Positions 1 through 64,000 of a stretch of DNA of 64,000 bases are shown here, in pieces; the stretch's first letter is position 1, and the number at the start of each line of letters is the position of its first letter. The stretch covers positions 1 to 64,000 of the forward strand of contig NZ_JAKFWS010000045.1 in the NCBI RefSeq assembly GCF_021731785.1, read 5' to 3'. Origin of the DNA: Methylocystis sp. (lineage in GTDB: Bacteria; Pseudomonadota; Alphaproteobacteria; Rhizobiales; Beijerinckiaceae). Below the pieces are notes generated by a model. The model did not search any database. It was not told the origin of the DNA and saw only the letters and a list, made by a program, of their open reading frames with translations. A program made the translations under genes and the position numbers.

Positions 1-223
1 CGCTGTTGCTGCCGCCGTTGCCGCCCCACAAGCCCTGGTTGGACGAATTGGAGGCATAGAAGCCACCGCCGAGGTTAAGACCGGCGTAGAACCCGGTCCA
101 GGTCATGATCGGCGGCGGGGGAATATAGGGCGGAGGCGCCTTGTGGGAGGGTAGGTCGGCGGCGCTCGCGGCGCCGGCAAAAAGCGCCGTCGCCAGAGCC
201 AGTGCCGAGATCGCTGTCTTCAT
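1..223 (-). CDS. Outer membrane beta-barrel protein, Omp25/31 type (5' part only)
   Basis: The ATG at 223 opens a frame that runs off the left edge, so only about 74 N-terminal residues are visible. They show a signal peptide (MKTAISALALATALFAGAASA) followed by ADLPSHKAPPPYIPPPP, a Pro-rich linker, and then TWTGFYAGLNLGG, the first strand typical of Omp25/31/RopB-type porins of Hyphomicrobiales. The start is supported by a purine-rich GGATAGAGAG just upstream. Its N-terminus closely resembles that of the larger barrel protein at 14181, so the two are probably paralogous at this end. The role is structural or porin-like in the outer membrane; a specific substrate cannot be inferred. Confidence 0.8.
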   Translation of the reverse strand, partial: MKTAISALALATALFAGAASAADLPSHKAPPPYIPPPPIMTWTGFYAGLNLGGGFYASNSSNQGLWGGNGGSNS

Positions 224-643
224 CTCTCTATCCTTCAGTTCGAGCCAACTTAAATTAATAGGTGCGCGTCAGTCCTGTGACTCTTTCGGACGTTCGAGGA
301 CGCTGACCCCCAAGCACGGCGGAGTGTGGTCAAAAATCTCGCGGGAAACAACAAACAGAAGGTAAATTCCGGCCCAAAAGACCCAAAAGATTTACAGTGT
401 TGCAGTTGGGTCACATCAGAATTTCGCGCGCCTTCCCATGCGTCTACTGGGCAATACTGTCTCGAATCCGTCGCTTGCGAAACGAAGCCGAGCTTTTGCC
501 TGCTTGTCGCACTTTCTGGACAGTTTGTCCGGGCTCCACCGTTCCCGTGCTCCGCCATGTGACGTTGAACCGCGGCTGAAAAAAGGCCACTCCCTCCAAC
601 TGAGCTATAAGGCTCGCGTCATTGAACGGGAGGAGAAGAGAAA
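224..643. other. Intergenic region with a tRNA D-arm-like fragment
   Basis: No convincing gene lies between the divergent porin and fabG. On the minus strand about 592-612 reads like the D-arm of a tRNA (ATAGCTCAGTTGGAG), but no credible T-arm or matching acceptor stem follows, so I treat it as a chance match or relic. Promoters for both flanking genes must lie here; I could not pick a convincing -35/-10 pair. Confidence 0.4.
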
Positions 644-1381
644 ATGTTCGATCTTAACGGCAAGACTGCGCTGGTCACGGGCGCGAGCGGCGGGATCGGC
701 GCGGCGATCGCGCGCGCGCTTCACTCTGCCGGCGCGACCGTGGCGCTTTCCGGCACAAGGAAAGACGCGCTCGAGGCGCTTGCCGGCGAATTGAACGGCC
801 GCACGCACATTCTCCCCTGTAATCTTTCGCAAAAGGACGAGACCGAGAAGCTCGTGCCGGGCGCGGAGGCGGCGATGGGCGGACTGGACATTCTCGTCAA
901 CAACGCCGGCATCACTCGCGACATGTTGTTCATGCGCCTTAAGGACGAGGACTGGGACGCCGTCATCAACGTCAATCTCACCTCGGCCTTCCGCCTATCG
1001 CGCGCGGCGCTGCGGGGGATGATGAAGAAGCGTTTCGGCCGGATCATCCAGATCACTTCGATCGTCGGCGTGACCGGCAATCCCGGGCAGGGCAATTACG
1101 CCGCCGCCAAGGCCGGGATGATCGGCATGTCGAAGTCGCTCGCGGCGGAAGTCGCTTCGCGCGGCGTGACGGTCAATTGCGTCGCGCCGGGCTTCATCGA
1201 AAGCCCGATGACCGACGCGCTGACCGACGCGCAGAAGGAGTCGATCCTGCGCATGGTCCCGACGGGCAGGCTTGGAACCGGCGCCGACGTCGCCGCCGCC
1301 TGCGTCTATCTCGCCAGCGTCGAGGCGGCCTATGTCACCGGGCAGACCCTGCACGTCAACGGCGGCATGGCGATGATCTGA
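644..1381 (+). CDS. fabG: 3-oxoacyl-[acyl-carrier-protein] reductase FabG
   Basis: The 245-residue product is the usual length for FabG, which reduces 3-oxoacyl-ACP with NADPH in the first reductive step of each fatty-acid elongation cycle. The Rossmann motif TGASGGIGAAIARAL sits at residues 12-26, NNAG follows near residue 85, and the catalytic Ser and YxxxK appear in the ITSIVGV...GNYAAAKAG stretch (about 138-158). The C-terminus (NGGMAMI) matches the family. The start has GGGAGGAG a few bases upstream. acpP and fabF follow in the same direction, the standard fab order, although a 538-bp gap separates fabG from acpP, so they may be transcribed separately. Confidence 0.95.
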   Translation: MFDLNGKTALVTGASGGIGAAIARALHSAGATVALSGTRKDALEALAGELNGRTHILPCNLSQKDETEKLVPGAEAAMGGLDILVNNAGITRDMLFMRLKDEDWDAVINVNLTSAFRLSRAALRGMMKKRFGRIIQITSIVGVTGNPGQGNYAAAKAGMIGMSKSLAAEVASRGVTVNCVAPGFIESPMTDALTDAQKESILRMVPTGRLGTGADVAAACVYLASVEAAYVTGQTLHVNGGMAMI

Positions 1382-1919
1382 CTTTTTTGCTCCGGCGTTC
1401 CGATTGTTTACGCGCAGGACGGCCGGCATGGATTAGGCGGCGAATGTCCGAAACGGGGATTTCCAGACCCACCCGCGGAACGCTCGTTTTTTGCGGTCAA
1501 TGACGCCTGGTCTTTCAGGGCGTCGAAATCGCAGACGATCAAGGCGCGCTTGGCGATAAGCCGCGGCTTCTCAGTGCGTTTCGGGATTGGAGCCGGGGCA
1601 CGGCTTCGGGCGGATGCATGGCGCTGTGGCTGGACTTGCAGTTCAGCTAAACGCCGCGACAAGAGGCGCCGATTTGGGCCGCGCCGCGCCTCTCGCCATG
1701 TTCGGGGAAGTATGCTACCAGACCTCGCCGCTGAGGGGCGGCGTCGCCGCGATTTCAACCCGGGAAGCAAGCCGCCAAGCGTCTTGCGCACATCGGGGCG
1801 GTCGGCGCGCGATTGCAAGTTAAAGGGATGAGTGGCGAACATAGAGCGCGTCAGCCGGCCTGCTCAAAATCGCCATATGGCGCAAGTTAAGCGCCAAACG
1901 CAGACAGGGATCAAAGAAG
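1382..1919. other. Gap between fabG and acpP, no supported gene
   Basis: The 538 bp contain only overlapping Arg/Ser/Pro-rich frames on both strands with no recognisable domain, no good ribosome site and no conserved-looking composition. The acpP promoter is presumably in the last 100 bp, but I see no clear consensus. Confidence 0.5.
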
Positions 1920-2159
1920 ATGAGCGATGTCGCCGAGCGCGTGAAAAAGATTGTTGTCGAGCATCTCGGCGTTGAAGCCGACAAGGTCGTCGACAAGGCC
2001 AATTTCATTGACGATCTGGGAGCCGATTCGCTCGATACCGTCGAACTCGTCATGGCTTTCGAGGAAGAATTCGGCGTTGAGATTCCAGACGACGCCGCCG
2101 AGACGATTCTCACTGTGGGCGATGCGGTGAAGTTCCTGGAAAAGGCGAAAGCCGCCTGA
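1920..2159 (+). CDS. acpP: Acyl carrier protein AcpP
   Basis: This 79-residue acidic protein carries growing acyl chains on a 4'-phosphopantetheine arm. The attachment site is Ser37 in the motif [12 protein letters not shown], and the four-helix ACP pattern with many Asp/Glu residues is complete. The length is typical (77-80 residues). The ATG is preceded by AAAGAAG. It sits directly upstream of fabF, the classic arrangement, with a stem-loop in the 94-bp spacer that could lower read-through into fabF, since ACP is needed in large excess. Confidence 0.96.
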
Positions 2160-2182
2160 CGAACTGAACAAATCCAAGCGCA

Positions 2183-2213
2183 CGGCGGCTCCTCTCCCGA
2201 GGCCTCGCCGCCG
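2183..2213 (+). terminator. Stem-loop between acpP and fabF (attenuator-like)
   Basis: CGGCGGC (2183-2189) pairs with GCCGCCG (2207-2213), with an inner CCTC/GAGG pairing, followed shortly by a TTTT run. It may partly terminate after acpP or simply stabilise the acpP message. The T-run is short and offset by several bases, so this is tentative. Confidence 0.35.
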
Positions 2214-2253
2214 CTGGCGTTTTCGACAACAGCAAAAGTTCGAGAGTAGAGCC

Positions 2254-3516
2254 ATGCGCAGGGTGGTCGTCACCGGTCTTGGCGTCGTATCTCCTTTGGG
2301 TTGCGGCGTGGAGACGAACTGGCGCCGTCTCGCCGCCGGAGAATGCGGCTTCAAGCGTATCGACACGTTCGAGGTCTCCGACCTCGCCTGTCAGATCGCG
2401 GCGGTCGTGCCCAGGGGCGACGTCAAGGACGGCGCGTTCAATCCCGATGATTGGTTCGACCCCAAAGAGCAGCGCAAGGTCGATGATTTCATCATCTATG
2501 GCGCGAGCGCGGCGACGCAAGCATTAAGCGACGCCGGCTGGGTGGCCGACACGCCAGAGAAGCAGGAATCCACCGGCGTGCTGATCGGCTCCGGCATCGG
2601 CGGCCTCGGCGGCATTTACGAAACCTCGGTCACCTTGAGGGAGAAGGGACCGCGCCGCGTCTCTCCCTTCTTCGTCTCGGGCAGAATCATCAATCTCGCC
2701 GCCGGCTATGTGTCGATCATGCATAGCCTGAAGGGCCCCAATCACGCGGTAGTGACGGCCTGCGCCACCGGCACGCACGCCATCGGCGACGCGTCCCGCA
2801 TCATCGCAATGGGCGACGCCGACGTAATGGTCGCGGGCGGGGCCGAATCGCCCGTCAATCGCATTGGCGTCGCGGGCTTTGCCGCGTGTCGCGCGCTTTC
2901 GACCGGGTTCAACGATCGTCCCGAAGCCGCCTCGCGGCCCTATGACAAGGATCGCGACGGCTTCGTGCTCGGCGAAGGCGCCGGCTGCGTCGTGCTTGAG
3001 GAATATGAGCACGCCAAGGCGCGTGGCGCGAAGATTTACGCCGAGATTATCGGCTATGGCATGTCGGGCGACGCCTATCACATCACCGCGCCGACGCCAG
3101 ACGGCGACGGCGCCTATCGTTGTATGAAGGCGGCGCTGAAGCGCGCCGGCGTCTCCGTAACCGACATCGATTACGTGAATGCGCATGGCACGTCGACGCC
3201 GCTCGGCGATGAGATTGAGCTCAAGGCCGTCGAACGATTGCTGGGCAACGTCGAACCCAAGCTCGTCATGTCATCGACGAAGTCGGCGATCGGCCATCTG
3301 CTCGGCGCCGCCGGCGCCGTCGAAGCGATCTATTCGATCCTGGCGATGCAGGAGAATGTCGCGCCGCCGACGCGCAACCTCGACAATCCTTCCGTCGAAA
3401 CCGCGATCGACCTTGTGCCGCACAAGGCGCGCGAAAAGGAAATCAATATCGCGCTGTCGAATTCCTTCGGCTTTGGCGGCACGAATGCTTCGCTGCTGTT
3501 TCGCCGCGCCTCTTGA
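2254..3516 (+). CDS. fabF: Beta-ketoacyl-ACP synthase II FabF
   Basis: The 420-residue protein matches the length of KAS II, which condenses malonyl-ACP with acyl-ACP in fatty-acid elongation. The Cys-His-His triad is readable: Cys170 in TACATGTHA, His311 in NAHGTSTPLGDE and His348 in KSAIGHLLGAAGA. The C-terminal NSFGFGGTNA loop is present as well. It lies 94 bp behind acpP and ends about 150 bp before mltG. The start ATG (MRRVVVTGLG) begins exactly where the family's first strand begins. Confidence 0.96.
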   Translation: MRRVVVTGLGVVSPLGCGVETNWRRLAAGECGFKRIDTFEVSDLACQIAAVVPRGDVKDGAFNPDDWFDPKEQRKVDDFIIYGASAATQALSDAGWVADTPEKQESTGVLIGSGIGGLGGIYETSVTLREKGPRRVSPFFVSGRIINLAAGYVSIMHSLKGPNHAVVTACATGTHAIGDASRIIAMGDADVMVAGGAESPVNRIGVAGFAACRALSTGFNDRPEAASRPYDKDRDGFVLGEGAGCVVLEEYEHAKARGAKIYAEIIGYGMSGDAYHITAPTPDGDGAYRCMKAALKRAGVSVTDIDYVNAHGTSTPLGDEIELKAVERLLGNVEPKLVMSSTKSAIGHLLGAAGAVEAIYSILAMQENVAPPTRNLDNPSVETAIDLVPHKAREKEINIALSNSFGFGGTNASLLFRRAS

Positions 3517-3669
3517 GCGCTCAAAACCGTCTTCTCATTCGAGAATGCGCGACGCATGCGGGGCGCTGATTGGAGCCGCGCGTTCCTGAATTCGCCACAA
3601 TGAGGCATAGTGTAAGGCCTCGGCGATCTGGCCGCGCGAGATCTTCAGCGTTTCGATGGGCGTACTGCA

Positions 3670-6276
3670 ATGAGCGAAGCGGATGAAAAAGTCGCGCCCG
3701 AAAAGCAGACCGACGCTGGCGCGTCGCAGCCGGCCGAGCCAGCTGCGGCCACAGGGCCGGAAACCGCCGCGCCGGTTCCCGAGTCGGTCGCCCTAGACTC
3801 CCCATCGAGCCCGTTCCTGACTGACTCTGCCGCTTCGCGCGCTCCGGCGCCCGCCGAGGAGCCGGCGAAGCCCGCTCAGGCGCCGCTCATCGAGTCAGTC
3901 GCGGTCGCAAGTGCTCATCCGGCCGCTCCGCCAGTTTCCGCCACGGTCGCGCCTCTCTCCGAGCCGCCGGAAGCTCCGGTCGCGCCCGCCGATGAGCCGG
4001 CGAAGCCCGTTCCGGCGCCGTTCGTCGAATCTGTCGCGGTCGCGACTGCTCAGCCGATCGCGCCGCGCAGTTCCGCCGCGGTCGACGCGCCGAAAGCTCC
4101 GGTCGCGCCCGCCGATGAGCCAGCGAAGCCCGTTGCGGCGCCGTTCGTCGAATCTGTCGCCGTCGCGACTGCGCCAAGACCTCAGAGTCCGCCGTCAATT
4201 GCGACGGTCAAAGACCCGTCTGTTGCGTCGTCTTCGCAGAACGCGTCGTCTCTGGCGAAGGCGGCGCGATCGGACGCGCCCGAAGATGGCGCGGTTGGCG
4301 ACAAAATCGTGCAGCGCTCGCGGGCGGCGCCGCCGATCTCTTCATCAACAGCGCCGCGGGCTGTGATCCCGCCGCCACAGCCTGCATCGGAAAGGACCGA
4401 GGCGCCTTCGGTCGGGGCTCCCGAGCCGCGTTCCGCGGCAAAGCCCGACGAAGCCGGGGCGGCCGCCGGGATCTATCGGCGACGCGCTACGTTGCAAGGC
4501 GCCAGGCAGGTCTTGCAGCCGCAGGCGGCGCCCGCTCCGCCGCCAAAAAAGCGCAAGAAGCGTCGCGAGGGCACGCTTTCGATGGCGAGCGGCTTCCTGA
4601 GTTTCATGCTTGTCACATTGGTCGCCGGCGTCTTCGGCCTCATCGCCGCCATGCACAAGTTGAAAGAGCCGGGCCCTCTAGCCGCCGACAAGGTCGTTTA
4701 CATTCCGCCACGCAGCGACCTGCTTGAGATCATTTCCCATCTCGAACGCGAAGGCGTCATCGCCAATCCGGCGCTCATGCAGCTTGGCCTGCTTCTCGAA
4801 GGCAAGCTCGGCAAGCTGAAGCCCGGCGAATATGGATTCAAGAAAAACGCCAGCCTGAACGAAGTGATTGATCAGATCGCTTCCGGCCGCCAGATCCTGC
4901 ACAGCGTCACGATTCCCGAAGGCCTCACCTCGGAACAGATCGTGCAGAAGCTGAAAGAGGCCGACCTGCTGGCGGGCGACGTCGCCGAGCTTCCGAAGGA
5001 AGGCGTTCTGCTTCCCGAAACCTATAAATACCCACGCGGCTATCCGCGGGCGCGCCTTGTCGCCAAGATGCAGGAAGATCAGCGCAAGACGCTTGAAGCG
5101 ATCTGGGCGAAACGCGCGCCGGACCTGCCGTTGCGCACGCCATATGAATTGGTGACGCTGGCGTCGATCGTTGAAAAAGAAACCGGCAAGGTGGAGGAGC
5201 GGCCCCGCGTCGCCGCCGTTTTCGTCAATCGGCTGCGCAAAGGCATGCGCCTTCAGTCTGATCCCACGATCATCTACGGGCTGGTCGGCGGCAAGGCGAC
5301 GCTTGGTCGGCCGATTCTGCGCGCCGAGATCGAAAAATGGACGCCTTACAATACATACGCCATCGACGGTTTGCCGCCGGGACCGATCGCCAACCCCGGC
5401 CGGGCCGCTCTTGAAGCGGCGGCGCATCCGGCGTCGACGCGCGATCTTTATTTTGTCGCTGACGGCACGGGCGGCCACGTCTTCTCCGAATCCCTCGACC
5501 AGCATTCGCGCAACGTCCAGAACTGGCGTCGCCTGGAGAAGGAAAAGAACGAAGACACGCCCGATCACGGCGCGCCCGGAATCCCCGCGCCGGCTGCGCC
5601 CAAGCCAGATAAACGCACCGAGGCGCCCATCGGCCGCCTCGTCACGCTTGCCGAGCGTCACGAAGACTACCCGCCGGGCGCGGCCATGGCCGCTGACGAC
5701 GGCCCGACCCATCGCCTCGGTAAATTCGCATACGCCGAAGCCGATTTCTTCCTCGGCGGCCATGGCGACCGCACCCAGGTTTGTGCGGCGGAATTCGCCC
5801 GTCTCAGGCCGGCGCGGCCATTCTTTACCGAAGACTCCGCGCAGCCGCCCGCCAAGGCCTTGTTCGACGCGTCGCTGTTCGCGCGGCGCCCGCCGCCACC
5901 CGCCGCCGAGGACGGGGAGGAGCGGCTCAATCCGGACATGACGACGGTTGCGCGCCGAAGTTCTGACGCCCAACCTGATGACGGTTCCGAAGCCGCCGCC
6001 TATCCTCTGTCACCCGCGCAGCGCGCCGAGCAGAAAACGCACGCCGCTCGGCTGGGTCTTGCGGCGGGCTCCGACGAACTGCCCGAAGCGCATACCCAAA
6101 GAGCCGCGCAGGACGCGCCGCCGCCTGAAGCCACGGCATTAGCGCCGACTGGCGGTCGGCCCTTTCGTCCGCGCGCTTTCGACGCGTCAGAAGGCACTTC
6201 GCTCGACCCGCTGCGCGACAAGAGCTGGGATCTCACCTCAGCAAAGACGGTCCCTTCGACCGCCGAATTGCGGTAA
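3670..6276 (+). CDS. mltG: Endolytic transglycosylase MltG with long N- and C-terminal extensions
   Basis: MltG cuts nascent glycan strands at the inner membrane and sets the end of peptidoglycan synthesis. At 868 residues this copy is about twice the usual size. Residues 1-305 are Pro/Ala/Val-rich cytoplasmic sequence with three imperfect repeats. A basic stop-transfer (KKRKKRREG) and one membrane helix follow at about 308-328. The YceG/MltG domain covers about 340-645 and contains the conserved EKET motif (Glu502/Glu504) and the RLQSDPTIIYGL segment. Residues 650-868 form a second low-complexity acidic tail. The location after fabF and before yicC and gmk is common in alphaproteobacteria. 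The extensions have no assigned function. Confidence 0.9.
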   Translation: MSEADEKVAPEKQTDAGASQPAEPAAATGPETAAPVPESVALDSPSSPFLTDSAASRAPAPAEEPAKPAQAPLIESVAVASAHPAAPPVSATVAPLSEPPEAPVAPADEPAKPVPAPFVESVAVATAQPIAPRSSAAVDAPKAPVAPADEPAKPVAAPFVESVAVATAPRPQSPPSIATVKDPSVASSSQNASSLAKAARSDAPEDGAVGDKIVQRSRAAPPISSSTAPRAVIPPPQPASERTEAPSVGAPEPRSAAKPDEAGAAAGIYRRRATLQGARQVLQPQAAPAPPPKKRKKRREGTLSMASGFLSFMLVTLVAGVFGLIAAMHKLKEPGPLAADKVVYIPPRSDLLEIISHLEREGVIANPALMQLGLLLEGKLGKLKPGEYGFKKNASLNEVIDQIASGRQILHSVTIPEGLTSEQIVQKLKEADLLAGDVAELPKEGVLLPETYKYPRGYPRARLVAKMQEDQRKTLEAIWAKRAPDLPLRTPYELVTLASIVEKETGKVEERPRVAAVFVNRLRKGMRLQSDPTIIYGLVGGKATLGRPILRAEIEKWTPYNTYAIDGLPPGPIANPGRAALEAAAHPASTRDLYFVADGTGGHVFSESLDQHSRNVQNWRRLEKEKNEDTPDHGAPGIPAPAAPKPDKRTEAPIGRLVTLAERHEDYPPGAAMAADDGPTHRLGKFAYAEADFFLGGHGDRTQVCAAEFARLRPARPFFTEDSAQPPAKALFDASLFARRPPPPAAEDGEERLNPDMTTVARRSSDAQPDDGSEAAAYPLSPAQRAEQKTHAARLGLAAGSDELPEAHTQRAAQDAPPPEATALAPTGGRPFRPRAFDASEGTSLDPLRDKSWDLTSAKTVPSTAELR
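3853..4195 (+). repeat. Three imperfect coding repeats in the MltG N-terminal tail
   Basis: Units starting near 3857, 3988 and 4108 each encode a version of DEPAKPxxAPFVESVAVATA, separated by variable Pro/Ala-rich spacers. The period is about 120-130 bp and always a multiple of three, so the frame is kept. The second and third copies are nearly identical, which points to fairly recent duplication. Confidence 0.8.
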
Positions 6277-6351
6277 GGAGGTCGCGGCGTTAGTGAGGCG
6301 CGGCGTGGGGAAGCCGCACGCCAATCAGCCTTCCCGGAGCCGTCGTCGCAA

Positions 6352-7239
6352 ATGAGCCTGCACAGCATGACGGGATTCGCCCGCGTCCAGGGCGCCGTCG
6401 CCTCCTTCCGTTATGCCTGGGAACTCAAGAGCGTCAATGCGAAGGGGCTCGATCTGCGTCTGCGCGCGCCGCCCGATTTCGACTCGGTGGAAATCAAGGC
6501 GCGAGAAAAAATCGCCGCGCGGCTCGCGCGTGGCGCTGTCATCGCCAATCTCGCCGCGCGGCGCGAAGACGAAAGTCAGATCGCCCGACTCAACCGTCCC
6601 GCCCTCGACGCGCTTCTCGCCGCGCTCTCGGAGCGCCCGCCGCCCGCCAATGTCGGACCCGCGACGCTCGATGGTCTGCTCGGGCTGCGCGGCGTCGTCG
6701 AGATCGTGGAGCCGGAACTCTCGGACGCCGAACGCGCCGAGCTTGAGGCGCGCATTCTCGGTTCGCTCGACCAAGCCCTTGACGCGCTGATCGCCTCGCG
6801 CAGGGCGGAGGGCGAAGCTCTGGCGGGGATCCTTCGCCGCCGGCTCGATCGCATATCGGCGCTTGCGGCGCAGGCCGACGCCGCGCCGGCGCGCCAGCCT
6901 GAAGCGATTCGCGCGCGGCTGAAACAGCAGGTCGCGCGACTCCTGGAAAATGCCGAAGCCTTTGATCCGGCGCGGCTGCATCAGGAGGCGACGCTGCTAG
7001 CGGTGCGCGCCGATATTCGCGAAGAGCTTGACCGCTTGAAAGCGCATGTCGAGAGCGCTTCCAAGCTTCTTGTCTCAGGCGGGCCGGTCGGCCGTCGTCT
7101 GGATTTTCTGGCGCAGGAGCTTGGCAGAGAGACCAACACGCTCTGCGCCAAATCGAACGACGCCGGACTGACAGCGATTGGCCTCGAACTCAAGATCGAG
7201 GTCGAGCAACTGCGCGAGCAGGTTCAAAATATCGAGTGA
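6352..7239 (+). CDS. YicC/YloC family endoribonuclease
   Basis: The 295-residue protein begins with MSLHSMTGFARVQG and ends with KIEVEQLREQVQNIE, both signatures of the YicC family. Family members are reported as RNA endonucleases that can act on small RNAs and structured RNA. Conserved charged segments SVNAKGLDLRLR and DFLAQELGRETNTLCAKSND are present. It lies immediately upstream of gmk, the usual partner. The start is the first ATG after the mltG stop. Confidence 0.9.
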   Translation: MSLHSMTGFARVQGAVASFRYAWELKSVNAKGLDLRLRAPPDFDSVEIKAREKIAARLARGAVIANLAARREDESQIARLNRPALDALLAALSERPPPANVGPATLDGLLGLRGVVEIVEPELSDAERAELEARILGSLDQALDALIASRRAEGEALAGILRRRLDRISALAAQADAAPARQPEAIRARLKQQVARLLENAEAFDPARLHQEATLLAVRADIREELDRLKAHVESASKLLVSGGPVGRRLDFLAQELGRETNTLCAKSNDAGLTAIGLELKIEVEQLREQVQNIE

Positions 7240-7242
7240 GAG

Positions 7243-7311
7243 CGAATGGTGAGATCGTGAGTAGACAGCGGGACCGCTACTCACTACTCACTACTCACCA
7301 CTCACGACGCG
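7243..7311. repeat. Intergenic short-repeat element with hairpin
   Basis: Between yicC and gmk lies a stretch built from CTACTCA/CCACTCA repeats (7277-7308), preceded by GTGAGTAG (7257-7264), which pairs perfectly with CTACTCAC (7277-7284). The composition is unlike the flanking genes. It resembles the short GAGTAG-type intergenic repeats seen in many Hyphomicrobiales; that comparison is from memory and was not searched. Confidence 0.55.
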
Positions 7312-7322
7312 CTCTCAAAATC

Positions 7323-7964
7323 ATGCCTCCGATCCAATCCAGCCGCCGCGGCATTGTCCTGATTCTTTCCTCGCCTTCGGGCGCAGGCAAGACGACGTTG
7401 ACGCGGATGCTGCTGCAGGATCGTGACCTCGATCTGACGCTGTCGATTTCAGTGACGACGCGAGTCCGGCGCTCAAGCGAAGTCGACGGCATCCACTACA
7501 GCTTCATCCCCGAGCGCCGATTCGCCGCCATGCGAGACGCCGGCGAACTCCTGGAGTGGGCCGAGGTTCACGGCAATTTTTACGGCACGCCGCGCGCGCC
7601 GGTCGAAGACATCCTTGCGCAAGGCCGCGACTGCCTCTTCGACATCGATTATCAGGGCACGCGTCAGGTGCGCGAGAAGATGGGCGCTGACGCCGTCACC
7701 GTTTTCATCCTGCCGCCGTCCATGGATGAACTGCGCGCCCGACTTGAACGGCGCGCGGAGGATTCGCGCGAGGCGATGGCGCGACGGCTGGAGAATGCGC
7801 GAAAAGAGATCGCGCGCTGGAAGGATTACGACTATGTGATCGTCAACGACGATCTGCAGCGCGCCTTCGACGATCTGATCGCGATTCTGCGCGCCGAGCG
7901 GCAGAGGCGGCCAAGGCGCGACAAGGAAATCGAGCAATTCGTCGCCAAGCTTTTGAGCGAATAG
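7323..7964 (+). CDS. gmk: Guanylate kinase
   Basis: This enzyme phosphorylates GMP to GDP with ATP. The P-loop SSPSGAGKTTL lies at about residues 13-23, followed by SVTTRVRRSSEVDG, which binds GMP, and DIDYQGTRQVRE. From the ATG at 7323 the product is 213 residues, the normal size. A longer frame begins with GTG at 7236, overlapping the yicC stop, but its extra 29 residues are encoded by the CTACTCA repeat element and are unlikely to be translated. Confidence 0.94.
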   Translation: MPPIQSSRRGIVLILSSPSGAGKTTLTRMLLQDRDLDLTLSISVTTRVRRSSEVDGIHYSFIPERRFAAMRDAGELLEWAEVHGNFYGTPRAPVEDILAQGRDCLFDIDYQGTRQVREKMGADAVTVFILPPSMDELRARLERRAEDSREAMARRLENARKEIARWKDYDYVIVNDDLQRAFDDLIAILRAERQRRPRRDKEIEQFVAKLLSE

Positions 7965-7995
7965 CTCATCGCGCGCCGCGCGCTATCTCGTCACC

Positions 7996-8355
7996 ATGGC
8001 GCCTATTGCTCTCAAGCGCGTTTGCGAGCAAGCCGAAGCGGAAGACGGAACGCGCGTGCTCATCGATCGGCTCTGGCCACGCGGCTTGCGCAAGGACAAG
8101 GCGGACCTTGATGTCTGGGCGAAGGACGTTGCGCCAAGCGACGCGCTGCGGCGCTGGTTCGACCATAGACCTGAGCGCTGGGAAGAATTCCAGAAGCGTT
8201 ATCGCGCCGAGCTCAGCGCACCCGAGGCGCAGCCGCAGGTCGAGGCGCTTCGCGCAATGACGCGTAAGGGCCACGTTACGTTGCTCTATGCGGCGCGCGA
8301 CGAGTCGATGAACAACGCCGTCGTGCTTCGAGACTATCTGCGCAAGCGTCACTGA
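7996..8355 (+). CDS. DUF488 family protein (YeaO-like)
   Basis: The 119-residue protein carries the family hallmarks [29 protein letters not shown] and [18 protein letters not shown]488 proteins are small cytosolic proteins of unknown biochemical role. The gene starts 31 bp after gmk and its last 7 bp overlap the convergent rsmA gene. No membrane segment or signal peptide is present. Confidence 0.85.
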
Positions 8356-9194
8356 GCCGAAAGCGTGTTGGCCAGAGCGACGAAGCCGGCCACGTCGACT
8401 TCTTCCGCGCGTTTGGTTTCTTCTATGCCGGCCGCCGCAAGCAGCCCCGCCGCATTGACGCCAAGCGACTTCAAACTTTGCCGCAACATTTTGCGCCGCT
8501 GTCCGAAGGCCGCTTGCGCGACGCGCGATAAAGCGCGAGCGTCGCAGGGGAGCGGCTTGGGATTTGGCGTAAGCTCAACGACGGAAGAGGTCACTTTCGG
8601 CGGCGGAGTGAAAGCGGCAGGCGAGACATCGAAGAGAATGCGCGCTTTCGTGCGCCAGCCGCAGAGCACAGCGAGCCGTCCATAATCGGCGCGCTCTGTC
8701 GGCGTTGCGACGATGCGCAGCGCGACCTCCTTTTGAAACATCAGCACATAGCGATCGAAGACCGAAGGCCAGGGCTCCGCCTCGATCCATTTCGCGAGCA
8801 GCGCTGTCGCGACATTGTAAGGAAGATTGGCGCAGATGCGGGCGGAGCCACGCGCATGTTTTTGAATAAGAGCGGCGACATCCATCTCCACCGCGTCGCC
8901 TTCGACGATCGTCAACCGGCCGGGATAATGCGCGGCGACTTCCTCGAGCGCCGCCAGACAGCGCGAATCGCGTTCGATCGCGATGACGCGCGCTCCTTGC
9001 GCGAGCAGCGCGCGCGTCAAGCCACCGGGGCCGGGTCCAATTTCGACGACGATCGTGTCGTCGAAGGGTCCTGCGGTGCGGGCAATGCGCGCAGTGAGAT
9101 TGAGGTCGAACAGAAAATTCTGGCCGAGCGATTTTTTCGCGTCGAGTCCATAGCGCGCGACGACGTCGCGCAGAGGCGGCAGAGCGTCGACCAC
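8349..9194 (-). CDS. rsmA: 16S rRNA (adenine1518/1519-N6)-dimethyltransferase RsmA (KsgA)
   Basis: RsmA dimethylates two adjacent adenines in the helix 45 loop of 16S rRNA late in 30S assembly. The 281-residue product has [11 protein letters not shown] near the start, the SAM-binding [15 protein letters not shown], and the catalytic motif [14 protein letters not shown]. The start is a GTG at 9194, directly abutting the pdxA stop, so the two genes are translationally coupled. It ends 7 bp inside the convergent DUF488 gene. pdxA-rsmA is a widespread conserved pair. Confidence 0.94.
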
Positions 9195-10190
9195 TTAACT
9201 GATGCGTCCTGCAAGTTTGATCGCTTCGATTAGGCTCGTCGGATCGGCGATTCCTTTGCCGGCGATGTCGAAGGCCGTTCCATGATCGGGCGACGTGCGC
9301 ACGAAGGGAAGCCCCAGCGTGACATTGACTCCACGCTCGAACGCAAGCGTCTTGATCGGAATCAGCGCCTGATCATGGGTCGGACATAACGCCACGTCAT
9401 ATTTCGCGCGCGCCGCGGCGTGAAACATCGTGTCGGCGGGATGCGGCCCGGTGGCGTCGATTCCGCGCGCGCGCAGTTCGGCGATCGCAGGCGCGATGAT
9501 CTCGATCTCCTCGGCGCCGAGAGCGCCGTCTTCGCCGGCGTGCGGGTTGAGTCCCGCGAAGGCGAGGCGGGGATTTGCAATGCGAAAGCGCGTCTCAAAG
9601 TCACGCGCGACAATCTCGCCAGTCGCGACGATTAGTTCGCGCGTCAGGCGTTTGGGCGCGTCACTGAGCGGGATATGAATCGTTATCGGAACGACTGCGA
9701 GTTCCTCCGACCACAGCATCATCACCGCGCGATCGTCGCCGCCATAATGGCGATGCGCGAGTTCGGCCAGAAATTCTGTGTGCCCGGGATGTTTGAAGCC
9801 GGCCTTGTAGAGAATCGATTTCGCGATCGGATTGGTGACGACGGCGCGCGCTTCGCCTCTGGCGACGCATGCCACCGCCCGCTCGATGGAATTCAGCGTT
9901 GATTGGGCGTCGGCGGGATCGGGACTGCCGGGGACGCCGGCGACATGGGTCCCAATATCGACGACGGGCAGCGCCCGCGAGAACAGGGCGCAGGCATGGG
10001 CCGCCGTCGTGCTTTCGATCTCTATTTCAAGCGCCAGAGTGGCCGCGACGCGAGCGATGAACGCAGGCTCGCTAAGCACGAAGAAGGGCGGCAAATTGCG
10101 CGAATGACGCTCGACGTAGGCCCTGAGCGCAAGCTCCGGCCCGATGCCTGAGGGGTCGCCCTGCGTGACGGCGATGGGAGCGAGACTCAC
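9195..10190 (-). CDS. pdxA: 4-hydroxythreonine-4-phosphate dehydrogenase PdxA
   Basis: PdxA oxidises 4-phosphohydroxy-L-threonine in the DXP-dependent pathway to pyridoxal phosphate. The protein shows the family start LAPIAVTQGDPSGIGPEL, the metal-binding region KHPGHTEFLAELA, and the HDQALIPIKTLAF and SPDHGTAFDIAGKGIA blocks. I chose the GTG at 10190 (VSLAPIAVTQGDPSG, 331 residues) because homologues begin at this point; an ATG at 10292 would add a 34-residue Pro/Arg-rich tail with no family counterpart. The rsmA start follows with no gap. Confidence 0.92.
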   Translation of the reverse strand: MSLAPIAVTQGDPSGIGPELALRAYVERHSRNLPPFFVLSEPAFIARVAATLALEIEIESTTAAHACALFSRALPVVDIGTHVAGVPGSPDPADAQSTLNSIERAVACVARGEARAVVTNPIAKSILYKAGFKHPGHTEFLAELAHRHYGGDDRAVMMLWSEELAVVPITIHIPLSDAPKRLTRELIVATGEIVARDFETRFRIANPRLAFAGLNPHAGEDGALGAEEIEIIAPAIAELRARGIDATGPHPADTMFHAAARAKYDVALCPTHDQALIPIKTLAFERGVNVTLGLPFVRTSPDHGTAFDIAGKGIADPTSLIEAIKLAGRIS

Positions 10191-10456
10191 GACTCTGGGC
10201 TGGCCTCGTGGAAGGCGCGGGCTCCGGACAAGGAATGTTGCAGGCGCAGGTTGGCCATGAGCGACAGTGCCGCAGGCGCGGCATGAAATCAAACCGCATT
10301 GTATAGTTTTTATCTATGGGTTCGCCGGATGCGTTAACGCTCGACGCGGTCGAGAGGATCCTGCGACCGCTCCGCTATACTGCGCTGCAGAGAAAATTTA
10401 TTTTTCGTAACCCGCCGTGCGACGTCGCTCCTGGCGCCACGCGCGACAAAAAGAGA

Positions 10457-10495
10457 AGCTCCGGTGGTCCGTTGCCGGCCCGTCCGGAGCTTTTT
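10457..10495. terminator. Bidirectional-looking intrinsic terminator
   Basis: AGCTCCGG (10457-10464) pairs with CCGGAGCT (10484-10491), followed by TTTTT on the plus strand and by a T-rich stretch on the minus strand. It lies just after the stop of the minus-strand gene at 10510, whose message it most likely ends. Confidence 0.7.
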
Positions 10496-10509
10496 CTTGA
10501 CAGTGGCGG

Positions 10510-10752
10510 CTACTGTGCGCCTTCGAGAATGATCCTGCCGCTCGGATCGTGCGGGCCCTCGTTGGTGAACTGACGCGGGTAGTGACGCATGACGTCGCGC
10601 GGCGTCGCGCTCAACGCTTCATCGCGCCCGTGTTCGCGCACCGAGCGGTCCCAAACCTCGTGAAAATTATAGTGCCGCTCATATGCGAAGGCTGATCCAG
10701 CCGAAAGCGCGACCCCAACTGCCGCAGCGGCAAAGACGAGTTTGAAGGACAT
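10510..10752 (-). CDS. Small exported protein of unknown function
   Basis: The 80-residue product starts with a clear signal peptide (MSFKLVFAAAAVGVALSAGSAFA) and has a short mature part, YERHYNFHEVWDRSVREHG..., rich in His, Arg and Pro. I chose the ATG at 10752 because GGAG lies six bases upstream of it; an ATG at 10764 would add MEKT. No domain is recognised. It is a single gene with its own terminator, probably periplasmic. Confidence 0.6.
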   Translation of the reverse strand: MSFKLVFAAAAVGVALSAGSAFAYERHYNFHEVWDRSVREHGRDEALSATPRDVMRHYPRQFTNEGPHDPSGRIILEGAQ

Positions 10753-10976
10753 CGTTTTCTCCATCCCAAATATGCGCTCACGGGCGGGATGCTCGTGGCG
10801 TCCCTATGAAGAAAAGAGTCCGTCATTTCTCTGTCATAAAAAAGTGTAAGATATTTCTCCCCTCCGCGAGATGTGTGCAGCGCAATAATCTCGAAAAAAA
10901 GTAGATTCATCCAAAAAACAAATGCGCGCCGCTCCAGGAGCGAAGCGCATCAAAACGTGGAAGGCCGGCGTTAAGT

Positions 10977-11321
10977 CTAGGCTTTGCCCGACGCGGCGTG
11001 AGGCACGCCTTCCTTGTCGAACAACGCGACAAGCTCGCCGCTCTGAAACATTTCCTTGGCGATATCGCAGCCGCCGATGAATTCGTTCTTCACGTAAAGC
11101 TGCGGAATCGTCGGCCAGTTCGAATAGGTTTTGATGCCTTCGCGGATCGCGCCGTCTGCGAGCACGTTGATGGCCTTGTAAGGCACGCCGAGATGGTTAA
11201 GGATCTGGACCACCTGCATGGAGAAGCCGCACTGCGGCGCCTGCGGCGTGCCCTTCATGAAGAGCACGACGTCATTTGATTCGATTTCGCTTTTGATGCG
11301 GGCGTTGGCGTCGTCTAACAT
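10977..11321 (-). CDS. grxD: Monothiol glutaredoxin Grx4/GrxD
   Basis: The 114-residue protein has the monothiol CGFS active site ([14 protein letters not shown]) and the [19 protein letters not shown] glutathione-binding region. Such proteins bind a [2Fe-2S] cluster with glutathione and pass it to target proteins. It lies 44 bp downstream of a BolA-family gene on the same strand; Grx4 and BolA form cluster-bridged heterodimers, so this spacing reflects joint work in iron-sulfur trafficking. Confidence 0.94.
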
Positions 11322-11365
11322 TTTCGATTGCCTTTGTTGCGGCGTTCAAGGCGCCGGTGGAGGAT

Positions 11366-11596
11366 TTACGGCGTCCGCGTCGTCAGCTGCAACGCATGCA
11401 ACTCGCCGCCCAGGCGGTCGCCGAAAGCGGCGTTAACCATCTGATGCTGCTTGACGCGGGTAAGGCCACGAAAGCGCTCCGAAACGACCGTCGCCGCCCA
11501 ATGATCGTCATCATTGACCAGCGCGGTCAGCTCCACCTGCGCGTCGGGGATGGCGATCTTGATGAGACGCTCGATTTCGGCGGCGGGCATGGGCAT
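11366..11596 (-). CDS. BolA/IbaG family protein
   Basis: This 76-residue protein has the BolA pattern MPAAEIERLIKIAIPDAQVEL, DDHWAATVVSERFRGLTRVKQHQMV and a C-terminal GELHALQLTT. The conserved His near residue 49 is a candidate cluster ligand when paired with a monothiol glutaredoxin. It starts one base after the purL stop and grxD follows, giving the operon purL-bolA-grxD on the minus strand. Confidence 0.9.
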   Translation of the reverse strand: MPMPAAEIERLIKIAIPDAQVELTALVNDDDHWAATVVSERFRGLTRVKQHQMVNAAFGDRLGGELHALQLTTRTP

Positions 11597-11597
11597 T

Positions 11598-13835
11598 TTA
11601 TGGCGCCTGTGTTGAGAAAGCGGTCGAAAGCGCAGTGTCGTCGCCGGCCATGAAGGCCGGCAGCGGGGTTTCGTGCGCCTCTTGCAGTTCGTTCAGCAAT
11701 ATCGGCGTTTCCCCGGGAAGGATCAAGGCGTCGCCGCCGACGCGTCCGAGAACCCGCATGGGCACGCGCGCGTCCATGGCCAAGGCGATGGCCGGCAATG
11801 GATCATTCGTCGTCACCAGGTAGCGCGCCTGATCTTCGCCGAACAGCGCTGCGTGTCGGGGGCCCTCGGGGAGTTCCGTGATTTCGGCCCCCCTTCCGCC
11901 GGCAAGCGCCATTTCGGCGAGCGCGACGGCGAGGCCGCCGTCGGAAAGATCGTGCGCCGCGCTGGCCTGGCCGGAATGAATGAGTTGGCGAATGAAGTCG
12001 CCGTTCCTGCGCTCGGCGGCGAGATCGACCGGCGGCGGCGCGCCGTCAGCCCGGCCGCACAAATCATGCGCATAGGCCGATTGGCCAAGCCAGCCCGAGG
12101 TCTCGCCGATCAGCAGTATCGCGTCGCCCTCGCGCGCGAAACCGGTCTGCGCCGCCTTGGCGACGTCGGCGATGACGCCGACGCCGCCAATCGCCGGGGT
12201 CGGCAGAATGCCGGCCCCCTGCGTCTCGTTGTAGAGCGACACATTGCCGGAAACGATCGGGAAATCGAGGGCGCGCGCCGCTTCGCCGATCCCCTGCAGG
12301 CAGCCGACGAACTGGCCCATATATTCCGGGCGCTCGGGGTTGCCGAAATTGAGATTGTCGGTGAGCGCCAGCGGCGTCGCGCCGCGGACCGTGATGTTGC
12401 GCCAAGCCTCGGCGACCGCCTGCTTGCCGCCTTCGTAAGGATCGGCGGCGCAATAGCGCGCGGTCACGTCGGTCGTGAGCGCCAGGCCTTTCGGCCCCTC
12501 CTTAATCCTGACCACGGCGGCGTCGCCGCCCGGCGGGCGCACGCTGTTGCCGAGAATGAGGTGGTCGTACTGCTCCCAGACCCAGCGCTTGGAGCAGAGA
12601 TTTGGCGTCGCGAGCAGTCTGAGCAGCGCTTCGCGATTCGCCAGCGGCGTTTTGATCGACGCCGGGTCGAGCGCCGGCCGTTTGGGCGTCGGCGTCCACG
12701 GCCGGTCATAGACCGGCGCTTCGTCGCCCAATTCCTTGATCGGAAGGTCGGCCTTCACCTCACCCTTGTGCTTGACCACGAAGCGCAGCGAGTCGGTGGT
12801 CTTGCCGACGATCGCGAAATCGAGCCCCCACTTGTGGAAAATCGCCTCGGCCTGCGCTTCGAGTTCGGGCTTCAGAACCATGAGCATGCGCTCCTGGCTC
12901 TCGGAGAGCATCATCTCATAGGCGCTCATGCCCGCTTCGCGGCAGGGCACGGCGTCGAGGTCGAGCTCGATGCCGAGATTGCCTTTGGCGCCCATCTCGA
13001 CCGCTGAGGAGGTTAGGCCGGCGGCGCCCATGTCCTGGATGGCGATGACCGCGCCCGACGCCATCAGCTCCAGACATGCCTCCAGCAGCAGCTTCTCAGA
13101 GAAGGGATCGCCGACCTGCACGGTTGGACGTTTTTCCTCGGCGTCCTCCTCGAAGGACGCCGACGCCATCGTCGCCCCGTGAATGCCGTCGCGTCCGGTC
13201 TTCGAGCCGAGATAGACGATCGGATTCCCGACGCCGGCGGCGGCTGAGTAGAAGATCGAATCGGTGCGGGCCAGTCCGACCGCCATGGCGTTGACGAGAA
13301 TGTTGCCGTCATAGGAGGGATCGAACTCGGTCGAACCGCCGACTGTCGGCACGCCGAAACTGTTGCCATAGCCGCCGACGCCGGCGACGACTCCGGCGAC
13401 CAGCCGGCGCGTCCTGGGATGCGCCGGACGGCCGAAGCGCAGAAGATTCAAGCAGGCGATCGGCCGCGCGCCCATCGTGAACACGTCGCGCAGGATGCCG
13501 CCGACCCCCGTCGCCGCGCCCTGATAGGGTTCAATGAACGAGGGGTGATTGTGGCTCTCCATCTTGAAGACGCAGGCGTCGCCGTCGCCAATGTCGATCA
13601 CGCCGGCGTTCTCGCCCGGACCGCGAATCACCCAGGGCGCCTTGGTCGGCAGCTTGCGCAAATGGATGCGCGACGATTTGTAGGAGCAGTGCTCGTTCCA
13701 CATGGCCGAGAAAACGCCAAGCTCGGTGAAGCTCGGCGGACGGCCGATGAGTTGCAGGATGCGCTCATACTCATCGGGCTTGAGGCCGTGGGCGGCGGCC
13801 AGCTCCGGCGTGACGGCGGGTTCAGTCGCGCTCAC
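11598..13835 (-). CDS. purL: Phosphoribosylformylglycinamidine synthase subunit PurL
   Basis: PurL converts FGAR, ATP and ammonia to FGAM in purine synthesis, together with PurQ and PurS, which are not in the window. At 745 residues this is the short form of the enzyme. Visible motifs include [60 protein letters not shown] and [14 protein letters not shown]. The start is GTG at 13835 ([11 protein letters not shown]). bolA begins immediately after its stop. Confidence 0.95.
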
Positions 13836-14180
13836 TTATCCTCGCATCTGGGTGAAAAATCGCTGCGCGCTCAATACGTGTTTGCCGCGTTGCGGCGGCG
13901 CAAGGATTACTGCGCAGCGTCTGACGCGGCAAGCTGCGACTGCCTAAAGAGAAGCCTGGCGCAACCTCCTCTGGCAGCGGCTGCAGCAACGGGGAGCGGG
14001 CTATCTCACAAGAATTACAGGGATTGTTGCCCTAGAGCCACAGCCGCCAAGAATGCGCGCGCCACAGCCTAATTTTGCGTCAACCGCAGTTGCATTACCA
14101 AAATTTTATAGCAACGTGACAGGGACTTCGGCGCCTTCGTCGTCGACCGTCGAACCGCAGAATTTAATCCGGGGGTTCCG
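13836..14180. other. Gap between divergent purL and the barrel protein
   Basis: The 345 bp become AT-richer near 14090-14125, consistent with the promoter of the plus-strand barrel gene. No gene, repeat or clear consensus promoter is visible. Confidence 0.4.
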
Positions 14181-15899
14181 ATGAAATATTTTGTTCGCGG
14201 CGTGATCGCCGCGCTGATGGTCGGGAGCGCCGGCGCTGCCGCCAGCGCCGCTGATCTACCGCACTACAAGGCGCCGCCGGCGCCGCCGCCGCCAGCGTTC
14301 ACCTGGACCGGTCTCTATGGCGGCGTTAACATTGGTTACGCCTTCGGAGCCAGCTCTCAGGAAACTGGCGGTCTCTCCTACATCAGCGCGGGCGCCCTCG
14401 GAGTGGCGCCGTTAGGTTCTGCCTGGACCACCGGACAGAATCTGCAAGGCGTCGTGGGCGGCGGCCAGCTTGGCTACAACTATCAGTTCAACCCGTGGCT
14501 CGTCCTCGGCGCCGAGGCGGACATCCAGGCCGCCGATATTGGGTCCCACGGCAACGCCGCGATCGGAATCGCCGACGCCATAGGCCCCCATCTGCAGTCG
14601 GTAAATTCGACGAAGAAGGTCGATTGGTTCGGCACAGTGCGCGGCCGGGTCGGCTTGACGCTGCCTTCCATGCCCAATCTGATGGTTTACGGCACGGGCG
14701 GCTTCGCCTATGGCCAGGTCGTCCACAATGTCGGGTTCGCTGACAATTACACCTTTGGGGGCGCAGCGCTCTTTGGCGGAGGCGCGCTCGGCCACGGCTA
14801 TTACGACGACACCAGAGTCGGCTGGGCGGCTGGCGGCGGCCTCGAATGGTCGCCTTCTATGTTCCCCTCGTGGTCGCTCAAGGCCGAATATCTCTATGTC
14901 GATCTCGGCAACACGCGCGCGAATTCGGTACCGCTCAATGGCGGCGCCCCGGCGATCCTCCAGGGGGCCCTCGGCCCTACAATGCCGCAGTTCGCAGCGA
15001 CGCAGAACTCGCCGACCCGCTTTCATACGGTGCGTGCGGGCGTGAACTGGCACTTCGATCCCTTCGCGGCTATAGCGCCCTCGAGCGCCGGCGGCGCGCT
15101 GCCCTCCGTCAAGGGACCCCCGCCGGCTTTCGTGGATAGCTATCAGCCGTTTCAAGTTCGCTTGAAGGTTGCGGGCGTCATTCCGCTGGACGGCCATGGC
15201 ACGGTGTTCGACTCCGGCGCCGGCTATCCCGGCTTGGGCTCCATTGGTCGGCTTTCGGGCTTGACCGGCGCGAATGGCGTGATCGCCGGCGCGAGCACGA
15301 ACACCTCGTCGGCGATCATCCCGATGCTTGACGCGGCCTATTACCTCAACAAGAACTGGGCGATTGAAGCGATTTGCTGCGTCGCGCCGCATCACATCCA
15401 GGGCACCGGCACGATCGCCAGCGACTTCGCGCGCGCCTGGCTGTTCCCGCCGTCCGTCATGCTTCAATATCACGTTACCAATTTCGGCGCTTTCCAACCC
15501 TACCTCGGCGTCGGCGTGAACTTCACGACCTTCTGGAATACCCGCGTCAACAACGACACGTGGGGCATCCCGATGGCGCCTGGCTCGCCGCTTGCCGGTC
15601 TGGGCATTCCCGCAGTGCTCAGCACCTTCCAATACGCCACGGTCGCCCCGTCCTGGGGCGTGGTCGGACAGGCTGGCGTTGATTACATGCTCAACGATCA
15701 TTGGGGCGTGAACGTCGACGTCAAATATATCGGCCTGCACCCGATGGTTCACTCCACAGTGATCTCGTTCGTGCCGGGAGCGCCCGCGCTTGGAGCGATC
15801 TTCATCCCGGTCAAGGTGTCGCTGCCGATCAATCCGATCGTCATCTCTGCGGGTCTGACCTATCGCTTCGGCGGCAGCCTCCTGTCTCCGCTGTTCTGA
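14181..15899 (+). CDS. Double-barrel outer membrane protein: Omp25/31-like plus OmpW-like
   Basis: The 572-residue protein starts with a signal peptide (MKYFVRGVIAALMVGSAGAAASA) and the Pro-rich ADLPHYKAPPAPPPP linker. Residues about 40-295 are an Omp25/31-type porin, from TWTGLYGGVNIGYAFG to HTVRAGVNWHFD, a normal barrel end. After a 30-residue linker, residues about 325-572 form a second domain of OmpW type: FQVRLKVAGVIPLDGHG, NWAIEAICCVAPHH, QPYLGVGVNFTTFW, NDHWGVNVDVKYIG, and a final VISAGLTYRFGG. Each part would make a complete 8-strand barrel, so this looks like a fusion. Two terminators follow immediately. Confidence 0.88.
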   Translation: MKYFVRGVIAALMVGSAGAAASAADLPHYKAPPAPPPPAFTWTGLYGGVNIGYAFGASSQETGGLSYISAGALGVAPLGSAWTTGQNLQGVVGGGQLGYNYQFNPWLVLGAEADIQAADIGSHGNAAIGIADAIGPHLQSVNSTKKVDWFGTVRGRVGLTLPSMPNLMVYGTGGFAYGQVVHNVGFADNYTFGGAALFGGGALGHGYYDDTRVGWAAGGGLEWSPSMFPSWSLKAEYLYVDLGNTRANSVPLNGGAPAILQGALGPTMPQFAATQNSPTRFHTVRAGVNWHFDPFAAIAPSSAGGALPSVKGPPPAFVDSYQPFQVRLKVAGVIPLDGHGTVFDSGAGYPGLGSIGRLSGLTGANGVIAGASTNTSSAIIPMLDAAYYLNKNWAIEAICCVAPHHIQGTGTIASDFARAWLFPPSVMLQYHVTNFGAFQPYLGVGVNFTTFWNTRVNNDTWGIPMAPGSPLAGLGIPAVLSTFQYATVAPSWGVVGQAGVDYMLNDHWGVNVDVKYIGLHPMVHSTVISFVPGAPALGAIFIPVKVSLPINPIVISAGLTYRFGGSLLSPLF

Positions 15900-15919
15900 T
15901 AGCAGGCCATCTCAAAGCG

Positions 15920-15943
15920 AAACCGGCCCTTAAGGGCCGGTTT
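15920..15943 (+). terminator. Hairpin after the double-barrel gene (first)
   Basis: AAACCGGCCC (15920-15929) and GGGCCGGTTT (15934-15943) form a perfect 10-bp stem with a TTAA loop, 22 bp after the stop codon. The only T-run is the end of its own stem. Confidence 0.65.
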
Positions 15944-15952
15944 CCGACTTCC

Positions 15953-15984
15953 AACCCCCGGCGTGAGCCGGGGGTTTATTTTTC
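15953..15984 (+). terminator. Strong intrinsic terminator (second)
   Basis: AACCCCCGGC (15953-15962) pairs with GCCGGGGGTT (15967-15976) across a GTGA tetraloop, followed by TTATTTTT. It is in tandem with the hairpin just upstream, suggesting a highly expressed gene that must be shut off cleanly. Confidence 0.85.
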
Positions 15985-16304
15985 GTTTTTGGGCATTGCT
16001 GAAGAGCGGCGGGCGGAGAAAATCATCGATCGCCAAGGACGCCGAATTCACAGGCGCCTTGGGCTTGCGACGCGGCTACACGTCAAAGACGTGCTGAAAC
16101 ATGCGCGCCGCTTCGTAATGTCTGATCCGAGAGTTTTTGCCCAGCGCGCCAAATTTGGCTCCATTGCCTCATTCTTCGCCAAATGTTGGCTAAGTTGCGT
16201 GTTGTGTTCGACTATTCCAGCAGCTAGAGGGTAGCTGACTGCCGCCAAGATCGACGTTAGCCATCACTTCAGAAACAGGCGTCGCCATAGGTGGTCCCAC
16301 GCAG

Positions 16305-16754
16305 ATGAGGGCAAATGTCTATGTCAGGCATTCCTTTTTCAGTGCAGTGCAGTTCGGTTCGGTCGGCGACTATAGGCTTTGGGCCGGCGACGGATGGCTG
16401 CACGACAATGATGACAAGCAGCACACCTGGGCCGGGCATGTCGCGAAACTCCGGTTCAAGATAGATTTCATCAAGCATGACCTGCTTCTCGATATCGACA
16501 TGATTCCGCACGTGGCGCGCGGCGTCGAACAGGAGCTCTACGTATTCATCAATGGCGCGTTCGTCGCCTTTTGGCCGATCCTGAACGCAGGAGTCCAGTC
16601 GGCGCGAATCGAAACGACGTTTCTCCAGCCCGGCGATTGGCTCATGACCTTTCTAATGCCAAAGGCGATTTGTCCGCGCGATTTAGGCGTCAGCCAGGAC
16701 CAGCGAACGCTCGGCGTCGCGTTTCGATCTCTTTCGCTTTCCCAAGCAAAGTAA
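16305..16754 (+). CDS. Hypothetical protein, possible carbohydrate-associated sandwich protein
   Basis: The 149-residue frame reads as real protein: alternating beta-strand pattern (LRFKIDFIKHDLLLDIDMIP, YVFINGAFVAFWPILNAG) and an ending PRDLGVSQDQRTLGVAFRSLSL. I do not recognise a named family. It opens the surface-glycan block and is followed by a methyltransferase fragment. The start is uncertain: ATG at 16305 is the first in frame and has no strong ribosome site. The base composition is more AT-rich than the housekeeping genes. Confidence 0.5.
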   Translation: MRANVYVRHSFFSAVQFGSVGDYRLWAGDGWLHDNDDKQHTWAGHVAKLRFKIDFIKHDLLLDIDMIPHVARGVEQELYVFINGAFVAFWPILNAGVQSARIETTFLQPGDWLMTFLMPKAICPRDLGVSQDQRTLGVAFRSLSLSQAK

Positions 16755-16799
16755 CGTTGACGGTATGACGAATCCATTTTTTGACGAGGCGTTGCGCGG

Positions 16800-16905
16800 A
16801 TGCCGAAGGACCTTGAGCGATTCACGCCAGATCTAAGCGGCCAGATCGCTTATGCGCATCTCCACCGTTATGCGCTATGTCGTAGCTTCGATCTATTGTC
16901 GTTCA
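16800..16905 (+). pseudogene. N-terminal fragment of a SAM methyltransferase
   Basis: From ATG 16800 the frame encodes MPKDLERFTPDLSGQIAYAHLHRYALC, which resembles the N-terminus of glycan-associated class I methyltransferases (ERFxPGMxGQIAxEHLHRYALA, from memory). The expected glycine-rich SAM-binding loop does not follow; the frame continues as unrelated Lys/Arg/Ser-rich sequence to 17159. Just upstream, ATG 16765 encodes MTNPFFDEALRG in another frame, as if a one-base slip in the TTTTTT run separated the true start. I read it as a decayed remnant. Confidence 0.4.
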
Positions 16906-17052
16906 ACAATTATTTGGCGGGTTTTCAAGGAACCGGCTCAAAGTGCGCCATGGAGAAATGTATGGGCGTCCGCATTCATTCGTCTGGTTCGCGAAAAACA
17001 AACGGGTCCTTAAAAAAATCTCCCAAATCCCAACGACGCGGATGGCGTTCGG

Positions 17053-19206
17053 ATGGATGGGATCAGCGGGCCTGCTCTCGTAATGGTTTTGGGCATGCAT
17101 CGAAGCGGGACAAGCGCTGTCGCAGGCGTGTTGTCGAAACTCGGCTGCCAGCTTCCTAAGCACGTATTGTCCGCCAACTCTGGTAATGAACGTGGGTATT
17201 TCGAATCCGCCGCATTGATGCAGTTTCACGATGAATTGTTGGATTCCGCCGGCTCTAATTGGCATGACTGGCGCAGATTCAATCCGGACTGGTATTCCAC
17301 GCCCGTATGTGAAGCGTTCAAACGGCGCGCCAAGAATATTTTCATATCGGAATATCCAGATGCGTCTTTAGCGGTTGTGAAGGATCCGCGAGCATGCCGA
17401 TTCGTGCCGTTCTGGACGAGCGTTTTGGGCGAAATGGGCGTAGTTCCTCATGTGGTGATTCCAGTTCGTTCTCCTTTGGAAGTAGCGTATTCGCTTAAGA
17501 AGCGCGATGGCATGTCTGTTGCGAAAGGGCTGCTCTTATGGCTGCGGCACGTTCTAGACGCCGAGTTCATGACTCGAGACATGCCAAGAGCCATCTTCGG
17601 CTGGGATCATTTCCTTATGGATTGGAGAGCGGCTGTTGACCGAATCTCCAGCGAAGTCGGTATTACATGGCCACGTCGATCCGATCGCTCGTCTTTGGAC
17701 ATCGATGAATTTTTGGATGCCGCACTCGTTCACATCAGGGTGGGACAAAAAGAACTCACGACACATCCGGCCATACATGAATGGACGGTTGCGGCATACG
17801 ACGCATTGCTCGAATTGAGCCTTAGCCCAATGTCGAATAGCGCTCGCGCCAAACTAGACGTGATTCGGGGCCAGTTTGAGCAGGCCAGCCTAATGTTCGG
17901 CTCAGCTCTTATCGATTACGAAGTTCGCCTGGACGAGATGCGCGGCGAGATAAATTGCCGTCGAGACGAATCTGAGCATTTGCGCGCCCGATGCGAGCAC
18001 CTTTCTAGCGACTTGGCGAAAGCGCAGACCGAAGCGTTGCAATTTTCGAGTCAGGTTGCGAGGGCCGCTGACGAAAGACAGAGCTTAGCTGCAGAATTGG
18101 AGCGCCAACGCGCCGAACTCCAGCAGCGGACAGCCGATTTGGCGAACCAGAGCGAGCAGCTGAATGACGTAAATGGGAAGCTATCGCAAAGCGTAAATGA
18201 GAATTCCGCCCTTCTGGCGAGAGCGACCGCGCAAGCTGCTCATCTCGCCGCGAGCGCCAAGGAGCGCTCACGTCTTGCCGAAGAATTGCAGCGCCTGGAA
18301 CGGGCGCTCTCGGAGGCGACGGCTGCTCAGTCCGACCTGCTCGCGCGCGCTGAAAAGTCGGAAAGGCAAGTCGCCCAAACTGCGCGCGAAAAAAATGAGT
18401 TTGCCGACAAATTGGCGTCTTACAAGGCCAAGTTCGCCGCGAGCGCTAAGGAATGCTCGCGCTTTGCCAAAAAATTGCAGCGCGCCGAACTGGCGCTTTC
18501 AGAAGCGGCGACGGTTCGGTCGGACCTAGTCGCGCGCACCGCCGAATTGGCGCAGGCGCGCGTTGAAGCCAGCGTCGCCGACGCTGAGATCGAGCGATCT
18601 GCGAAGGAACTCGCTCAATACGCCGCCGCAGCGACGGCGCAGGCCGCGGACATGCAGCGCTTCGAGCAGCAGATGCGGGTCATCGGCATAAAGCGAGCGG
18701 CGGAGCAGCAGATCACGCAGACCGCGCATGAAGCCCGCCTGCGTCTTGCGTCATCGCCGCTGGGGCTCGTTCCGTATCAGCGGCGCTTGCGGCTGGCGAT
18801 TGCGCCGCCGCCGATGCGCCGGCGCTTAGCCGGTCGGAACGTCACGAAATCGAAAAATCAGGTTTGTTCGATCCCGACTGGTATCTCGAAACCAATCCGG
18901 ATGTTGCGCAAAGCGGAATGGATCCATTTGCGCATTATCTGCGAAACGGATTCAAGGAGCATCGCGATCCGCATCCTTATTTTTGCAGCGCTTGGTACAG
19001 TGCGTTGTATGTCGCGGACATCGGCGCAACGGCTCCTCTCGTGCATTATTTGCGCAACGGCAAGAGCCGCCGGCGTTCGCCGCACCCCCTTTTTGACGAA
19101 AGTTTCTACACTCAGCACAATAAGGACGTTGCGGCAAAAAACCTCGATCCGCTTGAACATTACATCAATTTTGGAGAGCGCGAGATGCGCGACCCTCATC
19201 CGTTGA
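17053..19206 (+). CDS. Sulfotransferase-like protein with coiled coil; 5' half of a split glycan gene
   Basis: Residues 1-260 carry a sulfotransferase-type P-loop, VLGMHRSGTSAVAGVLSKLG, an NERGYFES segment, and DASLAVVKDPR with PVRSPLEVAYSLKKRD, which would bind PAPS. Residues about 285-560 are a long coiled coil rich in Ala, Glu, Arg and Gln. Real coding ends near 18840: after RRRLAGRN the frame turns into sequence without protein character, while the -1 frame takes over as HEIEKSGLFDPDWYL, the start of the glycosyltransferase repeats. The annotated stop at 19206 is therefore artificial. Either a frameshift split one long protein of about 1670 residues, or the two halves are made separately. 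Confidence 0.65.
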   Translation: MDGISGPALVMVLGMHRSGTSAVAGVLSKLGCQLPKHVLSANSGNERGYFESAALMQFHDELLDSAGSNWHDWRRFNPDWYSTPVCEAFKRRAKNIFISEYPDASLAVVKDPRACRFVPFWTSVLGEMGVVPHVVIPVRSPLEVAYSLKKRDGMSVAKGLLLWLRHVLDAEFMTRDMPRAIFGWDHFLMDWRAAVDRISSEVGITWPRRSDRSSLDIDEFLDAALVHIRVGQKELTTHPAIHEWTVAAYDALLELSLSPMSNSARAKLDVIRGQFEQASLMFGSALIDYEVRLDEMRGEINCRRDESEHLRARCEHLSSDLAKAQTEALQFSSQVARAADERQSLAAELERQRAELQQRTADLANQSEQLNDVNGKLSQSVNENSALLARATAQAAHLAASAKERSRLAEELQRLERALSEATAAQSDLLARAEKSERQVAQTAREKNEFADKLASYKAKFAASAKECSRFAKKLQRAELALSEAATVRSDLVARTAELAQARVEASVADAEIERSAKELAQYAAAATAQAADMQRFEQQMRVIGIKRAAEQQITQTAHEARLRLASSPLGLVPYQRRLRLAIAPPPMRRRLAGRNVTKSKNQVCSIPTGISKPIRMLRKAEWIHLRIICETDSRSIAIRILIFAALGTVRCMSRTSAQRLLSCIICATARAAGVRRTPFLTKVSTLSTIRTLRQKTSIRLNITSILESARCATLIR

Positions 19207-22073
19207 TCTGGGTTGATCGCCTGAGGCGCCAGACCGGATTTGAGGAAAAAGATCGTCCGGTGCGGGCCTATATCACTCAGCGCGAGCTTTTTCTTGCAAG
19301 CCCCCATCCGCTTTTCGACGCGGACCTGTATCTGAACGAAAATAACGATGTCCGCCGGCAGGGCGTTTGCCCGCTGCTGCACTATTGTGCGATCGGCTGG
19401 CGCGAGGGACGGCGACCGCATCGCGCCTTTGCGGGCGACTGGTATCTGGCGAACAATCCCGATGTCGCCAGCGCGCTCCTCAACCCGCTGCTGCATTTCG
19501 TGCGTTCCGGCAGCTTCGAAAAGCGTTCGCCGCATCCGCTGTTCGACGTCGACTATTATCTGCGCGTCAATCGAGATGCGCGGACCGCCCCATATGACGC
19601 GCTGAGTCATTATGTTCTCGTCGGCGCGCAGGATCAGCGCGAAACCAGTCAAAGGATCAGCCTGGCGGATATGCGGAGCATCGTGCCGGACATTTACTGG
19701 GCGCGTTTCGACCCTTTGTCCGCTTTCATGGACTTCGGCGAAACGCATCTTGCGCTGCCGCCTCATCGGTCGCTCGGAAAGCTGGAAGCATCGCCGCCGG
19801 CATCGACGTCCGCCTGGCCCCCGAAGCCTGGCGTTGCATACTGGCTGCCGCAGCGGCTGCGCGACTATATCATCGACGTCTACGGCGAAGAGAAGATCGA
19901 CCTTTATCTTTATTTGATGTCTGTGGTTGAGCGCTATGGTGATAGGCCGGACGACTTTGCCGCATCGGCCGACTTCGAACTTCTCAAGAATCGGGCGCAG
20001 AAATACCGCTCGTCGCGGCGGGCGCAGCGGTCGAAGATCGACGTTTCGATCATCATTCCTGTCTACAACAATCTCGTCTTCACGCTGACATCCGTCGTGA
20101 GCATTTTCGAGAACGCGTCTCATTACAGTTATGAAATTATTGTTGGCGACGATTGCTCGACCGATGCGACGGCTGAAGTGTTTTCAAAGGCCGGCGGCGG
20201 CGTCACGCATGTGCGCCACAAGAAGAATCTCGGATTTCTCGGAAACTGTAACGCCGCCGCCAAGGCGGCCAAGGGCGATTATGTCGTGTTCCTAAACAAC
20301 GACACCCTGACGCTTCCGCATTGGCTCGACGAGTTGATCGACGTTTTCAAGCGCGATCCCAATTGCGGTCTTTCCGGCTCCAAGCTCTTGAACGCCGATG
20401 GCACGCTGCAAGAGGCCGGCGGAATTTTCTGGGAGGACGGATCGGCTTGGAATTTTGGCCGCAACAGCGACCCCCGCCTTCCGGAGTTCAATTATCTAAA
20501 GGAAATTGACTACATCTCAGGCGCATCGATCGCATTGCCGAGAAAAACCTGGAAGGAGCTCGGTGAGTTCGACTCGATTTACATGCCTGCGTATTGTGAA
20601 GACTCGGATCTGGCGTTCCGCGTGCGAGCGGCCGGCATGAAAACGATTTACGCGCCACATTCCGGAGTCATTCATCATGAGGGCAAAAGTCACGGCAAGG
20701 ACACGAGCAGCGGCATCAAAGCCTATCAGGTCGCGAACCAGGAAAAGCTGCTTTCGCGCTGGCGCTCAACCTTAGCCGCCCATCATTTCCCGAATGCGCA
20801 GGATGTCTTTCTGGCGCGCGACCGCTCTCGCGGACGCCCACATATTTTGATCGTCGACCATTACATCCCGCAGTGGGATCGCGACGCCGGCTCGCGGACG
20901 ATGTACCACTTCATCCGCATGTTTCTCGCATCGGGTTTCCAGGTGACGTTTTGGCCGGACAATCTGAACGAGGACCGCGAATATTGCCGGACGTTGCAAA
21001 ATGAAGGGGTCGAAGTCATCTACTCGGCCGCCTATGTCGATCGCTTCGACGCCTTTATGTCGGCGAACGGGCAATATTTTCAGTATGCGTTGCTCAGCCG
21101 CCCGCACGTCGCAATCAAATATTATCAGGAACTCCGCGAGAATTCGAATTGTCGAATATTGTATTATGGCCACGACATCCATTACAAACGGATGGAACTC
21201 GAACTTGAACTGAATCACAATGAGAATCTGCGCCTCGAGATCGAGAACGTCCGCAGGCAGGAAATCGAAAACTGGCGCAAATCTGACGTGGTGCTCTATC
21301 CGAGCGCGGACGAGCGCGAAGAGGTTAAACGGGCATTGCCGGGCTGCGTTTCAGCCGACGTGCCGATGCTCGGATATTTGCACGAGGAGCTTTCGACGGC
21401 CCGCGAGAATTTCGCGGGCTTCGATTCGCGCAACTTCGATGAATTGCTCTTCGTCGGCGGGTCTCATCCGCCCAATGTCGACGCGCTCGTCTGGTTTGCG
21501 ACAGAGGTTATGCCGCTCATTCGCGCCAAGCGGCCCAATACGCGACTCAATGTCGTCGGCTCGACGACCAGTTCGGAAATGACGCGGCTCGAGTCGGAAT
21601 CGATTATCCTGAAGGGTCGATTGAGCGATCAAGGTTTGGCGAAGCTCTATGCGACTGTCGGAGTTGCCGTGATTCCGTTGCGATTTGGCGGCGGGGTCAA
21701 GGGCAAGACGATCGAGGCGCTCTTCCACGCCACGCCGTTCGTTGCGACGGCCGTAGGCATGCAGGGGCTGTTCCCGCCAGAGCCGATTGGCTATGTCGCT
21801 GTCGAGGCGCAGGCCTTTGCCGATGCAGTTTTGCTCGCCCAAACCGATCGTCAGGCGACCAGAAAGAACGTCGAGCGGGGCCTGCGGTTCATCGAGAATC
21901 ACTATTCCATCGACGCGCTGAAGCGCGCGTTCGTCCCGTTCGTGCCACAGCTTGAAGCCGCGAACCGATCCGGCGATGATCTTGCCTCTTCGCCGATCGA
22001 CACAGGGCATCTGGCGTCGGAACGTGGCCGGCGCGAGAATGCTTTGTCGGCAAGGAACGGAGAGCGGCGATGA
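18864..22073 (+). CDS. Large double glycosyltransferase (GT2 + GT4-type) with N-terminal repeats
   Basis: Residues 1-260 hold about five degenerate repeats of the form LFDxxxYxxxNxDV...PLxHYxxxG, ending in HPLFD. A GT2 domain covers about 391-625: IDVSIIIPVYNN, IIVGDDCSTDAT, LNNDTLTLPHWLDEL, AYCEDSDLAFRVRAAG. A second glycosyltransferase of GT1/GT4 type covers about 655-1040, with RPHILIVDHYIPQWDRDAG, LLFVGGSHPPNVD and VIPLRFGGGVKGKTIEAL. There is no signal peptide, so it acts in the cytoplasm on a polysaccharide or glycolipid. The apparent TTG start at 18864 lies inside the first repeat; coding in this frame is visible back to about 18813, overlapping the sulfotransferase frame. Confidence 0.85.
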   Translation: MFDPDWYLETNPDVAQSGMDPFAHYLRNGFKEHRDPHPYFCSAWYSALYVADIGATAPLVHYLRNGKSRRRSPHPLFDESFYTQHNKDVAAKNLDPLEHYINFGEREMRDPHPLIWVDRLRRQTGFEEKDRPVRAYITQRELFLASPHPLFDADLYLNENNDVRRQGVCPLLHYCAIGWREGRRPHRAFAGDWYLANNPDVASALLNPLLHFVRSGSFEKRSPHPLFDVDYYLRVNRDARTAPYDALSHYVLVGAQDQRETSQRISLADMRSIVPDIYWARFDPLSAFMDFGETHLALPPHRSLGKLEASPPASTSAWPPKPGVAYWLPQRLRDYIIDVYGEEKIDLYLYLMSVVERYGDRPDDFAASADFELLKNRAQKYRSSRRAQRSKIDVSIIIPVYNNLVFTLTSVVSIFENASHYSYEIIVGDDCSTDATAEVFSKAGGGVTHVRHKKNLGFLGNCNAAAKAAKGDYVVFLNNDTLTLPHWLDELIDVFKRDPNCGLSGSKLLNADGTLQEAGGIFWEDGSAWNFGRNSDPRLPEFNYLKEIDYISGASIALPRKTWKELGEFDSIYMPAYCEDSDLAFRVRAAGMKTIYAPHSGVIHHEGKSHGKDTSSGIKAYQVANQEKLLSRWRSTLAAHHFPNAQDVFLARDRSRGRPHILIVDHYIPQWDRDAGSRTMYHFIRMFLASGFQVTFWPDNLNEDREYCRTLQNEGVEVIYSAAYVDRFDAFMSANGQYFQYALLSRPHVAIKYYQELRENSNCRILYYGHDIHYKRMELELELNHNENLRLEIENVRRQEIENWRKSDVVLYPSADEREEVKRALPGCVSADVPMLGYLHEELSTARENFAGFDSRNFDELLFVGGSHPPNVDALVWFATEVMPLIRAKRPNTRLNVVGSTTSSEMTRLESESIILKGRLSDQGLAKLYATVGVAVIPLRFGGGVKGKTIEALFHATPFVATAVGMQGLFPPEPIGYVAVEAQAFADAVLLAQTDRQATRKNVERGLRFIENHYSIDALKRAFVPFVPQLEAANRSGDDLASSPIDTGHLASERGRRENALSARNGERR

Positions 22074-22131
22074 TGCGGTCGGGAACAGCGTCCTTATGTG
22101 AGGGAGTTTTTGATTGTAGAAAGGTGGCGCC

Positions 22132-22905
22132 ATGACTGCTGCAAGTGGCATAGAAGTCGATAACTATCTTCCCGCGCTTGCCGGAGTTCGTGATGAATTG
22201 CGCGGCGGCCGAAGTGTCTATGAAGGCTATCAGCGAAGCTGGGGACTCGAGTTCGGCGATCTGAAATCACGCGTTCTCGCAGACCCAGACTATCAGGATG
22301 CGATGTCGGTGGCGGGGAGCCGCTCGGTGCTGCTGCTCGAGCGCTCGATAAATCTTTTTCTCCTCGTGAAGTTCTTTCTGCCGCGCCTGCCGTTCGGCCA
22401 CATCGTCGAATACGGCTCTTTTCGCGGCGGCTCCGCGATGTTCATGGCCGCGCTGGCGGAGCGGTTTCTGCCGGGAGCGAACGTCTATGCGCTGGACACT
22501 TTCGCTGGCATGCCGGAAACTGACGCAGCCATTGACGCGCATTCGGCCGGAGATTTCGCCGACACCAACATCGCCGAAATCCAGGCTGCGGTCGACAAGG
22601 CTGGCCTTAGGAATCTACACCTTGTTAAGGGCTTGTTTCAGGACACTGCGCCCGCCCTTCTGCCCGGGGTGGGCTCAATCGTTCTTGCCCACATCGATTG
22701 TGATATCTACAGCGCCGTAAAATATTCATACGACGCATCAAAGCCTTATATGGTCCCGATGGGCTATTACGTGTTTGATGACGCAACCGTGTCGAGCTGT
22801 ATCGGCGCAACCGAAGCGGTAGAATCTTTCGTCATCGCGCGCGACGGGCTCCTTTCCGAGCAAATCTATCCGCATTTCGTTTTCCGTCATCCGCCGGTCG
22901 GCTAA
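22132..22905 (+). CDS. TylF/MycF-type O-methyltransferase
   Basis: The 257-residue protein matches the macrocin O-methyltransferase (TylF/MycF) superfamily: GHIVEYGSFRGGSAMFMAAL as SAM-binding loop, YALDTFAGMPETD, and the metal-binding region LAHIDCDIYSAVKYSY followed by YYVFDDATVSSC. These enzymes methylate sugar hydroxyls with SAM and a divalent metal. Position behind the double glycosyltransferase suggests it decorates the same glycan. It starts 58 bp after that gene. Confidence 0.82.
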   Translation: MTAASGIEVDNYLPALAGVRDELRGGRSVYEGYQRSWGLEFGDLKSRVLADPDYQDAMSVAGSRSVLLLERSINLFLLVKFFLPRLPFGHIVEYGSFRGGSAMFMAALAERFLPGANVYALDTFAGMPETDAAIDAHSAGDFADTNIAEIQAAVDKAGLRNLHLVKGLFQDTAPALLPGVGSIVLAHIDCDIYSAVKYSYDASKPYMVPMGYYVFDDATVSSCIGATEAVESFVIARDGLLSEQIYPHFVFRHPPVG

Positions 22906-22935
22906 AGGCCTTGGAGATCGCCCGCCAAACACTTT

Positions 22936-23433
22936 TCAGTGCAGCTCCAGACCATTGTTGATTGGAATTAAGCGCGCGACGCCAATACGAATGTGCACGT
23001 GCAAATCATTGGCTAATGCGCCATCCAAATTTTCTAATCTCACGCTGATTTCGGCAGCGCCTGACGCCACCAGGAAGCGTGCAAGACGACTTTCGGATTG
23101 GCAAATGAGGTGATGGGACAATTCGCCACCGTCCTGGTCGAGAAAGCGCACGAGATAGGGAGTTCCATCGGAGCGCGCGACGGCATAAAACCGTATGAGC
23201 ATCAGTGCCGTAGTCGAAGCCTCAGGCAGCGGAATTCTTCCCACGGCGCCCGAATTCAAGACCGAGCGAATTCCGTTTGCTTCCTCATAATAGATCCAGT
23301 CGGGCGAAGCGTAAGTCTGCTTGACGACGTCGGCGTCGCCGTCTTCAATTTCAGGAAGTTGCGCGTTTTGGAAGTCCAGTCGGACATCAGGCAATTCAGG
23401 CAGATCGATAAACACTCCTTCATCAACGGGCAT
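22936..23433 (-). CDS. Hypothetical protein, likely beta-rich
   Basis: The 165-residue acidic protein has no signal peptide or membrane segment. It shows strand-like blocks LMLIRFYAVARSDGTPYLVRFLDQDG, ARFLVASGAAEISVRLENLD and LHVHIRIGVARLIPI, suggesting a sandwich fold. No family is recognised. It is convergent with the TylF-type gene and lies within the glycan block, so a role in glycan handling is possible but unproven. Confidence 0.5.
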   Translation of the reverse strand: MPVDEGVFIDLPELPDVRLDFQNAQLPEIEDGDADVVKQTYASPDWIYYEEANGIRSVLNSGAVGRIPLPEASTTALMLIRFYAVARSDGTPYLVRFLDQDGGELSHHLICQSESRLARFLVASGAAEISVRLENLDGALANDLHVHIRIGVARLIPINNGLELH

Positions 23434-23492
23434 TTGCCGGAAGAACGGACCTGTCGACTCCGGCTGCGTCGGGGTAGTGTCCTAATTTGATT

Positions 23493-23720
23493 TCAATGCG
23501 CGGCGAATGCTCCTACCCCAAGGAGCAACGCCCCCACGCAGATCATCGTGATTCCGGGATATGCAGTTTGAAATCGCCATCGCGAAAGGCCGAAATCCCC
23601 TACATTTGGCGGTCTAAATCGGCCTGAGTTGTTGGCATGAATCGCTTCAAAAACTACCAATCCTGAACCAGTTAAGATCAACAGAGTGCCCATGATGGCC
23701 GGTAATTGAGTAATGTTCAT
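23493..23720 (-). CDS. Small membrane protein with two helices
   Basis: The 75-residue protein has hydrophobic segments ITQLPAIMGTLLILTGSGLVVF (about 3-24) and GITMICVGALLLGVGAFA (about 56-73), joined by a polar loop. AGAGGCG lies upstream of the ATG at a good distance. No family is recognised. It is on the same strand as the neighbouring 165-residue gene. Confidence 0.5.
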   Translation of the reverse strand: MNITQLPAIMGTLLILTGSGLVVFEAIHANNSGRFRPPNVGDFGLSRWRFQTAYPGITMICVGALLLGVGAFAAH

Positions 23721-23756
23721 TTACGTTCGCCTCTGTGCTCCGCCACGATCGCCGCC

Positions 23757-24449
23757 TTAACCGCATCCTGTGGCGATCTGATCCCGCCCAAGTGCAGCAC
23801 TGGAGGATATGGTCCAAGTTAGCCCGACCTCCTCGAGTCGTTGCTCAAACCGCGTGCGCGACTCCGGACGGTTGCTGCGAAATTGATAGAAGCAGAACTT
23901 TCGGCCTACAGGTTCATTCTCGATTCGTACAATTCCTCCAGGTCGCACAACTCGCAACATCTCAGACATCATCAGCCACGGCCTGAAGGTGTGATGCACG
24001 CATGACGCACAAAAGACGATGTCAAAGAACCCGTCACAAAATGGCAGTCGGTGAAAATCTCCTGCTATGACTGTCGGTGGACGCAGATCCCGCTTTTGAG
24101 CCTCTTCGGAGCCAAGCCGGAGCGATTTTGGGGAAATATCATGTGCCCAGCCGAGCGCCTCGCCCCCGACAAGCGAACAAGCTAACGCGACATCGAAATG
24201 GGCGTATGCGCCAACCTCGAGAATGCGCAGCGGTCGCCCTCTGGGCGTCAGGTTGTACGTTTCTACGTCTCGGACGATACTACGGTATTATGGCGCAAAC
24301 GCCAATAATACCGCGATACTACGGGCGTGCTGTTCGCTGATCTCGCACAGAGAGTCGCCAAAATGCACAGAGTGCCAAATGATCTCTCCGAGTTGCCGTC
24401 CGTAGATATCGATTATCTTGTCAAGGTCGATGCTGGACATTCGCGGCAT
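23757..24449 (-). pseudogene. Class I SAM methyltransferase gene interrupted by a short palindrome
   Basis: From ATG 24449 (or 24440) the frame reads MPRMSSIDLDKIIDIYGRQ...CEISEQHARSIA, then a 39-bp insertion brings in a TAA stop (24288-24290). Past the insertion the same frame resumes as YRSIVRDVETYNLTPRGRP and continues as a typical methyltransferase: RILEVGAYAHFDVALACSL, the FCDGFFDIVFCASCVHHTF motif and MLRVVRPGGIVRIENEP, stopping at 23757. Removing 39 bp restores one uninterrupted frame of about 217 codons. The 3' part has no usable start except GTG 23999, inside the domain, so the gene is broken. Confidence 0.75.
24275..24324. mobile_element. Short palindromic insertion flanked by 11-bp direct repeats
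   Basis: CGATACTACGG occurs at 24275-24285 and again at 24314-24324. Between and overlapping them is a near-perfect palindrome at 24284-24314: CGGTATTATGGCG, CAAA loop, CGCCAATAATACCG, with one bulged base. It sits in frame in a methyltransferase gene. The layout (palindrome plus flanking duplication) looks like a tiny MITE-like or REP-like insertion with a target-site duplication. A replication-slippage duplication is the alternative. Confidence 0.6.
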
Positions 24450-24835
24450 CCGGTTGGAATTCCCGATAGCGGCTCACACTATTTCCAGTTTGCGGCAATT
24501 CTTTCGATCGAAGGCGCGAGGGAAAAAGCACTGTCACCGCCGCGCTGACAGTAACACCTTATCATATAAGGCTAATTTGATACGTCTGGCAAATCGCTCA
24601 AGACGAACTGCTCCCGTTTAAAAAGGCGCCGGTTTGTTTGCTTATGGACCGGCGCCCTCAGAGACGGGCGAAGAACGAACGCGTCAGACTGACGATCTTC
24701 ATTCCAAAAAAAGCTGACGGAAGGCGAGGTCGCCCGAAATCGATTGCGATGATCCGCGATGACCTCGCTGCGTTTCAGCGATGATTTGGATCGGGCCGAC
24801 CAAGGCGCATATGAACCGGCGCCATGTCACGCAGC
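24450..24835. other. Gap holding only a terminator
   Basis: This 386-bp stretch has no convincing coding frame; it contains the minus-strand terminator at 24625-24656 and otherwise AT-richer sequence. Any plus-strand frame over 24327-24548 is the antisense of the broken methyltransferase. Confidence 0.45.
24625..24656 (-). terminator. Intrinsic terminator of the NDUFA9-like gene
   Basis: GGCGCCGG (24625-24632) pairs with CCGGCGCC (24649-24656). Read on the minus strand, the stem is followed by TTTTTAAA. It lies about 180 bp past the stop of the minus-strand gene at 24836. Confidence 0.75.
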
Positions 24836-25906
24836 CTATGCGACTCTTTTCTCGTTCGGCTGAGGCTGCGCGCGGACAGGTGCATCTGATTGGTCCATAC
24901 GCTGCGTTTGATACTGACCGACCTTCCGGTAGCGGTAGAGATAAGTCGGAACGATGGACTCGATCGATTGCGGATCGGCGATTCCGAGCCCTTCGAGCGT
25001 GCGGGCGTCGGCTCTCGCCGCGTCGCTGACGACATTGTCGTGCTTGAGCAGTTCGACCTGATCTCGCGTCATGCGCAAGAGTTTCGGGAAGAGTCCAAAG
25101 GAAAGCTTGGTCAGCGTTTGCGTCATCACGGCCATAAGTTGGCCGGCGCCGAAAGAGAGTTTCAGGACTGCGCGCTCGCGCTGGACGACTTTGAGGGCGT
25201 AGTCGATGATCTCCGCGAAGCTTTTGATCTCCGGGCCGCCAAGCTCATAAACGGCGCCCGGCTTGGCGCGGCCGGCGAGTGCGTTCGCGACGGCCTGAGC
25301 GACGTCGCCGACATAGACCGGCTGGAATTTCGTATCGGCGCCGACGATCGGCACGACGGGAAAGTAACGCGCCATCGTTGCGAAGCGATTGAAGAAATCG
25401 TCTTCCGGCCCGAAGATCACCGATGGCCGCAAAATGACGGCTGAAGGGATTTCCACATGCATGGCGGCCTCGCCCTCCGCCTTGCTGCGGCCATAGGCCG
25501 ACCGCGACTGCGGATCGGCGCCGATCGCGGAAATGTGCACCATATTGTCGATGCCGGCCGCTTTCGCGGCTTCGGCAATGACGCGCGCCCCGCCGGCCTG
25601 CACAGTCGAAAATTTTTGCGCGCCGGTTTCGGCAAGGATGCCGACCAGATTGACCGCCGCCGAAGCGCCGCGCAGGGCCGCTGCGATCGATTCTGGATGA
25701 CGCACATTGGCTTGTACCGCCATCACCTGGCCGACGCGGCCGAGAGGCTGGAGATAGAAGGCAAGGTCAGGCCGCCGGCAGGCGACGCGCACGCGCCAGC
25801 CGTCACGCGCCAGAGCACGCACGACATGGCGTCCGACGAAGCCCGAGCCGCCGAATACCGTCACTACGCGTCCCGCGCCAATGGTCAGGTTATTGTCGCC
25901 GATCAT
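24836..25906 (-). CDS. NDUFA9-like atypical SDR / NAD(P)-binding protein
   Basis: The 356-residue protein begins MIGDNNLTIGAGRVVTVFGGSGFVGRHVVRAL, an NAD(P)-binding Rossmann motif, then has VNLVGILAETG, YGRSKAEGEAAM and ILRPSVIFGPEDDFFNRF, all typical of the complex I NDUFA9 / NAD-dependent epimerase group. In alphaproteobacteria such proteins are linked to respiratory complex I or quinone metabolism. I chose ATG 25906; the frame stays open to 26176, but that extension would read through the tRNA-Leu gene. A terminator follows. Confidence 0.85.
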   Translation of the reverse strand: MIGDNNLTIGAGRVVTVFGGSGFVGRHVVRALARDGWRVRVACRRPDLAFYLQPLGRVGQVMAVQANVRHPESIAAALRGASAAVNLVGILAETGAQKFSTVQAGGARVIAEAAKAAGIDNMVHISAIGADPQSRSAYGRSKAEGEAAMHVEIPSAVILRPSVIFGPEDDFFNRFATMARYFPVVPIVGADTKFQPVYVGDVAQAVANALAGRAKPGAVYELGGPEIKSFAEIIDYALKVVQRERAVLKLSFGAGQLMAVMTQTLTKLSFGLFPKLLRMTRDQVELLKHDNVVSDAARADARTLEGLGIADPQSIESIVPTYLYRYRKVGQYQTQRMDQSDAPVRAQPQPNEKRVA

Positions 25907-26093
25907 TGCATCCGCTCCGCTTGCGTCGCGCCGGCCGCCGCCGGCGCGAATAAGTCGCCAACGCTCTAGCGAAATTTGGCGCGGAAGGAAATGCGCGAGG
26001 CAAGCCTTCGCGCGAGGCGTTCGCCGTCGCGGCCTTTTGCCCAAAGCGCGCATTGACAGGGGGCGCCCGCCGCCCCTATGAGACGGGCTCGAT

Positions 26094-26178
26094 GCCCAGG
26101 TGGCGGAATTGGTAGACGCGCTGGTTTCAGGTACCAGTGGTGAAAGCCGTGGAGGTTCGAGTCCTCTCCTGGGCACCA
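26094..26178 (+). tRNA. tRNA-Leu (anticodon CAG)
   Basis: The 85-nt gene has the acceptor arms GCCCAGG / CCTGGGC, a D-arm with AATTGGTAGA, the anticodon stem CTGGT/ACCAG with loop TTCAGGT (anticodon CAG), a long variable arm (TGGTGAAAGCCGT region) as required for class II leucine tRNAs, and T-arm GGAGGTTCGAGTCCTCT. The 3' ACCA is encoded. It is divergent from the NDUFA9-like gene. Confidence 0.96.
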
Positions 26179-26231
26179 GTTAGCTGGCTTTCACGGTGAT
26201 ATTTCAAATAGTTGCTCATCTCGCTATTTGG

Positions 26232-26253
26232 CAGTCCCACAACCAGTCCCACA
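26232..26253. repeat. Short direct repeat downstream of tRNA-Leu
   Basis: CAGTCCCACA occurs at 26232-26241 and 26244-26253, about 55 bp past the tRNA 3' end. tRNA 3' ends are common integration sites, but no integrase or second copy of the tRNA end is seen here. Confidence 0.4.
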
Positions 26254-26292
26254 CTTCGCATGAATTGGCGCTCGCGGGGACGCCGCCGCCGA

Positions 26293-26394
26293 TCAGCGCT
26301 GAAGCAATAGCATCACGCCGCCCAGGATCACAGCGACGACCACTGACGCTATCACGGCATTAGCGATAGGAGCAGCGATGGGAGCGCGGATCAT
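26293..26394 (-). CDS. 33-residue single-helix membrane peptide
   Basis: ATG 26394 opens MIRAPIAAPIANAVIASVVVAVILGGVMLLLQR, one hydrophobic helix with a polar C-terminus, ending in TGA at 26293-26295. Tiny membrane peptides of this shape are common but easily missed. The ribosome site is weak, so I rate it as possible only. The following 26395-26708 shows nothing else I can support. Confidence 0.35.
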   Translation of the reverse strand: MIRAPIAAPIANAVIASVVVAVILGGVMLLLQR

Positions 26395-26708
26395 ACGAAA
26401 ATCTCTGGACGCAAGCGGACTGAATATCAATTAGGCACGTCGCCGCACTCGCGACCGGGCGGAGATGGGCGTCCTCTTTGTCGAAGAGAACGACGGCGGG
26501 CCAGGGATGAGGCCGAGGAAGAAAAAGGCGAAATCAAAATAGGGTGCGGCGACCGAGCAACAGCTCTGGTCGCCTTGCCGGAACGCACCCAATCTATCCT
26601 TGGCCTCGACAATGGCGTTGTGAGCGCCAAATATAAGGCGACGATCCAGCTTCTCGCGAGTGGCGTCGAAAAAAGTTCAGGCTGTCTTAAAGCCGAGTGG
26701 AGGTAGAC

Positions 26709-27044
26709 ATGCGTAATACATTCAAATCGATCGTTAGAGGCGCCCTATGCGCCGGTTTGGCCGCGACGGCTTTGGCAGGCAACGCCTGGGCAGGCCCCAT
26801 CAACATGGCGAGCCCCCGAGGCATCGAAACACCGTCGCTAACTGATCAAATCTACTATCGGCGTTATAATCGGGGTGGCTACTATCGCCGTGGATATGAT
26901 CCGGGCGCGGCTGCGGCTGCAGCGGCGGCGATGGGCGTGCTCGGCGCTGCCGCAGCTGGCGCCGCGTACGCACAACCGTATTATTACGGTTATCCCGCCT
27001 ATGGCTACCCGGCCTATGGGTATCCCGACGGCTACGGATGGTAA
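26709..27044 (+). CDS. Exported Tyr/Gly-rich small protein
   Basis: The 111-residue protein has a signal peptide (MRNTFKSIVRGALCAGLAATALAGNAWA), then a region YYRRYNRGGYYRRGYDPG, an Ala-rich hydrophobic stretch and a C-terminus of repeated YGYPA units (PYYYGYPAYGYPAYGYP). GGAGGTAGAC immediately precedes ATG 26709, so this start is preferred over the GTG at 26697. Similar proteins are frequent in Hyphomicrobiales and have no assigned role; an envelope location is likely. Confidence 0.75.
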   Translation: MRNTFKSIVRGALCAGLAATALAGNAWAGPINMASPRGIETPSLTDQIYYRRYNRGGYYRRGYDPGAAAAAAAAMGVLGAAAAGAAYAQPYYYGYPAYGYPAYGYPDGYGW

Positions 27045-27046
27045 TC

Positions 27047-27205
27047 TTATTGCGGTGAGTTTCGCCATTTCGGCGGCGGAGTCCCTGACGACCGCTGCCG
27101 TCGAACCGCTGCCGCCTGATCCATGCCAGAGCGATATTCGCCATAGCCGCCGAGCAGCGTACCCGCTGCGCCTACCCCCGCCATCGCTGCTTCGAGCCCG
27201 CTCAT
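27047..27205 (-). CDS. 52-residue protein resembling the N-terminus of phage internal proteins
   Basis: ATG 27205 opens MSGLEAAMAGVGAAGTLLGGYGEYRSG..., a Gly/Ala-rich amphipathic start of the kind seen at the N-terminus of some phage DNA-transfer or internal virion proteins, and stops at 27047 after PPPKWRNSPQ. It may be a truncated prophage remnant near the tRNA-Leu gene, or just an open frame. No phage gene accompanies it. The rest of 27206-27386 holds nothing I can support. Confidence 0.3.
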   Translation of the reverse strand: MSGLEAAMAGVGAAGTLLGGYGEYRSGMDQAAAVRRQRSSGTPPPKWRNSPQ

Positions 27206-27386
27206 TTTCTATCGCTCTTGCCATGCCAAATTAGAGCCTTCATGCGCGTGCTCCGATGAGATCTATCGCTAAACTGGTTTGATCGCAGCGGGGGGCAATA
27301 GGACGGCCGGGCATTTTGTAAGTGTGAGCGCTGCTTGTTTTGAAGGATAGCCAGATAGGCCTCGCGCGTCAGGCACGGTCACGTTT

Positions 27387-27857
27387 CTAAACGATCAGCG
27401 GCTTGGCGATCATCAGCCATATGATGGCCATGACGGCGCCGAAAGCTGGAAAGCCGAAAGCAAACCACCACCAAAAGAACTTGTAGTAGCTCTCTGGCAG
27501 CTGCTCGTTCGCTGCAACAGCGGCTTGCGCGATGTCGCGTATGCGCATCTGCATCCAGACGACGGGCAGCCAAAAGGCGCCGGTGAAGAAGTAAAGCGCG
27601 ATAGAGAGCGCTACCCAGCCTTCGGTAAGCGATAAGCCCGCGAGCCAGGTAAGCGCGACGCCGGTGATCGGCTGTATCACCACGGCGGAGGCGGTAAAGA
27701 TGAAATCGGCAATCACGACGATTCGCGCGACGCCCGCGATGACTGGCGGCGATCGGCTGAAATGCGCCATCAGCATAAAGAAAGCGATTCCGGCGCCGGT
27801 GCCGAGCAAGACCGCGGCGCCGATGATATGAATATATTTTAGGGTGAGATAGATCAC
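27387..27857 (-). CDS. DUF2269 family integral membrane protein
   Basis: The 156-residue protein starts MIYLTLKYIHIIGAAVLLGTGAGIAFFMLMAHF and contains four membrane helices, the pattern of DUF2269. The His in the first helix and the conserved WLPVVWMQMRIRD segment are visible. It starts with GTG overlapping the stop of the upstream SDR-DoxX gene (GTGA), so the two are co-translated and probably act together in the membrane. Confidence 0.85.
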   Translation of the reverse strand: MIYLTLKYIHIIGAAVLLGTGAGIAFFMLMAHFSRSPPVIAGVARIVVIADFIFTASAVVIQPITGVALTWLAGLSLTEGWVALSIALYFFTGAFWLPVVWMQMRIRDIAQAAVAANEQLPESYYKFFWWWFAFGFPAFGAVMAIIWLMIAKPLIV

Positions 27858-29149
27858 CGGTCGTCGACAATCGCCAGAGAGACAACGTTCAAGACCATCA
27901 CCGACCAGATTTTCAGCATCGGCCCCAGCGGTTCCCTCCAGAGTCGCGGCACAAGAATGGTGCCAAGGATAAGATATACGAACGAGAGGATGAGCGCAGC
28001 GACGAGCGCGACTTTCGAAGTGCGGCGAAAGGCGATGGCGACGCCGATGATAAGATCGGATGATGCGCCGGCAATGACGGTCAGCGGAACGATTGGGCCC
28101 GCCATTCCGCCTTCATACAAAAGATTGAGGCCGATATCCCATCCCGGGCCGAACGAAACCAGCGCGGTCGAAATCCAGAACAGCGACGTGACCGCGAAAA
28201 TAAGCGGCTTCAGCGCGTAGATGCGTGCAAACCATTTCTCGCGCACATCAGCAGGCTCGGCCGTAAGCGCCGATTCCAGCGACTGCGGCTTAATGCCGGT
28301 AAGGTTTGTCCACTGCGTGGGGTCGCCAATGGCACCGCGAACCATCTCCCTTTTCGCGATGTCGCGGATCGGCGTGCGCCAGCCGAGCCAGGCGAGGAAA
28401 TCTCCTACCCGGTACATCGCATCGAACAGCCAGTCGGGAAGATCGACGCGCTGCGCCGGCCGCCAGCCGAGCCATTTGCGGTAGGTTGCGACGACTTCAT
28501 TGAATGTCAGACGCTCGGGTCCAACGATCTCCAACTCCACGCGCGAGGGCGCAGAAGGCGCGAGAAAGAAGAGAACGGTCGCCACAACGTCGTCGAGCTG
28601 TACGATCTGCAGTTCGCCGGCGTTTCTGAAGCGCGGAAGGATCGGCAAAGTCGCCAATCCCCGAAACAGCGCGCTTCCGCCGTATGCGCGGCGCCCGACG
28701 ACGACGGAAGGGCGCAGGATCACCCAATCGAGATCGATCGCCTTCAAGGCGGCGTCGCCCTCCGCCTTGCTCCTGGAAAATTCGCTTGGCCTTTGTCGGT
28801 CGACGCCGACGGCGGAGAAGTGGATGACGCACTCGACGCCGACCCTTTCGCACGCGGCGAACAGCGTCGAGGGGCCTTTGGCATGCGCCGCGTCGGTTGA
28901 ATCTGAAGCGCTTCCGCCAAGCACCCCTGCGCAATTGACGACAGCGTCGACGCCCTCAAGATGAGGCGCCCACTGCGCCGCTGAGTCAACGATTCTTAGA
29001 TCAAGCGAAACCCATTGCGCCTGAGGAAATTGCCGGCGCACATTCGCGCGCCCGCGCGAAACCGCGACCACCGAGTGGCCGGTTGAGAGGAGCTTTGCGA
29101 GTATGCTCGAACCGATGAGGCCGGTCGCTCCAATAAGAAGAACCTTCAT
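27854..29149 (-). CDS. SDR oxidoreductase fused to a DoxX-like membrane domain
   Basis: Residues 1-290 are an extended/atypical SDR: KVLLIGATGLIGSSILAKLL (NAD(P) binding), VVNCAGVLGG, FSRSKAEGDAAL and ILRPSVVVGRRAYGG. Residues about 305-431 contain four hydrophobic helices with a DoxX-like layout (LIFAVTSLFWISTALVSF, ...DLIIGVAIAFRR). The fusion recurs in proteobacteria next to DUF2269 genes. The substrate is unknown. It overlaps the DUF2269 start by four bases. Confidence 0.82.
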   Translation of the reverse strand: MKVLLIGATGLIGSSILAKLLSTGHSVVAVSRGRANVRRQFPQAQWVSLDLRIVDSAAQWAPHLEGVDAVVNCAGVLGGSASDSTDAAHAKGPSTLFAACERVGVECVIHFSAVGVDRQRPSEFSRSKAEGDAALKAIDLDWVILRPSVVVGRRAYGGSALFRGLATLPILPRFRNAGELQIVQLDDVVATVLFFLAPSAPSRVELEIVGPERLTFNEVVATYRKWLGWRPAQRVDLPDWLFDAMYRVGDFLAWLGWRTPIRDIAKREMVRGAIGDPTQWTNLTGIKPQSLESALTAEPADVREKWFARIYALKPLIFAVTSLFWISTALVSFGPGWDIGLNLLYEGGMAGPIVPLTVIAGASSDLIIGVAIAFRRTSKVALVAALILSFVYLILGTILVPRLWREPLGPMLKIWSVMVLNVVSLAIVDDR

Positions 29150-29672
29150 CGGCTTTCCTCTTTATTCAAGGTCATGATCAGTGAATATCGCGCGTACGCA
29201 ATAGCGGCTAGCGGCAGCCTCCTAGTTGAGGGGCCAACGGCAGCCCTCCTAGTTGAAAACGAATGCCCCCCGCTCAGTGTTCCTGACGCGTTACGGAAGC
29301 TTTTACTTTACGCTTTGTCGAACGGCCCGGCGCGTCACCAACCGCGACCAAGCCAACTCTACAAGCCGCCGAAGCGGACATGCGTTCCGTCCGAAAAAAC
29401 CAAGCGCATTGTCTTCGACGCCGGCAGTATGCGATTTTTTTCGGCGTACGGCGCCGCTTCTTAAGCTAAGCGCGCCACGCGAAGGGCTCCTCGCGAACAT
29501 TGCGCAGACGCGCGCGGGCCAAGGCGGATGCTCGTAAACTCTCGAGTTTGTTGCCTCTGAAGGATCGCCATCCGCGGCTTCGCTGTAGGTGGCGCCCGGA
29601 TTGCATCCATTCATTCGAAGGCGTCGTTCGCGACGTCAAGGTCCACAGAGGGGCCCCCAGCATCGCCGCTGT
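29150..29672. other. Gene-poor stretch
   Basis: About 520 bp with only short Arg/Ser/Pro-rich frames on both strands and no recognisable domain. It contains one short direct repeat (29212-29256) and is followed by a hairpin just upstream of the next gene. Confidence 0.5.
29212..29256. repeat. Direct repeat of about 18 bp
   Basis: CGGCAGCCTCCTAGTTGA (29212-29229) recurs as the same sequence with one extra C at 29238-29256, separated by 8 bp. There is no sign of a coding role. Confidence 0.6.
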
Positions 29673-29714
29673 CCTGAACGTCTGCTGCGCAGACATTCAG
29701 GCAGCGGCTTTTTT
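29673..29714 (+). terminator. Hairpin with T-run upstream of the transporter gene
   Basis: CCTGAACGTCTGC (29673-29685) pairs with GCAGACATTCAGG (29689-29701) across a 3-nt loop with one internal mismatch, then TTTTTT at 29709-29714. It lies about 40 bp before ATG 29753, so it could be a leader attenuator of that gene instead of a plain terminator. Confidence 0.5.
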
Positions 29715-29752
29715 GTTTCCGGCGCCGTGCAGGCGAGACGCATCCGAGGTTC

Positions 29753-31000
29753 GTGATGAAGAAAGCACAGTTTCGAGGACGGACGGATCGGCGGCGTCTA
29801 GGCCGCGGCGCGTTTGCGACGAGCATGGCGGCCGCCGTGATCATGGGGACTGGCGCAAACGCCTCGGCCGGCGGGGAGAAGGCTTCCGCCAAGGCGACTT
29901 CGGTTCAACCGCAAGTCGCGGCGCCGACAGCCGCGACGCTGGCCACGTCGCCTCCGCCTCCGCCGGCGCCCATGGGGGTATTCGGCGCCGATATGCCGGC
30001 CGCCGGCAAACTCGTTCTCTCCATTACGCCCGTCTTCGCCAATCTGTCGGGCATCAAAATGGGAACGCGCACGGTCTCAAACGAATATATCGTCACGACG
30101 GTACCGTTCTTTCTCAATCCCAGGCAGACCGTCCGCATCATTCCGCAAAATATCGCGGTCGCGACGCAAATTGTCGGCCTGAGCTACGGCGTCACGAAGG
30201 ATTTCGCAGTGGTTCTCACCGCCGGCATGATCGAGAAGAATCTCAACGCGCTAACCTTCAAGGGCGCGTCGGGAATTCTGCCGCTGGGCAGGAGTTTGCC
30301 GGGAACGACAAGCCTTGCCGACGTCACCTTGTCGGGCGTCTATCGCGTCTATCAGGACGACATCCACCGCATCCAGGTCTCTCTTGGCTTCTCCTTCCCC
30401 GCCGGCAGCTACACGGCCACCTTCTCCAACTTTCTCCTGCCCGACGGGACCCGCCGCAACATCCGCGGATTCTATGGCATGCAGCCCGGCACGGGCACGT
30501 TCGATATTTTCCCGGGCGTCGTCTATGCCGGCTATCTGGGACCGTGGTCGTGGGGTCTTGGCTATCGCGGACGCTTCCCTTTGGCCGCAAATTCACTGGG
30601 CTATTCCGGGGACTACCTGCTCGAATATCGCCTGCGCTTCCCGCTCGGCCCCACTCCTACGGGGGGCTACCGCTGGGGCGATCTGCATGAGTTCAACGCC
30701 TGGGGCGGCTACACCTGGACGCCCGGACTCACCACCACCTTCCGCGTGAGCGGTACGACGCAGGGCCCGATTCGCGGCTTCGATCCGGAAATCCGTGGCC
30801 CGGCCGTGCCGGCAAATCCGGCCTTTTACGGCGGGCAGCGGGTCGAGCTCTTCGGCGGCGGGACGATCAGCGGCAAATTTATCGGCTATGACAATGCGAC
30901 GGTCGCGGTCGAGGCCGGTCTGCCCGTCTATCAGAATCTCAACGGTCCGCAGATTATGAAAAACTGGCAGGCGGGCATGTCGCTGCGGTTCAAGATATAA
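29753..31000 (+). CDS. Outer membrane barrel protein, transporter (phenol MetA-like) family
   Basis: The 415-residue protein has a long N-terminus with a signal-like segment (GAFATSMAAAVIMGTGANASA), a Pro-rich linker, and then alternating strands typical of MetA-like outer-membrane transporters: TQIVGLSYGVTKDFAVVLTAGMIEK, LADVTLSGVYRVYQDDIHRIQVSLGFSFPAGSY and a final WQAGMSLRFKI ending in an aromatic-basic-hydrophobic terminus. The substrate cannot be named. A hairpin with a T-run sits just upstream. The nitrate regulator nasT starts 98 bp downstream. Confidence 0.7.
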   Translation: MMKKAQFRGRTDRRRLGRGAFATSMAAAVIMGTGANASAGGEKASAKATSVQPQVAAPTAATLATSPPPPPAPMGVFGADMPAAGKLVLSITPVFANLSGIKMGTRTVSNEYIVTTVPFFLNPRQTVRIIPQNIAVATQIVGLSYGVTKDFAVVLTAGMIEKNLNALTFKGASGILPLGRSLPGTTSLADVTLSGVYRVYQDDIHRIQVSLGFSFPAGSYTATFSNFLLPDGTRRNIRGFYGMQPGTGTFDIFPGVVYAGYLGPWSWGLGYRGRFPLAANSLGYSGDYLLEYRLRFPLGPTPTGGYRWGDLHEFNAWGGYTWTPGLTTTFRVSGTTQGPIRGFDPEIRGPAVPANPAFYGGQRVELFGGGTISGKFIGYDNATVAVEAGLPVYQNLNGPQIMKNWQAGMSLRFKI

Positions 31001-31098
31001 ACGCGTGGATCGCACCGGGCGCGCATCGTGAGTTTGACAGCTGGCGACGCGGCGACCCGCAAGCACGACCCACTTATGCGCGCAGCGGACGCCGCCAA

Positions 31099-31671
31099 TT
31101 GAAAATCGTCATCGTCGACGAAAGTCCCATTCGCTCGTTGATCCTCCAAGAGGGACTGCGTGAAGCCGGCTTCACGCAGGTCGAGCGCATCGGCGAAATG
31201 CAGAATCTGCTCAAGCAAATTTACGCCATCGATCCCGACGTCATTCTGATTGATCTTGAAAACCCTTCGCGCGACACTCTCGAGCAGATGTTTCAGGTCA
31301 GCCGCGCCGTACGACGGCCGATCGCAATGTTTGTCGACCAGAGCGACACGGCGTCGATTCAAGCCTCAGTCGACGCCGGCGTCTCCGCCTATATCGTCGA
31401 CGGGCTGAAAAAGGAGCGCATCAAGTCGATCCTTGACTTGTGCATCTCGCGTTTCGAGGCCTTCTCCAAGCTTCAGGACGATCTTGAGCGCGCCAAATCA
31501 GACCTTGCTGAGCGCAAGACAATCGAACGCGCCAAAGGCATATTGATGAAGGCGAAAAAGCTCTCCGAAGAAGAGGCCTATAAGCTGATGCGCGGCGCGG
31601 CCATGCGCGAAAACAAGAAGATTATCGAAATTGCGCGCTCGGTCATCACCGCGGCGGAGATGTTTAAATGA
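31099..31671 (+). CDS. nasT: ANTAR-domain response regulator NasT
   Basis: The 190-residue protein has an N-terminal receiver-like domain (KIVIVDESPIRSLILQEGL, DVILIDLENPS) and a C-terminal ANTAR RNA-binding domain, AERKTIERAKGILMKAKKLSEEEAYKLMR...IARSVI. NasT proteins prevent termination by binding paired hexaloop hairpins in the leader of nitrate-assimilation mRNAs, and are held inactive by NasS without nitrate. The start is a TTG at 31099. nasS overlaps its stop by four bases. The expected target hairpins are present at 32979-33027. Confidence 0.9.
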   Translation: MKIVIVDESPIRSLILQEGLREAGFTQVERIGEMQNLLKQIYAIDPDVILIDLENPSRDTLEQMFQVSRAVRRPIAMFVDQSDTASIQASVDAGVSAYIVDGLKKERIKSILDLCISRFEAFSKLQDDLERAKSDLAERKTIERAKGILMKAKKLSEEEAYKLMRGAAMRENKKIIEIARSVITAAEMFK

Positions 31672-32816
31672 CCGGCGAAGCGCAGGTCAAAATCGGCTTC
31701 ATTCCGCTCGTCGACGCCGCGGCGCTTTTCGTTGCGAGGCACAAAGGCTTCGCCGCGGCTCAAGGACTCGATGTCGAACTGATCCGCGAAGTCTCCTGGG
31801 CGAATATCAGAGACAAGCTCGCGATCGGCCGCTTCGACGCGGCGCATCTTCTGGCGCCGATGGCGGTCGCGTCCACGCTCGGCCTGGGTCACGTGCGCGT
31901 CCCGCTCGCGGCGCCGATAAATCTCGCGATGAACGGCAATGCAATTGCCGTGTCCACCGCGCTTTATGCGGAACTGGCTGCGGTTGGCGAGGTTGGAGAC
32001 CCGGCGCAAAGCGCGCGCGCCCTGGCGAAAGTCGTCGCGCGCCGCCAGGCCGAGCGTCGAGAGCCCCTGACGTTTGGCATGACCTTCCCGTTCTCGATGC
32101 ATAATTATCAGCTGCGCTACTGGATGGCGGAAGGCGGCGTCGATCCAGATGAAGACCTACGCTTAATCGCTTTGCCGCCGCCCTACATGGTGGAAAATCT
32201 CGCGCGCGGCCAGCTCGACGGCTTTTGCGTCGGCGCGCCATGGAGTTCTGTCGCGGTCGACGCCGGCGTCGGCGTCATCCTGCATTTCGGCTGCGAGATT
32301 TTTGAGCGCGCGCCCGAGAAGGTTCTCGCGCTGCGCGAGAATGTGGCCGACGATGATCCTGATCTGGTCGCCGCGCTGGTCCGCGCCGTTTACAAAGGCG
32401 CCGCCTATGTCGATGAGCCGCAAAACCTGGAGGAGGTCTCGCATATTCTCTCGCGCCCGGAATATGTCGGCGTCGATGCTGAGATCATTCAGCGTGTGCT
32501 GACTGGCCGTTTACGCGTCAATGGTAGAGAGACGCGAGAGCGAATGGACTATCTCATCATCGGCGAAGCAAGCGCGATGCGGCCCGATCCGCGCCAGGCC
32601 GAATGGATTTACGCGCAAATGATCCGCTGGCGGCAGACGCGCTATTCCCCGGCCATGGCCGACAAGGCGAAGGGCGTCCTGCGCCCGGACCTGTTCGACG
32701 CCGCTATCGGCGGCGCGCTTGATCAACGCGAGATTGCCGCCTTCGCCGGACCGTCGTTCGACGGTCGGGACTATGGAGCTTATCTCGCCGGCTTCGCAAT
32801 CGGACAGCGTCTGTGA
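31668..32816 (+). CDS. nasS: Cytoplasmic nitrate sensor NasS (NrtA-like)
   Basis: The 382-residue protein is related to periplasmic nitrate-binding NrtA proteins but has no signal peptide, as expected of NasS. Conserved blocks include VKIGFIPLVDAAALFVARHKGFAAAQGLDVEL, DAAHLLAPMAVASTLGLG, FGMTFPFSMHNYQLRYWM and DGFCVGAPWSS. NasS binds NasT and releases it when nitrate or nitrite is present. ATG 31668 overlaps the nasT stop. Confidence 0.9.
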   Translation: MTGEAQVKIGFIPLVDAAALFVARHKGFAAAQGLDVELIREVSWANIRDKLAIGRFDAAHLLAPMAVASTLGLGHVRVPLAAPINLAMNGNAIAVSTALYAELAAVGEVGDPAQSARALAKVVARRQAERREPLTFGMTFPFSMHNYQLRYWMAEGGVDPDEDLRLIALPPPYMVENLARGQLDGFCVGAPWSSVAVDAGVGVILHFGCEIFERAPEKVLALRENVADDDPDLVAALVRAVYKGAAYVDEPQNLEEVSHILSRPEYVGVDAEIIQRVLTGRLRVNGRETRERMDYLIIGEASAMRPDPRQAEWIYAQMIRWRQTRYSPAMADKAKGVLRPDLFDAAIGGALDQREIAAFAGPSFDGRDYGAYLAGFAIGQRL

Positions 32817-32847
32817 GCGCCGAACCGCTGTTCAAAAGCGCCATGGG

Positions 32848-32866
32848 TTAGGCGCCTCGCGCCTAA
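32848..32866 (+). terminator. Stem-loop after nasS
   Basis: TTAGGCGC (32848-32855) pairs perfectly with GCGCCTAA (32859-32866) over a CTC loop, 30 bp past the nasS stop. No T-run follows, so factor-independent termination is doubtful; it may only stabilise the nasTS message. Confidence 0.35.
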
Positions 32867-32952
32867 GCATTCGGCGCCGGACAGCGCCGCGCGCCGCCGT
32901 CGGAGGCCGTGGAACGCCTGCATTTTTAACAAGAGACCCGATCGGGCGCGTC

Positions 32953-32968
32953 TGGCCCGAATCGTGCA
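32953..32968 (+). promoter_or_regulatory. Sigma-54 (RpoN) type -24/-12 promoter of the nitrate operon
   Basis: TGGCCCGAATCGTGCA matches the RpoN consensus TGGCACG-N4-TTGCW at 10 of 12 defined positions and keeps the invariant GG-N10-GC spacing (GG 32954-32955, GC 32966-32967). Transcription would start near 32979, exactly where the first leader hairpin begins. An NtrC-type activator is expected; I could not identify its sites with confidence. Confidence 0.65.
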
Positions 32969-32978
32969 CTTACTTAAT

Positions 32979-33027
32979 CGGTCAACGACGACCGCCGGTC
33001 CGCCGGAACGAGCCCAAAGTTGGGCTC
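32979..33027 (+). ncRNA. Paired ANTAR-type hairpins in the nitrate operon leader
   Basis: Hairpin P1 is CGGTC (32979-32983), hexaloop AACGAC, GACCG (32990-32994). Hairpin P2 is GAGCCC (33010-33015), hexaloop AAAGTT, GGGCTC (33022-33027). Both loops have A at position 1 and G at position 4, the ANTAR-target rule, and they are 15 nt apart. The target lies between nasTS and the structural genes, as in known NasT-controlled operons. No clear T-rich terminator follows in 33028-33143, so the exact switch mechanism is open. Confidence 0.7.
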
Positions 33028-33143
33028 CGTCACAGAAGCCGTTTCGCAATATGCGGCGCGCTTCGGTCGTCTTGCCCATTTGCACCGCAGCTAGGCGAAG
33101 CGACCTGTGACCGGACCGTTCGGCCGTTCAGCAGAGTCGACGC

Positions 33144-34376
33144 ATGACAGGATTGCACCTTTGTGAAAGCCGCGAAAAGCTCGTCGTCGTCGGCGCCGGC
33201 ATGGCCGCGACGCGTTTCGTCGAGGAGCTGACAAGCCGCGCGCCGAACGCCTACGACATTATGGTGATCGGGGAGGAGCCGCGGCTTGCCTATAACCGTG
33301 TGCTGCTGTCTTCCGTGCTCGCCGGAGATTTGTCGGTCGACGATATCGAACTCAAACCGCGGCAATGGTGGCGCGCGGCGGGCGTCGGCGCGCTCAGCGG
33401 CTGCAAGGTCGTTGAGATAGACGCCGCCGCCCGGCGCGTCTATCTCGATAATGGCAACAGCGTCGACTATTCGAAAGTCGTGCTTGCGACCGGTTCGCGC
33501 GCGGTAAGGCTGCCGATCGAAGGCGCCGATCTGCCTGGCGTTCATACTTTTCGCGACGTCCAGGACGTAGAGGCGCTTTCCCGGCTCGAAGGCAAGGGCG
33601 CCCGCGCAGTCGTCATCGGCGGCGGTCTTCTTGGACTCGAGGCGGCCTATGGGCTGGCGCGGCGCGGCGTCGACGTGACGCTCGCCCATGTCATGGATCG
33701 GCTGATGGAGCGCCAACTCGATGCGGCGGCCGCCGATATCCTGCGCCGTCTTGTCGAGGAGAAGGGCGTGCGCGTGCTTCTCAACGCCAACGCCACGCGC
33801 ATCAACGGCTCTGACCGCGTCGAAGGCATAGAGTTCGCCGCCGGTCGAACGGTTCCAGCCGACGCCGTGATTTTCGCGGTCGGCATTCAGCCAAACGCCG
33901 ACCTCGCGCGACAAGCAGGTCTCGACGTCGGGCGAGGCGTGAAGGTCGATGATGACCTCAAGACGAGCAAGGCGGGCGTTTTCGCCATCGGCGAATGCGC
34001 TGAACATCGCGGCGTCTGTTACGGCCTCGTCGAGCCTGCCTATGAGCAGGGACGCGTTCTCGCCATGCGGCTTGCGGGACAGGACGCGTCCTATGGCGGC
34101 AGCGTTGTCTCCACCAACCTGAAAGTGTCCGGCGTGCGCGTTTTCTCCGCCGGCGATTATCTCGGCGAAGACGATGCGCGCCGCATCGTCTGCAAGGACC
34201 CGCGCATGGGAATTTATCGCAAGCTTGTCATCCGCGGCGACAGGCTGGTGGGCGCTATCCTGGTTGGAGATACGAGCGGCGCGGCTGACTTTCTCGATCT
34301 CATCCGGTCCGGCGCGGATATTTCGTCGATGCGCGACGAATTGATGTTTGGCGCGCCCATGCAGAAGGCCGCCTGA
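33144..34376 (+). CDS. FAD-dependent NAD(P)H oxidoreductase of the nitrite reductase system
   Basis: The 410-residue protein resembles the N-terminal FAD/NAD(P) half of NirB-type nitrite reductases: KLVVVGAGMAATRFVEEL (FAD), EEPRLAYNRVLLSSVLAG, KVVLATGSRAVRLPI, AVVIGGGLLGLEAAYGLARRG (NAD(P)) and GVFAIGECAEHRG. It lacks the siroheme and Fe-S half of NirB; a separate siroheme enzyme follows two bases later. It probably feeds electrons to nitrite or nitrate reduction. It is the first gene after the ANTAR leader. Confidence 0.85.
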   Translation: MTGLHLCESREKLVVVGAGMAATRFVEELTSRAPNAYDIMVIGEEPRLAYNRVLLSSVLAGDLSVDDIELKPRQWWRAAGVGALSGCKVVEIDAAARRVYLDNGNSVDYSKVVLATGSRAVRLPIEGADLPGVHTFRDVQDVEALSRLEGKGARAVVIGGGLLGLEAAYGLARRGVDVTLAHVMDRLMERQLDAAAADILRRLVEEKGVRVLLNANATRINGSDRVEGIEFAAGRTVPADAVIFAVGIQPNADLARQAGLDVGRGVKVDDDLKTSKAGVFAIGECAEHRGVCYGLVEPAYEQGRVLAMRLAGQDASYGGSVVSTNLKVSGVRVFSAGDYLGEDDARRIVCKDPRMGIYRKLVIRGDRLVGAILVGDTSGAADFLDLIRSGADISSMRDELMFGAPMQKAA

Positions 34377-34377
34377 A

Positions 34378-36132
34378 ATGTCCGTCGATTTCACGCTCGA
34401 CCAAAAGCGCTATCTCGAAGGATTTACCGCCGGCTTCTCGGCCCGCGGCGGACAAGCGGCGCCGCCCGCACAAGCGCCGCCGATGGGACCCGACGCCGCG
34501 CATATCTCCGCACAGGACCGCGTCACGGGCGCGGGCGGCAAGCTGACCGATCAGGAAAAATGGAAGCGCGAGGAGCACCCGTTCGACGCTTGGCCGCGTC
34601 TTGTCGCGCAAGCAAAGGAGAACGCCCCGCCCAAACCCGCCGACAATTTTCTCTGGCGCTTCTACGGCCTCTTTTATGTCGCGCCGGCCCAGGACGCCTA
34701 TATGTGCCGGCTGCGCATCCCCAATGGCGCGCTCAATCACTGGCAGTTCGCCGGCTTGGCGGATCTCGCCGAAAATTATGGCGGCGGCTATCTGCATGTA
34801 ACGACGCGCGCCAACATTCAGATCCGCGAAATCGAACCGAAGAACGCCGTGAACATTGTCGAGGCCATTCAGGACCTCGGCCTCTGGTGCAAGGGCTCAG
34901 GCGCCGACAACATCCGCAACATCACCGGAACGCCGACCGCCGGGGTCGATCCGCAGGAACTCATCGACACGCGCCCCTATGCGCGCGCCATGCATCATCA
35001 CATCCTGAACGATCGCTCGCTTTACGGTCTGCCGCGCAAGTTCAACATCGCCTTTGACGGCGCGGGAGTCGTTGGCGCGCTGGAAGATACCAACGACATC
35101 GGCTTTCAGGCCGTTCTCGTCAAGGACGGGCGCGGCGTCGCGCCGGGCGTCTATTTCCGACTCGCGCTTGGCGGGATCACCGGCCACAGGGACTTCGCCC
35201 GCGACACGGGCGTCATTGTGCCGCCGGACGAAGCGGTGGCGGTCGCCGACAAGGTTTTGCGGGTCTTCATCGACAATGGCGACCGCGCCAACCGCACCAA
35301 GGCGCGCCTTAAATATGTGCTTGACGCATGGGGCTTCGACAAATTCCTCGCCGCGGTCGAAGAAAAGCTCGGCCGTAAGCTGCTGCGCGTCGACGCCGAA
35401 GCGATCGAGGCGCGCCCGCGTCAGGATCGCGCGGCGCACATCGGCGTGCACCGGCAGAAGCAGGCGGGCTTCAATTGGATCGGCGTCGCGCTGCCGGTCG
35501 GTCGTCTTACCCCCGAGCAGACGCGCGGTCTCGCTGAGATCGCGCGTCAATTCGGCGACGGCGGGCTACGTCTCACGGTCTGGCAAAATCTGCTGATTAC
35601 CGGCGTCGCCGACAAACACGTCGCCGAAGCCGTCGCGGCGATCGAGGCGCTCGGCCTTTCGACGCAGGCTTCGCCGATTCGCGCCGGACTTGTCGCCTGC
35701 ACGGGGAATGCCGGCTGTCGGTTTGCTGCCGCCGACACCAAACGGCATGCCGAGGAAATCGCGACGCATTGCGAAAGCGCGGCGCCGATTGACACCCCGA
35801 TCAACATTCATCTCACCGGCTGCCATCACTCATGCGCCCAGCATTACATCGGCGACATCGGACTGATTGGCGCGCGCGTGCCGATCAATGACGAGGGCGA
35901 CACGGTGGAGGGCTATCACATTCTCGTCGGCGGCGGATTCGCCGAAGATGCCCGCATCGCCAGCGAACTCCAACAGAATGTCAAAGCCGAGGACGCCCCG
36001 GAAGCGGTGGCGAAAATTCTCCGCGCCTACCGAATGAACCGGGCGAGCGCGGATGAAACCTTCGTCGACTTCGCGCGGCGCCACGACATCGAGACGCTGC
36101 GCCGCGTCGTGAATGAGGAGAGCGTGGCGTGA
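34378..36132 (+). CDS. nirA: Siroheme-dependent nitrite reductase (NirA type)
   Basis: The 584-residue protein is built like ferredoxin-nitrite/sulfite reductases, reducing nitrite to ammonium with six electrons. The ligands of the [4Fe-4S]-siroheme centre are Cys441-X5-Cys447 (ACTGNAGCRF) and Cys482-X3-Cys486 (GCHHSCAQH). Duplicated parachute domains are recognisable (YLHVTTRANIQIREI, LRLTVWQNLLITG). ATG 34378 directly follows the upstream stop; a longer frame from 34348 would lie in that gene. The next gene starts with overlap at its stop. Confidence 0.88.
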   Translation: MSVDFTLDQKRYLEGFTAGFSARGGQAAPPAQAPPMGPDAAHISAQDRVTGAGGKLTDQEKWKREEHPFDAWPRLVAQAKENAPPKPADNFLWRFYGLFYVAPAQDAYMCRLRIPNGALNHWQFAGLADLAENYGGGYLHVTTRANIQIREIEPKNAVNIVEAIQDLGLWCKGSGADNIRNITGTPTAGVDPQELIDTRPYARAMHHHILNDRSLYGLPRKFNIAFDGAGVVGALEDTNDIGFQAVLVKDGRGVAPGVYFRLALGGITGHRDFARDTGVIVPPDEAVAVADKVLRVFIDNGDRANRTKARLKYVLDAWGFDKFLAAVEEKLGRKLLRVDAEAIEARPRQDRAAHIGVHRQKQAGFNWIGVALPVGRLTPEQTRGLAEIARQFGDGGLRLTVWQNLLITGVADKHVAEAVAAIEALGLSTQASPIRAGLVACTGNAGCRFAAADTKRHAEEIATHCESAAPIDTPINIHLTGCHHSCAQHYIGDIGLIGARVPINDEGDTVEGYHILVGGGFAEDARIASELQQNVKAEDAPEAVAKILRAYRMNRASADETFVDFARRHDIETLRRVVNEESVA

Positions 36133-37739
36133 CCCACATGTCTTCCCCGCCCTTTCTCATTCCGCCGAACGCGCCTTTCACACCCGAGCAGCGCGCTTGG
36201 CTGAGCGGTTTCTTTGCTGGCTTTGCTGCGCCTGACGACGGCTCCGTCACGCCGCTTTCGCCGGAAGCCAACGCCGCGGTTATGGCCGGCGCGTCTGGCG
36301 ATGGCGACGACGGCGAAGCGCCCTGGCATGACCAGACGCTGGCGCTCGATGCGCGCATGGCGCTCGCGCAAGGACGGCCGCTGCGTCGGCGCATGATGGC
36401 GGCCATGGCGCAGCAGGATTGCGGCCAGTGCGGCTACAATTGCGAGACCTATGCGGACGTGCTCGTCGCTAAGAAAGAAACACGCCTCAATCTTTGCGCG
36501 CCCGGCGGCAAGGACACGGCGCGGATGCTGAAAACGCTTGCGGCGGAGTTGGAACAAGCCCCGCCGGCTTTGGCCGCCGGGCCAACGGCGCCTGCCATCG
36601 CCGCAGCGCCCGCGATCGCGCCGGCGCCCGGCCGGTCACGCGACAATCCGGTCCAAGCGACGTTTCTTTCGCGCCGTCGGCTCAACAAGGAAGGCTCGGA
36701 AAAAGACACCTGGCACATCGAATTCGACATCGGCGCCAGCCAACTAACTTACACCGTCGGCGACAGTTTTGGCGTGTTTCCAAAAAACGATCTTGGCCTC
36801 GTCGACCAGATCATCGCCATGCTCGGCGCCTCGCATGTGACGCCGGTGAATGGCAAGACGCTGCGCGATGCCTTGCTGACCGACGTATCGCTATGTCCGG
36901 CGCCGGATGCGCTGTTCGAGCTGATCTCCTTCATCACCGGCGGCGCGCAGCGCGAGAAGGCGCGTTTGCTCGCGCAGGGCGGCGATCCTGATGGCGACGC
37001 CGCAATGCTCGACGTGCTCGCCGTGCTGCAGAAATTTCCGAGCGCGCGCCTCCACCCGGAGGCGTTTGTCGAAGCGCTGGAGCAGCTGCAACCGCGCCTC
37101 TATTCCATTTCGTCATCGCCAAAGGCGTCGCCGGGACGCCTGTCGCTGACCGTCGACGCCGTCCGCTATGTGGTCGGAAAGCGCAAGCGCTTCGGAGTCG
37201 CGTCGACCTTTCTCACCGAGCGCATTGCGCCGGGCGACAGCCTTCCCGTCTATGTGCAGCCCGCGCATGGATTCTCGCTGCCCGACGATCCCGCGACGCC
37301 GATCATCATGATCGGGCCCGGCACCGGCGTCGCGCCGTTTCGCGCCTTTCTACAGGAGCGCGCGGCGACGCAGGCGAGCGGCAAGAACTGGCTGTTCTTC
37401 GGTCATCAACGCTCCGCCTGTGATTTTTTCTACGCCGAAGAATTCGAGACGATGAAGGCGACGGGCTTGCTGACGCGCCTGTCGCTCGCCTGGTCGCGCG
37501 ATGGCGGGGAGAAATTCTACGTGCAGGACCGCATGGGTCAGGCCGGCCGTGAACTCTGGGCATGGCTTGCCGAGGGCGCGCATTTCTATGTCTGCGGCGA
37601 CGCTCAGCGCATGGCCAAGGATGTCGAGCGCGCGCTTGTCGACGTTGTCGCCGAATTCGGCGCCCGCAGCGCCGATGAAGCGGTCGCCTTCGTCGCGCAA
37701 CTCAAAAAAAGCGGACGCTATCAACAGGATGTCTATTGA
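36129..37739 (+). CDS. FNR-type diflavin-like reductase with N-terminal Fe-S domain (CysJ-like)
   Basis: The 536-residue protein has a C-terminal ferredoxin-NADP reductase module like CysJ: PRLYSISSSPKASPG (FAD), MIGPGTGVAPFRAFLQER (NADP) and FYVCGDAQRMAKDV. In place of the usual flavodoxin domain, residues 80-130 have a four-Cys motif, DCGQCGYNC...LNLCAPGG, of the FeS (PF04060-like) type. The GTG start overlaps the nitrite reductase stop and has GAGGAG upstream; ATG 36138 is an alternative. It probably supplies electrons from NADPH to the neighbouring nitrite or nitrate reductase. Confidence 0.8.
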   Translation: MTHMSSPPFLIPPNAPFTPEQRAWLSGFFAGFAAPDDGSVTPLSPEANAAVMAGASGDGDDGEAPWHDQTLALDARMALAQGRPLRRRMMAAMAQQDCGQCGYNCETYADVLVAKKETRLNLCAPGGKDTARMLKTLAAELEQAPPALAAGPTAPAIAAAPAIAPAPGRSRDNPVQATFLSRRRLNKEGSEKDTWHIEFDIGASQLTYTVGDSFGVFPKNDLGLVDQIIAMLGASHVTPVNGKTLRDALLTDVSLCPAPDALFELISFITGGAQREKARLLAQGGDPDGDAAMLDVLAVLQKFPSARLHPEAFVEALEQLQPRLYSISSSPKASPGRLSLTVDAVRYVVGKRKRFGVASTFLTERIAPGDSLPVYVQPAHGFSLPDDPATPIIMIGPGTGVAPFRAFLQERAATQASGKNWLFFGHQRSACDFFYAEEFETMKATGLLTRLSLAWSRDGGEKFYVQDRMGQAGRELWAWLAEGAHFYVCGDAQRMAKDVERALVDVVAEFGARSADEAVAFVAQLKKSGRYQQDVY

Positions 37740-37747
37740 GGCCGCTC

Positions 37748-40492
37748 ATGCTCGACGGAGTCCTGGCGCCAGCGCCGAACGAAAATCTGCAGGCTGACGC
37801 GTCGCCGGCTCAGGCGACCGCGACGCGCTCGACCTGTCCCTATTGCGGCGTGGGTTGCGGCGTGCTCGCTTCGCCCGGCGCCAAGGGCGTTATCGGCGAT
37901 CCCGCTCATCCGGCCAATTTCAGCCGACTCTGCTCCAAGGGCTCGGCGCTTGACGAAACGCTCGGGCTCGATGGGCGCCTTCTCTATCCGATGCGCCGTC
38001 AGGCTGACGGCGCATTGGCGCGAGTGAGCTGGGATGCGGCGCTCGACGACGTCGTAACGGGCCTGCGCCGCATCATTGATCAGCACGGTTCCGACGCCGT
38101 CGCGGTCTATCTCTCGGGCCAGCTGCTGACCGAAGACTATTATGTCGCCAACAAGCTGATGAAAGGCTTCATCGGCTCCGCCAATGTCGACACGAATTCT
38201 CGTCTGTGCATGGCGTCGACGGTCGCCGGCCACAAGCGCGCTTTTGGCGCCGACGTGGTGCCCGGCTGTTACGAGGACCTCGACGAAGCCGATCTCATCG
38301 TGCTCGTCGGCTCAAACGCCGCCTGGTGCCATCCGGTTCTGTTTCAGCGCATCGAGCGCAATAGGCAGGAGCGCGGCGCCAGGCTCGTCGTCATCGACAC
38401 GCGCCGCACGCCGACGGCGGAAAGCGCGGATCTATTTTTGCAGATCGCGCCGGGCGCGGATCAGGCGCTGTTTTGCGGCTTGCTTGTCCATCTCGCAAAG
38501 GCCGCCGCCTTCGACGACGATTACATCCGCCGCCACACCGAAGGATTGAAAGACGCCTTGAAGGCTGCCCAGACCATCGCGCCGTCGATTGAAGCGACCG
38601 CGAGGTCGACAGGGCTGCGCGAGGTCGACATTGCGTCGTTCTATGAAATGTTCGCGGAGACGCCGCGCACGGTGACCGCCTTCTCACAGGGCGTCAATCA
38701 ATCGGCGCAGGGAACGGACAAGGTCAACGCGATCATCAATTGCCATCTCGCGACGGGCCGCATCGGCAAGCCCGGCGCCTCGCCCTTCTCGCTGACCGGC
38801 CAACCCAACGCGATGGGCGGCAGAGAAGTCGGCGGCCTCGCGAACAGCCTCGCCGCGCATATGGGTTTCGACGCGGAAAGCATCGATCGCGTCAGACGCT
38901 TCTGGAATGCGCCGCGCATGGCGAAGCGCGAAGGTTTCAAAGCGGTGCAGATGTTCGACGCCATCGCGCGCGGCGATATCAAGGCGCTGTGGGTCGTGGG
39001 GACCAATCCGGCGGCGTCTCTGCCAAACGCCAATGCGGCGCGCGCCGCTCTTGCAAAGCTCGAACTCTTCATCGTCTCCGATAATGTTACGTCAAACGAC
39101 ACGATCAACGGCGGCGCGCATCTGCTTCTGCCGGCGCATGCCTGGGGCGAAAAAAGCGGCACAGTCACGAATTCCGAGCGCCGCATTTCTCGTCAGCGGG
39201 CTTTCCTGCCCGCGCCGGGCGAAACCCGCGCCGACTGGTCGATTTTCTCCGATGTTGCGCGACGGATGGGATTTGCAGGGTTCGATTACCGCTCGGCCGC
39301 CGACGTTTTTCGCCAACACGCCGCACTGTCGGCCTTCGAAAATAACGGCGCGCGCGCGTTCAACATTGGCGGTTTCGCGCGGCTGAGCGACGCCGAATAT
39401 GACGCGCTCGAGCCGACGCAATGGCCGATCCCGGCGTGCGAGCGCAGCGGCCGCGCGCGCCTGTTCGCCGACGGCGGGTTTTTCTCGCAAAGCGGACGAG
39501 CGAAATTCGTCGCGCCGGCGACGCCGAGCTTGGCTACACAGGTAACGCAGGACTTCCCGCTTCGGCTCAACACCGGCCGCATCCGCGATCAGTGGCACAC
39601 CATGACGCGAACCGGCGTCAGTCCTCGCCTCGCGCGGCATCTTGCCGAGCCCTATCTCGAAATCAGCGCGGCGGACGCCGATCGCTTTGGCATAGAGGAC
39701 GGCGGATTCGTCCGCGTCGCCACGCCATATGGCGACTGCGTCCTGCGTGCGGTAGTCACCGATCGTCAGCCGCCGGGGCATATTTTCGCGCCGATCCATT
39801 GGACCGATGAAACCGCCGCGCATGCGCGCGTCGGCGCGCTCGTTGCGCCTTTCGTCGATCCATTCTCGGGGCAGCCGGAATCAAAGGCGACGCCGGCGAT
39901 TGTCACGCCTCTGCGCTTCGCGCGTCAGGGCTTCTTCCTTTCCCGTAAGCCGATGGCTTTACCTCAGGGCGTGTGGTGGGCGCGGATCGCCGTCGCCAAT
40001 GGCTTTGGCTATCGCGTCGCCGGCAATCTGCAAGACGACGATTGGGCGCAGATTATCCGCGCCGCTACGACGAGCGAAGACCTCATACAATTGATCGACG
40101 AAACCAAGAGCCTTCTCTGCGGCGCCGCCTTCGTCGATGACCGTGCAACGTTCATCTGGGGTCTTGCGCCGCTTTTGCCGCCTTGGGACTTGGCGCTCGA
40201 ACTCTTCTCTCTTGAACGTCTCGATGGCGCGGAGCGGCTGTCGCTCATCTCCGGTCGGTCGGGCCGGCCATCGGCGAATGACGGTCCGCTCGTCTGTTCC
40301 TGCTTCAGCGTCGGGCGGAAAAAAATCGAAGCGGCGATTGCTCAGGGTTGCCGCTCGGCTTCCGACATCGGCAAGGCCATCCGCGCAGGCTCCAACTGCG
40401 GCTCATGCCGGCCGGAAATCGAACGTCTCATCAAGGTCTCTCCCGCCGCCAGGTCGTCGACGATTTCGACGACGACTGGGCAACACGCATAA
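37748..40492 (+). CDS. nasA: Assimilatory nitrate reductase catalytic subunit NasA with C-terminal BFD domain
   Basis: This 914-residue molybdopterin enzyme reduces nitrate to nitrite in the cytoplasm. The N-terminus has the [4Fe-4S] motif TCPYCGVGC...CSKG, followed by molybdopterin-domain blocks (TNSRLCMASTVAGHKRAFG, GTNPAASLPNANAAR) and the C-terminal molydopterin-binding LNTGRIRDQWHTMTRTG. The last 60 residues are a BFD-like [2Fe-2S] domain (PLVCSCFSVGRKKIEAAI, SNCGSCRPEI). ATG 37748 has GAGG at a good distance; the frame also opens with TTG at 37736. It follows the reductase by nine bases. Confidence 0.93.
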   Translation: MLDGVLAPAPNENLQADASPAQATATRSTCPYCGVGCGVLASPGAKGVIGDPAHPANFSRLCSKGSALDETLGLDGRLLYPMRRQADGALARVSWDAALDDVVTGLRRIIDQHGSDAVAVYLSGQLLTEDYYVANKLMKGFIGSANVDTNSRLCMASTVAGHKRAFGADVVPGCYEDLDEADLIVLVGSNAAWCHPVLFQRIERNRQERGARLVVIDTRRTPTAESADLFLQIAPGADQALFCGLLVHLAKAAAFDDDYIRRHTEGLKDALKAAQTIAPSIEATARSTGLREVDIASFYEMFAETPRTVTAFSQGVNQSAQGTDKVNAIINCHLATGRIGKPGASPFSLTGQPNAMGGREVGGLANSLAAHMGFDAESIDRVRRFWNAPRMAKREGFKAVQMFDAIARGDIKALWVVGTNPAASLPNANAARAALAKLELFIVSDNVTSNDTINGGAHLLLPAHAWGEKSGTVTNSERRISRQRAFLPAPGETRADWSIFSDVARRMGFAGFDYRSAADVFRQHAALSAFENNGARAFNIGGFARLSDAEYDALEPTQWPIPACERSGRARLFADGGFFSQSGRAKFVAPATPSLATQVTQDFPLRLNTGRIRDQWHTMTRTGVSPRLARHLAEPYLEISAADADRFGIEDGGFVRVATPYGDCVLRAVVTDRQPPGHIFAPIHWTDETAAHARVGALVAPFVDPFSGQPESKATPAIVTPLRFARQGFFLSRKPMALPQGVWWARIAVANGFGYRVAGNLQDDDWAQIIRAATTSEDLIQLIDETKSLLCGAAFVDDRATFIWGLAPLLPPWDLALELFSLERLDGAERLSLISGRSGRPSANDGPLVCSCFSVGRKKIEAAIAQGCRSASDIGKAIRAGSNCGSCRPEIERLIKVSPAARSSTISTTTGQHA

Positions 40493-40510
40493 ACAAAAAA
40501 GGAGCACAGT

Positions 40511-41773
40511 ATGAAACTCGCGGATTTCAAGAAGGCCGGTCATTGGCCGACGCTGCTTGCGGCCTTCCTTTACTTTGACATCAGCTTCATGGCCTGGGTC
40601 TCACTCGGGCCGCTGATGATCTACATCGCCAAAGACATGCCGATTTCGGTCGAGGATAAAATCTCGCTGGTCGCCATTCCTGTTCTGGGAGGAGCGTTTT
40701 TCCGCGTGCCGCTGGGGCTGCTGGCGGACGCGATCGGCCCGAAGATGACGGGCATCCTTGCGCAGGCGGTCGTGATGTTCGCCGTATCTCTCGTATGCGT
40801 TTTTGGACTGACGAGTTCGATCGCGATCGCGCTTTTCGGTCTTTCGCTCGGAATCGCCGGCGCCTCCTTCGCTGTCGCGCTGCCGCAAGCTGGCCGTTGG
40901 TATCCGCCGCAATATCAGGGTCTGGTGATGGGCATTGCCGGCGCCGGCAATATGGGCGTCGTGCTCGACACGCTGTTTGCGCCGTCGATCGCCGAGGCTT
41001 TCGGCTGGCGGACCGTCTATGGCGTTCTGCTGGCGTTGATGGTCCTCGTGCTCCTGATCTATTCGCTGGTCGCCAAGGACGCGCCGGGCGCCAAAGCCAC
41101 GATTGATCTTTCCGGCTACGGCAAAATGCTTGCGGACTCAGACAGCCGCTGGTTCATGTTCTTCTATTTCATCACCTTCGGCGGTTTCGTCGGTCTCGCC
41201 TCGGCGCTTCCGCTGTATTTTACGACGCAATATCACGCGACGGGGGTCGCCGCCGGATTTATGGTCGCGCTGATCGTCGCTTTTGGCTCTGGGTTCAGGC
41301 CGGTTGGCGGCTATATCGCGGACCGCATCGGCGGGGTGAAGACATTATCGTTCCTCTTCCTCGTCGTGTCCGCCTGCTATTTCGCCGTCGCCTTCCTTCC
41401 GGCGGGACCAGCTCCGGCGAAGGGCGTCGCGGGATGGAGCTTGATGGAGCTGCCGCCCGTCGCCTTTGCGGCGGTGGCGCTGTTCTCGATCGGCGTGTTA
41501 TCTCTCGGCATGGGCAATGGCGCGGTGTTTCAGCTGCTGCCGCAGCGCTTCCGCCGCGAGATCGGCGCGATGACCGGGCTTGTCGGCGCCGCAGGCGGAT
41601 TTGGCGGCTATTTCCTCGCCAAGACGCTTGCTCTTTCCAAGGGCATGACCGGCGGGTTCATGATGGGATTCGGCTTCTTCGGTTTCCTCGCGCTGCTCGG
41701 TCTCGTAGGTTTGATCTTCGTGAAAACGCGCTGGCGCACGACCTGGGGCGCGGTTTCCGGCGCCCGAATCTGA
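40511..41773 (+). CDS. Nitrate/nitrite MFS transporter (NarK/NrtP type)
   Basis: The 420-residue protein has twelve membrane helices and the nitrate-nitrite porter signatures: LAAFLYFDISFMAWVSLGPL in helix 1, RVPLGLLADAIGPK, GLSLGIAGASFAVALPQAGRWYPPQYQGLVMGIAGAGNMG and GSGFRPVGGYIADRIGG. It imports nitrate for the reductase just upstream. An AAGGAGCAC ribosome site lies before the ATG. It is the fifth gene of the operon. Confidence 0.92.
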   Translation: MKLADFKKAGHWPTLLAAFLYFDISFMAWVSLGPLMIYIAKDMPISVEDKISLVAIPVLGGAFFRVPLGLLADAIGPKMTGILAQAVVMFAVSLVCVFGLTSSIAIALFGLSLGIAGASFAVALPQAGRWYPPQYQGLVMGIAGAGNMGVVLDTLFAPSIAEAFGWRTVYGVLLALMVLVLLIYSLVAKDAPGAKATIDLSGYGKMLADSDSRWFMFFYFITFGGFVGLASALPLYFTTQYHATGVAAGFMVALIVAFGSGFRPVGGYIADRIGGVKTLSFLFLVVSACYFAVAFLPAGPAPAKGVAGWSLMELPPVAFAAVALFSIGVLSLGMGNGAVFQLLPQRFRREIGAMTGLVGAAGGFGGYFLAKTLALSKGMTGGFMMGFGFFGFLALLGLVGLIFVKTRWRTTWGAVSGARI

Positions 41774-41784
41774 GCTGAGAAACG

Positions 41785-43494
41785 TTGGTGTCGGTCCGCG
41801 TCGTTCATGATCTACGAGTGGAAGCGGGCTTTGCGACGCAAAAGGGCCGTCGGCCCGACAATCAGGACTATGTCGCCCTGTGCGTCGGTCCGAGCGGCGC
41901 CGGCGCCCTGCAGGGCGTCGTCGCCGCCATTGCCGATGGCGTCGGCGGTCATAAAGGAGGACGCGCGGCTGCTGAAACCACAGTCCGCGCGTTCATCGAC
42001 GGATATTATGCGCAGCCAGAGACTTTGGGCGTCGCTCGAGCCGCCGCCCGCTCGCTCGAAGCGGCGAACAGCTGGGTCGCCGCCCAGTCGAGAGTCGACC
42101 CTGCATTGGAAGGAATGGCGACGACGTTCAGCGCGCTGATCCTGTCGCGCCGCAACGCCTTCTTCCTTCATGTCGGCGACACGCGCGTCTATCGACTCGC
42201 CGGCGACGGCCTCGAAAGATTGACCAAGGATCACACCTTTGGCCGAGGCGACTTTGCGCATGTGCTCCGTCGCGCCGTCGGTTTCGAGGATTCGCTCTTG
42301 TTCGATCACGGGCAGCATAGTCTCAATCTCCATGATCGATTTCTGCTGTGTTCGGATGGCGTATATGGCGTATTGCCGGACGACCGGCTGAGCGCTCTCC
42401 TCGCCGAACGACGCGCGCCGCAGGAAACCTCCGAAAAAATTATTGAGGCGGCGCTCGCGACGGGCAGCAATGACAATGTCACCGCGCTTGTCGTCGACGT
42501 CATCGATGTGCCGCCCGCCGACGAGCGCGCCTTGTCGCAGGCCGTTGCAGGCTTGCCGATTCGCGAGTTGCCGTCGATCGGAGATGTTGTCGACGATTTT
42601 CAAATCGACGCGCTACTCTCCGAAGGACGTTACAGCCGACTGATGCGGGCGACGGATCGGCAAAATGGAAAGGCGGTCGTGCTGAAGTTTCCGCATCCGC
42701 GCGTCGCCGATGACGCGTCCTACCGCATGGCCTTCGTCAACGAGGCCTGGGTTGCGGCGCGGGTGAGAAGTCCCTTCGTCGGCGAAGTCATTGAACTGCT
42801 CCCGGGCCGACAAAGCCGGCTCTATTCCGCAATGCCGTATTATGACGGCGAGACGCTGGAGCGGCGGCTGCGTCGCGAACCGCGAATCGATCTTGCGGAA
42901 GGCGTCTCAATCGCTGCGCGCCTGTCGCGCGCCATCGCGACGTTGCATCGCTGCGGCGTCATCCATCGCGATATCAAGCCGGATAATGTTATCCTGCTCA
43001 AGGACGGCGGGCTGCGGCTCGTCGATCTCGGCGTCTGTCGCGCGGCCAATCTTGAGAATTTGCCGGAAGCGCACACGCCCGGCACGCCGAGCTATATGGC
43101 CCCAGAGCTTTTCGACGGCGTCGCCGGCGACGAAGCATCGGATCTTTTTGCGTTCGGGGTGACGGTTTATCGCATGTTCAGCCGTTGCTATCCTTACGGC
43201 GAAATCGAGCCCTTCAGCAGACCGCGGCTCACGAAGCCGCTGCCGCTCGCGCTCAAGAGGCCCGACCTTCCCGCCTGGCTCGACGCGACGATTCTTAAAG
43301 CGATCGGCGTCGAGCGCGGCGATCGCTTTGGCGACGTGCTTGAATTCGCCTTCGAACTCGAGAACGGTTCGGCGCGCGCGCAGCCGCTGACTCCGCGCAA
43401 GAAGTCTCTTTACGAACGCAACCCCATCATTTTCTGGCAGACGCTCTGTCTGTTGCTCGCGCTCTTACTGGCGATTTCCGTTTTCCGTCGATAA
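41785..43494 (+). CDS. PP2C phosphatase - Ser/Thr kinase fusion with C-terminal anchor
   Basis: Residues about 10-250 form a PP2C phosphatase domain (GRRPDNQDYV, IADGVGGHKGGRAAAE, HVGDTRVYRLAGDG, SDGVYGVLPD, GSNDNVTALVV). Residues about 265-535 are a Hanks-type kinase with HRDIKPDNVILL and VDLGV in place of DFG, and APE as MAPELF. One membrane helix closes the protein (FWQTLCLLLALLLAISVF). The two activities in one chain could set a phosphorylation state of a transporter or reductase. It starts 12 bp after the nitrate carrier; TTG 41785 or GTG 41788 is the start. Confidence 0.88.
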   Translation: MVSVRVVHDLRVEAGFATQKGRRPDNQDYVALCVGPSGAGALQGVVAAIADGVGGHKGGRAAAETTVRAFIDGYYAQPETLGVARAAARSLEAANSWVAAQSRVDPALEGMATTFSALILSRRNAFFLHVGDTRVYRLAGDGLERLTKDHTFGRGDFAHVLRRAVGFEDSLLFDHGQHSLNLHDRFLLCSDGVYGVLPDDRLSALLAERRAPQETSEKIIEAALATGSNDNVTALVVDVIDVPPADERALSQAVAGLPIRELPSIGDVVDDFQIDALLSEGRYSRLMRATDRQNGKAVVLKFPHPRVADDASYRMAFVNEAWVAARVRSPFVGEVIELLPGRQSRLYSAMPYYDGETLERRLRREPRIDLAEGVSIAARLSRAIATLHRCGVIHRDIKPDNVILLKDGGLRLVDLGVCRAANLENLPEAHTPGTPSYMAPELFDGVAGDEASDLFAFGVTVYRMFSRCYPYGEIEPFSRPRLTKPLPLALKRPDLPAWLDATILKAIGVERGDRFGDVLEFAFELENGSARAQPLTPRKKSLYERNPIIFWQTLCLLLALLLAISVFRR

Positions 43495-43524
43495 CCCGCC
43501 CGCCATTTCGGCCGTTCTGCTGTC

Positions 43525-43547
43525 GCGCCGCCGCCCGGCTGCGGCGC
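43525..43547. terminator. GC-rich hairpin between convergent genes
   Basis: GCGCCGC (43525-43531) pairs with GCGGCGC (43541-43547) between the PP2C-kinase and the convergent membrane protein. No T-run follows on either strand, so terminator activity is only a guess. Confidence 0.3.
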
Positions 43548-43561
43548 GCCGCGCCGGCGAC

Positions 43562-44239
43562 TCACGCCGAGCGCATAAAACTCAGCAAAGTCGCGCTCAG
43601 GCTGCCTCCGGTGAAAACGATCGTCGCGCCAAGCGCAAGCAGCGCGACAAGGTTGAGGGTCAGACTGCTCGCGACCCCGACCAACGCCAGAACGGCGAGC
43701 ACGATGACGGCCACACCGGAGAGCGCCTGAACGCCGGCCGAGCCAAAGGCCATATCGCGCGCGAGAATTTCACCAGTTGCAAAATCGGACCCGCCTTTGC
43801 TTTTAAGCGCCTCCTGTTCGAGCGCATGCAGCTGCCAGACCGCATTGCTGCTCAGGACCAAGGCCGACCCGAAAGCGATGGCCGCGATTGGGGTCAATAC
43901 GGCCGGTTGAATGCCCAATAGTGCTAGCAGGCCCAGAACGATGCCGGCGACGCCGACCAAAAAAACGACGGTCAGGCTGCTGCCGCCAAGCCCCTCAACC
44001 TGGGAAGGCGTCGAACCGGCCGGAAAGAGGATGCGCGCATATTCAGACGCCATGGCGCCGCCAAGAATCAGCAAAGCGGCGCCAAAAACGATCGTGGCGA
44101 TCGCGGCCATATTCGCTGCGTTCACGCCCGAAAGGCCCACGATGGCGATGACGATCGTGGCGAGACCGCCGATTGCGTCGGCTATGCCGCCATAGACTGC
44201 AGTTTCGCGAAACGCCGATTCACGAGAGGTGATGGACAT
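43562..44239 (-). CDS. Multi-helix membrane protein, paralogue A
   Basis: The 225-residue protein starts MSITSRESAFRETAVYGGIADAIGGLATIVIAIVGLSG and has about six hydrophobic segments; a basic/polar loop follows each pair. It shares its layout with the next protein upstream, including a VLTPIAAIAFGSALVLSSNAVWQLHALE block and a LTLNLVALLALGATIVFTGGSLSATLLSFMRSA ending. I chose ATG 44239; the frame continues to 44341 without support. No family is recognised. Confidence 0.6.
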   Translation of the reverse strand: MSITSRESAFRETAVYGGIADAIGGLATIVIAIVGLSGVNAANMAAIATIVFGAALLILGGAMASEYARILFPAGSTPSQVEGLGGSSLTVVFLVGVAGIVLGLLALLGIQPAVLTPIAAIAFGSALVLSSNAVWQLHALEQEALKSKGGSDFATGEILARDMAFGSAGVQALSGVAVIVLAVLALVGVASSLTLNLVALLALGATIVFTGGSLSATLLSFMRSA

Positions 44240-44356
44240 GGCGCAATCTCCATGCTTGCGATGCGGCCGCCCGGCAGGACAACGCGCAATTCCAATTAGC
44301 GTCGGATTCGCCTGGTCAAGCCCCGATCCCGGCGTACGCACTGCGCTCCTGTGCTG

Positions 44357-45016
44357 TCAAACCGGGCGCATTAAACCAAGAAGGATCGTGTTCAGGCTGC
44401 CTCCTCTGAGCGCTAGCGCCGAGCCGAGAATGAGCAGCGCCACGAGGTTGAATGTTAGGTCATAGGTCGCGCCCGACGCGGCAAGAACGCCGAGGATGAT
44501 CGCGGCCAGTCCCGCAAAGGTCTGAATGCTAAGCGAATCAAATATCATTTGATTTGCGAGCATGTCTCTCAAACTCGCTTCGCCTTCTGCGGACGCGCGT
44601 CTGATGGCGTTGAGGTGCCACAAGGACACGCTGCTCAAGACGAGTCCCGCTCCGAACATGATTGATGCGATGGGCGTCAGAACGGCGGAGTTGATGTCGA
44701 GCAACGCCAGCACGCCAAGCGCGCCGCCGCCGGCCGCCAGCACAATGAGCGCGAAACGGACCCCTGCGGCCGAGGCGCTGACCTTAGTCTTCGCGGCGAG
44801 CTCAACGGAAGCTTGCGTATATTGCGCCAGAAGCGCTTTGCCCTGCGCCAAGAGTGCGACGCCTAAGAGGATTGTCGCGATCGCCGCCAGGATCGGCGCA
44901 TAAAGACCCGCCAAACCGAAAACGGCGAGAAGAACGGTTGCGACGCCGCCTATGTCGTCGATCAAGCCAAAAGCGGCAGGCTCACGGTCAATCGATCGCC
45001 GGACAATTGTCGACAT
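44357..45016 (-). CDS. Multi-helix membrane protein, paralogue B
   Basis: The 219-residue protein aligns by eye with the neighbouring 225-residue one: VLTPIASIMFGAGLVLSSVSLWHLNAI, LAAIILGVLAASGATYDLTFNLVALLILGSALALRGGSLNTILLGLMRPV. Both lack obvious catalytic residues and have about six helices. The pair is a tandem duplication 117 bp apart. Function unknown; possibly a small membrane scaffold or stress protein. Confidence 0.6.
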   Translation of the reverse strand: MSTIVRRSIDREPAAFGLIDDIGGVATVLLAVFGLAGLYAPILAAIATILLGVALLAQGKALLAQYTQASVELAAKTKVSASAAGVRFALIVLAAGGGALGVLALLDINSAVLTPIASIMFGAGLVLSSVSLWHLNAIRRASAEGEASLRDMLANQMIFDSLSIQTFAGLAAIILGVLAASGATYDLTFNLVALLILGSALALRGGSLNTILLGLMRPV

Positions 45017-45145
45017 GAACTGTCTCCCGCCTTCGATTAAGGACAGGAAACTAAACTAGCGGCGATTTTGGCCCGGCAAGATCGCCGCCATAACACGCTG
45101 TGAAACGGCTTGGGCGTGACCGCATTTTTTCAAGGCTCGAACGGG

Positions 45146-45406
45146 TTAGTCGAGGACTTTCCCGCCCGCCGATTCGCAGGCGGCGTCTGACTCCATGAAG
45201 ATCCAGCCCTGGCCCTTGCAGGCATTCATGCCCTTGCAGGCGTTCTTTGGCGTATGACAATCGGCTTTGCCCTTACAGCTGTTAGCGCCCAGGCAATGCA
45301 CCTTGCTCGTGGTCGAGGCCGCCTTCGCGGGCGGCGCAGCGCCAGCGAGAACGAGTGAAACAGCGGCGACGGCCAGCGTCGCACCCTTGCACACATCATT
45401 CTTCAT
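45146..45406 (-). CDS. BufA2-like bufferin precursor (Cys-rich metallophore)
   Basis: The 86-residue protein has a signal peptide (MKNDVCKGATLAVAAVSLVLAGAAPPAKA) and a mature part with paired repeats CLGANSCKGKADC and CKGMNACKGQGW, then a last CESAGG. This spacing is typical of BufA2-type bufferins, ribosomally made peptides that are modified at Cys and chelate copper in the periplasm. The partner genes bufB (DUF692) and bufC are not adjacent, so it is an orphan here. I chose ATG 45406 because the longer frame to 45571 would lack a signal peptide at its start. Confidence 0.7.
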   Translation of the reverse strand: MKNDVCKGATLAVAAVSLVLAGAAPPAKAASTTSKVHCLGANSCKGKADCHTPKNACKGMNACKGQGWIFMESDAACESAGGKVLD

Positions 45407-45752
45407 TTTTCCCCCTCTTCGTTTCTTAACTCTTCCGAGAGGCATCGGCATGCGTCGCCCTCTCGCAGAAAGCAAGTATGACCCGAAGACAATGGCAACC
45501 AAAGGAGAACTTCGCGGGAGTCGGAGCCACGCGCCATCGGCTCCTCCAACTTTGCGGCGACCACTCAACAAAACCCCGTGTTCTCAGCGGAATTGCTTGA
45601 CATTTTGAGTATGATGCTCTATAAGATTATTCATACTAAGCGGCGTGACCAGCAGGTCGCCTCAAATTTGCTCGCAGGCGGTGCGCTGCAAAGCGTTGCA
45701 AACCTCAGCCGGACGCGTGCGAGAGTTGAGGCTGCATTCGCGGGAAGGCGAA
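45407..45752. other. Gap with no supported gene
   Basis: About 346 bp with short frames only. It should hold the promoter of the divergent bufferin-like gene; I see no clear consensus. Confidence 0.4.
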
Positions 45753-45857
45753 ATGTGGAGCGGACAAACTTGGCTCCTGGCCGTTGCGACATGGGCAATC
45801 GTCGTGATTGGCGGCATGGTTTATTTGCTCGTCGAGCGGCGGCGCGAGAAGAAGTGA
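45753..45857 (+). CDS. 34-residue single-helix membrane protein
   Basis: ATG 45753 opens MWSGQTWLLAVATWAIVVIGGMVYLLVERRREKK, with GGGAAGG seven bases upstream. One membrane helix and a basic cytoplasmic tail; the shape recalls CcmD-like or assembly-factor peptides but no family is certain. A longer frame from 45645 adds 36 polar residues without support. Confidence 0.5.
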   Translation: MWSGQTWLLAVATWAIVVIGGMVYLLVERRREKK

Positions 45858-46083
45858 TGTCATCGCGAAGGATGCGTCGGCGCTGACCGCATTCAGCGCG
45901 AGAAGGCCGAAGCTCCGGCGCCTTCAGACGCCGACCGCATCATTGGCTTGGCGCATTTGAAGGAACGTTACGTCAGACATTGCATCGCCTGAGCGCCGCA
46001 GCTTCAGTTGACAAGGTCGCTCGAAACGGGTGGGATCGGATGCGATTGAGGCGCGAAAGCGCTGGCGGACCGAAGTTACTACA

Positions 46084-47298
46084 ATGGTTGAGAGAACGAT
46101 CGAAGCCGGCCCCACCAGAGGGGCGGCGTCGCCGTCGCGTATCGGGCGTCGGCGAGACGTCGCACGCAAGGTCTTTCTGCAGGTGCATCGAACCATCGGC
46201 CTCTTCGTCGGGGCCGTGTTCGTTTTGGTTGGGCTCAGCGGCGCGGTTCTGGCGTTTCGCGAAGATATCGACGAACTGCTGAACGCTTCAATCATGCGCG
46301 TCGATGCGCCCGCGCAGGCTTCTTACCGCTCGCCCGACCAAATTCTCGGCGCTGCTCTCGCGGCGATGCCGGCCGACGGTAAGGCGGAAAGACTGACGAT
46401 GCCGCGCCATCCGGGCTCCGCCGCGGCGATAACCTATATGGTTGAGACGGACGATCTTGAGACCGACGTATATCAGTTGTTCGTCGATCCCTACACGGCG
46501 AAGGTCAAAGGGCAGCGCCTTTATCAGCATCGCGGCAGTCCGTTTTCGCAGCCTCTCATTCCGTTTCTCATGACCTTCCATTGGACGTTGCTGCTTGGAT
46601 TCAACAACGCCTATGTCCTCGGTTCGCTCGCCATACTTGTTTTCATCTCCATCCTTGTCGGGCTTTATTTGTGGTTCCCGCTCAATAGCGATTGGCGACT
46701 GGGACTGAAAATCAAATGGGGCGCCAGCGCCGAAAGACTTACCTTCGACATACATCGGAACGTCGGAATTTATTGCGCGACCATTTTGTTGGTCATGCTG
46801 CTCACCGGAATAGCCATGATCTTCAAGCCGGCGACGCGATCGGTGACGACCTTGTTTTCTCCGGTGCGTCCTAAAATTGATTTTGGAAAATCAAAGCCGC
46901 TTCCAGGCCAATCGCCGATCGGCGTCGGCGCGGCGATTGCGGCTGCCGATAAAATCTTTCCAGATGGAAGGCTCCACTGGATTCTTCTTCCAAGCGCGCC
47001 AACCGGAGTCTATGTCGTCGGCAAGCAATCAGCCGACGAACCCAACCGAACCAAAACAAGCAGAAATGTCGGCGTCGACCAATACAGCGGCAGGGTCCTC
47101 CAAGTGCAAGATCGCGATGGCTTCACCGCTGGCGAGAAATTTTTGGAATGGCTATTCCCCCTGCATTCGGGCGAAGCTTTCGGCGCGATCGGACGTTCGA
47201 TCGTTCTATTTATCGGGTTGACGCCGCTTACGCTTTACGTCACCGGGTTTTTGCGGTGGCGACAAAAGCGCCGCGCAAAAAGGCGCGCGAGATCGTGA
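46084..47298 (+). CDS. PepSY-associated membrane protein
   Basis: The 404-residue protein has a first helix after VHRTIGLFVGAVFVLVGLSGAVLAFREDID, the typical PepSY_TM start, then a periplasmic PepSY domain, a helix pair near LGFNNAYVLGSLAILVFISILVGLYLWFPL, a conserved HRNVGIYCATILLVMLLTG and a last helix. Family members are often linked to siderophore or iron/copper reduction. ATG 46084 is preferred; GTG 46030 is possible. A copper or iron context is suggested by the nearby bufferin and CopC genes. Confidence 0.8.
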   Translation: MVERTIEAGPTRGAASPSRIGRRRDVARKVFLQVHRTIGLFVGAVFVLVGLSGAVLAFREDIDELLNASIMRVDAPAQASYRSPDQILGAALAAMPADGKAERLTMPRHPGSAAAITYMVETDDLETDVYQLFVDPYTAKVKGQRLYQHRGSPFSQPLIPFLMTFHWTLLLGFNNAYVLGSLAILVFISILVGLYLWFPLNSDWRLGLKIKWGASAERLTFDIHRNVGIYCATILLVMLLTGIAMIFKPATRSVTTLFSPVRPKIDFGKSKPLPGQSPIGVGAAIAAADKIFPDGRLHWILLPSAPTGVYVVGKQSADEPNRTKTSRNVGVDQYSGRVLQVQDRDGFTAGEKFLEWLFPLHSGEAFGAIGRSIVLFIGLTPLTLYVTGFLRWRQKRRAKRRARS

Positions 47299-47330
47299 GA
47301 AATCGCGCCCGTTCGCTTTCCAAGCTCTGA

Positions 47331-47906
47331 TCAGCGCCCGACGAAGATCGGCATCTCGATCGTGTCCTCGGCGTTCTTCGCCTCGCCAAAGGCAAGCTTG
47401 AGGAGGTATTTCCCCTTGTGCGCGACGTTCGCGTCCAAAGTCACAAAGCCGCTCTTGCGGGGCTGAGACGGCAGGGCATTGATCTGGTTGAGACCGCCGT
47501 CGGAAGCGACTTGATAGAAAGAGAGCGCGACGGATTCGTTTCTCGCTTCTTTTTCCATGAGCGTGACGGAAAAAATCACCTTTCCCGTTCCCGGCACGCG
47601 ATCGCAATATTCGGCATATTTGCTCAAATCATCCGTCGCGCCGCCGGCGCTCTCATCGGAATCTGGCAGGAAATATGTCGTGAGGTGCACGGAGTAGAAG
47701 TCGCTGACCCCAAGACATTCCGAAATCGTGCGATCGCCAGCCTTCATGGCTGGTTTTAGCGTATGCGCCTTCCAGAAGTCGTCCACATATTGATTGAGGG
47801 CCGGACCCCATAGGCGATAGGAAAACGCCGCGCCGTTGACGCCAATCAGCAGCACGATGCCTGCGAAAACCAATATGTTCAGACGGCCCGGACTCATCGC
47901 TTTCAT
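47331..47906 (-). CDS. Membrane-anchored hypothetical protein
   Basis: The 191-residue protein has one N-terminal helix (NILVFAGIVLLIGVNGAAFSY) and a periplasmic domain with two Cys (SECLGVSDF, YAEYCDRV) and a beta-rich end, GFVTLDANVAHKGKYLLKLAFG. No family is recognised. It is convergent with the PepSY gene. The start is ATG 47906 or 47897. Confidence 0.55.
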   Translation of the reverse strand: MKAMSPGRLNILVFAGIVLLIGVNGAAFSYRLWGPALNQYVDDFWKAHTLKPAMKAGDRTISECLGVSDFYSVHLTTYFLPDSDESAGGATDDLSKYAEYCDRVPGTGKVIFSVTLMEKEARNESVALSFYQVASDGGLNQINALPSQPRKSGFVTLDANVAHKGKYLLKLAFGEAKNAEDTIEMPIFVGR

Positions 47907-48024
47907 TTTCCTTCGCTTACGCCGAAGAGCAATTTTGGCATGGATCTTCTGATCATAGCCGCCAGTTGCTCGCCTTCGCCCCTTCGAAACGCGCCGGTTT
48001 TGCGGGCGCGCTCAACGATGCACG

Positions 48025-48450
48025 TCAAGGGCGCACCTCGAACTCCCAGGCTCCGCTGACGAGATGGCCGTCAGCCGAAAGCGCGCGATAACGAACGGTG
48101 TATTTACCGGGAGTCAAGCGATTGACGCTTACCGATACATGGCTCGGATCGGCGCTATCGATCGCTGCGTCGCGCCTGTCGACTCTTTCGCCCGCAGCGC
48201 TCACAACCGCCAAGGCGGCGAAGGCGTCGCGGATTCCTGCGTCGTACCATACCTCCACCTTGCCAATATCTTCGGCGCCGACGCCGCCTTGCGCCGGGGA
48301 CGTGCGGACAACGATCGCGTGCGCCAATGCAAGCTGTGGCGCGCCGGCGAACAGGAATGCGGCGAAGGACAGCCGACGCGTCAGCAAGTTGAAGGACTTC
48401 CAAGACGCATGTTGTCGACAGGAAAATCTTGCCTGTTCGCCCTTCGTCAT
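48025..48450 (-). CDS. CopC-domain periplasmic copper-binding protein
   Basis: The 141-residue protein has a signal peptide ending in LAFAGAPQLALA-like sequence and a mature N-terminus beginning with His (HAIVVRTSPAQGG), as in CopC, where the first His is a Cu(II) ligand. The C-terminal block RYRALSADGHLVSGAWEFEV holds the second conserved His. CopC proteins bind copper in the periplasm. ATG 48450 is preferred; the frame runs back to 48738 without support. It is divergent from the HupE gene, sharing a 300-bp control region. Confidence 0.82.
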   Translation of the reverse strand: MTKGEQARFSCRQHASWKSFNLLTRRLSFAAFLFAGAPQLALAHAIVVRTSPAQGGVGAEDIGKVEVWYDAGIRDAFAALAVVSAAGERVDRRDAAIDSADPSHVSVSVNRLTPGKYTVRYRALSADGHLVSGAWEFEVRP

Positions 48451-48750
48451 GTGGCGAAGTCCGATTGGATCATGGTTGTGCGCCCGTTCCGGTAATAAAG
48501 TGCGGCTGTGCAGCGGATTTGATATTGTCACAGACCTGACCGATCGCGCCACATGGGCCCCGGCGTGGCCGTGAGCCTCGATGAGGGCGATGAAGCCCGC
48601 CCCTCGTGGGTTGTCCGACAGCCTGCTTCGGCAACGCCGCCGTTCCGCGCTTAGAACGAGCGGTCTTGAGCTTGTCCTTCCCCCCGGATATGCAACTTTA
48701 TAGCAAAGTGCATACGTCGCAGGCTCGCGGCGCGTCAAGGGAGTGTCCCA

Positions 48751-49890
48751 ATGATGTGGTCCCGAAACAGTGCGCGCGCTGCGGCCTTAGCGTTTCTCGC
48801 AACTGCATCGGTCGCCCACGCCCATACGGCGGATATTTCCAGCAGCCGTATCGCGCCGGAAGGGCGCGGTCTTTATCGCGTCGAGGTCGGCTTTCTGGGA
48901 GCCGACATCGAGCGCATGTTCGCCGAGAACAAGCCGAAGGCCGACGACGTCGATCTGACCGAACCGGGCGTCATCGAGGGGATGATCGGCAAGTTTATCC
49001 AAAGCCGCGTCGATCTGCAGAATGCGGAAGGTCAGAACTGCGCGAGCACGGTCGTTTCGGTCGGAGAAGATCCGAGCAACCCTTCCGATTCAAAAGTGGT
49101 GCTGCGGATGGATTGCAGCTCCGTTCAGGGTCAGATTTTTTATAACCCGTTCAGACTTCTCGAAGCGCAAGGACCGCGGGCGAAACATCTCGTCAGCATC
49201 GGCGAGAAGCGCGATGAGTCCAATCTCACTGAATCGCAGCGCATGGGCCGGGAGCCGGCGCCCGGACAGGTCATGATCTATCCTGGCGACCCGATGATCG
49301 ATCTCTCCAAGCCGCTGCTGACGCCTTGGGAGCTCGCGCCGAAATTCTTCTCGGCCGGCGTTGAGCATATCATGACCGGCTACGATCATTTGTGCTTCCT
49401 GATCGCTGTGATGCTGTGGGCGACGCGCATCTGGCCCGTCGTCAAGATCGTGACGGCGTTCACGGTCTCGCATTCGGTGACGCTGTCGCTCGCGGCGCTC
49501 GAACTCGTCAATCTTCCGAGCCGTTGGGTGGAGATCGCGATCGCCCTGTCGATCATCTATGTCGCGGTCGAAAACTTCTTTACGAGAAAGGTCGACGGGC
49601 GCTGGCGCGACACTTTCGCGTTTGGCTTTATCCATGGCTTCGGATTCGCGAGCGGCTTGATCGAACTCGGCGTGCCCCAGCGCGCCATCGTGCCGGCGCT
49701 GGCGAGCTTCAACATCGGTGTCGAGGTCGGTCAGATCGGCGTCGTGATGATCGTTCTTCCCTTACTGCTCCTCGCCGACAAGACGTTCACCCATGGGCAG
49801 CGTAGCCCGCTTGTCGTCTGGCTTTGCTCGGCGATAATCACCTGCTTTGGCGCCTACTGGCTCATCGTGCGCGTTTCCGAGCTGGGTTAG
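48751..49890 (+). CDS. HupE/UreJ family membrane protein
   Basis: The 379-residue protein has a signal peptide (LAFLATASVAHAHTADISSS), a periplasmic domain of about 170 residues, and a C-terminal six-helix HupE/UreJ domain: GVEHIMTGYDHLCFLIAVMLWA, TVSHSVTLSLAAL, FGFIHGFGFASGLIEL and FNIGVEVGQIGVV. His- and Asp-bearing helices suggest metal transport (Ni, Co or Cu). It faces the copC-like gene head to head. Confidence 0.82.
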   Translation: MMWSRNSARAAALAFLATASVAHAHTADISSSRIAPEGRGLYRVEVGFLGADIERMFAENKPKADDVDLTEPGVIEGMIGKFIQSRVDLQNAEGQNCASTVVSVGEDPSNPSDSKVVLRMDCSSVQGQIFYNPFRLLEAQGPRAKHLVSIGEKRDESNLTESQRMGREPAPGQVMIYPGDPMIDLSKPLLTPWELAPKFFSAGVEHIMTGYDHLCFLIAVMLWATRIWPVVKIVTAFTVSHSVTLSLAALELVNLPSRWVEIAIALSIIYVAVENFFTRKVDGRWRDTFAFGFIHGFGFASGLIELGVPQRAIVPALASFNIGVEVGQIGVVMIVLPLLLLADKTFTHGQRSPLVVWLCSAIITCFGAYWLIVRVSELG

Positions 49891-50121
49891 CGGAATGATT
49901 CGGTTGTATTCTCGCGTATCTTCAAGGCCTCCGGCGAGCAAGACGGCGAACATTCAACATCTCGCCGATGGACTTTCCCATCTCTAATGTCTAGTTCAAC
50001 AGCGGGGTGGGTTTCCATTGACGCAGACTTCCAGCTGGCGATTGCGCGCGGACTGCCGCGCGCGAGAGCCGTGCGGAATGGCGACGCAACCCATGAGAAT
50101 TGGTTTTTCGGAGGAAATCTG

Positions 50122-50418
50122 ATGAGAAAGCTGATATTCGCGCTCGTTGCGGCGGGAGCGTTCGCGCCGACGCTGTCCAACGCCCAAGTCAAAATCGACA
50201 TGACGCGGATCACCTGCGGCGAAATGCTGGCGATGCCGGCCAGCGACCGGGCCGATTTTGCCGCCTTCATGAGCGGATGGTTCGCGCAGAGAAGCGGCCG
50301 CACCTTCATCGATCTGAACAAATTTCTCAAGAATTCCGCCAGCGTCAAAGATTGGTGCGCGTCCAACCCGAATGAATCGGTTATGGCGGGCCTCCAGCGC
50401 GCTTTCGAACAAAAGTAA
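50122..50418 (+). CDS. HdeA/HdeB-like periplasmic protein, first copy
   Basis: The 98-residue protein has a signal peptide (MRKLIFALVAAGAFAPTLSNA) and a mature part VKIDMTRITCGEMLAMPASDR...WCASNPNESVMAGLQRAF with two Cys, the HdeA/HdeB acid-stress chaperone pattern. GGAGG lies seven bases before ATG 50122; the frame from 49987 has no support. A second copy follows 17 bp later. Confidence 0.75.
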   Translation: MRKLIFALVAAGAFAPTLSNAQVKIDMTRITCGEMLAMPASDRADFAAFMSGWFAQRSGRTFIDLNKFLKNSASVKDWCASNPNESVMAGLQRAFEQK

Positions 50419-50435
50419 TGAGGACGAGGAAACAG

Positions 50436-50729
50436 ATGAAACGCAAACTTATCTTCGCTGGCGTGCTTGCCGCCGTCGCGGTCGCCGTCCCAGCCAATGC
50501 CCAGGTCATGATTGAAATGTCGGAAATCACCTGCAAGCAGTTCGCCAAATACGATGCCGACACTCAGGACTTCGTCGCCAATTGGATGCGGGGTTATTTC
50601 AGCGCCAAGAACAACATGACCGTGATCGACTCGCGTGACGTGAAGCGCAACACCGACAAAGTCGTGCGCTATTGCAGGAAAAAGCCGAAGTCATTCCTGA
50701 TGGAAGCGATTCAAAAAAGCGTCCACTGA
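50436..50729 (+). CDS. HdeA/HdeB-like periplasmic protein, second copy
   Basis: The 97-residue protein has a signal peptide (MKRKLIFAGVLAAVAVAVPANA) and VMIEMSEITCKQFAKYDADTQDFVANWMRGYFSAKNN...VRYCRKKPKSFLMEAI, parallel to the upstream copy including both Cys positions. GAGGA lies before ATG 50436. The two genes form a small operon closed by a terminator. Confidence 0.75.
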   Translation: MKRKLIFAGVLAAVAVAVPANAQVMIEMSEITCKQFAKYDADTQDFVANWMRGYFSAKNNMTVIDSRDVKRNTDKVVRYCRKKPKSFLMEAIQKSVH

Positions 50730-50738
50730 TCGAATGAA

Positions 50739-50775
50739 GCGCGCGGCCGCAAGCGGCCGTGCGCCTTTTGCTTTT
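50739..50775 (+). terminator. Intrinsic terminator of the HdeA/B pair
   Basis: GCGCGCGGCCG (50739-50749) pairs with CGGCCGTGCGC (50754-50764), one mismatch, CAAG loop, followed by CTTTTGCTTTT. Confidence 0.85.
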
Positions 50776-51131
50776 CAGGCAAGTTTTTCGTTTGCTTACG
50801 TGCGGAATTTTTTGCTCGCTCGATTATTCAAGCTTCAACGCTACAAGGGTTGCACGGCTGTCGTTCCTTAAACGTCACGTGGCGCCGGAACCGAAGCTGA
50901 TTTTCCGGGTTACCCGAATGAGCCCGGCCACCCGAGATAACAGGCTCGAGCGTAGCAATCGCCGATCGATTAGGCGCATATTCCCCCGCGACGGAGGACG
51001 CCCATGACGAAAGACGCTCCGGAACCGTCAGATTTGAGTCGATACTTTGCTCACAGCGCGTCCCTGAACCCGCGATATCGCTCCCGAACCCAGGCGCCGT
51101 TCTCCGCGACTCCAGACGGCTGCTGAAGCTT
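50776..51131. other. Gap before the glycan cluster
   Basis: About 356 bp without a supportable gene. It should hold the promoter of the GH1-like operon. Confidence 0.4.
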
Positions 51132-52421
51132 ATGCTTCCCTCTGCGATGCAACTTGACCGGCTCACTGCGCCTGACGCGTTCCTGTGGGCCACCGGCATC
51201 GAAGACACATTCATTACGGCGCCTCATCCTAAAACCGGACGTTTGCTCGACGAATATGAGCTGACCGATCACTACCGGCGCTGGGCGGAAGATTTGGCGC
51301 TGATGGCGCAGTTGGGCGTTTGCTGCGCGCGCTACGGCGCGCCATGGCATCGGGTGCAGCCGAAGCCAGAGGTCTGGGACTTCGGCTTCGTCGACGCCGC
51401 GCTCGAGCGCATGATCGAACTCAATATCGACCCGATCGTCGACCTCGTGCATTACGGCCTGCCGAATTGGCTGGAACGAGCGTTCCTCAATGAAGATTAC
51501 CCAAAGCGCGTCGCGGAATTCGCGGCGCGCCTCGCCGAACGTTTTCGTGGGCGGATCAGGTGGTACACGCCGCTGAACGAGCCTCGGATCACGGCGTGGT
51601 ATTGCGGCCGTCTGGGATGGTGGCCGCCATATGGACGCAGTTGGTCCGGTTTCGTTGCGGTGATGCTGTCGATTTGTCGCGGAATCGTCGAAACGACCCA
51701 AGCGTTGCACGATATCGACCCGGAAATCGTTCCATTCCACGTCGACGCCACCGATATTTTTGAGTCGGACGACCCGGCTTTGGCCGAGGAGGTCGGGCGG
51801 CGCCAGCAGATGGTCTTTCTGGCGCTCGATCTCATCAGCGGCCGCGTCGATTCGCTTCATCCGCTATGGGCCTGGTTGCGCCAGAAGGGCGCGACGGAGC
51901 CGGCGCTCAACGCTTTCCTCGAACACCCGCTTGAGCTGCCGATTATAGGGGTGAACCTGTATCCCATCTTCACGCTCAAACGAATGTCGCGCGACCGCTT
52001 CGGACGATTGCGCATTCGGATGCCTTACGCTTCCGCCGAACTCGTGTCGAAAATCGGCGAGATGTATTTTGAGCGTTACCGCGCGCCGATCATGATCTCG
52101 GAGACCGCGACCAAGGGTTCGGTCGAACGCCGACAGGCGTGGCTCGCTCAGTCGGTCGAGGCGGTGAAGAGCATGCGCGCGAAGGGCGTTCCGATTATAG
52201 GCTACACATGGTGGCCGATGTTTGCGATGGTGACCTGGGCCTACCGTCAAGGGTTTGGGCCCCTTCACGATCATCTGCTGCAAATGGGGTTGTGGGAGGT
52301 CGATCCTGATCCCTCGGGGCGGCTCGACCGTATTGAGACGCCCCTTGTCGACTCATTTCGTCGCCTGACGTCCGGCGGCGCGGATGCGGTGGGTCCGCTC
52401 GCGTCGATACGGCTGCCATAG
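51132..52421 (+). CDS. GH1-like glycosidase family protein, first copy
   Basis: The 429-residue protein has a TIM-barrel pattern of clan GH-A: acid/base Glu150 in WYTPLNEPR and nucleophile candidate Glu324 in MISETAT, where classic GH1 has ITENG. VWDFGFVDAALERM, DLVHYGLPNWLE and GYTWWPMFAMVTWAY fit substrate-barrel loops. No signal peptide is seen, so it is probably cytoplasmic. A GH1-like copy follows 35 bp later. Confidence 0.72.
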   Translation: MLPSAMQLDRLTAPDAFLWATGIEDTFITAPHPKTGRLLDEYELTDHYRRWAEDLALMAQLGVCCARYGAPWHRVQPKPEVWDFGFVDAALERMIELNIDPIVDLVHYGLPNWLERAFLNEDYPKRVAEFAARLAERFRGRIRWYTPLNEPRITAWYCGRLGWWPPYGRSWSGFVAVMLSICRGIVETTQALHDIDPEIVPFHVDATDIFESDDPALAEEVGRRQQMVFLALDLISGRVDSLHPLWAWLRQKGATEPALNAFLEHPLELPIIGVNLYPIFTLKRMSRDRFGRLRIRMPYASAELVSKIGEMYFERYRAPIMISETATKGSVERRQAWLAQSVEAVKSMRAKGVPIIGYTWWPMFAMVTWAYRQGFGPLHDHLLQMGLWEVDPDPSGRLDRIETPLVDSFRRLTSGGADAVGPLASIRLP

Positions 52422-52456
52422 TTCGCAGCCTCCACGAGCAATGGTGGAGTAAAAGC

Positions 52457-53677
52457 ATGTTTAGCAGCTTCTTTCTCGCGGGGTTCGAAGGCTCGACAGG
52501 CTACAACAGGCACGGCGAGTGGTTCGATCAGGTGATTGCGACCGGTCACGACGTGAACGTCGACCAGGACTACGCCGACATTAGCTGTCTCGGCTTGCAC
52601 GCGGCGCGCGAGACGGTTCGTTGGCCGCTCGTCGACTGCCGCGGCCGATATGACTTTTCCTCGCTCGAAACGTACATCGAGGCCGCAAACCGCCACGGCG
52701 TGGGCGTCATATGGGACCTCTTCCACTATGGTTTCCCGCAGGACGTCGACCTCTGGTCCGAAGCTTTTCCGCGCCGGTTCGCCGACTATTGCTATGCGGT
52801 TGCGCGCTTCATTGACGCGCGCATCGAAGGGCGCCGCGTCTTCACGCCGATCAATGAGCCTTCGTTCATGTCTTATGCCGGCGGCGAGAAGGCGCTGTTC
52901 GCGCCCTATGGATCCGGACGAGGCTGGGAGCTGAAAGTCGCGCTCGCGCGCGGCGCAATCGCGGGGATAAACGCGATTCGCGCAGCCTGTCGAGATGCGC
53001 GCGTTGTGAATGTCGATCCATTGTGCCGCGTCGTTTGCTCCGAGGACAGACCGGATCTTGCGCCTCAGGCGCAGGATTTCAACGAACGGCTCGTCTTTCA
53101 GAGCTGGGACATGTTGTGCGGACGGCTTCTGCCCGAACTCGGCGGCAGTCCGGACCATTTAGACGTCGTCGGAATCAACTATTACTGGACCAATCAGTGG
53201 GAACTGAACGATACGCCGAATGACGATGGAAACGTTCCGCCGCTTCGCGACGACGACCCCCGTCGTGCGCCGCTCGCAGAACTCATTCGTTCTGTCTGGA
53301 AGCGTTACGGCCGCGAGGTCATGATTACCGAAACCAGTCACGTCGGCGACAATCGCGGGCCGTGGCTTTGCGAAGTCATCGGCGCCTGCTACGCGCTCCT
53401 GCAGCAGGACGTGCCTTTGCGCGGCGCTTGCCTCTATCCGATTCTGGGCATGCCAGAGTGGCATGATCGTGATCAATGGACGCCGATGGGGCTGTGGGAT
53501 CCGCTATGTTGCCGTGATCCTGGCGCCGGTCGACTCCTGTGCGAGCCGATGGCCGAGGCGCTTCAAGGCGCGGCGCCGCTTGAAGCCCTTCATCGCGCGA
53601 TGCTGGAGACCGAATATCGCGGCGAGGCGAGGATCGATCGCGCAAGAAGCAAAGCCAAGCGCTACGCCGCAAGGTAA
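52457..53677 (+). CDS. GH1-like glycosidase family protein, second copy
   Basis: The 406-residue protein keeps the same layout: FLAGFEGSTGYNRHGEWFDQ, acid/base Glu134 in FTPINEPS and Glu292 in MITETSH, plus LDVVGINYYWTNQWEL. It diverges strongly from the first copy apart from the active-site blocks. Co-location with GH2, Glf and a glycosyltransferase suggests action on an envelope glycan, though non-catalytic roles cannot be excluded. Confidence 0.72.
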   Translation: MFSSFFLAGFEGSTGYNRHGEWFDQVIATGHDVNVDQDYADISCLGLHAARETVRWPLVDCRGRYDFSSLETYIEAANRHGVGVIWDLFHYGFPQDVDLWSEAFPRRFADYCYAVARFIDARIEGRRVFTPINEPSFMSYAGGEKALFAPYGSGRGWELKVALARGAIAGINAIRAACRDARVVNVDPLCRVVCSEDRPDLAPQAQDFNERLVFQSWDMLCGRLLPELGGSPDHLDVVGINYYWTNQWELNDTPNDDGNVPPLRDDDPRRAPLAELIRSVWKRYGREVMITETSHVGDNRGPWLCEVIGACYALLQQDVPLRGACLYPILGMPEWHDRDQWTPMGLWDPLCCRDPGAGRLLCEPMAEALQGAAPLEALHRAMLETEYRGEARIDRARSKAKRYAAR

Positions 53678-53700
53678 CGACTTGTTCCTGCGCGAGATCC

Positions 53701-55542
53701 TCACTCCGCCGCTTCCGCACGGCGCCTCGCCCTTGAAAAAGCGCCGCCCGAAGAGATGAGCGCGTCGTGCGCGCCGCGCTCGATTATTTGCCCCTTGCTC
53801 ATGACGAAGATGCAATCGCAGTCGACAACTGACTCCAGCCGATGAGTCACCAGAAAAATCGTGCGCGATCCTTTCAGTCTGTGCAGCGTTTCAATCAGCC
53901 GCCGCTCCTGCTCGGGGTCGAGCGCGCTCGTTGGTTCGTCGAGAACGAGGAAGGGAGCGTCGGAGAGCAGCGCGCGCGCGATGGCGATCCGCTGTCGCTG
54001 ACCGCCCGAGAGGTTCGCGCCGCCTTCGGCCAGCACTGTCTCATAGCCCTGAGGTAGAGCATCGATGAATTCCGCCGCGCCCGCAGCTTCGGCTGCTCGT
54101 TCGATTTCGGCGCGGGTCGCGCTTTGCTTGGCATATGCGAGGTTCTCAGCGATCGTCGCCGGCAGCACTAGGCTGTCTTGAGCCACAAATGCGAAATGGC
54201 CTCTCAGCGAATCAAGGCGCAGTTCTCGGAAGTCCAAGTCGTCTAACCGTAGCGCGCCGCTCGTCGGATCGTAGAATCTAAGCATGAGGCTTAGGAGCGT
54301 GCTCTTGCCGGCGCCGCTCGCGCCTACGAAAGCCACCATCTGCCTTGGGCGTATCGCGGCCGATATGTTGGCAAGGATTTGCTTGCCGCCGCCATAGTCG
54401 AAGCCCACGCCGTCAAGAGTCATGGTACGCAGCTTACGGGGAATCCAACGAGCCCCAGGCGCGTCGGCGACTGTTTCCGCTTCGTCAAGCACACGAAAAA
54501 CCCGTCGCGATGCGGCTTCAAAGATGCGCACTTTGGCAAAGAATTCGCTGAGCCATTTCAGCGGGTCCCAAAGTTTGCGCAAATAGTCCATGAAGATGAG
54601 AAGCGTTCCGACCGACATTCCATCGGCGACCGGCGAAAGAAACTGGTCGCGATAAACCAGCCAGCCTCCATAGCCAAGGATAATGGCTCCGCCTACAGAC
54701 AGGATGCTGTCGCGCGCCAGAGGGTAGAGCTGTTCCTGCCAATTCAAGCGCAGCAGCGCCCCCACGCTCCTGCCGACTGCGTTGGAAAAGCCCCGAAATT
54801 CGGAATTCTCACGGCGAAACGCTTGCGCCAAAGGTATGCGCGTCATCGCCTGCTGAATATGCGATGCAAGATCGGCGTCGATCTGTTTCGACTCGAGCGC
54901 GCGCTTGTGAATTCTCACGCCGAAGCGCCAGTTGCTCCATATCATGAAGGGCGCCACGGTGAACGCTGCGAGCGTCAGGCCGACATTTCTAGAGAAAAGA
55001 ATAATGGTCATTACGGTGAGGGTGACGGCCGCAACCGAGGTACCAATCACAACGTCGACGATGCCCCAGGGGCCGAAGGCGTCTGTTATCAGGCGGTAGA
55101 TCGAATCGCCTTGCGGTCGGTTGCGATGATAAGTGAGTCCAAGATTCTGAAGCTTGGTGAAAAGATCAAAGCGCACACGCGTCGTGCCGCGATAGTTGAG
55201 GTAATAATTTATCATCATGCGGCCCATCCAGGCCGAATACCCAACCAGTTGCAGTCCCAGTCCGATTGCGACGAGGCCCGCGATCTGTCCCGGTCTGTCG
55301 GTGGGCAGGACGGCGAGAAAGTAGCTGTGTATCCAATTGCCTTTCGGCTAGCTCGTGAGAACAGAGTCGACGAGCACCGCAAGCGGCCAGGCTTCCAGCA
55401 GGCCGACGCTGACGGAGACTGCGATCAGCACGACAAGCGTGGCGATCCCCAGCCAATCCGGCAGGAAATAGGTTAGGGCGCGGCGATAGACCGCGACATC
55501 CGTCATCTCTTGTGCCGAATGCATGGCGCTATAACGCGCCAA
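53701..55542 (-). pseudogene. ABC exporter (membrane + ATPase) interrupted by an in-frame amber codon
   Basis: Read from ATG 55542, the frame encodes MARYSAMHSAQEMTDVAVYRRAL, a first helix and LAVLVDSVLTS, then TAG (55348-55350), then PKGNWIHSYFLAVLPTDRPGQIAGLVAIG in the same frame, and on through an intact transporter to 53701. The 3' part has Walker A VAFVGASGAGKSTLLSLML, the signature NLSGGQRQRIAIARALL and Walker B FLVLDEPTSALDPEQ. Without the stop it is a 613-residue half-size exporter, the normal length. ATG 55227 would skip the first two helices, so the gene is probably inactive unless the amber is read. Confidence 0.8.
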
Positions 55543-55547
55543 CGCGC

Positions 55548-58283
55548 CTAAAGGTCTTCCCAGCCCACGGGTTCGAGCTTGGCGATCGCTGGCGCCGGCC
55601 CGGCCCTTGCCGCCGTCTCAATCAGGCCAACCAGCAGCGTCGCGGCGGTGGGATCTTCGCCGGGCGGATCGCGGAACAGTCTGAAGGTCGCGATGGCGAT
55701 GCGACCGGCGCCATAATTGCGCGCAACCGCAATCGCAGCCGGACGATGAATCCATCCGACAACCAGAGCGGCCTGAACGCGCGCCTGAAAGTCAAGCAGA
55801 TTGCAACCGGAAATAACGTGCGCTGGAATCACGCGATCAAACGCATGGTCGAGCAAAGGGCCGCCGGGCAGGGTGGAGAACGGCCCCTGTCGTCGCAGCC
55901 AAGCAAAGGACGACGCCCAGTCGCCCCGCCAGAGCGTTCCGTCACGCGCAACGACTTTGACATTTTGCCAGTGCGGAAAAAACGGCGTGAGCGATCCGGG
56001 AGTCTCGGTCAGGAGTACCGCGCGGCCTCCCGCGCGCACATAGGCGGCAAGCGAGGCGGAGGCCTGCGTCTCAACGATCACGTCGGCTGTCTCGGCCCGT
56101 TCCGCCAGTTCATAGCCGAGCGCGTGCAACCGGTCCCGGATGTCGCCTGCCGAGGACCAGAGCGAAAGCTCAGGCGTCCGCCGCTTCGCATGCACGGCGA
56201 TTTCGACCTCGTTGCTCGCAAGCAGTCGTCCGTCGCGAGAACGCAGCCGAAGGGTGAGGCGGCGCGAACAGGAGTCTTCGACGACCGGGAGTTTCAGCGA
56301 AACCACGCCAAGATCGGCGACCGCGCAGGACTCGATCGCGGGAACGTCCACGGTCATCGGCTCGGTCAGCGCTACGTCTAGCGCCGCCGGCTCCAGCCGG
56401 TCCGGGCCGCCATGCGCGACGCAAAGCGAAAGGCGCGCGCAGTCCCCCGACCAATAGGCTGGGCGATCGAGGCGGGGCAGGATGACCGTGTCGGCGTTGA
56501 TCGAGTGAAACAGATTATGGAAAGCGCGCGGATTCGAGCGCATGTCGAGAAGGCCGTTCGCCTCCCAATGACAATCGGTCAGTTCGGTAATCACATAGCC
56601 CGCAATCTGCGGCCGCCGGCGCATGGCCTCGATCTGATATTTCAGCGCCCGAAACTGTTGCCACTGCGTCGCTTCGACGAAGCTTTCGAAAGTCCCGAAC
56701 ACGCGGTCGAGACTCCAGTCATGAAATCGGTTGCGAACGCCATGGGCATACATCACGCCTTCGCTCCAGTCGTGGCCGGTCTCGAACCACCAGGCTTCAG
56801 CGCCTGCCGAATCGCGCAGCTTCTCTGGATCGGGCAGCCCCCAATTGCCGAACTCCGAGCATAGCAGCGGCTCCTGCCCGGTCATGACAGCGTCGCCCTC
56901 GGGGCTAAACAGCCATTCGGCCCGTCCTGCGAGCTCCTCGACGAACTGATCCCAATCCTCCCGACTGTCGGGGATGGCGGCGTAAAAGTGGAAGTCGGCA
57001 AGATCGGTCTGCACATGGAAGCTCGGCGCCAGCGGCGAATTGTCGACGACGAGCCGCGAAGGATCGTAAGACTTCAGCCACAGGTACAGCTTCTTAAGCC
57101 AGGCCCGATGGTTGGCGTCATGGACGAGGTCCACGCCCCAGTTCTCATTGATCAGCGTCCAGCAAAAGATCGAGGGATGATTGCCATCCCGATCAATGAT
57201 GCCCTTCAGCGTGAGCTCCGTGCGCTCTCGCGAGAGTTCGGTCGAATCTCCGGCGTTCGGCAACTCGGCCCAAATCAGCAGGCCGAGGCGATCAGCGACC
57301 TCGAAATAGCGCGGGTCTGGCGCCTTGATGTGACAGCGCAGGGCGTTCATCCCGAGCTGCTTCGCCTTGCAGAACCTCTCCTCGAGGAATTCGACGGAGG
57401 GTAAAGTGCAGATCGTGTCAGGATAGTAATCCTGATCGAGCGCTGCGCGCAGATAGAACGGCTTCCCGTTGAGATACAGCTTCCCGTCTCGGGTTTCGAT
57501 GCTGCGAAAGCCGAAAGTCGTTTCGATCCGATCGACGTCGGCGCCATTGCACGCCATCGAGACCTGCAGCCGATAGAGATAGGGACTGTCCGGCGACCAG
57601 CAGCGCGGCGCGGTCACAAGCGAATGCAAAACGGCGTTCTCGACGCCCGCCGCCAGTTTGGCGCAGGACTGCGCGACGGCGTTTTCCTCTGCGTCGACGA
57701 CCGTAATTGTTACGTCGGCCGCGTCGGTAAGCGGGCGTTCAAAATGCACACGCGCCGAGATTTCTCCGCTGGAGGGCGACGAACGCACGCGCGCCGTCGC
57801 CATGTGGTCTGCGATCCGCCGTTCGAGATAGACGGACTGCCATATGCCCGAAAGCGGGCCATACCAGCTCTGCTTGCCGAAAGGCATCTCGGCGAACGGC
57901 GTGGTCGGGAATTCAAAAGGATCGTCCGTCGGACTTTCGACCTTCACCTTGATTTCGGCCTTTCCGTCGACGATCCGATCGGTGATGTCGAAATGGAAAG
58001 GCAAAAAGCCGCCCACGTGGCTTCCGACGAAGGCGCCATTCACCAACACATGCGCAATATGAAAGACGGCCCCGAAGTGCAGGAACACCCGCTGCTCGAG
58101 CCAGTCCGCCGGTATCTGGACCTCGCGGCGATAGACCGCGACGCCGCCGCGCATGCGCAGATCGGCGAATTGCGCCTGCCAAGGGCTCGGGACGAGGATC
58201 GTTCGGCTCTCGGCGGGCTTTACGCCATAGCCGAGATATTTGAAGTCCCACCGACCGTCCAGCGAAATGCGCGCTGCGCTCAC
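55548..58283 (-). CDS. Glycoside hydrolase family 2 protein
   Basis: The 911-residue protein has the GH2 three-domain layout: sugar-binding jelly-roll (ISLDGRWDFKYLGYG, VPSPWQAQF, GGVAVYRREVQIP), an Ig-like domain, and a TIM barrel with acid/base Glu380 (WTLINENWG) and nucleophile Glu477 (LLCSEFGNWG). A C-terminal part beyond 640 includes a glutamine-amidotransferase-like region. No signal peptide is present. It may act as a beta-galactosidase, glucuronidase or mannosidase. It precedes the exporter on the same strand. Confidence 0.82.
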   Translation of the reverse strand: MSAARISLDGRWDFKYLGYGVKPAESRTILVPSPWQAQFADLRMRGGVAVYRREVQIPADWLEQRVFLHFGAVFHIAHVLVNGAFVGSHVGGFLPFHFDITDRIVDGKAEIKVKVESPTDDPFEFPTTPFAEMPFGKQSWYGPLSGIWQSVYLERRIADHMATARVRSSPSSGEISARVHFERPLTDAADVTITVVDAEENAVAQSCAKLAAGVENAVLHSLVTAPRCWSPDSPYLYRLQVSMACNGADVDRIETTFGFRSIETRDGKLYLNGKPFYLRAALDQDYYPDTICTLPSVEFLEERFCKAKQLGMNALRCHIKAPDPRYFEVADRLGLLIWAELPNAGDSTELSRERTELTLKGIIDRDGNHPSIFCWTLINENWGVDLVHDANHRAWLKKLYLWLKSYDPSRLVVDNSPLAPSFHVQTDLADFHFYAAIPDSREDWDQFVEELAGRAEWLFSPEGDAVMTGQEPLLCSEFGNWGLPDPEKLRDSAGAEAWWFETGHDWSEGVMYAHGVRNRFHDWSLDRVFGTFESFVEATQWQQFRALKYQIEAMRRRPQIAGYVITELTDCHWEANGLLDMRSNPRAFHNLFHSINADTVILPRLDRPAYWSGDCARLSLCVAHGGPDRLEPAALDVALTEPMTVDVPAIESCAVADLGVVSLKLPVVEDSCSRRLTLRLRSRDGRLLASNEVEIAVHAKRRTPELSLWSSAGDIRDRLHALGYELAERAETADVIVETQASASLAAYVRAGGRAVLLTETPGSLTPFFPHWQNVKVVARDGTLWRGDWASSFAWLRRQGPFSTLPGGPLLDHAFDRVIPAHVISGCNLLDFQARVQAALVVGWIHRPAAIAVARNYGAGRIAIATFRLFRDPPGEDPTAATLLVGLIETAARAGPAPAIAKLEPVGWEDL

Positions 58284-58433
58284 CTGACCTCGCTTCGACC
58301 AAAAGCGCCCGCGCCGGAGCGTCGATCAGCTTTCGTCACATATAACAATGAGCGATCGACCTGGCCATTTCTAGCGCAATAAGGCGCCAAATTTTTTGCG
58401 AGACGCAAGCTGAGCAGCGTAACCGGCGCCGCG

Positions 58434-59573
58434 CTATTCCGCAGCGACGGACGCCGTGTCGAAGGCGGCGTCGGATAGGGGAATTTCCTTGGCGATCCGC
58501 CGGAATGTCGCAAGCGCCTGTCCGACCACTTGATCCATATTGTAATAGCGATAGGTCGCGAGCCTGCCGACAAACCTGACGTTTTGCTGAGCAATCGCCA
58601 GCTTCTCGTAACGCTTGTAGATTTCCGCATTCTCGGCGCGCGGCACGGGATAGTAAGGATCGCCGTCGTCAGTGGGAAATTCATAGGTCAAGCTTGTCTT
58701 CGGATGCTCCTGACCGGTGAGATGCTTGTATTCAGTCACCCTCGTATAGGCGTGGGTCTGCGGATAATTAACGACCGCTACGGGCTGATGCCGCGGCTTG
58801 TCGAGCGTTATGTGTTCGAAGCGAAGCGATCGATACGGAAGCTTGCCGAAGCGGAAGTTAAAATATTCATCGATCGGACCTGTGAAGATCAGTCGACGAT
58901 AGGAGACCTCGTTGCGAACGTCGTCGAAATCGGTGTTCAGCATGCGATTGATGTTGGGGTGATCCAACATCCGTTCGAACATGCGCGTATAGCCGTGAAG
59001 CGGCATGAATTGATATGCGTCGCTGAAATAGCGATCGTCGCGATTGAGGCGGGTCGGCACCCGGGCCGTCACCGATTTGTCGAGCTGTGAAGGCTCGACG
59101 CCCCACTGCTTCTTGGTATAGCCACGAAAGAACTTCTCATACAGTTCACGACCGACCGTGCTGACGACGACATCCTCCGATGTTTTGATCTCGTCGCAGC
59201 GTTCGGCGCGGCTGGCAAACCATTGCGCGAGCTGATCGGAATCGAGCGAAAGGCCATATAGCCGATTGACCGTTTCCAGGTTGATCGGAATCGGCACCAG
59301 CAAGCCGTCGACCTCCGCCAGAACGCGGTGTTCATAGGGGCGCCAACGGGTGAACTGCGACAGATAATCAAAGACGGCTTCTGAATTCGTATGAAAAATA
59401 TGCGGGCCATATTGATGGATGAGCACGCCCGCATCGTTATAGCGATCATAGGCGTTGCCGCCGATGTGCGGTCGCCGGTCGATGAGCAGCACGCGCTCGT
59501 TGCGTTGTGAGGCGAGCCGCTCGGCTAGCACGCTCCCGGCGAAGCCCGCTCCGACGATAAGCCAGTCAAACAA
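58434..59573 (-). CDS. glf: UDP-galactopyranose mutase Glf
   Basis: The 379-residue flavoenzyme interconverts UDP-galactopyranose and UDP-galactofuranose, the donor of galactofuranose in surface glycans. It shows the FAD motif DWLIVGAGFAGSVLAERLA, LIDRRPHIGGNAYD, HQYGPHIFHT and RWRPYEHRV, then the C-terminal block EYKHLTGQEHPKTSLTYEFP. Its start overlaps the end of the upstream glycosyltransferase by eight bases, so the two are coupled. Confidence 0.94.
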   Translation of the reverse strand: MFDWLIVGAGFAGSVLAERLASQRNERVLLIDRRPHIGGNAYDRYNDAGVLIHQYGPHIFHTNSEAVFDYLSQFTRWRPYEHRVLAEVDGLLVPIPINLETVNRLYGLSLDSDQLAQWFASRAERCDEIKTSEDVVVSTVGRELYEKFFRGYTKKQWGVEPSQLDKSVTARVPTRLNRDDRYFSDAYQFMPLHGYTRMFERMLDHPNINRMLNTDFDDVRNEVSYRRLIFTGPIDEYFNFRFGKLPYRSLRFEHITLDKPRHQPVAVVNYPQTHAYTRVTEYKHLTGQEHPKTSLTYEFPTDDGDPYYPVPRAENAEIYKRYEKLAIAQQNVRFVGRLATYRYYNMDQVVGQALATFRRIAKEIPLSDAAFDTASVAAE

Positions 59574-60705
59574 GTTGAGCCTCCCGCGCCACTTTGGACC
59601 GCGCGCCGACGCTCGCCATATGCAGCATCATCCTCGCCCAGGTCTTGTCCCAAGACATTTCCGCAAGATGCTCATCGACGGCGCTGAGCCAGCGCGTCTT
59701 CGGTCGGGAGAGCAGCAGTTCGATCTTGGCGACGAACTCTTCCGCATTGGATGCGATTTTGACGTGCCCGGCGGCGCCGTATGGATTGACGACGTCAGCG
59801 ACGGCCGTGGAAACGACGGGAACGCCCGCGGCAAGGAATTCGGGAGTCTTGGTCGGACTGATAAAACGCGTGGCGTCATTCAATGCGAAAGGCATGATCC
59901 CGACGTCCCAACCCGACAGATAGTTCGGCAACTCGTCGTAAGACTTGCAGCCGAGCCAATGGATATTCTGCGCACGCGGCAAAGACTGCGGACTGATCTT
60001 TGCGGTCGGGCCGAGCATCGCCAAACGCCACTGCGGCCGCAAAGCCGCGATGCCGGCGACGATGTCAAAATTCATCCGTTCGTCGATGACGCCGAAAAAG
60101 CCGATGCGTGGATGGGGAATTTCCTTTTGATCCTCGGGGTCCACGGCGCGCTGTCTCGCGACCCGGAAATGCGCGGTGTCCACGCTGCTAGGAAAGACGT
60201 GAATGTTGTCGTGCCGATTGCGTTTGGCTTCATAGAGGCTCTGTCCGCCGACGAACATGAGGTCGCACTTGCCCATCAACTCGCGTTCAAGATCGAGAAG
60301 GCCCTGAGGCGCTCCGGCAAACGCGGAAAGCTCGTCCATATTGTCGTAGACCCGAATATCTGGCGTGAGATGACGCGTGAACTCAAGCGCCATTGGCGTA
60401 TAGTACCAACTCACCCACCCCGAGGGCCGCACGTCTGCAATCAAGTCGTTCACCACCCGACGCACGGCGCCATTCACCTCGTCTGCGGAAAGACCTTCTC
60501 GGAGAATTGGCGTCACCACGGTTACGCCGCTGTTCTTGTCTCTCGAAATTCGCATGTCTGGCCCGTCATCAACAAAGACGGGTTCTTCGATATAGAAGAC
60601 GCCTAAACTGCGCGCCGCTCGGCTAAGAAGATGTTGAGGTCGCTGATAAACGAAGTTCCAACGAAGATGTGAAAAGCAAAATAAATGGGTAGGAGCTGTC
60701 AGCAT
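59566..60705 (-). CDS. Glycosyltransferase, GT1/GT4-like
   Basis: The 379-residue protein has a GT-B pattern: HLFCFSHLRWNFVYQRPQHLL, YDNMDELSAFAGAP, PRIGFFGVIDERMNFDIVAG, and the donor-binding block PFALNDATRFISPTKTPEFLAAGVPVVST. It overlaps glf by eight bases and is likely to use UDP-galactofuranose or a related sugar. ATG 60705 has GAGG upstream; GTG 60714 is an alternative. Confidence 0.85.
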   Translation of the reverse strand: MLTAPTHLFCFSHLRWNFVYQRPQHLLSRAARSLGVFYIEEPVFVDDGPDMRISRDKNSGVTVVTPILREGLSADEVNGAVRRVVNDLIADVRPSGWVSWYYTPMALEFTRHLTPDIRVYDNMDELSAFAGAPQGLLDLERELMGKCDLMFVGGQSLYEAKRNRHDNIHVFPSSVDTAHFRVARQRAVDPEDQKEIPHPRIGFFGVIDERMNFDIVAGIAALRPQWRLAMLGPTAKISPQSLPRAQNIHWLGCKSYDELPNYLSGWDVGIMPFALNDATRFISPTKTPEFLAAGVPVVSTAVADVVNPYGAAGHVKIASNAEEFVAKIELLLSRPKTRWLSAVDEHLAEMSWDKTWARMMLHMASVGARSKVAREAQLV

Positions 60706-60918
60706 GCGGCTCACCTCAAACGTTGCAGGCTTCTTCTCATTTGCCGTTCCAGCTTCAAACTCAGGTTGAGCAGCTTTTGTTCCAGAATATGAACAATCAG
60801 ACAGGTCGGTATGGCGGAGCTAACGCCTTGTTTGCAATATGCTGTTGGGAACAGGCCGCGACACCGGCGAGTTTAAGACCGGCGATCGAATTTCGGCTGA
60901 CGCGCGCCGCCGTCGACA

Positions 60919-61536
60919 ATGAACATGCTGGAATGGACGTTAGGCTGGATCGCGCCAGCCGCGACGATGATCGCAGCCATGATGACCGCCGCGAATGCGG
61001 GCGCGCGAGTCACGGGGTCGGGCTTCGTAGTCTTCTCGATCGGTTCGATCGCATGGAGTCTCGTGGCGAGCTACTCCAATCAGCGCAATCTGCTGCTCAC
61101 AAACCTTTTCCTCACGGTGGTGAACCTTATTGGCGTTTGGCGCTGGCTCGGGCGACAAGCGAAGCATGACGTTGGAAGCGCGAGAGCCGCCCGCAAGAGC
61201 AAGAAGGCAATCAGTGTCCCTAGGCTATTTTCAGCTTCCGCGGCGGTCGGTGCCGACGTCGTCGATTCAATCGGAGAAAAGCTCGGCGTTGTAATTGATT
61301 TAATGTTGACCCAAGATCAACGGAGCATCGCTTATGTTGTCATCTCTCAACATGGCGTGGGAGGAGTCGGCGAGACGCTCCGCGCTGTCGATCCTGCTCA
61401 ACTTGAATTCACCGGCGGCGCCGTTCGCAGCAAAATGTCAGGACATCAACTCGATGCTTTGCCGGCGCTGGAGGCAGATAATTGGCCGAGCGCATTGCCG
61501 GTTCACGAGGAGACGTTTCCCGGCAGACGACATTGA
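60919..61536 (+). CDS. Membrane protein with a PRC-barrel domain
   Basis: The 205-residue protein has an N-terminal membrane part of about three helices (LEWTLGWIAPAATMIAAMMTAANAG, GFVVFSIGSIAWSLVASYSN, LLLTNLFLTVVNLIGVW) and a C-terminal PRC-barrel-like domain, DVVDSIGEKLGVVIDLMLTQDQRSIAYVVISQHG. The N-terminal half recalls PnuC-like or small sensor proteins. No partner gene is evident. Confidence 0.7.
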   Translation: MNMLEWTLGWIAPAATMIAAMMTAANAGARVTGSGFVVFSIGSIAWSLVASYSNQRNLLLTNLFLTVVNLIGVWRWLGRQAKHDVGSARAARKSKKAISVPRLFSASAAVGADVVDSIGEKLGVVIDLMLTQDQRSIAYVVISQHGVGGVGETLRAVDPAQLEFTGGAVRSKMSGHQLDALPALEADNWPSALPVHEETFPGRRH

Positions 61537-61591
61537 GCGCGGTCCGCGCTGTCCGCGGACCGCAGAAAAAGCACCAGGAGCGGTGCGCCGA

Positions 61592-61921
61592 CTAGTCGCG
61601 CTGATAGCTACCGCCCGAATTCCACATGGCGCCGAGCAGGAAGCCAGCCGCCACGGCCATGAGCACCGTCGTGGTCGGCTGAGACCGCGCCGACTTCTCG
61701 ATCGCCTGCCGGAAATTGCCGATCACGTCGCCGGCGCGCCCCGCGGCTTCGGAGCCTTTTTCCTGCACCGTCGACATTGCCGTTCCGGCTTGTTCCATCG
61801 TTTGATTGATCCGCTGCCCGACTCTCTCGGCCGCCGCCATCGCCTTGTCGCCTATGACGGCGGCAGTTTCGCTGATCGGGCGATCCGATTGTCGGATGCG
61901 TTCCAGTTCCCGCGTCGCCAT
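61592..61921 (-). CDS. DUF883/ElaB-like membrane-anchored stress protein
   Basis: The 109-residue protein has a coiled coil (ERVGQRINQTMEQAGTAMSTVQEKG) and a C-terminal helix (TTTVLMAVAAGFLLGAMW), the pattern of small membrane-tethered YqjD/ElaB-like proteins. GGAGG lies five bases before ATG 61921, so this start is preferred to ATG 61933. It is convergent with the PRC-barrel gene. Confidence 0.7.
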   Translation of the reverse strand: MATRELERIRQSDRPISETAAVIGDKAMAAAERVGQRINQTMEQAGTAMSTVQEKGSEAAGRAGDVIGNFRQAIEKSARSQPTTTVLMAVAAGFLLGAMWNSGGSYQRD

Positions 61922-62212
61922 TCTTGCCTCCATAGCTTCCGAGCCTCGCCTTAACCCGCTGGGATCGTCGTTGTTCCAATCAAAGGAAGCGAGAACATCG
62001 CTGAACGGAGAAAGTGTTCTTGGGCTTGCCTTTCGAATTGATCAGCCCTGGGCGTCACTGTTGCGCGTCAGTGCTTGCTCGTTGAGCACGGACGCCCTTC
62101 ATTGCGGCTTGATTTGGGTAATCCACGCTTTATTTCCTTAAAGTGCTTGCCCTTAGCCGGCGCTTTATATGGAATTCGAATCGCATTCGGCGGCCGGCGA
62201 GGAAAGTTCAGT

Positions 62213-63817
62213 ATGGCGAACACGGCGATGTGGCTGGCGGACGACTTTGGGGTTTCAGCGGTTGACGGCTTGGACCTCTCCACACGGGCGCGGCGCAATT
62301 GCGAGGCAGGGGAGCTTTACGACGAAGCCATACGGCGCGGCGAGGGGCTCGCGACGGCGACCGGCGGGCTCGTCGTTGAAACGGGCGTTCACACCGGCCG
62401 TTCGCCGAAAGACAAATTTATCGTTTGCGACGCGCTGACCGACCAGACGATCTGGTGGGATAACAATCGGTCGATGACGCCCGAGCAATTCGATCGGCTT
62501 TACGCCGACATGGCGGCGCATGCGCGTCGGACGAATCTCTTTGCTCAAGACGTTCACGCCTGCGCGTCCCCGCCGCATCGACTCAACATTCGCGTTTTTA
62601 CCGAATATGCCTGGCACGCGCTCTTTGCGCGGCATCTGTTTGTCCCGGCCGGGGCCGCCTCAGAGAGCTTTGAGCCGCAACTGACGGTGCTGGATCTGCC
62701 GTCATTTCAGGCGGACCCCTCGCGTCACGGCTGTCGCTCCGGCACGGTGATCGCGATCGATTTCGCAAGAGGCGTCGTCTTGATCGGCGGAACGCGATAT
62801 GCGGGGGAGATCAAGAAATCGATTTTCACCTATCTCAACTATGTTCTGCCCGTGAAAGGCGTGTTGCCGATGCATTGCGCCGTCAATGACGGCGAGAGTG
62901 GGTCCGCAGTGTTCTTTGGGCTCTCAGGAACAGGCAAGACGACTCTGTCCGCCGATCCGACTCGCAGCCTGATCGGCGATGATGAGCATGGATGGGACGG
63001 CAGCGGCTTGTTCAACTTTGAAGGAGGCTGTTACGCCAAGGCGATCCGCCTGTCTCAGCAGTCGGAGCCGGATATTTATGCGGCGTCGCATCGTCACGGC
63101 GCGATCCTTGAGAATGTGTCATATGATCCGCACGCCGGCAGGTTTGATTTCGACGATGATTCGAAAACCGAAAACACGCGGATCGCCTATCCGCTCGGCT
63201 TTATTCCCAATGCTTCGTCGAGTCGCCGCGCCGGCCATCCGCGTAATATCGTAATGCTAACCTGCGACGCGTTTGGCGTCCTGCCGCCGATCGCACGTTT
63301 GACGCCCGCGCAGGCCATGTATCATTTCCTCTCGGGCTATACCGCCAAAGTCGCCGGGACGGAGCGCGGCGTCAAAGAACCACAGGCGACGTTCTCCGCC
63401 TGTTTCGGCGCGCCCTTCATGCCCCGGCGGCCGACCGAATACGCCAACTTGCTGCGCGATTTCATTTTGACCAGCCAAGCGAACTGTTGGCTGGTCAATA
63501 CCGGCTGGTCCGGCGGTCCGTACGGCGTAGGTCGCCGGATGCCGATCGCGGCGACCCGCGCGCTCCTGCAAGGCGCTCTTGACGGCTCCCTCGCGCAAGG
63601 CGGCTTCCGGGTAGATCAGTCGTTCGGTCTGTGCGTGCCGGCGTCGGCTCCGGGCGTTGAGTCTAAAATGCTCGATCCGGTCCAGACCTGGTCGTCGCGC
63701 GAGGACTTTGACCGGATGGCGAAAAGGCTCGTCCAAATGTTCGAGGCTAATTTCGGCGCGCTCGCGCTTTCCGTCGATCAACAGGTGCTTGACGCCCGGC
63801 CTGGCCGAATACTGTAA
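62213..63817 (+). CDS. pckA: Phosphoenolpyruvate carboxykinase (ATP)
   Basis: The 534-residue enzyme converts oxaloacetate and ATP to phosphoenolpyruvate, the first step of gluconeogenesis. It shows [16 protein letters not shown], the kinase P-loop [18 protein letters not shown], and the metal/substrate region [31 protein letters not shown] lies before ATG 62213; the frame runs back to 62075 without support. The last 183 bp of the window hold no supportable gene. Confidence 0.95.
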
Positions 63818-64000
63818 CCACCATGGCCTTTGGCCTTCAGTCGCCTAGAGCACGGCTCGGGAAAAAGCGGACGCCGGCATTTCGCGCCAAGCGCGCCCAA
63901 AGCGTTTTGGGATCGATCAACTCGTCTGCATTTGGGCGATTCGGGCTCAATGCGGCGTGATCGAGCAGCGGCGGCTTGAAACTTTGCCGACTGGGGAAAA

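Follow-up and report, generated by a model that had tools for sequence, protein, structure and literature searches.

A palindrome interrupting a Methylocystis methyltransferase gene is probably the collapsed remnant of an IS1595-family transposon

Results

An interrupted methyltransferase gene

The window, a stretch of 64,000 nucleotides from the genome of a Methylocystis sp., carries on its minus strand a methyltransferase gene that is split by a short palindrome lying between direct repeats. The features of the locus, in which we call the palindrome the scar, are as follows.

23757–24449, minus strand: methyltransferase gene, interrupted by the scar
24291–24449, minus strand: upstream piece of the gene, 53 residues, no Pfam match
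23760–24287, minus strand: downstream piece of the gene, with a Methyltransf_11 domain
24275–24282, no strand: target-site duplication, left copy, 8 bp, CGATACTA
24283–24313, plus strand: scar of 31 bp, read as a collapsed IS1595-family element with both ends abutted
24283–24304, plus strand: 22 bp equal to the terminal inverted repeat of an intact element found on contig C43 of this genome (4781–4802 and 8144–8165)
24305–24313, minus strand: 9 bp, ATAATACCG, equal to the terminal 9 bp at the other end of that element
24314–24321, no strand: target-site duplication, right copy, 8 bp, CGATACTA
24288–24290, minus strand: in-frame TAA supplied by the scar

The downstream piece is a methyltransferase as judged by Pfam (PF08241, E = 4.3e-15), and a Pfam search with the upstream 53 residues returned no match. 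The reading frame is identical on the two sides of the scar: translation enters it, stops at the TAA (24290–24288) and resumes in the same frame. A first-pass annotation of this DNA had named the TAA as the sole lesion of the gene, and it is indeed the only in-frame stop ahead of the natural end. Because the frame offers no ATG, GTG or TTG between the TAA and position 23999, where the first such codon lies inside the domain, the methyltransferase domain is probably not produced, and we infer that the function of the gene has been lost.

The same annotation had proposed a comparison with the uninterrupted gene in sister strains. No such gene came to light: a close homologue was found neither in 38 sister genomes (best identity 36%) nor, at E 1e-20, in a further 396 genomes from the order, nor in plasmids at 1e-15, nor in viral contigs. 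As the gene is without a close relative in the genomes searched, the window's own site was found neither empty nor filled elsewhere, which counts against the explanation that we favour below.

On the plus strand, positions 24275–24321 read CGATACTA, 31 bp, CGATACTA. The spacing of the repeats is 39 bp, in agreement with the 39-bp insert described earlier, and the palindrome (24283–24313) has the 31 bp and the near-perfect symmetry first attributed to it. The 61 bp around it fold with a z-score of −2.76, and 2 of 200 shuffled sequences folded equally well. In sequence the scar is CGGTATTATGGCGCAAACGCCA followed by ATAATACCG, that is, 22 bp from one IS1595-family end and 9 bp from the other. The repeated run measures 11 bp (24275–24285 and 24314–24324) and had been taken for a duplication of that length, a reading that we rule out: the duplication is the 8-bp CGATACTA, to which are added three bases, CGG, common to the element tip and the target, those at 24322–24324 being target DNA whose match to the tip is coincidental.

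A probable parent element in the same genome

When the 201 bp around the site were compared with the genome from which they come, the 22-bp half of the scar was found exactly twice more, at 4781–4802 and, inverted, at 8144–8165 of contig C43. With up to 3 mismatches it occurs at three places in the whole genome, the scar and the two ends of one IS, and a reversed-pattern control gave 0 matches. The element so delimited (L004:4781–8165) is 3,385 bp long, has terminal inverted repeats of 25 bp that are identical at both ends, and is flanked by an 8-bp duplication, GGGCCGCG. The first-pass annotation had suggested a search for further copies of the palindrome: the half recurs, as the ends of one IS; no second scar was found, and the duplication there is 8 bp, not 11.

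The transposase of this element (contig C43, 7040–6033) is an IS1595-type DDE enzyme (NF033547, E = 9.4e-41) that also matches PF12762 and PF12760 in Pfam. Its transposase, its 8-bp duplication and its terminal inverted repeats all place the element in the IS1595 family, the founding paper of which is said to be that of Siguier et al. from 2009, and it may belong to the ISNwi1/ISNha5-like subgroup of transposons with passenger genes. Several further reading frames lie inside it; one matches DUF6471 in Pfam, and the others matched nothing in Pfam, NCBIfam, PHROGs or PADLOC. In its transposase domains, 8-bp duplication, inverted ends and additional frames the parent element resembles IS1595-family transposons of the ISNwi1/ISNha5-like kind, whereas the window retains the collapsed ends alone, with no transposase. 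A passage on ISApl4, another member of the family, likewise reports an 8-bp duplication (PMC12561309).

These matches bear on one alternative, a chance palindrome or a product of local slippage in which no mobile element took part. Palindromes can arise by slippage, and the net length of the insert is a multiple of 3. Against this stand the exact match of 22 bp to each end of an IS that the genome itself carries, with nothing in the reversed-pattern control, and, as described below, duplication-flanked relatives in other genomes and an empty site for one of them; we regard such an origin as extremely improbable. The identity of the IS ends and the 8-bp duplication uphold the earlier proposal that a mobile element with target-site duplication left its footprint here.

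The intact element occupies the 5′ part of dprA, a gene needed for natural transformation, and the DNA_processg_A domain lies in the downstream piece. Whole elements were observed at one dprA position in two species, the window's own (G000) and G032 (contig C28), each with a matching 8-bp duplication. A second such pair consists of whole elements in G020 (L012/L019) and G038 (L017/L023), again two species, which share the duplication GGATAGTC in the same kind of glycosyltransferase gene; the common duplication reflects either a single ancestral insertion or a preference for this target.

Scars at six other sites

We scanned the genome_contigs collection, which by its description holds a single genome for each of 84,980 species, for element ends no more than 30 bp apart. 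The scan gave 24 stretches. Five of these are palindromes of abutted ends with an exact 8-bp duplication on either side, and the viral contigs added one further site.

L059: scar of 40 bp, exact 8-bp duplication, in a Bryobacterales genome
L063: scar of 40 bp, exact 8-bp duplication
L065: scar of 46 bp, exact 8-bp duplication
L070: scar of 40 bp, exact 8-bp duplication, in Methylocystis sp. B8 (coordinates the same as those of the scar of G020)
L076: scar of 43 bp, exact 8-bp duplication, in dprA
L134/L135: scar of 24 bp, duplication CATTTCAG, one site present in two viral contigs

All six other scars, of 24–46 bp, lie between exact 8-bp duplications, and the seven sites including the window show five lengths (24, 31, 40, 43 and 46 bp). 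Eighteen of the 24 stretches were set aside: the second IS end is missing from them, and no direct repeat coincides with their boundaries. It would go too far to deny them any palindrome, since arms of 8 bp are imposed by the search pattern itself and those of L062, among these 18, measure 11 bp. Two further palindromes of the same ends, each of 30 bp and with no duplication of its own, were left out of the count. The first, also one of the 24 stretches (L071:5245–5274, with L114 and L119), lies inside an IS1595 transposase frame and is itself enclosed by an outer duplication, GGACAGTC, which suggests a nested insertion that later collapsed; the second (L136:14163–14192) is in a viral contig and adjoins a frame that by eye resembles the DUF6471 passenger protein. 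The viral contigs gave four stretches in all, namely L133, which is unrelated, L134 and L135, which are one site, and L136. In a scan of the family, 4 of 397 genomes matched, among them G041 and G255, which are without a second IS end.

Within the 39-genome sample of the genus, the end sequence was found in nine genomes at up to 2 mismatches; every two-ended element (7/7) has an 8-bp duplication, and two genomes, the window's own and G020, bear scars. The end matched in 28 of 249 genomes of the family, which hold 15 two-ended elements of 1,115–6,418 bp (counted where both ends fall within 3 mismatches and paired by neighbouring inverted hits alone) besides two scars, one of 31 bp and one of 40 bp, and nothing of intermediate size. 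Shortened derivatives do occur outside that sample. One, in G017 (L011:1501–2311), is 811 bp long with the same ends and a duplication, GATCTTTC; no transposase was recognised in it, the longest of its frames, 235 residues from stop to stop, being without a Pfam match. Another, of 337 bp (L110:2501–2837), on a plasmid of Bradyrhizobium septentrionale, has nearly the same ends, an 8-bp duplication, GTGAAATG, and no annotated gene inside, and a third, of 575 bp (L122), is without a matching duplication.

One of the first readings of the locus had been that the insert looks like the footprint of a very small mobile unit of MITE or REP type. Such a minimal MITE, an end-to-end palindrome of 24–46 bp, would be moved in trans by an IS1595 transposase and inserted directly with an 8-bp duplication. 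The 8-bp duplications at all seven counted sites (L071 and L136, which have none, being set aside), the recurrence of one junction at two unrelated sites and the existence of the 811-bp and 337-bp derivatives with no recognised transposase all speak for it, and the scars do share with MITEs two inverted ends, a target duplication and a lack of coding capacity. MITE- or REP-like sequences, though, are dispersed in multiple copies per genome, whereas one scar per genome, and no second, was found in the window's genome and in the genomes of five of the six other scar sites. The scars differ from MITEs further in having no interior at all and in junctions and lengths that vary from site to site, the arms differing even within the scars of L063 and L076. 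Moreover, a duplex of 31 bp is probably too short and stiff for its ends to be brought together in a DDE transposase. With second copies missing, a tiny mobile palindrome was not our first choice, and we hold it to be improbable. In the Bryobacterales genome that carries L059, no other copy of the end was found at 2 mismatches; a parent element is thus missing from view in some scar genomes, which counts against the explanation we prefer, namely the collapse of a full-length element in place.

Order of events

The evidence on that explanation comes in part from an empty site. In the sister species G030 the L070 site is exactly empty, with a net insert of 48 bp in the scarred genome (40 + 8); among 38 other genomes searched, G030 alone gave an unbroken alignment over the site, whereas in the other matching genomes the two flanks aligned apart. 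The L076 scar occupies the same dprA position as the whole elements of G000 and G032. Both observations agree with a full element having inserted first and lost its interior afterwards, and the dprA coincidence would also fit a shared target preference. In the window and at the six other sites, both element ends lie between intact target duplications. At L063 and L076 the two arms hold different variants, as is expected of the two ends of one longer element. We conclude that insertion of an IS1595 element and its subsequent near-precise internal deletion probably gave rise to the window scar. No intermediate of the deletion was seen, which counts against this explanation.

The junctions fall into two classes. 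In the five scars of 40–46 bp both arms reach 19–25 bp inward from the tip, close to the limit of the inverted repeat (25 bp in G000), and by eye these junctions show no clear microhomology. The two shorter scars, that of the window and the 24-bp scar of the viral contigs, stop inside the repeats. By eye, the junction of the viral-contig scar falls on GCGC, a direct repeat of 4 bp that the two ends have in common, and the window scar joins after CGCC or CGCCA, with one A more than a slip between CGCCA and CGCCA would give. The GCGC junction counts for the favoured explanation, and three features count against it: plain slippage would predict microhomology, of which the longer scars show none that is clear; the window junction has its extra A; and the 21+19 junction of L063 recurs at L070, an unrelated site. 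A hairpin formed by the paired ends, with copying across its base, explains both classes of arm boundary.

A transposase that holds both ends would yield the same arm boundary. The transposase might hold and protect about 20–25 bp at each end while host nucleases and end joining dispose of everything between, which would make the scars by-products of failed excision. This form of collapse agrees with the arms of the five longer scars, which end at the limit of the inverted repeat with no clear microhomology, and with the gap in size between the 15 elements and the two scars of the 249 family genomes; a passage reporting a circular form of ISApl4 adds that IS1595-family elements do leave their site (PMC12561309). 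Pairing and slippage of a hairpin predict that very boundary, however. The 30-bp gap limit of the scar search makes part of the clustering a matter of ascertainment, the count of 15 requires both ends within 3 mismatches, and outside the family sample there are the derivatives of 337, 575 and 811 bp. The 9-bp arm of the window scar and the 24-bp viral-contig scar also lie well inside the boundary. Assistance by the transposase is possible, but we think it unlikely.

Consequences for the interrupted genes

The scars differ in what they do to the frames that hold them. An open DUF72 frame at L063 gains 16 residues from the scar. At L076 the gain is 17 residues, near the N-terminus of dprA, the frame of which, by eye, is apparently shifted further down. 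At L065 the scar puts an in-frame stop into an uncharacterised frame, whose seeming likeness to a methyltransferase found no support in Pfam. Net insert lengths are multiples of 3 at six of the seven sites (39, 48, 48, 54, 48 and 51 bp), the seventh being 32 bp. We make no claim of selection from this, because the window and L065 carry stops and the scars of L059 and L070 seem to fall outside coding sequence or downstream of a stop codon.

Discussion

The sequence of events that best accounts for the window would begin with the insertion of an IS1595-family transposon of the 3.4-kb type into the methyltransferase gene, duplicating the 8-bp target CGATACTA. The whole interior would later have been lost by near-precise excision, leaving 22 bp and 9 bp of the ends joined as a palindrome. 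For this loss the inverted ends probably paired on single-stranded, lagging-strand DNA, with replication jumping across the base of the hairpin. Both the order of these events at the window and the slippage step are our inference from the sequences compared. Of the two origins first proposed for the palindrome, slippage remains the likeliest last step, whereas a MITE- or REP-like footprint gives way to the abutted ends of a 3.4-kb IS1595-family transposon, in a palindrome that is single-copy in its genome.

A close parallel is nearly precise excision of Tn10 in E. coli, in which the interior is lost and a short palindromic remnant of both ends stays behind; that remnant is 50 bp long, and the target duplication is retained. 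For a Tn10-related transposon, a passage on the work of d'Alencon et al. argues for a hairpin formed by the inverted ends and for copy choice during replication (PMC12524634). The scars described here are alike in the loss of the interior and in the short palindrome of both ends between target duplications. They differ in that the element is of the IS1595 family and the genomes are natural, not those of selected revertants, and in that the remnants are of 24–46 bp with variable junctions, the longer ones showing no clear microhomology. Among the matches listed in our literature searches (titles and the starts of abstracts), no report of scars of IS1595 elements was found. A study of IS scars in Thermus differs from ours in that two passages of it are silent on end-to-end palindromes, and its main text contains 0 occurrences of IS1595 or excision (PMC6352166). 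The event is of a known kind, here in an IS family with no such report among the matches listed.

A wider possibility, which we offer only tentatively, is that this branch of IS1595 recurrently collapses to its paired ends, perhaps with help from the transposase, so that, depending on the frame, the host gene is either reopened with an insert of 16–17 residues (DUF72 at L063, dprA at L076) or stopped (the window, L065). Losses of IS elements are usually invisible; scars that keep an 8-bp duplication and readable ends are a natural record of near-precise excision, and their junctions can be compared across species. They also carry a warning: what looks like a very short palindromic ‘repeat’ can be the fossil of a full transposon and not a mobile unit.
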